DNA from: a virus | Direction: 5' to 3' (one strand) | Virus record (IMG/VR): IMGVR_UViG_3300034152_000117 | Span: 1 to 20,499 of that record | Length of the DNA: 20,499 nucleotides | Shown: one piece after another, positions 1-20,499 of the stretch | How the letters are laid out: each line of letters starts with the position of its first letter | How positions within the stretch are numbered: position 1 is the stretch's first letter | Position numbers and translations under genes: made by a program | The notes under the pieces: model-generated | Databases searched by the model: none | What the model was told of the DNA's origin: nothing | What the model saw: the letters and a program-made list of their open reading frames with translations, nothing else

Positions 1-1125
1 GCTGCCATCAAAGCTTCTGATGATCTTCAAGAAAAGATGAAGTTAGAAGAACCTTACAAGGAAGCAATTGAGGCTTTGGATGGTGCAAAGGAAGGTGCTG
101 AACAAGCTAAAGCTGCTCAGGAGGGAATGACAACGGAAGCTGGTGAAACAAAGCAAGCATTAGAAGATGCAAAGAATGCTCAAGTAGCACTTCCAGGTGT
201 TGCAACAACAGCAACACAATCCCTTTCTACTGAGACTGAACAAGCACGACAACTCAAGGTAGAGCTTCAAGGTGCAACTCAAGCACAGAAAGATTTGATC
301 GCGGCTGCTAGGGAAGGTGCGGCTGCACCAGGAGAACCGGGCGCGCCTGCTGAGCCAGCAGCCCCACGAGAAATCTCACTGGAAGAGTTACAACAACAGC
401 TTGAAGCTGCACGTAGGCTTTCATCTGAGCTTGGCACAGTCAATGAGAAATACAATGCAATTGTAGCCTCTACGACAGTCCTAGCTGAAGCGATGAGTGT
501 ACCTTCGCAGGCAGCGGTGCAATTGCGCGATACGCTTGTCACAGCCGAGCAAGCTGCCATCGGTATTGGTAATGCTTTCGCGCCGGTTACTGAACAGGTG
601 AACATCGCCAATGTGGCAGTTGGAAACCTTATCACGTCGCTAAACAATGCGACGACAGCCACTAATGCGTCGGCTCAGGCCGCAGCTAACTGGAACTCAC
701 AGCTACAAGGCTGTGCCCAATCTGGCTATGCAGCCGCCTCAGCGATGCAGGCAGCCGCCTCAGCGGCAGTAGCGGCAGCCCAGGCTTGTACCCAGGCTGC
801 GGCAGCGTGTGCAGGAGGGGGCGTAGGAGCGGCTCACGGAGGGCGTTATTTCCAGGATGGTGGCCGAGGGACGGATCGTATCCCAGCTTGGCTGACGCCT
901 GGCGAGTTCGTAGTGAACGCCCGTGCAGCACGTAACTTCTTCCCGCAGTTGCAAGCAATCAACGCGGGGCAGCAGCCGATCTACCGTGACCAAGGTGGTG
1001 CGGTGACAAATATCGGCGACATCAACGTGACAGTGCAGGGAGGCGACAATTCAAGCCAGACAATTCGAGAGATTGCGTCTGGTTTACGACGAGAACTCAA
1101 AAGGAAGACAGCAAGAATTTACTAA
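1..1125 (+). CDS. Tail tape measure protein, C-terminal part (5' end outside window)
   Basis: The frame is open from base 1 and stops with TAA at 1123-1125, giving 375 visible codons of a longer gene. The first two thirds are rich in Ala, Gln and Glu and look helical or coiled-coil. An Ala/Cys-rich stretch follows, then a glycine-rich turn and the sequence LTPGEFVVNARAARNFF (around codons 298-314), followed by INVTVQGGD and SQTIREIASGLRREL near the end. A Gly-rich segment, a TPGEFVVN-like motif and a short amphipathic C-terminus are the usual ending of phage tape measure proteins, which fix tail length and sit in the tail lumen. The position just upstream of tail-tip genes fits. No transmembrane or peptidase domain is visible in this part. 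Family assignment is fairly sure; total length is unknown. Confidence 0.82.
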   Translation, partial: AAIKASDDLQEKMKLEEPYKEAIEALDGAKEGAEQAKAAQEGMTTEAGETKQALEDAKNAQVALPGVATTATQSLSTETEQARQLKVELQGATQAQKDLIAAAREGAAAPGEPGAPAEPAAPREISLEELQQQLEAARRLSSELGTVNEKYNAIVASTTVLAEAMSVPSQAAVQLRDTLVTAEQAAIGIGNAFAPVTEQVNIANVAVGNLITSLNNATTATNASAQAAANWNSQLQGCAQSGYAAASAMQAAASAAVAAAQACTQAAAACAGGGVGAAHGGRYFQDGGRGTDRIPAWLTPGEFVVNARAARNFFPQLQAINAGQQPIYRDQGGAVTNIGDINVTVQGGDNSSQTIREIASGLRRELKRKTARIY

Positions 1126-1130
1126 GTGAA

Positions 1131-1216
1131 AAGTGCCAGTGTAGTAAGGGCTGCACGGAACCTAGCGGGCTTTCCGTTATGATACCCAACACTGGTGTTT
1201 GCAAGGCAAAGCCCGC
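1131..1216 (+). promoter_or_regulatory. Foldable leader RNA with interlocked inverted repeats
   Basis: Bases 1131-1142 can pair with 1189-1200 over 12 positions, with a perfect 7-bp core (CCAGTGT/ACACTGG) and three G-U pairs. A second perfect 9-bp pair, GCGGGCTTT (1165-1173) with AAAGCCCGC (1208-1216), starts inside the loop of the first and ends outside it, which is pseudoknot order. A third small hairpin, ACGGAA (1155-1160) with TTCCGT (1172-1177), competes with the second. The ribosome-binding site of the next gene (GGAG at 1226) lies 9 bases past the last arm. The pairings are seen in the sequence; any control function is inferred. Confidence 0.45.
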
Positions 1217-1237
1217 GAAGCAAATGGAGAAAGAGAC

Positions 1238-1720
1238 ATGAGAACTCGACTTCCTCTGCGCGGTTACTACTTCATTGAGCACCGGAATAAAGCTGGGAAG
1301 CTCATTGGTGTCTACCGCGTACCTAATGGCATTACGGATCAGGGCATGAATGACTTGCTTGATGTGCATTTTGGAAATGACACACAGCACGCTCTTTGGT
1401 ACATTGGCCTGATTGACAATTCTGGTTATTCTGGTGTGGACCCGAGTGACACACTCGCTTCGCACGCTGGTTGGTCAGAAAACACTGATTATAGTGGAAA
1501 TCGAAAGCAGTGGGTTGTTGGCTCGGCCGCTGGTCGTTCAATCTCGAACGGAACCACGGCTGACTTCAATATCACTGGTACGGCAACTCTACGGGGTATC
1601 TTTGTCACAGATCAAGAAACCGGCACGACTGGTATTCTGTGGTCTACGGCTCTGTTCAGTTCGCCTGTTTCGGTTCAGAATGGTGACACGCTGAAGATCA
1701 CTTACACGGTCAGCGGCTAA
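1238..1720 (+). CDS. Probable virion structural protein, 160 aa
   Basis: The start is ATG 1238, because GGAG sits at 1226-1229 with good spacing; an in-frame ATG at 1199 has no such site and lies inside the inverted repeats. The protein opens with a basic strand (MRTRLPLRGYYFIEH), then GITDQGMNDLLDVHF (residues 31-45) and HALWYIGLIDNSGYSG, followed by DTLASHAGWSENTDY. Patterns of this kind (a WYIGLID-like strand, then DTLASHAGW) recur in short phage proteins coded among structural genes. The second half is Gly/Thr/Ser-rich and likely all beta, ending with NGDTLKITYTVSG. No signal peptide or membrane segment is seen. It sits between the tape measure and the paralog array and is followed by a terminator-like hairpin, so it may be expressed at a different level. 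Decoration or tail-surface roles are both possible; the exact role is not recognised. Confidence 0.6.
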   Translation: MRTRLPLRGYYFIEHRNKAGKLIGVYRVPNGITDQGMNDLLDVHFGNDTQHALWYIGLIDNSGYSGVDPSDTLASHAGWSENTDYSGNRKQWVVGSAAGRSISNGTTADFNITGTATLRGIFVTDQETGTTGILWSTALFSSPVSVQNGDTLKITYTVSG

Positions 1721-1737
1721 GTCTCTCCCTCGGTGTG

Positions 1738-1775
1738 CCTCGGCGTGGGAGGATTCCCGCGCCGGGGCTTTCTTC
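1738..1775 (+). terminator. Intrinsic-terminator-like hairpin
   Basis: CCTCGGCG (1738-1745) pairs with CGCCGGGG (1760-1767) and GGGA (1747-1750) pairs with TCCC (1755-1758) around a GGAT loop, giving a strong GC stem followed by CTTTCTTC. The U tract is interrupted by C, so termination may be partial. It lies between the 160-aa gene and the paralog array; no clear promoter is visible before the array, so some read-through would be needed. Confidence 0.55.
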
Positions 1776-1788
1776 AAAGGTAGCTATG

Positions 1789-2814
1789 ATGGCACTTCTT
1801 TGGATGGACGGCTTTGAAGGTTATGACGATGCCTGGAATGTAGATTGCCAAGGTGTTGTAGCACGTCGTTATGCTGTTGGTTCAAGTCGAATAAGACTTG
1901 AATCAGGTCGCTTTGGTGGTTACTCCCTGGTTCCACACTACACAAGTTCTTGGATTCAAACTCCTGTACTTACAACAGATGATACACTGATTGTTGGATT
2001 TGCTTTGAGATTTTGGGGTATACCCAATAACTGTCATTTCTTCTGGATGCTAAGTGAAGGTACACAGGGGATGGGTATTGGAGTTGATGATTCAGGAGTA
2101 GTTCGTGTCTATCGTGGCGGTTCTATCATAGCAGAATCAACTGAGATTTTGATACGCTCAAATAAATGGGTGTATGTTGAATTCAAGGTTGTTTGTGACA
2201 ATACAAATGGTTCCTATGAACTTCGCATCAATGGAGAAACCATCCTATCAGATTCAGGGATTGATACACAACAGAATCAACCATATCACGATCAAGTTTT
2301 CATCCGTGGTTATCAAGATAGTGCAAGCTATACACCACACATTGATGATTACTACATCTGTGATAGCACAGGTTCAAAGCACAATGACTTCCTTGGTCAA
2401 CAGAGAATTAGTCCTATCTGGCCTAATGCTGACACAGCCGACATTGATTGGACGCCCAGTGCTGCGGTAGATCACTATACCTTGGTTGATGAAGTTGATC
2501 CTGATGATGATAGTGAATACGTTGAAGATACTGTGACAGACAATGAAGACATCTATGAATATAGTGACATTTCAGACCTTGACATAGTTGAGGCTGTTTG
2601 TCTTTGTACTGAAGTTCGAGTCACAGATGTTACATCGTATGATTTGAAAACAGTCGTCAAATCTGGCGGAACAAAGTATGATAGTGCTGCTGATACTATT
2701 GGCAGCACTGAGTATCTAACCAATTTACGCCTAATGGCTGATGATCCTGATACGGGTACAGATTGGGCTGTGAGTGGTGTCAATGGTCTTGAAATGGGTG
2801 TAAAGGTGGGCTAA
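1789..2814 (+). CDS. Tandem paralog 1: lectin-like phage surface protein, 341 aa
   Basis: This is the first of five related genes. All five begin MAL(L/I)W followed by a D/E-G-F segment; here MALLWMDGFEGYDD. ATG 1789 is chosen by analogy with the others; the adjacent ATG 1786 is equally possible (AAAGG at 1776-1780). The N-terminal half has TTDDTLIVGFALRFWG, GMGIGVDDSGVVRVYRGG and YVEFKVVCDNTNGSYELRIN, a pattern like LamG/concanavalin-type beta sandwiches. A joint, YICDSTGSKHNDFLGQ, leads to a C-terminal half with the acidic run VDEVDPDDDSEYVED and the end NGLEMGVKVG. Such two-part proteins occur in phage tail regions, where surface or carbohydrate binding is likely but not shown by sequence. 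It ends in a TAATG overlap with the next copy. Paralogy is certain; function is inferred. Confidence 0.7.
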   Translation: MALLWMDGFEGYDDAWNVDCQGVVARRYAVGSSRIRLESGRFGGYSLVPHYTSSWIQTPVLTTDDTLIVGFALRFWGIPNNCHFFWMLSEGTQGMGIGVDDSGVVRVYRGGSIIAESTEILIRSNKWVYVEFKVVCDNTNGSYELRINGETILSDSGIDTQQNQPYHDQVFIRGYQDSASYTPHIDDYYICDSTGSKHNDFLGQQRISPIWPNADTADIDWTPSAAVDHYTLVDEVDPDDDSEYVEDTVTDNEDIYEYSDISDLDIVEAVCLCTEVRVTDVTSYDLKTVVKSGGTKYDSAADTIGSTEYLTNLRLMADDPDTGTDWAVSGVNGLEMGVKVG

Positions 2815-3869
2815 TGGCTCTACTTTGGTTTGATGGATTCGACCGCTATGGGGACGACTCTGGCTATGTCGATCCACGACAAATCATGCTATGCCGTTAC
2901 CAGCTAGCTGGAAACGGTAATCTTAACATTGCAGCAAGACCAGGCAGATTTGAAGGTTACTCAATTTCCATTCTTTGGGATGCCTCACATTGGTTTCAAA
3001 CTCCATACTTGACAACTGATAAAACATTGATTGTTGGATTTTCAATGTACCAGGACGAGTCAAGGAATGGAATCTTCATGTCTCTTAGAACAATTAACAA
3101 CTATTATGTAGGATTACAACTACAACTCAATAGTGATGGTTCCTTCAGTGTTCTTCGTGGTTGGACTGTTTTAGGAACAACAGCGGCAGGAGTGCTTCCT
3201 TTAGATGAGTGGAAGTTTATTCAACTCAAAGTTTACTGTGATGGTACAAGTGGTACAGTTGAACTTCGAGTGGACAATACAACTGAACTCACGTTGACAG
3301 GTATCAATACTCAAGACGATCCAAGTCACGATTATTATGCGGCCGTTCGTTTCCAAAGTATCACGCACATCTGGGAACAATCACCACGCTTCGATGATTT
3401 CTGGGTCTGTGATTCAACAGGTGGAGCACCATGTAATGATTTCCTTGGACCAGGACACATGGTACAACCACTTATACCATCGTCAGCAGGCGATTCATCA
3501 GATTGGGATGTAACTCCTGGTCCAGATCATTATGCTGCCGTTGATGAATTGGTGCAGGATGATACCGAATACGTGGAAAGTGTTACAACGGACGACCTTG
3601 ATCTTTACCATTATGATAGTCCACCTACAATGAATGAGATTAAGGGACTTCAAGTTCATAGTGAAGCAAGGGTTACTGGAACTATTGAAAGAACATTGAA
3701 GACAGTCATTAAGCATGACTACATAACAGAAAGTGAAGATGCCGGCCAGTATGTTGGGAATAGTAACTATCTTGCTTTTACACGATTGATGCCACTCAAT
3801 CCTGTTACAGGTGTCGCATGGATACGTGACGACGTAGATAATCTTCAAGCTGGGGTGAAGGTGGGATAA
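2814..3869 (+). CDS. Tandem paralog 2: lectin-like phage surface protein, 351 aa
   Basis: The start overlaps the previous stop (TAATG), and the site AAAGGTGG lies within the previous gene's last codons. It opens MALLWFDGFDRYGDD and keeps the family order: TTDKTLIVGFSMY, VGLQLQLNSDGSFSVLRG, FIQLKVYCDGTSGTVELRVD, the joint WVCDSTGGAPCNDFLG and the end NLQAGVKVG. It is the most divergent copy in the C-terminal half: DELVQDDTEYVES replaces the usual acidic PDDD run, and KHDYITESED replaces the RSGG/KSGG-EYD block kept by the other copies. The family's acidic patch is therefore weaker here. If the copies are receptor-binding or decoration variants, this divergence may reflect a different ligand or partner; that is inference. 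Confidence 0.7.
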   Translation: MALLWFDGFDRYGDDSGYVDPRQIMLCRYQLAGNGNLNIAARPGRFEGYSISILWDASHWFQTPYLTTDKTLIVGFSMYQDESRNGIFMSLRTINNYYVGLQLQLNSDGSFSVLRGWTVLGTTAAGVLPLDEWKFIQLKVYCDGTSGTVELRVDNTTELTLTGINTQDDPSHDYYAAVRFQSITHIWEQSPRFDDFWVCDSTGGAPCNDFLGPGHMVQPLIPSSAGDSSDWDVTPGPDHYAAVDELVQDDTEYVESVTTDDLDLYHYDSPPTMNEIKGLQVHSEARVTGTIERTLKTVIKHDYITESEDAGQYVGNSNYLAFTRLMPLNPVTGVAWIRDDVDNLQAGVKVG

Positions 3870-4933
3870 TGGCACTACTCTGGGTTGAAGGTTTTGAAGG
3901 TTTACAATCTGGCTATTTACCAGGTTGGTGGAATAATCAAGACCTAGAAAAGAACATTCGTCGTCGCTACTTACGAACAAGTAGCCTAATCAATGGTCGT
4001 ATGCAGACAATTGAGGGACGATTTGGTGGGTATGCGGTAGAGTTTTATCCTGGAACTGATGTTTGGTTTGAAACCAAATCACTAACAACAGATCGAACCT
4101 TAATCACAGGTTGTGCTCTTTACTGGGATGTACGAAATGGAGCCGGAAATGGTCGTATTGTCTCATTATATGATGGTGATTTCCTAGAAGGGATGCACCT
4201 TCGCGTTGATGATACTGGATACTACATTGAAGTTTGGCGTGGTAATGTAGTTCTTGAGACAATTACAAGCATTGAACTTCCAATTGATGAATGGTTCTAC
4301 ATTGAGTTCAAAGTTTATTGTGATGATACAAGTGGTTCATGGGAAGTACGACTTAATGGAAATACAATTGGGAGCGCTAGTGGCGTAGATACGCAGGCAA
4401 GCCTTACTAACTACCATCAATCTGTTCGATGGAATACAAATTACTGTGTGCAAAGGGTTGATGACATCTATGTTTGTGATGGTTCTGGTGCGAAGAATAA
4501 TGACTTCCTTGGAGTCATGCGAGTTGTACCAACATGGCCTGATACTGACCATACAACTGAATGGGATACAGTTGTTGGAGCTGGAACCCATTCCTATGCT
4601 GTAGATGAGCAAGAACCTGATGATGATACATCCTATGTTGAGGATGATGATATTGGTGATAAGGACATCTTTGACTATATCAATATCACAGAGAATTTGG
4701 GTCGAGTTGCTGGAGTGATGGTAAATACACTCTGTCGAGAAACAGATGCTCAATACTATGATCTCATTCAAATTGTTCGTTCAGGTGGGGCGGAATACGA
4801 TCAACCTAGCCAACAAGTAGGCTCTTCATCGTATGTTCACAAGTATGATGTTGTTGAATCTGATCCTGATACAGGATTAGATTGGACAAAAACTGGAATC
4901 GACGCAGCCCAATTTGGTGTGAAGGTGGACTAA
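3869..4933 (+). CDS. Tandem paralog 3: lectin-like phage surface protein, 354 aa
   Basis: The start again overlaps the previous stop. It opens MALLWVEGFEGLQSG and has an unusual basic insert near residues 30-37 (KNIRRRYLR). Family blocks follow in order: TTDRTLITGCALYWD, GMHLRVDDTGYYIEVWRG, YIEFKVYCDDTSGSWEVRLN, the joint YVCDGSGAKNNDFLG, the acidic run QEPDDDTSYVEDDDIGDKD, CRETDAQYYDLIQIVRSGG and the end DAAQFGVKVD. It shares long stretches with paralog 4 in the C-terminal half, including the QEPDDDTSY block and SDPDTG-DWTKTGI, so these two look like the most recent duplication or a pair kept alike by recombination. There is no signal peptide and no membrane segment. Confidence 0.7.
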   Translation: MALLWVEGFEGLQSGYLPGWWNNQDLEKNIRRRYLRTSSLINGRMQTIEGRFGGYAVEFYPGTDVWFETKSLTTDRTLITGCALYWDVRNGAGNGRIVSLYDGDFLEGMHLRVDDTGYYIEVWRGNVVLETITSIELPIDEWFYIEFKVYCDDTSGSWEVRLNGNTIGSASGVDTQASLTNYHQSVRWNTNYCVQRVDDIYVCDGSGAKNNDFLGVMRVVPTWPDTDHTTEWDTVVGAGTHSYAVDEQEPDDDTSYVEDDDIGDKDIFDYINITENLGRVAGVMVNTLCRETDAQYYDLIQIVRSGGAEYDQPSQQVGSSSYVHKYDVVESDPDTGLDWTKTGIDAAQFGVKVD

Positions 4934-5988
4934 TGGCACTTATCTGGGTAGATGGTTTTGAAGGTTATGAATCAAGCTATGGCGTTGATATGCGCACGGC
5001 CCTTGAAATACGTGGATATACTCATGCAGGTGGTGGTGGAACTCGCTATTTTCTTAAGCCGGGACGTTTCGGTAACTACGCTCTTCGACTATTCCATGAT
5101 GGTGATCCTTACATCAAAACACCACCTTTAACAACGGATCGAACATTGATTATTGGAGCTTCAATTTACTTTGTACGAATTTCCACAGGCTCGCAGACTC
5201 TATTCGGATTTTATGATGGTGATGGTAGTCTTGGAATGAATGTACGAATTAACCCTGATCCTGGAGCAGGTACAAAGTTTCAAATTCGTCGTGGGGCAAA
5301 CATTCTTGAAACAATTGATGATCCATTACTACCATGTATCAATCAATGGTTTCAACTTGAGTTCAAAGTCTACTGTGACAATACAGCCGGAACTTACGAG
5401 CTACGATTGAATGGTGAAACTATTGCCAGTGATACTGGTATTGATACACAGGAAGGAAGTTCCAATTATCATGCGGCCGTAGGCTTGCATAGTGTGAGTC
5501 ATGGTCCTGTATTTGATGACTTCTATGTTTGTGATGGTACTGGATCAAAGAATAACGATTTCTTAGGTATCGTTAAAGCTGTTCCAATTTTCCCCAGTGC
5601 TGAACATACTATTGAATGGGAAACAATGGTTGGTGGTTCCGATCATGCTGATGCCGTTGCTGAACAAGAACCAGATGATGACACATCATACATTGAGGAT
5701 GATGATGCTGGTGATAAAGACATCTTTGAATATGGCGACATCACTGATTCTCTTGTATCAATTGATGGTCTCATGCTACATACTCTTTGCCGCGAAACAG
5801 ATGCAACAACATTTGACATTATTCAGATTGTTCGATCAGGTGGGACTGAATACGATCAAGCAAGTCAACTTGTTGGTTCATCGTCATTTGTCAACCGATA
5901 TGATCTTCTGGAATCTGATCCCGACACAGGAATAGATTGGACTAAGACAGGAATCAATTCGGCTCAATTTGGTGTAAAGGTGGACTAA
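4933..5988 (+). CDS. Tandem paralog 4: lectin-like phage surface protein, 351 aa
   Basis: ATG 4933 is chosen over an in-frame ATG at 4882 because it gives the family start (MALIWVDGFEGYESS), the same TAATG overlap and the AAGGTGG site inside the preceding codons. Blocks are TTDRTLIIGASIYF, GMNVRINPDPGAG, FQLEFKVYCDNTAGTYELRL, GIDTQEGSSNYHAAV, the joint YVCDGTGSKNNDFLG, the acidic run QEPDDDTSYIEDDDAGDKD, CRETDATTFDIIQIVRSGG and the end NSAQFGVKVD. The C-terminal half is closest to paralog 3, while the N-terminal 60 residues differ, consistent with faster change in the exposed or ligand-facing part. Confidence 0.7.
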   Translation: MALIWVDGFEGYESSYGVDMRTALEIRGYTHAGGGGTRYFLKPGRFGNYALRLFHDGDPYIKTPPLTTDRTLIIGASIYFVRISTGSQTLFGFYDGDGSLGMNVRINPDPGAGTKFQIRRGANILETIDDPLLPCINQWFQLEFKVYCDNTAGTYELRLNGETIASDTGIDTQEGSSNYHAAVGLHSVSHGPVFDDFYVCDGTGSKNNDFLGIVKAVPIFPSAEHTIEWETMVGGSDHADAVAEQEPDDDTSYIEDDDAGDKDIFEYGDITDSLVSIDGLMLHTLCRETDATTFDIIQIVRSGGTEYDQASQLVGSSSFVNRYDLLESDPDTGIDWTKTGINSAQFGVKVD

Positions 5989-7028
5989 TGGCACTTCTCT
6001 GGATTGATGGCTTTGAAGGTTATGGAACCACTGTTGGTGCTGCTCCTGCACCCACAGGTATCTGTGGACGTAAGTATCCAAACGTCAATTCTGAATCCAG
6101 CATGAGGGTTCGTGATGGTCGATTTAGTGGTCGTGCTATTTCATTTGCTCATATCACTTGTAGGCTTGCAACTCCAGGATTGACAACTGATGATACTTTG
6201 ATCGTTGGTGTTGCAGTTAAACGTACCAATACTAGATGGATACCAATTGTTGACTTCTATCAAGGCTCATTCCGTGGTATGCACTTACAGGTTGTTGATA
6301 ATGGGTCCGAAATCTATGTCATGCGTGACGGTACAGTCATTGATACAACTGTTGGTGCCAACATTGGTGTTGACATGTGGCATCACGTTGAGTTCAAGGT
6401 AAAATGCCATGATACCAATGGTGAATACGAAGTCAAAGTAGACGGTATTACAGTCGCCAGTGCAACAGGAGTGGATACAAAAGATGGTAGTCTAAGTGGT
6501 GACTATCATGATGTTGTTAGACTCAATCCTTCCAATTATTCTGTTCCTTACTGGGATGATCTCTACATTTGTGATAGCACTGGAGCCCAGAATAATGACT
6601 TCCTCGGCAATCAACGAGTATCAGCAATCTTCCCCGGTGGTGGAGATGTAACAGCGGATTGGGAGACAGTGGTGCCTGTTGGTGCTCATTATGAAGCTGT
6701 TGATGAAGAAGAAGTTGATGATGACTCCAGCTACATTGAAGATGATGATAGTGGAGATCGTGACATTTGGAACTATGGCAGTGTTCCAACATTTGGGCAG
6801 ATTCAGGGGCTCCAAATCAACACTGATTGCAAGGAAACTGACGCAACCGATTTCACACTAATCACCGTTATCAAGTCTGGTGGTACTGAATATGATGATT
6901 CACCACAGGCGGCGGGCAGCGGTGATTGGCTTACACTTCGTCGTATTGCGGAACTTGACCCTGATACCAGCGCTCTTTGGACGGAGAGCGGGATCAACAA
7001 CGCAGCGTTTGGCGTAAAGGTAGGATAA
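5988..7028 (+). CDS. Tandem paralog 5: lectin-like phage surface protein, 346 aa
   Basis: It opens MALLWIDGFEGYGTT, with family blocks TTDDTLIVGVAVKR, GMHLQVVDNGSEIYVMRDG, HVEFKVKCHDTNGEYEVKVD, the joint YICDSTGAQNNDFLG, DEEEVDDDSSYIEDDDSGDRD, CKETDATDFTLITVIKSGG and the end NNAAFGVKVG. The last copy of the array ends one base before the next gene's ATG; the next product also starts MAL, suggesting that the start region of the tail-tip gene was copied along with, or is shared by, the array. As with its paralogs, a role in binding cell surface or decorating the tail is likely from position, not proven. Confidence 0.7.
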   Translation: MALLWIDGFEGYGTTVGAAPAPTGICGRKYPNVNSESSMRVRDGRFSGRAISFAHITCRLATPGLTTDDTLIVGVAVKRTNTRWIPIVDFYQGSFRGMHLQVVDNGSEIYVMRDGTVIDTTVGANIGVDMWHHVEFKVKCHDTNGEYEVKVDGITVASATGVDTKDGSLSGDYHDVVRLNPSNYSVPYWDDLYICDSTGAQNNDFLGNQRVSAIFPGGGDVTADWETVVPVGAHYEAVDEEEVDDDSSYIEDDDSGDRDIWNYGSVPTFGQIQGLQINTDCKETDATDFTLITVIKSGGTEYDDSPQAAGSGDWLTLRRIAELDPDTSALWTESGINNAAFGVKVG

Positions 7029-7029
7029 C

Positions 7030-8550
7030 ATGGCACTGAGGGTAACGAGACAGTTTGGTGAAGTCCTGGGAGCAGGAGAAGGTAAACTGCGCGTCACGCG
7101 CCAGATGGCTGAAGTTCTTGGCTCAGGTGAAGGTAAGCTTCGTGTCACACGGCAGTACATTGAAGTGCTTGCGCTGGCTTTCGTTATTCACGAGAAAACC
7201 TTGACCCAAAATCTTGGCATCACTGATGAGCTTCGTTTGTGGGAGCGACATGAACGCCTAGAAGATACCATGACGCTTACTCAACGTGTTCCCGCTCAGT
7301 TTAGTGAGTCACTATTACAAGATTTAGATTTGGAAGATATTGCTTCTCGGGTTCAAACAAAGAGCCTTACTGACAATCTTAATCTTTCCGAAATCCTTTC
7401 CTACCCTGTCAATGAAGGTGAGCATACATCATTACACGAAACTCTTGCTATGACTGATGGGTTTGATTTTGAGCTTGGGCTTTTCTTTATACTCATTAGT
7501 GATATGGTAATGAGTGATAGTGTAAATGAAATTGGTCCACGATACAAAACTATGTGGACAAGGATGCACTTATATGATGGTTTTCCATACGAAGATTACT
7601 TTGAGAAATTGGAAGATACCATCATATTTTCAGACTGGACTGGGCGTAATTATGAGGCTACTGCTTCATCAACTATGTCCTTGACTCAGGATATGTGGCG
7701 TAGTGAAACTCCTACAACTAGCATGAGCTTGGTTCAAAGTCTTGACTGGGGCAAGACGAAAGGTATCCCGGCTCAATGGTTGAACTTGGAACACACAGTC
7801 GATTTAAGTGGGGATTGGTCTCGTGCTGTCATTGATACTCTTGGTATCGGACATTCACTCACATATTATCTACCTGATCCTTGCGATGACAAAGCATACA
7901 CACCTTTCATTGGAGAGAGTGATGTAACCGATAGCCCTACACCGCCTGATAGCGATGTTCCCTTTGCTCAAGGACTTCCAGAAGGTGAACGATTTCTGTT
8001 ACTGTATCCAGCTTTAGGCGAGTCTACCGATATTGTAGAACTTCGAGCACCTAACTTGGATAACAGAGAGCGACAATCCTTCACGCGAATCAATCGTGAA
8101 ACTCGTGGTGGAAAGCTTTCTATCTTTGCTGATCCAACATGGCCTAAGATCAATACGCTTGTACTTAGTTTCTCTGGGTTGACAAAAGTAGAGGTTGAAG
8201 AAACACAACAATTCATGGTAGACCATATTGGTCAAGAAATCGGAATCATTGATTGGGAAGGCCGCCAATGGGTGGGTATCATCACTACACCTAATGAACG
8301 TGCTGTACAGGATGGTAAGCATGGATTCACCATTACGTTTGAATTTGAAGGATTGATGATTGAGGAAATGCCGTCTGGGAATGCCATGACAATAACAGAC
8401 AGTTTTTCTCACTACTTCCACAAATCACGTTCACTCACGGATACAATTGAATGGACAGCTTGGACGCAACGTTGGGTTGAATTTCCACGAAGTCTGTCGG
8501 ACACACTTGTAATGACAGATGAAGTTGTAGAAACAGTGGAGTCACCATAA
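7030..8550 (+). CDS. Minor tail / tail-tip protein with repeat-rich N-terminus, 506 aa
   Basis: The start follows the previous stop by one base, with AAAGGTAGG as binding site. Residues 3-48 are nearly three copies of a 17-residue unit beginning LRVTRQ and containing EVLG. Residues 50-260 hold degenerate short units of the form L-x-D-x-L-x-(L/M)-(T/S)-(Q/D), which return after the main domain (SLTDTIEWTAW, SLSDTLVMTDE). Residues 318-445 form a compact domain: LRAPNLDNRE, FTRINRETRGG, FADPTWPKINTLVLSFSGL and WEGRQWVGIITTPNE. This type of domain is found in phage proteins coded next to the tail hub. The following 127-aa product looks like a separate protein of the same kind of fold. Tail-tip assembly or fibre attachment is the likely role; distal tail protein is an alternative. 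Confidence 0.65.
   Translation: MALRVTRQFGEVLGAGEGKLRVTRQMAEVLGSGEGKLRVTRQYIEVLALAFVIHEKTLTQNLGITDELRLWERHERLEDTMTLTQRVPAQFSESLLQDLDLEDIASRVQTKSLTDNLNLSEILSYPVNEGEHTSLHETLAMTDGFDFELGLFFILISDMVMSDSVNEIGPRYKTMWTRMHLYDGFPYEDYFEKLEDTIIFSDWTGRNYEATASSTMSLTQDMWRSETPTTSMSLVQSLDWGKTKGIPAQWLNLEHTVDLSGDWSRAVIDTLGIGHSLTYYLPDPCDDKAYTPFIGESDVTDSPTPPDSDVPFAQGLPEGERFLLLYPALGESTDIVELRAPNLDNRERQSFTRINRETRGGKLSIFADPTWPKINTLVLSFSGLTKVEVEETQQFMVDHIGQEIGIIDWEGRQWVGIITTPNERAVQDGKHGFTITFEFEGLMIEEMPSGNAMTITDSFSHYFHKSRSLTDTIEWTAWTQRWVEFPRSLSDTLVMTDEVVETVESP
7036..7173 (+). repeat. In-frame 51-base tandem repeat (2.7 copies)
   Basis: Three units start at 7036, 7087 and 7138 and encode LRVTRQFGEVLGAGEGK, LRVTRQMAEVLGSGEGK and LRVTRQYIEVLA. 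Protein identity is high while third codon positions differ (CTGAGG, CTGCGC, CTTCGT for Leu-Arg), so the units are kept by selection on protein and are not a fresh DNA duplication. Confidence 0.85.
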
Positions 8551-8933
8551 TGCTTATGTTACGTGCCCCCTATCCAGCAATGCAGTCAACTGTCATTCTC
8601 CCTAGTCCTAATTGGGGTGATTCATCAGGGATTGCTTCCACACTTCAAGTGTTACGAGCAATGGATGGAACAGCATATACTTACGTGCATACCAAGGATG
8701 GAAGGAAACGATTGCAGTGGGATTTCACGATTGCACGCCACAAGGCTCTTGAGTTACGAGCTTTCATAAATGCCTACTACCGAGTGCAGATTCAAGTAAC
8801 TGACCACAATGATGACGTATGGATTGGGTATCTAATCAATAATCCATTTGAGCACGCTGGCAGTGGACGTGCTGTTGATTTTCCCGGAGGGGAGACAATG
8901 GACATTACTCTGGAATTTGAGGAGGCTGAGTAA
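8550..8933 (+). CDS. Minor tail protein, 127 aa
   Basis: The TAATG overlap with the 506-aa gene and GTGGAG upstream fix the start. The protein opens MLMLRAPYPAMQSTVILPSP and continues with GWDFTIAR-type strands (LQWDFTIARHKALELRAF), VWIGYLINNPFEH and a beta-rich end, MDITLEFEEAE. This layout (a surface loop, a helix that begins ARHKALELRAFI, a strand with D-x-W-x-G and a closing E-F-E strand) parallels residues 318-445 of the upstream protein, where F-S-G-L, W-V-G-I-I and TITFEFEG occur in the same order. I read both as versions of one tail-tip domain. A ring or adaptor between tail tube and hub is the likely role. It is stop-start coupled to the 980-aa hub gene. Confidence 0.6.
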   Translation: MLMLRAPYPAMQSTVILPSPNWGDSSGIASTLQVLRAMDGTAYTYVHTKDGRKRLQWDFTIARHKALELRAFINAYYRVQIQVTDHNDDVWIGYLINNPFEHAGSGRAVDFPGGETMDITLEFEEAE

Positions 8934-11875
8934 TGCGTGACGTTCCTTCAGGCATCATTGATAATTTGCAACAACAGCATGGCGCAGAACCACTGCTCAT
9001 TATTGAAGTACAGTGGGTTGAAGATGGGCCGCGCGTCATGTACTCCGATCAGAAATTGTCAGGCTTGGATTATCCTTACCCAAGGATCATTCAGGTAGGC
9101 AATTTTGACATGGCAATCCAAGTGGACGGTGCTAGCGATTCGCAACAAATCAATATTACCTTAGATGATATTGACGGTAAACTGAAGACTCTTTTGGATT
9201 CCTATGACATTCATAAGCGTCCAGTGTGGGTATATCAGGGTTTTCAAGGTCTTACTGTCAATCATAAATTTCTCCTCTTCAAAGGTGAAATTAGCAGTCC
9301 TGTTATTTGGAATGAAGGGGAACGTACACTCTCATTTGATGTATTAACACGTCAGGAAGATACTGAAGTTGCCTTCTCAATGGAGGAAGGTGATTTTGCA
9401 AGCATCCCGGAAGAAGCTTTTGGCAAAGTTTGGCCCCTTGTCTTTGGAGAAGTTTGCAACATGCAAGCTGTTCAAGTTCGGGCTCCGCTTCGTGGTATCA
9501 TTACGCATGGTGAAGGTATCCATGACTTCACGTTGCCAGACAGAATTTGTCAAGTATGCTATATTCAGTGTCCAAGCGTATCTACAGGGCAGAGGACTAC
9601 GCTACAACCAGATGGACAAGGTGGGTATGAACAACAAACTGAACATACTTATGGACCCGACTTAGAGTGTGTAACATACCGTTTTGAGGAAATGTGCAAT
9701 TTGGAATACTTGCTAGAACAGCAACAATCCTATGAGCACTTGTACCTAAACATTCGTGGTGGTGAAGAGTTTCCCCAAGAAGAAACTATCACTCTAAATA
9801 TTGGTGGTGGATTATTTACTGGCTTCTTTAGTGGGCCACAGTTTCGAGTTTTAGAACGAAAGCACCCAGAATACGACACAACAGAACACGTAGCATGTGC
9901 GCCTGTTGCCGATCGCTCTATTGGATTGGTTGAAACCTATTGGACAGGTTGTTGGAAAGAAACGGATACAGGTACAGCTTGGTATTTCGATATAAATGAA
10001 TGTACGTGTCCAGAAGATTGTGACGCTGATCCAGTCTTTAGGCAAGCGTATGAAGGTGGCCCGACTGAATCTCAAGCTGTCTATGATGCTATGCCAACAT
10101 CAAGCTTCTTCTGGATTCCACCAGGAACCGATGTATACCTGGAAGATGAGGCTGAAATTCTTTACATCGTAAGCTTACTTCCGGCAACAATCAATCACGT
10201 AGCTGCATACAAGTCACAACCAACTGGTAGAAAGCTACTACTTGAAGTTCCGTCTGACTATTATACAGTCTACGAGACAGACTATGATGGTTATACGGTT
10301 ACTGAAATTGGTTTGAACAAGAAACTCAGCTTGTATGATTCAGACTGGGATGATGAACTTTATATCTCGTTGACTTCTGATATTGGTCCAAACCCGGTTG
10401 ACATCATTGAATGGTTGGTCAATAAGTATACCAATCTCACAATCGACACAGATTCATTTGATCTTGTTCGAGCCAATATGACAAATTACCCAACAAATTT
10501 TTGGGTTAAAGAACGCATGAATATTCTTGATTTGATTCAGGACATTGCCTATCAAACTCGGTGTGCAGTTTATGTGAGAAATGATGTTATCTTCATCAAG
10601 TATCTCTCAAAAGAACCCACTTCTGTTCGCACACTAGAAGCCAGTGATATTCTTGTAGGTACGTTTCAGGTCAGTTACACACCTACTGAAGATTTGGTGA
10701 CAAAGCATTCTGTCACATGGCAAAATGGAGAAGCTGGTATAGAGGATGATGATGAGGTTGTACGAAAGATTATTCTCAAGCACAACGTTCCCAAGTATGG
10801 TGTCCAAGAAGAAAGCTACGATTACTATACGCAGAATACCTATGATACGATCCTAAAGTCAGCAACCTTCTGGCTCATTCGACGTTCACACACTTGGAAG
10901 ATAGTGGAGTTTGATACTCCGATCAAGCATCTTGATCTTGATTTGTTTGATTGCATTACGTTGGATTTGCCACAGTTTTCTTCAACACCTGTGAAATGTG
11001 TCATCACAAAAGCACAGTTTGATAACGCTAACAATACCATGCACTTTGAGGCATGGACTCCAATTCGTGCTGGGGATTCCGAGCCCTATTTCTGGGCCTG
11101 GCCTGCGGAGCAAGCTGCGTACAGACGTTGGCCTTTGGATGAGGAAACAGAATGGGCTGATCCTGGCTATGACTTCAATGTCACGCCCCCAGAAGATCAT
11201 ATATTGTCTGGAGGCGATACGACACAAGATGAGAACTTCGTTGTTCTTACAAGTGGTGATCGTTTTCCATCTGATCTGGATGATGGTCCGCTAACCGTCT
11301 TCTGTGAAATCTCAGATTTTGAGGATGTTGAAGAAGAGGCACCTGAATTTAAGGCTTTGAAACTAGCTCAGAAAACCAGTCGTCAACAAACTGAGCAAAC
11401 CATGAATGGAGATGTACCGGCGGCTGGACAATCAGGGGGTGACTCTGACAAGAAGAAGAAGCGTACTGCTTGTGGACAACCGCAGTACGGTGATGGGTGT
11501 ATTTACGAAGTAATTGTTTGGTATGTCATGCCACACATGGCAGGAGTAACTTCAGGCAAGATTCTTGGTGGCTGCATAGGTGGACCCTGCTGGTGTTTGA
11601 AGGGCGGTCAACCTTGTATGTCTTTGATGTCATCCTTCTGTCATACCTTTGGTGCTGCTTCTTCTGCATGGGCATTTTACCAGGCAAAAAAGGCTGAGAT
11701 TGAAGCTTTGAAGGCAGGTTGTGGATATTATTGTTATGTATGGGCCCCATATATGGTAAAATCTCCACGAGCAATTCCTGACCCAGATTCACCTTTTAGT
11801 GGATGTGAGGAGTTTCCGGGTGATCCTAATGCACCAGGTCAGGGGGAACAATATGAACCAACTAAAGTGGTTTAA
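8933..11875 (+). CDS. Tail hub / tail-tip protein with Cys-rich C-terminus, 980 aa
   Basis: GAGGAGG lies 7 bases before ATG 8933. The N-terminus (PSGIIDNLQQQHGAEPLLIIEV, then ITLDDIDGKL) resembles phage tail hub proteins. A hub-like block around residues 489-565 reads DIIEWLVNKYTNLTID, FWVKERMNILDLIQDIAYQT and VFIKYLS-like, as in central tail-tip proteins. Cysteines come in clusters: ICQVCYIQC (about 205-213), CTCPEDC (about 356-362), and a C-terminal stretch (about 846-925) with nine Cys in a Gly-rich, moderately hydrophobic context, including GGCIGGPCWCLKGGQPC. A Lys run (KKKKR, about 840) precedes that stretch. It probably caps the tail and opens or contacts the cell envelope. The Cys-rich end is unusual for such hubs and may be an added metal-binding or disulphide-linked domain. 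Confidence 0.7.
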   Translation: MRDVPSGIIDNLQQQHGAEPLLIIEVQWVEDGPRVMYSDQKLSGLDYPYPRIIQVGNFDMAIQVDGASDSQQINITLDDIDGKLKTLLDSYDIHKRPVWVYQGFQGLTVNHKFLLFKGEISSPVIWNEGERTLSFDVLTRQEDTEVAFSMEEGDFASIPEEAFGKVWPLVFGEVCNMQAVQVRAPLRGIITHGEGIHDFTLPDRICQVCYIQCPSVSTGQRTTLQPDGQGGYEQQTEHTYGPDLECVTYRFEEMCNLEYLLEQQQSYEHLYLNIRGGEEFPQEETITLNIGGGLFTGFFSGPQFRVLERKHPEYDTTEHVACAPVADRSIGLVETYWTGCWKETDTGTAWYFDINECTCPEDCDADPVFRQAYEGGPTESQAVYDAMPTSSFFWIPPGTDVYLEDEAEILYIVSLLPATINHVAAYKSQPTGRKLLLEVPSDYYTVYETDYDGYTVTEIGLNKKLSLYDSDWDDELYISLTSDIGPNPVDIIEWLVNKYTNLTIDTDSFDLVRANMTNYPTNFWVKERMNILDLIQDIAYQTRCAVYVRNDVIFIKYLSKEPTSVRTLEASDILVGTFQVSYTPTEDLVTKHSVTWQNGEAGIEDDDEVVRKIILKHNVPKYGVQEESYDYYTQNTYDTILKSATFWLIRRSHTWKIVEFDTPIKHLDLDLFDCITLDLPQFSSTPVKCVITKAQFDNANNTMHFEAWTPIRAGDSEPYFWAWPAEQAAYRRWPLDEETEWADPGYDFNVTPPEDHILSGGDTTQDENFVVLTSGDRFPSDLDDGPLTVFCEISDFEDVEEEAPEFKALKLAQKTSRQQTEQTMNGDVPAAGQSGGDSDKKKKRTACGQPQYGDGCIYEVIVWYVMPHMAGVTSGKILGGCIGGPCWCLKGGQPCMSLMSSFCHTFGAASSAWAFYQAKKAEIEALKAGCGYYCYVWAPYMVKSPRAIPDPDSPFSGCEEFPGDPNAPGQGEQYEPTKVV

Positions 11876-11886
11876 GGGAGAGAGAG

Positions 11887-12270
11887 ATGAAAGAGAGAGT
11901 TTGCAAACATCAACGGACGATATTTGAGACTCATACAAAGGTCCATATCTCGTCTTGTGGTAACTACAAATGCTTGCACCATTGCGCACCAGTTAGCCAC
12001 ATGATCTGTGATGATTGTCCGTTGCGTGAATGTCCTGATTCAGAGGATCAGCAGTATGTGGAAACATTACAAGAAGACGTGTATGCAAGGGAGGAACTTC
12101 CTACACGTACTCCAGAAGAACGTCAACAAATCCTGGATACATATTGCCTCAAATGCAAGCATTTTGACAAGGAAGGAAAAACCTGTTTAGTGTGCTCTTG
12201 TACAGCAGGGGCACCAGTTGATGAATACGCAAAGTATCAGGACTTTCACTGTCCTCTGGAGTTATGGTAA
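11887..12270 (+). CDS. Cys-rich zinc-binding-type protein A, 127 aa
   Basis: GGGAGAG precedes ATG 11887 closely after the hub stop. The protein has two cysteine modules. The N-terminal one has C6, C24, C29, C33, C41, C44 and C49, with CDDCPLREC. The C-terminal one has C87, C90, C100, C103, C105, H121, C122 and a terminal Trp (YCLKCKHFD, CLVCSC, HCPLELW). The middle (about 50-85) is acidic and probably helical. The C-terminal pattern C-x2-C-x9-C-x2-C-x-C followed by HCP-x3-W recurs in small phage proteins near tail genes and looks like a double zinc knuckle. No enzymatic residues are recognised. The next gene encodes a longer relative, so the pair probably arose by duplication. Role unknown: tail-associated metal-binding domain or a regulator. 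Confidence 0.6.
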   Translation: MKERVCKHQRTIFETHTKVHISSCGNYKCLHHCAPVSHMICDDCPLRECPDSEDQQYVETLQEDVYAREELPTRTPEERQQILDTYCLKCKHFDKEGKTCLVCSCTAGAPVDEYAKYQDFHCPLELW

Positions 12271-13013
12271 TGCTTACTTGTCAAAAACGACGCAAGATCG
12301 TTAGAAAAGAACGTGATGGCTCGAAGCGGGAGTTCTTTCGCTGCGCACATGGAGCAACCTGTACCTATCGGCAAGAAGTAGACGAACAAACGTGTGAGGG
12401 TTGCGTACTTCGTCAAGTCTTGCTAAGCCAACAACCATGCAGTCCAAAGCCACCAAAAGAGCCAGTCTATAAACAGGCAACGTATGGTGAGGATGCTGAA
12501 ATTCGCTATGAATGTATTGATGCTGATTTACCTGAGTGTCCAGATGGCTATAAACGTCGTTCTGATGATCCTTGGACCTTTGATCCAATTTGGTTTCCCT
12601 GCCCCTATCGAGTTTTCAACAATGACTTGAAACCGGATGGGTCTATCAAGATCAATGCTTACTGTGCATTAGCAAAGAAACCAGTAGACTTCAAAGAATG
12701 TGATCGTTGTCAAGGTGCAATCACCAAAGTTGGTGCAACATTGAATCCAGAAGACATTCCAGAAATTCCAGGGCTAACAATACAGGTTCAGAACTATTGG
12801 CGAGCCGTTAAGCGTTGGATTGCAGCAGGTAGACCTACCCGTACTGACAAAGAAGTGAAATTGCTTCACGAAAGTTACTGCACTCGTTGTGATTGGTACG
12901 ATGAGAAAAGCAAGCGATGCAAAGGCTGTGGTTGTAAGGTACGAGCAGAGGGGGCTGCTATGCTGAATAAGATCAGAATGGCGACAGAGCACTGTCCACG
13001 TAACTTCTGGTAA
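12270..13013 (+). CDS. Cys-rich zinc-binding-type protein B, 247 aa
   Basis: ATG 12270 is chosen over ATG 12264 because it gives the TAATG overlap used throughout this operon and 8 bases after GGAG instead of 2. It has the same two end modules as protein A: C4, C25, C31, C42, C45 with CEGCVLR, and C204, C207, C217, C220, C222, H241, C242, W247. The spacings 204/207/217/220/222 equal protein A's 87/90/100/103/105. Between them it carries an extra segment (about 85-155) with FPCPYRVFNND, YCALAKKPVDF and ECDRC, a likely third zinc site. The shared pattern proves homology with A. Function is unknown; the position behind the tail hub suggests a virion or late role. Confidence 0.6.
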   Translation: MLTCQKRRKIVRKERDGSKREFFRCAHGATCTYRQEVDEQTCEGCVLRQVLLSQQPCSPKPPKEPVYKQATYGEDAEIRYECIDADLPECPDGYKRRSDDPWTFDPIWFPCPYRVFNNDLKPDGSIKINAYCALAKKPVDFKECDRCQGAITKVGATLNPEDIPEIPGLTIQVQNYWRAVKRWIAAGRPTRTDKEVKLLHESYCTRCDWYDEKSKRCKGCGCKVRAEGAAMLNKIRMATEHCPRNFW

Positions 13014-13021
13014 CGATAACC

Positions 13022-13098
13022 AGCAGGTCGTAGTTGGCAAGCGGCATTACAGTCACTAATCGAATCACGCCGCGATAGTCAAACGTGGACGACCTGCT
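13022..13098 (+). other. Nested inverted repeat in leader of small basic gene
   Basis: AGCAGGTCGT (13022-13031) is the exact reverse complement of ACGACCTGCT (13089-13098), and inside it GCGGC (13041-13045) matches GCCGC (13069-13073). The RNA would end 11 bases before the Shine-Dalgarno AAGGGGA of the 48-aa gene. The sequence after the outer arm is ACCA, as at a tRNA end, but no D, anticodon or T arm can be drawn. A cis-acting leader, cruciform or decayed tRNA-like element are options. Confidence 0.45.
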
Positions 13099-13119
13099 AC
13101 CAATATAAGGGGAAGTGCA

Positions 13120-13266
13120 ATGGGTTGTTGCGCAGGTGGAAGAAAGAGAGTAGGGAATCGAAGCGCAAAGAATGTGCGTATTCCCGGAGCAGCGCGAACG
13201 AAGCTTTCCAAGATGCCACGTGCAGGGAAACGCAAGGGTCGGAAAGCTCAAGGGCGCAAAAGATAA
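13120..13266 (+). CDS. Very basic small protein, 48 aa
   Basis: ATG 13120 follows AAGGGGA with 6-7 bases of spacing, a strong site, and the frame runs to TAA 13264-13266. The protein starts MGCCAGGRKR and ends GKRKGRKAQGRKR; 18 of 48 residues are Arg or Lys and there is no Asp or Glu at all. Nothing hydrophobic long enough for a membrane segment is present. Composition suggests a nucleic-acid-binding, protamine-like or RNA-binding peptide. It is the last rightward gene before the convergent replication operon and sits 106 bases behind Cys-rich protein B. No family is recognised. The strong binding site and extreme composition make it a probable real gene. Confidence 0.6.
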   Translation: MGCCAGGRKRVGNRSAKNVRIPGAARTKLSKMPRAGKRKGRKAQGRKR

Positions 13267-13306
13267 CGCCGCCGGGGCCACGTTGGCAAGTCCAGCGGGG
13301 AGCAAA

Positions 13307-13924
13307 TCAATGTCCAAAGGAAGACAGCATCGCTTTGTACAACTTTGCTTCAGCAAGAGCGTCAGAAAGGGCATCGTGGGCATTCTCAACCTTGATACCA
13401 TACTTCTTGCACACCGCCCCAAGGCTGACATACGGAAAAGGTGTCTTTAGCCCGTGGTATGAAGCGGCATCGTTGATGCTTAATGCGAAGAGCATTGTGT
13501 CACGTGGATGGGGATGAAAGAATTGGTTGAAGGATTCAATCCCAAGCCAGTGCATTAGAAAACCACGCTCAAAAGCCCAGTTGTGTGCTAAAGGCATCAA
13601 GCTTCGTTGGAATGGTAGATCAAGATTCTGAAACCATTCATCAAACAGATCAGCAATCTTCCAGGCGTCGGGGCTATTGCTCACTAGCTCATCTATGTCA
13701 AGTCCATGAACCATTTGGGCTCCATGCTCGCATCGCTCTGGGTGAGCCGGTGCGATGTTCATGTAGAAGGGATTGATGTCGGGGACAGGTTCAATCTCGC
13801 TAGTAAGCGGCACGACAGCAATCTGAATGATCTCGTGGTAGCCTGCCACGCGACCAGTTGTTTCAACGTCAACAGCAACCATCATGTTGCCATTCAAATT
13901 CAGTAAGCTACTAGGTGCTGGCAT
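13307..13924 (-). CDS. DEDDh 3'-5' exonuclease (DnaQ/RNase T-like), 205 aa
   Basis: The start is ATG at 13924, since AGGAG sits 7 bases upstream; the longer frame adds 38 unrelated basic residues. Motif Exo I is VDVETTG (D19, E21); Exo II is HNWAFERGFL (114-123); an intermediate RDTM has D142; Exo III is NAHDALSDALAEAKLY, with H183 and D188. These are the residues of the DEDDh fold, which removes nucleotides from 3' ends with two metal ions. The usual Exo II aspartate is a glutamate (E119), so activity may be changed. In a phage replication operon, proofreading for a polymerase in trans or end trimming is likely. It is the last gene of the leftward operon and is overlapped by the HNH gene by 14 bases. 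Confidence 0.8.
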   Translation of the reverse strand: MPAPSSLLNLNGNMMVAVDVETTGRVAGYHEIIQIAVVPLTSEIEPVPDINPFYMNIAPAHPERCEHGAQMVHGLDIDELVSNSPDAWKIADLFDEWFQNLDLPFQRSLMPLAHNWAFERGFLMHWLGIESFNQFFHPHPRDTMLFALSINDAASYHGLKTPFPYVSLGAVCKKYGIKVENAHDALSDALAEAKLYKAMLSSFGH

Positions 13925-14396
13925 GAAAAATCTCCTGAGATATATGTTTCCATGTTTTGCCAAGAAGTATCGCGCTAATAGTGCGGTGATTGACACCAAA
14001 TTGCGCCGCAGTCTTTTCAAGTGTCTGAGTGTAACCAATACTCAGTATAGCACGAACATCATCTTCCGTTAATTTAGCTCGTAAGTTCACACCCTTAGCT
14101 TGACGATTCTTATGGACTTTATCGGCAGTATTGTCTTTATTAGTGCCTAGCCAAAGATGATAAGGATTACAACATGAAGGATTATCACAAGTATGACAAA
14201 CCGCTGCTTTCAGTGGGTCTTTATTGAACCATAGGTAATAAGCAATACGATGTGCCAGAAAATCAGAAAAGCGGCCATATCCATTATCGTCTTTATGTCC
14301 ATACCACTCCCAGCACAGTAACTTATTTCTGGCTTGAACTTGAATCCAAAATTTCGCCTGTGCTTGCGTTGTGAAGTTAGGCAGTGGTCGATTCAT
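13911..14396 (-). CDS. HNH endonuclease, 161 aa
   Basis: ATG 14396 has AAGGA 8 bases upstream (14402 ATG is too close to it). The N-terminal half holds CWEWYGHKDDNGYGRF, then LAHRIAYYLW (48-57) and the HNH core CHTCDNPSCCNPYHLWLGTN (67-86), with His68, the zinc-type cysteines C67, C70, C75 and C76, and His80. This is the HNH form seen in phage free-standing homing-type nucleases. The C-terminus has KLTEDDVRAIL and a helix-turn-helix-like EKTAAQFGVNHRTISAILLG (127-146), a likely DNA-recognition part. It overlaps the gene before by 20 bases and the exonuclease by 14, in different frames. It most likely nicks or cuts DNA at a chosen site, as a mobile passenger; a packaging-type role is less likely. 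Confidence 0.8.
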   Translation of the reverse strand: MNRPLPNFTTQAQAKFWIQVQARNKLLCWEWYGHKDDNGYGRFSDFLAHRIAYYLWFNKDPLKAAVCHTCDNPSCCNPYHLWLGTNKDNTADKVHKNRQAKGVNLRAKLTEDDVRAILSIGYTQTLEKTAAQFGVNHRTISAILLGKTWKHISQEIFHAST

Positions 14397-14808
14397 TATC
14401 ATCGTCCTTCCAGTCTTCTCCCTGCGTGTACCACGGTTTCTTCCGCTCTTCAGGAGGCTTCCATGAGTCGCCTCTATAGAATCCTTCTTCTGGCAGATTC
14501 TCTTCCGGCTCCGTTGCTGTTGGAGGCGGAAAAGGCGCTGGTGGCGGCTTTGGTTGCTCGGGAGGCCGTGTTGGTCCGTCATCAGTCGTTAATGATCCTG
14601 AGCGGCAAGCATTAAGCCAACCTATTGCATCAGCATCTTTTACATTGATGTTCCGTTCCTGACACCAACTGTAGAACGCTTGAATCAAACGATCCTTTGA
14701 ATAGCGACCCCCGACAACGATGGGGTCGCTTAGTTCGTCTAGGTAGCCAACCAAATCACACAAAGCTCCAGCAATAAAGCGGCGTATTGATTCACGGTTA
14801 GGCTTCAC
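14377..14808 (-). CDS. Proline-rich hypothetical protein, 143 aa
   Basis: It starts with GTG at 14808 (AGGAG 7 bases upstream), read as Met. Residues 1-71 look folded and helical: IRRFIAGALCDLVGYLDELS, DPIVVGGRYSKDRLIQAFYSW and DADAIGWLNACRSG. Residues 78-98 are a proline-rich linker (PPEQPKPPPAPFPPP), and the remaining tail is acidic and aromatic (GFYRGDSWKPPEERKKPWY, EDWKDDDNE). The last codons carry the Shine-Dalgarno of the HNH gene. I do not recognise a family. A folded head on a flexible linker with an acidic, Trp-containing tail resembles proteins that use a short C-terminal peptide to bind a partner, such as single-strand-DNA-binding proteins, but no OB fold is evident. Confidence 0.55.
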   Translation of the reverse strand: MKPNRESIRRFIAGALCDLVGYLDELSDPIVVGGRYSKDRLIQAFYSWCQERNINVKDADAIGWLNACRSGSLTTDDGPTRPPEQPKPPPAPFPPPTATEPEENLPEEGFYRGDSWKPPEERKKPWYTQGEDWKDDDNESTTA

Positions 14809-14819
14809 GTTGCTTCTCC

Positions 14820-15284
14820 TCAGTTTTTGTCAGGGTCTTTTGTACGTGGACGAGCCAGCCATTCCTGAAGCCATTCATCAAGACGACGATTGGTTTCCTC
14901 TGGACCGAGTTCTTGACGTTGACTCCATAGCTCAGCCATTTTAGCAAAGACTTCCCTATCATAAGTCATACCAGGATAGTTCAAATCCTGGATAGCCATG
15001 AGATTCCACATGGCATGAGCAAGGTGTGAGTTGCCAGTGTCATAAGCATAGAAATCTGCTTCCGGGTCGCCCATCTTCCACTTGATAAACTCAACCATGT
15101 GCCGCATCGCAGCGTCGATGTATTCGTACCACGGCTTACCGCCCTTCCTCCAATTGTCACGCGCATACTTAATCGCGCCCATTTCCTTGACTCGTGAGAA
15201 CGCTTCAATTGCAGTGGGGAATTGAAGCAAGAAACTAAGCATTGGTTTGCCAGTGTTTAACCGTTCAGCTTTCTCCGAACTCAT
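14820..15284 (-). CDS. dATP/dGTP diphosphohydrolase-like (DUF5664-type) protein, 154 aa
   Basis: ATG 15284 follows GAGGA closely. The core, GKPMLSFLLQFPTAIEAFSRV, then MGAIKYARDNWRKGG (35-49), IDAAMRHMVEFIKW (56-69) and DTGNSHLAHAMWNLMAIQDL (82-101), has the A-x-KY-x3-NW, RH-x-VEF and D-x-GN-x-H-x-AH-x2-WN pattern of a phage family that I know as DUF5664 and that is sometimes named dATP/dGTP diphosphohydrolase. The acidic, His-rich helices suit a metal-dependent all-alpha nucleotide hydrolase. The last 50 residues are a charged helix. It overlaps the 61-aa gene by 20 bases and follows the primase-helicase, so a role in dNTP pool control during replication is likely. Substrate is not known from sequence. 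Confidence 0.6.
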   Translation of the reverse strand: MSSEKAERLNTGKPMLSFLLQFPTAIEAFSRVKEMGAIKYARDNWRKGGKPWYEYIDAAMRHMVEFIKWKMGDPEADFYAYDTGNSHLAHAMWNLMAIQDLNYPGMTYDREVFAKMAELWSQRQELGPEETNRRLDEWLQEWLARPRTKDPDKN

Positions 15285-15450
15285 CGTCTTCCTCTTCCTC
15301 TTCTTCGATGTTGTAGAAATCGCCACCATACTCCTCGACGATCTCGTCAAGATCATCGGGGATTTCCTCTTCGTACAGAGTGACGAGAGTTTCAGCGAGA
15401 ACCACTGCTTCCAGCGACCCTGTGCTGCGACAAATCTCAATCCGATACAT
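15265..15450 (-). CDS. Acidic small protein, 61 aa
   Basis: ATG 15450 has GGAGG 6 bases upstream, inside the last codons of the primase-helicase, and is one base from that gene's stop. The first 25 residues are mixed (MYRIEICRSTGSLEAVVLAE); the rest is strongly acidic (YEEEIPDDLDEIVEEYGG, then IEEEEEEDDEFGES). It has two basic residues in total. Strong acidity can mean DNA mimicry, polymerase or helicase binding, or simple solubility; nothing decides between them. It overlaps the next gene's start by 20 bases, so translation of the two is probably linked. It is conserved only by position here; no family is recognised. Confidence 0.55.
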   Translation of the reverse strand: MYRIEICRSTGSLEAVVLAETLVTLYEEEIPDDLDEIVEEYGGDFYNIEEEEEEDDEFGES

Positions 15451-15451
15451 A

Positions 15452-18196
15452 TCAATCCTCCAGGCTGATGTACCGCCCTTTAGCGATATATCGTTTGGTA
15501 TCAGGCGGAACATCCTTTGCTGTGAAGCTAAGGTTCCCGATGTAGAGTTGACCACCAGTATTGTTGCCAACTGGGAACCTGTCAGGGATGTTCTGTCGTA
15601 CTTTCCGTTTTGTCCATGACGCTTGTTCAAAAGCTGACAATGACTCAACGAACCGAGCATAGAAATCCTTGAAAAGAATCTTTTCGCCAGGAACCATGTG
15701 GCAGGATTCTGCAAAGAACTCTTCAAGTGGATCACGATTGGATTCGGCTGCTTGTTCCTTTCCAGCAGTGTCAAGAATCGGTAATCGAAGTCGTGTATCG
15801 GATGTTGGAAGTGAAAGCCCCATCAAAGTTGCCATGAAATGAGAAGCCTCTTCCTCAAGAGCCCTGATGAGAATTGGTTTTGGTATCTCCTCAATCAGTG
15901 GCCCAACATACATGGCTGTAATCCGCGTGTCACCAGGGAAGATAGGGCAGTTGTCGCGGAAGTTTGCTGTTTGAACAAAATGCAAGCAATTCCGTTGCTG
16001 GTACACTTGTTGGTATTTCGCGTGAATACTGATGTACTGGCTAGTTGTCCATTCCTTGATCTTGTTGTAGACCGAAGGACCAGCGTGAGCGATGTTGACT
16101 TCATCAATCACGCCTAGCACTGCATTGGCAAGCTCACCATTAAAATCGCTGGAGTTAGTGAGGGCACGATCAGCCTTCACTACACCACCAGTAACCAGCA
16201 GGCTGATGGCTTCATGGAAAATGGACTTACCAGAGTTCTGTGGTCCATACATAAACAGGTAGGGCAGTGGCTCGAACGGTTCGCGGATGAGGCAAGAAAT
16301 CCAAGCTGTCAGATAATCCTTACCGCTAAAGATGCCCCAATTACGACACCAGGAGGTTTCACGTACCACACCATCAAGGTCTTCGCCACAGTGGCTCATC
16401 ACCCTGTCCCAGTGAGGGTGGAATGGTTTTTCGTCTTCTTCAAGATGGGCGGCCTGAGAAACGAGTTGTGGAGCACCTAGATTCCACTGTCGGCCGCCGG
16501 GGTGCTCTTCGTGAAAAGGTTTACAGACCATGATCCATTGATTCAAGATTGCGTGTCCCATGATGCCTGTGACTGAGGCATCAGGTGGCGATACTGAACT
16601 CAGAACACTCGATACATTTTCGCGTGGGTGTTTAATCCACTCACCATCATTGACGCGGATTCGCCACCCAGCATCAGCGTTTGACGGTGATCTACAGGAA
16701 CGGACAAGTGTATCGAAACGTGTGTAATCATCTTCTTCATCATGCGAATCAAGACGTATGTTGAAGACTTTGATCCACTTACTCTTCTTTTGATTATTCC
16801 AACCATCGAAGCCGGTGTCACTTTCACGACGATCAATTTCTACTACTAACCGACCGTCCTTGTTCTTACGAAGAATGGCTGTACGATCATCATACGTGTT
16901 ACCTGCGGGTAGTTGAAGCTTGGAGCCAAGAGCCGCAACAGCTTCCTTCGCATTTGCAATAGACTCGAAGTGAAAGCCCTTGTTGTTTTCTAGTTCAGCA
17001 CCACCCAGAGCAACAGATGATTCGCTAAGTGTCGGTTTCCTGTTGTAATTACACCAAGTCCAACCCTGACGATCCTGATTCCATAAACCATGCTCAATGG
17101 TTCCTTGACCGAATCGAAATACGATGAAAGCACCATCCTTCTTTGGTATGCAGAAACAGTTAGGCTTCCCTTGATCTGTACCTGGCGAAACTGTGTCAAA
17201 GAATCCACGCATAGCGTGGCCTTGTTCTTTCCACTCACCATAGACTTGCTTCAAAGCGTAAGTGTGTGTCTGCACGAGATTGTGGTCAGGAACCCAAACG
17301 CATGTGTAACCCGTCATTTCCAAATCGCTGATGATCTTCTTGTGCGTCTCATCCAATGGAACCTTCGGGTGAGCAGTAGTGAGTTGCGAGAGTGGGTCTT
17401 GATCGTCAACTTCCTCACCTGAATCATTGATGCCAACAACACGTACCTTAGTCGCCTTACCGCCGATAACTTCAAGATGGTCACGCCAATTAGGCGGTAT
17501 GTCGTTATTTGTCAACGGCAATGTTGCCCTTTTAACACACGTGAGTCCTTCCGTCCCGTACATCTTTGTGTGGGCTACCCACATGTTGCCGCCACAAACA
17601 TCCAAGTGGCTACCAAAGTCGAAGGCGGCATCTGTGCTGAGCTTACCGAGCATTGCACGGCCAATGGCGGCGTGCTCAGTATGATTCTGCGTCTTTGGTC
17701 GATCATTTGCTGCGAACCAGATATAAAGGTGTAAGCCCTTACCTCCGGTCGATTTCAGCACCTCAACATATTCAAGTTGACAGGCACGCTCTTTGATTTC
17801 TGCAAGTTGATCGTCGCTGACCCCTGTACCTGGTGCATGACTTGTGATTTCATCAAAGTCGAACCCGACGCCAACAGATTCACGATTAGCCCAATCCCAC
17901 CAGGTTGTGCCGACGCCAAGCCAATGCTTTTCAAGAAGGAACCCAAGCTCACGATCTCGCCAATATGGCTCCGCCATCGCGTTCTTAGGCCATCGAATGT
18001 TGTGCCATTCCTCAGAACCATCAGTCCAGACATTGCGTTTTCCTTCAACTGGATAGCCACCTTCAGGACTGACAAGAAGTTGTGTCTCCAAGTGCCGCAA
18101 ATTGTCTAACCATCGGCAGAAGAACTCAGGATTATTGTGTTTTGGGAGCACTTCGCTACGGAAGTACGTCTCAAAGGCATCCATGATCTTTGCCAT
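15452..18196 (-). CDS. Primase-helicase (AEP-like primase plus SF3 helicase), 914 aa
   Basis: ATG 18196 follows AGAGAGG with 7 bases; an ATG 27 bases upstream has no site. Primase part: GVGFDFDEI (D113, D115), KSTGGKGLHLYIW (148-160, H156) and FDFGSHLDVCGG (D199), matching archaeo-eukaryotic primase motifs I, II and III. Helicase part: Walker A GPQNSGKS (651-658), Walker B AVLGVIDEVN (D698, E699), and a motif C/arginine region, HFVQTANFRDNCPIFPGDTR (about 731-750). These are features of phage and plasmid superfamily 3 helicases. The middle third (about 230-600) is of unassigned function. The protein probably primes synthesis and unwinds DNA at the origin. It reads away from the structured gap at 18197-18590, next to a ParB-like gene. 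No DNA polymerase is in the window. Confidence 0.82.
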   Translation of the reverse strand: MAKIMDAFETYFRSEVLPKHNNPEFFCRWLDNLRHLETQLLVSPEGGYPVEGKRNVWTDGSEEWHNIRWPKNAMAEPYWRDRELGFLLEKHWLGVGTTWWDWANRESVGVGFDFDEITSHAPGTGVSDDQLAEIKERACQLEYVEVLKSTGGKGLHLYIWFAANDRPKTQNHTEHAAIGRAMLGKLSTDAAFDFGSHLDVCGGNMWVAHTKMYGTEGLTCVKRATLPLTNNDIPPNWRDHLEVIGGKATKVRVVGINDSGEEVDDQDPLSQLTTAHPKVPLDETHKKIISDLEMTGYTCVWVPDHNLVQTHTYALKQVYGEWKEQGHAMRGFFDTVSPGTDQGKPNCFCIPKKDGAFIVFRFGQGTIEHGLWNQDRQGWTWCNYNRKPTLSESSVALGGAELENNKGFHFESIANAKEAVAALGSKLQLPAGNTYDDRTAILRKNKDGRLVVEIDRRESDTGFDGWNNQKKSKWIKVFNIRLDSHDEEDDYTRFDTLVRSCRSPSNADAGWRIRVNDGEWIKHPRENVSSVLSSVSPPDASVTGIMGHAILNQWIMVCKPFHEEHPGGRQWNLGAPQLVSQAAHLEEDEKPFHPHWDRVMSHCGEDLDGVVRETSWCRNWGIFSGKDYLTAWISCLIREPFEPLPYLFMYGPQNSGKSIFHEAISLLVTGGVVKADRALTNSSDFNGELANAVLGVIDEVNIAHAGPSVYNKIKEWTTSQYISIHAKYQQVYQQRNCLHFVQTANFRDNCPIFPGDTRITAMYVGPLIEEIPKPILIRALEEEASHFMATLMGLSLPTSDTRLRLPILDTAGKEQAAESNRDPLEEFFAESCHMVPGEKILFKDFYARFVESLSAFEQASWTKRKVRQNIPDRFPVGNNTGGQLYIGNLSFTAKDVPPDTKRYIAKGRYISLED

Positions 18197-18229
18197 ACCT
18201 AAACCTCTCTTTCCTCGCGTCATTCGTAT

Positions 18230-18289
18230 CTACAGTTTATGGTAGCTCAAATCCGGTGATTAGGTCACGAAAAATCGGCAAAATCCGAA
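18230..18289. repeat. Left arm of 60-base inverted repeat
   Basis: This arm aligns without gaps to the reverse complement of 18519-18578, with 46 of 60 positions identical by my count. The outer 22 bases (18230-18251) match at 21 positions, a middle 11 match poorly, then GGTCA and most of a 22-base A-rich block with CCGAA match again. The spaced conservation suggests two protein-contact blocks about one helical turn apart. Confidence 0.75.
18234..18239 (-). promoter_or_regulatory. -10-like box for primase-helicase operon
   Basis: On the reverse strand the arm reads TTTGAGCTACCA followed by TAAACT and GTAG, with TAAACT close to the TATAAT consensus, about 38 bases upstream of the start codon. 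No good -35 is visible 16-18 bases upstream, so an activator or a phage-specific factor may be needed. Confidence 0.35.
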
Positions 18290-18329
18290 ATACCTTAAAT
18301 TAGTGATGAACACTTAAACACCATTTTGA

Positions 18330-18353
18330 GTGGACAAGTGGATGAGTGGATAG
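18330..18353 (+). repeat. Iteron cluster, left (three 8-base units)
   Basis: GTGGACAA (18330-18337), GTGGATGA (18338-18345) and GTGGATAG (18346-18353) stand head to tail. The 17 bases 18337-18353 recur exactly, inverted, at 18418-18434. One further AGTGGATGA lies at 18493-18501. Confidence 0.75.
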
Positions 18354-18410
18354 AGAAAAATGCACCCTAGTGAGATTGAAGAAGAGAAGCAGAGATAGTA
18401 GAGGTAGGTG

Positions 18411-18434
18411 CCATCCACTATCCACTCATCCACT
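18411..18434 (-). repeat. Iteron cluster, right (inverted)
   Basis: Read on the reverse strand from 18434 this gives GTGGATGA, GTGGATA and GTGGATGG. Together with the left cluster it forms a 17-bp perfect inverted repeat with a 64-base spacer. Arrays like this bind replication initiators in plasmids and some phages. Confidence 0.75.
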
Positions 18435-18518
18435 CGTTGTTGTAACTTTTGATCTGTATTGTAGTTACATCAAATCTTCTTACTTTCATGTAAGTGGATG
18501 AAGTCATTTTGTCCATTC

Positions 18519-18578
18519 TTCGGTTTTTTCTGATTTTCCATGACCACTTTGACGATTTTGAGCTACCATATACTGTAG
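18519..18578. repeat. Right arm of 60-base inverted repeat
   Basis: This is the partner of 18230-18289 in inverse orientation. Its outer block lies 12 bases before the ParB-like start codon, so a protein bound here would control, or block, that gene's promoter and ribosome access. Confidence 0.75.
18549..18574 (+). promoter_or_regulatory. Promoter-like sequence for ParB-like gene
   Basis: TTGACG (18549-18554) and TATACT (18569-18574) resemble sigma-70 boxes but are 14 bases apart; an overlapping TACTGT (18571-18576) would give 16. The start codon is 16 bases after TATACT, so the leader would be very short. Confidence 0.4.
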
Positions 18579-18590
18579 AGGGACGCGGCG

Positions 18591-19541
18591 ATGGACCTGA
18601 AGTACATTGAGCCAAACAAGATACGCCAACCAAAGTACCTTTTTCGGCCCGTCCGAAAGCACAGCGTCGAGTATCAAGAGATGCTGGATTCGATCCGTGA
18701 CCACGGTTTGTGGCAGCCAATTTTGGTGCGACCACTACGAAATGGACAATACGAAGTAGTAGAGGGTAATTGGAGATTCACCTGTTGCAAGCAACTTCGG
18801 TTTGAAACGGTTCCATGTGTTATACGGGATTTAACGGATGATGAGGTTTTACTGGCACAGTTGCAGGCTAATGGAATAAGGCCAGAAACAACACCAGTAG
18901 AGTTTGCAGATCGTTTGGAACAGATTATGCGTCGTCAACCCGGTATGACGGTGCCTAAACTAGCCCGAATGATCTGTAAGAGCCCTCACTGGCTGAGACG
19001 TATCCTTCGACTCACAAACTTGAAATCAACATACAGTCAAATGACTCGAAGGGGAGAAATTCCGCTAGAGTCAGCCATAGCATTAGCACGTTTACCACAA
19101 GCATTGCAGGATGCGTTTATACAACAAGCAGCTATCCTGCCTGTTCGAGAGTTTGTCAAACTTGCTAATGCTGAAGTGAAGCGATACCGAGAAGCGTCAA
19201 AGAATGGCTACATTGATGGTTTGAGAATCAATCGAGAGCAACCAGTACCTTATCTTCGGAAAGTACCGGAAATTAGGGCAGAGTTTACTAAGCCTGCCGC
19301 CGCTGGTCCTGTTCTGTTGAAAATGGATGCTCAGTCACCTTTCGATGGATGGAAGGCTTGTTTGGCATGGATTTTGCACATGGACCCCGAGAGTCTGGAG
19401 GAACAAGAACAAATGATCGTAGCCCGCCGCGATCAACAGCAACGTGCTGAAGAGAGGCGGAAGTTAGAACGCCAGAAGCTTAGGGAGCTACGAAAGGCTG
19501 CAAGAAACAAACGCAACAAACGCAACATAGCAAAGAATTGA
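18591..19541 (+). CDS. ParB-like DNA-binding protein, 316 aa
   Basis: GAGGG precedes ATG 18591 by 8 bases. The N-terminus is ParB/Spo0J-like: LDSIRDHGLWQPILVRPLR (32-50), then YEVVEGNWRFTCCKQL (54-69), where EGNWR stands for the usual ERR-containing nucleotide-binding box, then VPCVIRDLTDDEVLLAQLQ. A helix-turn-helix lies at about 117-142 (GMTVPKLARMICKSPHWLRR). The C-terminal part carries a charged coiled-coil-like helix (EEQEQMIVARRDQQQRAEER) and a basic tail. Family members bind DNA and use CTP to slide; some phage relatives regulate replication or are nucleases. There is no ParA gene in the window. It is divergent from the primase-helicase and shares its control region, so it may be an initiator partner or an autoregulator. 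Confidence 0.78.
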   Translation: MDLKYIEPNKIRQPKYLFRPVRKHSVEYQEMLDSIRDHGLWQPILVRPLRNGQYEVVEGNWRFTCCKQLRFETVPCVIRDLTDDEVLLAQLQANGIRPETTPVEFADRLEQIMRRQPGMTVPKLARMICKSPHWLRRILRLTNLKSTYSQMTRRGEIPLESAIALARLPQALQDAFIQQAAILPVREFVKLANAEVKRYREASKNGYIDGLRINREQPVPYLRKVPEIRAEFTKPAAAGPVLLKMDAQSPFDGWKACLAWILHMDPESLEEQEQMIVARRDQQQRAEERRKLERQKLRELRKAARNKRNKRNIAKN

Positions 19542-19714
19542 CTAGAGCGAGAACCAAGCCCGTTGATTCACTTGCTTAGACGTTCGTTACGTGTAGTGTG
19601 GTGAAATGCGCCCCCACGGTAACCGCGCACTGCTAATGGCAAGCGTGAGCTTGCGACGGCAACTTGAGCCGCAAACATCCCCAACGACCGCAAAATGTTT
19701 CGTTTGTTGCGTTT
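19509..19714. repeat. 14-bp inverted repeat spanning the ParB-like gene end
   Basis: AAACGCAACAAACG at 19509-19522, inside the last ParB-like codons, is exactly reversed and complemented by CGTTTGTTGCGTTT at 19701-19714, 178 bases later. The left arm contains an AACAAACGC direct repeat that also encodes the basic tail. An RNA could close a large loop holding smaller hairpins. Confidence 0.6.
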
Positions 19715-19805
19715 GGAATCAAGTGTAACGGGTATGACGGCCTATACCGGTTGTAACGGTCGCTGACCGTGGCGGAAACAAACACCAATTGTAAAGGTAC
19801 CGATT
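19542..19805. other. Non-coding stretch with hairpins
   Basis: No supported gene was found in these 264 bases. Seen directly: GCAAGC-GTGA-GCTTGC (19639-19654), CGGC-7-GCCG (19657-19671), GGTAT-8-ATACC (19731-19748) and ACGGTC-GCT-GACCGT (19756-19770). TGTAACGG occurs at 19724 and 19753, with a TGTAAAGG at 19791. None is followed by a T run, so these are not standard terminators. A small RNA, an operator set or the leader of the next gene would each fit. Confidence 0.4.
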
Positions 19806-20499
19806 ATGACGATTGAACAGCAACGAACATTTGGGGCGCTTGTCGAAATGGAAAAGGTTGTGCCGACTAAGCGGCATAATGAGGATTGTGTCGAATGTTC
19901 CGATGGTAGCATCTGTCTGCATCGTGACGTTTGTTACGATATTAAAGGTGGTGCGCACTCTAACGAAGATGACGCCATGGAAGCGGACGTGACGATTGTA
20001 GAGGAAATACTGAATGGGGTGGAGAAGTGGGCTTGTGAGTATGCTACCGAGAATACCGATTACGCCGATGGGTACGCTCATATCGTTGATGAAATGTCGC
20101 ACGAATGGCGCAAACATGTCGATGAGTGGGTTCGTGCCTATCTTGGCATTGAAGATGATATTGTTAATCAGATTGTTGATTCAGTCTTTGAAGATCTTGA
20201 TGTTTCTTTCGATGCTGAGCCTGAGTACCATCATAACGAATACGCCGCTTACAGCGGTTCTGGCTGTTGTCTGGCTTCGTTCGAAATTGGTGAGATTGAG
20301 GAACAAATCGATATTTTCGCCTTTGACGTTCTAAAGGATTTACACGATGAAGGGCGTCTTGATGATGTTCTCGATCATGTCAATTGTGACCTTTATATCA
20401 GTCGTGACCGTCGTAGGGAAAAGAACGAAGATACTGGTTATTACGAACCGGTTGGCCGCGAGTCCTACAATCCCTACAACCATGACCATCCGTGTCTTA
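19806..20499 (+). CDS. Acidic hypothetical protein, N-terminal 231 codons (3' end outside window)
   Basis: ATG 19806 has AAAGG 8 bases upstream, and the frame stays open through the last complete codon of the window. The protein begins MTIEQQRTFGALVEMEKVV, then has four cysteines, CVECSDGSICLHRDVC (28-43), spaced C-x2-C-x5-C-x5-C, like a small zinc site. The rest is strongly acidic, with several helices (EEILNGVEKWACEYA, DEMSHEWRKHVDEWV, EEQIDIFAFDVLKDLHDEG) and few basic residues apart from SRDRRREK near the edge. No catalytic motif is recognised. It follows the ParB-like gene in the same direction after a 264-base structured gap. It may be a phage early protein of unknown function. Confidence 0.65.
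   Translation, partial: MTIEQQRTFGALVEMEKVVPTKRHNEDCVECSDGSICLHRDVCYDIKGGAHSNEDDAMEADVTIVEEILNGVEKWACEYATENTDYADGYAHIVDEMSHEWRKHVDEWVRAYLGIEDDIVNQIVDSVFEDLDVSFDAEPEYHHNEYAAYSGSGCCLASFEIGEIEEQIDIFAFDVLKDLHDEGRLDDVLDHVNCDLYISRDRRREKNEDTGYYEPVGRESYNPYNHDHPCL

Follow-up and report, generated by a model that had tools for sequence, protein, structure and literature searches.

What is the function of the nested inverted repeats that lie between two divergent replication and ParB-like genes in an uncultured phage genome? The window analyzed here is a 20,499-bp IMG/VR fragment (IMGVR_UViG_3300034152_000117), in which positions 18197-18590 form the gap between a primase-helicase gene on the minus strand and a ParB-like gene on the plus strand. 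We conclude that the two outer arms of the structure are probably two of the three copies of a genome-specific control element (the count of three being that of related genomes), and that they are wrapped around a likely origin of replication.

Results

The left arm (18229-18289, minus strand; core at 18229-18251) lies upstream of the primase-helicase gene and reads leftward. The right arm (18519-18579, plus strand; core at 18557-18579) lies upstream of the ParB-like gene, reads rightward, and stops 11 bp short of the start codon. The arms are complementary at 47 of 61 positions without gaps and share the core TTTGAGCTACCATAwACTGTAGA (22/23; 18557-18579 and the reverse complement of 18229-18251). 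Nested between them is a further inverted pair, 18334-18353 and 18418-18437 (19/20), composed of GAGTGGAT-type units. The best ungapped inverted-repeat score for 18197-18590 is 26.0, compared to a mean of 8.5 and a maximum of 12.5 in 500 dinucleotide-preserving shuffles of the same region, and the inverted arms and nested iteron repeat are far beyond chance. These values agree with the first-pass annotation of this DNA, which had reported 46/60 identity for the arms, 21/22 for their core, and an inner repeat of 17 bp. An Rfam search of the window returned no RNA family. A second inverted repeat (95%), CAAACGCAACAAACGCAACAT, occurs at 19508-19528 and 19695-19715 and spans the end of the ParB-like gene and the adjoining downstream noncoding stretch.

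The gene on the left (15452-18196, minus strand) is predicted to encode a primase-polymerase and SF3 helicase. Its reading frame opens at 18223, its first ATG, and in relatives the start corresponds to the ATG at 18196. Pfam DUF5906 matches at 658-765 (1.2e-14), the N-terminal fold resembles LigD-Pol/PrimPol (Foldseek probability, 0.94-0.99; E value, 2.7e-3 at best; the model is poor overall), and the C-terminal domain is winged-helix-like. Primase-polymerase and SF3 helicase are thus combined in one protein, as in those of the P4/NrS-1 kind, and there is a weak match (E value, 0.77) to PDB entries 6k9c/6k9e ("Primase"), which we take to be NrS-1. A dATP/dGTP diphosphohydrolase-like gene (14820-15455, minus strand) adjoins the PrimPol gene and recalls phages with modified bases. 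In one relative (G013), the primase gene contains an extra internal stretch, probably an intein, and a LAGLIDADG insertion within a DNA methyltransferase (L356:15923-17617) is probably another. HNH/AP2-like homing endonuclease genes or their remnants seem to have entered the interval that separates the left arm from the primase gene at three loci (L005, L011, and L014); read from the sequence, this interval resembles a hot spot for insertions. In compact lineages (G022, G024, G028, G030, and G034), the primase leader contains the palindrome GCGTnTAAACGC.

The gene on the right (18591-19541, plus strand) encodes a protein with ParB_N and HTH_ParB domains, here called ParB-like protein 1. Its CTP-site motifs are degenerate (GNWR and ANGIR), and the intact motifs expected for ParB/parS partition (GxRR and ENxxR) are missing from this protein. 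A second, canonical ParB with intact motifs (GHRR and ENLQR) is encoded in 26 contigs (e.g., G028:C1:47072-47866), ~6 to 43 kb from the first; it was not found in G006.

Scans of viral contigs with the primase and ParB-like proteins yielded 13, then 72 and 63, loci. Inverted arms were present in all 10 of the relatives first examined, with a sequence that is specific to each lineage and with both arms matching within each genome. In the closest relative (G001), GAGCTACC is changed to GGCGTACC in both arms, i.e., there are three substitutions in each. An upstream inverted repeat scores >15 at 59 of 62 ParB-gene loci, many of them closely related (shuffle maxima, 8 to 13.5); in L232, L239, and L240, the top repeat consists of the iterons. 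Nearly every locus has inverted arms between the ParB-like and primase genes, with L257 and L258 as the clear exceptions. The spacing of the arms varies from a compact palindrome of ~80 bp to >600 bp, and in G003 and G006, their matching reaches 60 to 77 bp. A pattern scan of viral contigs for the core of the window detected only the known relative, and the relatives in phage GenBank were too remote to inform. The first-pass annotation knew of no described phage origin with exactly this plan; we find that the plan is not unique to this phage and is conserved across a large uncultured group. Relatives of the primase in genome_contigs number only three, all from Planctomycetota MAGs (two of them Pirellulales), which suggests Planctomycetes as the hosts of the phage group.

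Whole-contig scans with the core of each genome located a third copy of the element directly upstream of a conserved zinc-finger-like gene. This gene carries a C..C..C..H pattern, and the structure of its product has no PDB match. In the first set, the copy precedes the gene in 5/5 contigs that hold it, and among the relatives it lies ~25 to 43 kb from the arms. The zinc-finger-like gene of G004 heads a run in which terminase, portal, and capsid genes follow downstream of the third copy. The similarity of the ParB-side copy to the third copy of its own genome averages 22.7, versus 9.85 after permutation of the genomes (20,000 permutations; maximum, 15.5; n = 18 contigs), and the own pair is the best match in 16 of these contigs. 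The third site matches poorly in G015 (9.5) and is short in G008 (12.5). Random windows from the same genome almost never reach the own-pair score; the single exception, in G030, probably corresponds to the third copy, as this copy remained in the window set there. Genome-wide scans of most contigs recovered no copies beyond these three; the fragment that forms our window shows two, so that the count of three comes from relatives. Two zinc-finger-like genes are present in G030 (C1:77187-77708 and 3512-4024), only one of them with the element of that genome. Relatives thus contain several matching sites per genome, which differ between genomes.

The element is bipartite, with boxes at -34 to -29 and -15 to -2 and a diverged spacer between them (column analysis of 7 compact genomes with 3 copies each). 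Within-genome identity of the boxes is ~1.0 at many positions where between-genome identity is 0.29 to 0.48, with a few constant bases interleaved, and different genomes combine the left and right core halves in many ways. The copies mostly end 10 to 85 bp before start codons, often near the ribosome-binding site. Together with the two-box shape, this position points to a promoter or operator as the likely function of the arms. A consensus scan of 18150-18640 for sigma-70 TTGACA/TATAAT hexamers separated by 16 to 18 nt gave 0 matches. The bulk of the coding sequence is oriented rightward from the third and ParB-side copies, and a primase block of ~4 to 5 kb is oriented leftward; smaller minus-strand blocks also exist, and the third-copy segment of G009 is inverted. 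As coding directions fan out from the copies, these seem to head the main transcription units.

Inside the arms are the iterons. Cluster A (18328-18353, plus strand) reads GAGTGGAC-AAGTGGAT-GAGTGGAT with 8-bp spacing, and the inverted cluster B (18411-18437, minus strand) reads GAGTGGAT-GAGTGGAT-AGTGGATG. The spacer between them (18354-18410) is, from its letters, pyrimidine-rich on the minus strand and is present in relatives too, and a solitary iteron, AAGTGGATGA, lies at 18492-18501 (plus strand). The 229-bp inner region contains 6 copies of AGTGGAT, where the composition of the remaining window would predict 0.1. Across the sub-group to which the window belongs, inner regions hold 6 to 10 copies of AGTGGAT or 4 to 5 of TGTTGAY (G013 and G006), versus ~0.1 to 0.3 expected. 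All four combinations of arm type and iteron type occur (G000/G004, G013, G003/G005, and G006). Because the two types combine freely, different factors probably read each. Iterons of other types are found in two remote genomes, G017 and G018, and compact genomes have none at the arm junction; given this absence, the iterons cannot be the universal origin of the family. Judged by their distribution, they are a separate, optional layer beside the arms. The DUF5906/SF3 helicase domain and primase-polymerase-like N-terminal fold of the adjacent protein make initiator sites our best guess, and given also their strong enrichment and their inverted arrangement about the pyrimidine/AT-rich spacer, the iterons are plausible candidate sites of the PrimPol-SF3 primase-helicase. 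GC skew, proposed at first pass as a check of the origin, follows gene direction and so argues neither for nor against an origin here.

Discussion

The observations are best accounted for by one short bipartite cis element that would start the main transcription units of the phage. Its left copy would serve the primase/replication operon, its right copy the ParB-like/helicase/polymerase operon, and the third copy, which would lie outside the window, the terminase-portal-capsid operon. Each genome has its own version of the element, and all copies would be read by a single trans-acting factor or complex. In the sub-group of the window, the divergent copies flank an independent module in which a pyrimidine/AT-rich spacer separates 8-bp iterons of opposite orientation. 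The PrimPol-SF3 helicase is most likely loaded here, which would place a replication origin between divergent control elements. In part, this is what the first-pass annotation had proposed in taking the arms for duplicated promoters or operators through which one factor controls both directions. They do behave as duplicated regulatory elements, with the third copy heading the structural operon in relatives; the ParB-like protein that it named as a candidate binder is disfavored as the reader of the arms.

Since all copies in a genome match in its own version, they must have a common reader, a single trans-acting factor or complex, and the competing explanations differ in part over what this factor is. 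ParB-like protein 1 adjoins the sites at nearly every locus and has both ParB_N and HTH_ParB domains, and the arms could be its parS or operator sites, through which it would autoregulate all three operons in the manner of KorB. We consider this unlikely on comparative grounds. The helix-turn-helix is nearly identical in L243/L259 and L270, whereas their elements differ at 5 of 16 positions, changed in both arms; the columns of the helix-turn-helix correlate with the element no better than those of the rest of the protein and less well than primase control columns; and the CTP-site motifs are degenerate. Comparison disfavors the second ParB as well, as its helix-turn-helix hardly differs between G043 and the G029 group though their element versions do. 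No tracking of the element was seen for the HTH exonuclease. A gene-by-gene comparison of G043 with G029, G040, G041, and G042 for an element-tracking protein, made with a crude ORF caller, brought out mainly structural genes and a mobile insertion; the contig of G043 stops a short distance beyond the second ParB, and the reader may therefore be encoded outside this contig. The apparent insertion, in the ParB operon of G043 (L364 to L366, ~40.7 to 43.9 kb), is a run of ORFs that is missing from close relatives and resembles tandem tyrosine recombinases. A more specific form of our preferred explanation, in which a host or phage sigma factor itself recognizes the element as a promoter with lineage-specific -35 and -10 boxes, without a separate regulator, fits the spacing of the boxes and their location just upstream of ribosome-binding sites. 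It is somewhat doubtful, as Sigma70_r2 was matched in only 3 of 16 phage contigs, 2 of them above the cutoff, and the region has no sigma-70 consensus. The control of a search for T7-type RNA polymerase gave no signal, which makes that search uninformative.

The matching of the copies might instead be the outcome of homogenizing recombination or template switching rather than of the requirements of a factor. Being inverted repeats of each other, the arms could undergo intramolecular correction, and the long matches in G003 and G006 count in favor of such a process. Yet the third copy, tens of kilobases away, matches over only 15 to 20 bp in several genomes, with diverged flanks, and matching is limited to the two boxes, with a diverged spacer, so that we hold homogenization to be quite improbable. 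It could also be argued that arms and iterons are all initiator sites and that the whole structure is a single origin of the primase-helicase, considering the adjacent SF3 helicase gene, the nested symmetry, and the iterons. The solitary occurrence of the third arm copy at the structural operon and the free combination of arm and iteron types make this very improbable.

Several known systems resemble parts of this arrangement. At the P4 origin, iterons lie close to a primase-helicase replication module, and P4 alpha and NrS-1-type modules, like the one described here, have a primase-polymerase and SF3 helicase in one protein with iterons nearby. Unlike in those modules, the iterons here are 8-bp inverted clusters flanked by regulatory arms and are missing in many relatives. 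In P2-type phages, a few late operons share one site for the activator Ogr; a few operons would likewise be under a common site here, but the element varies between near relatives. Among genome-specific site sets, the stoperators of mycobacteriophages (PMC6550527) are the nearest described that our search of the open-access literature found. Cluster A mycobacteriophages have up to ~30 asymmetric sites, mostly not at promoters, which are bound by a known repressor (PMC6550527). As in our phages, the sites are spread over the genome, and their consensus is specific to each genome and differs from one related phage to another; in the mycobacteriophages, it matches a cognate DNA-binding protein (PMC6550527). 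The number differs, with only three sites here, one per main transcription unit. Cluster O mycobacteriophages also combine a short repeated element with a ParB-like gene, but their 17-bp palindrome occurs in >30 copies, many inside genes, and is the same between phages (PMC4351075), whereas the element described here has few copies and is lineage specific.

A bolder statement is possible, and we offer it tentatively: uncultured phages of Planctomycetes may run most of their genome from three promoters with a private code, rewritten in concert in each lineage and read by a factor other than either ParB-like protein, with an origin nested between two of them. Across these phages, dozens of regulator-site pairs form a natural series: the site changes in concert at its three locations, and most proteins remain alike. 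Comparison across this series could reveal the reader and the residues that determine its specificity. For the biology of Planctomycetes, for which there are few phage tools, the gain is a defined set of candidate promoters together with a candidate origin of replication.
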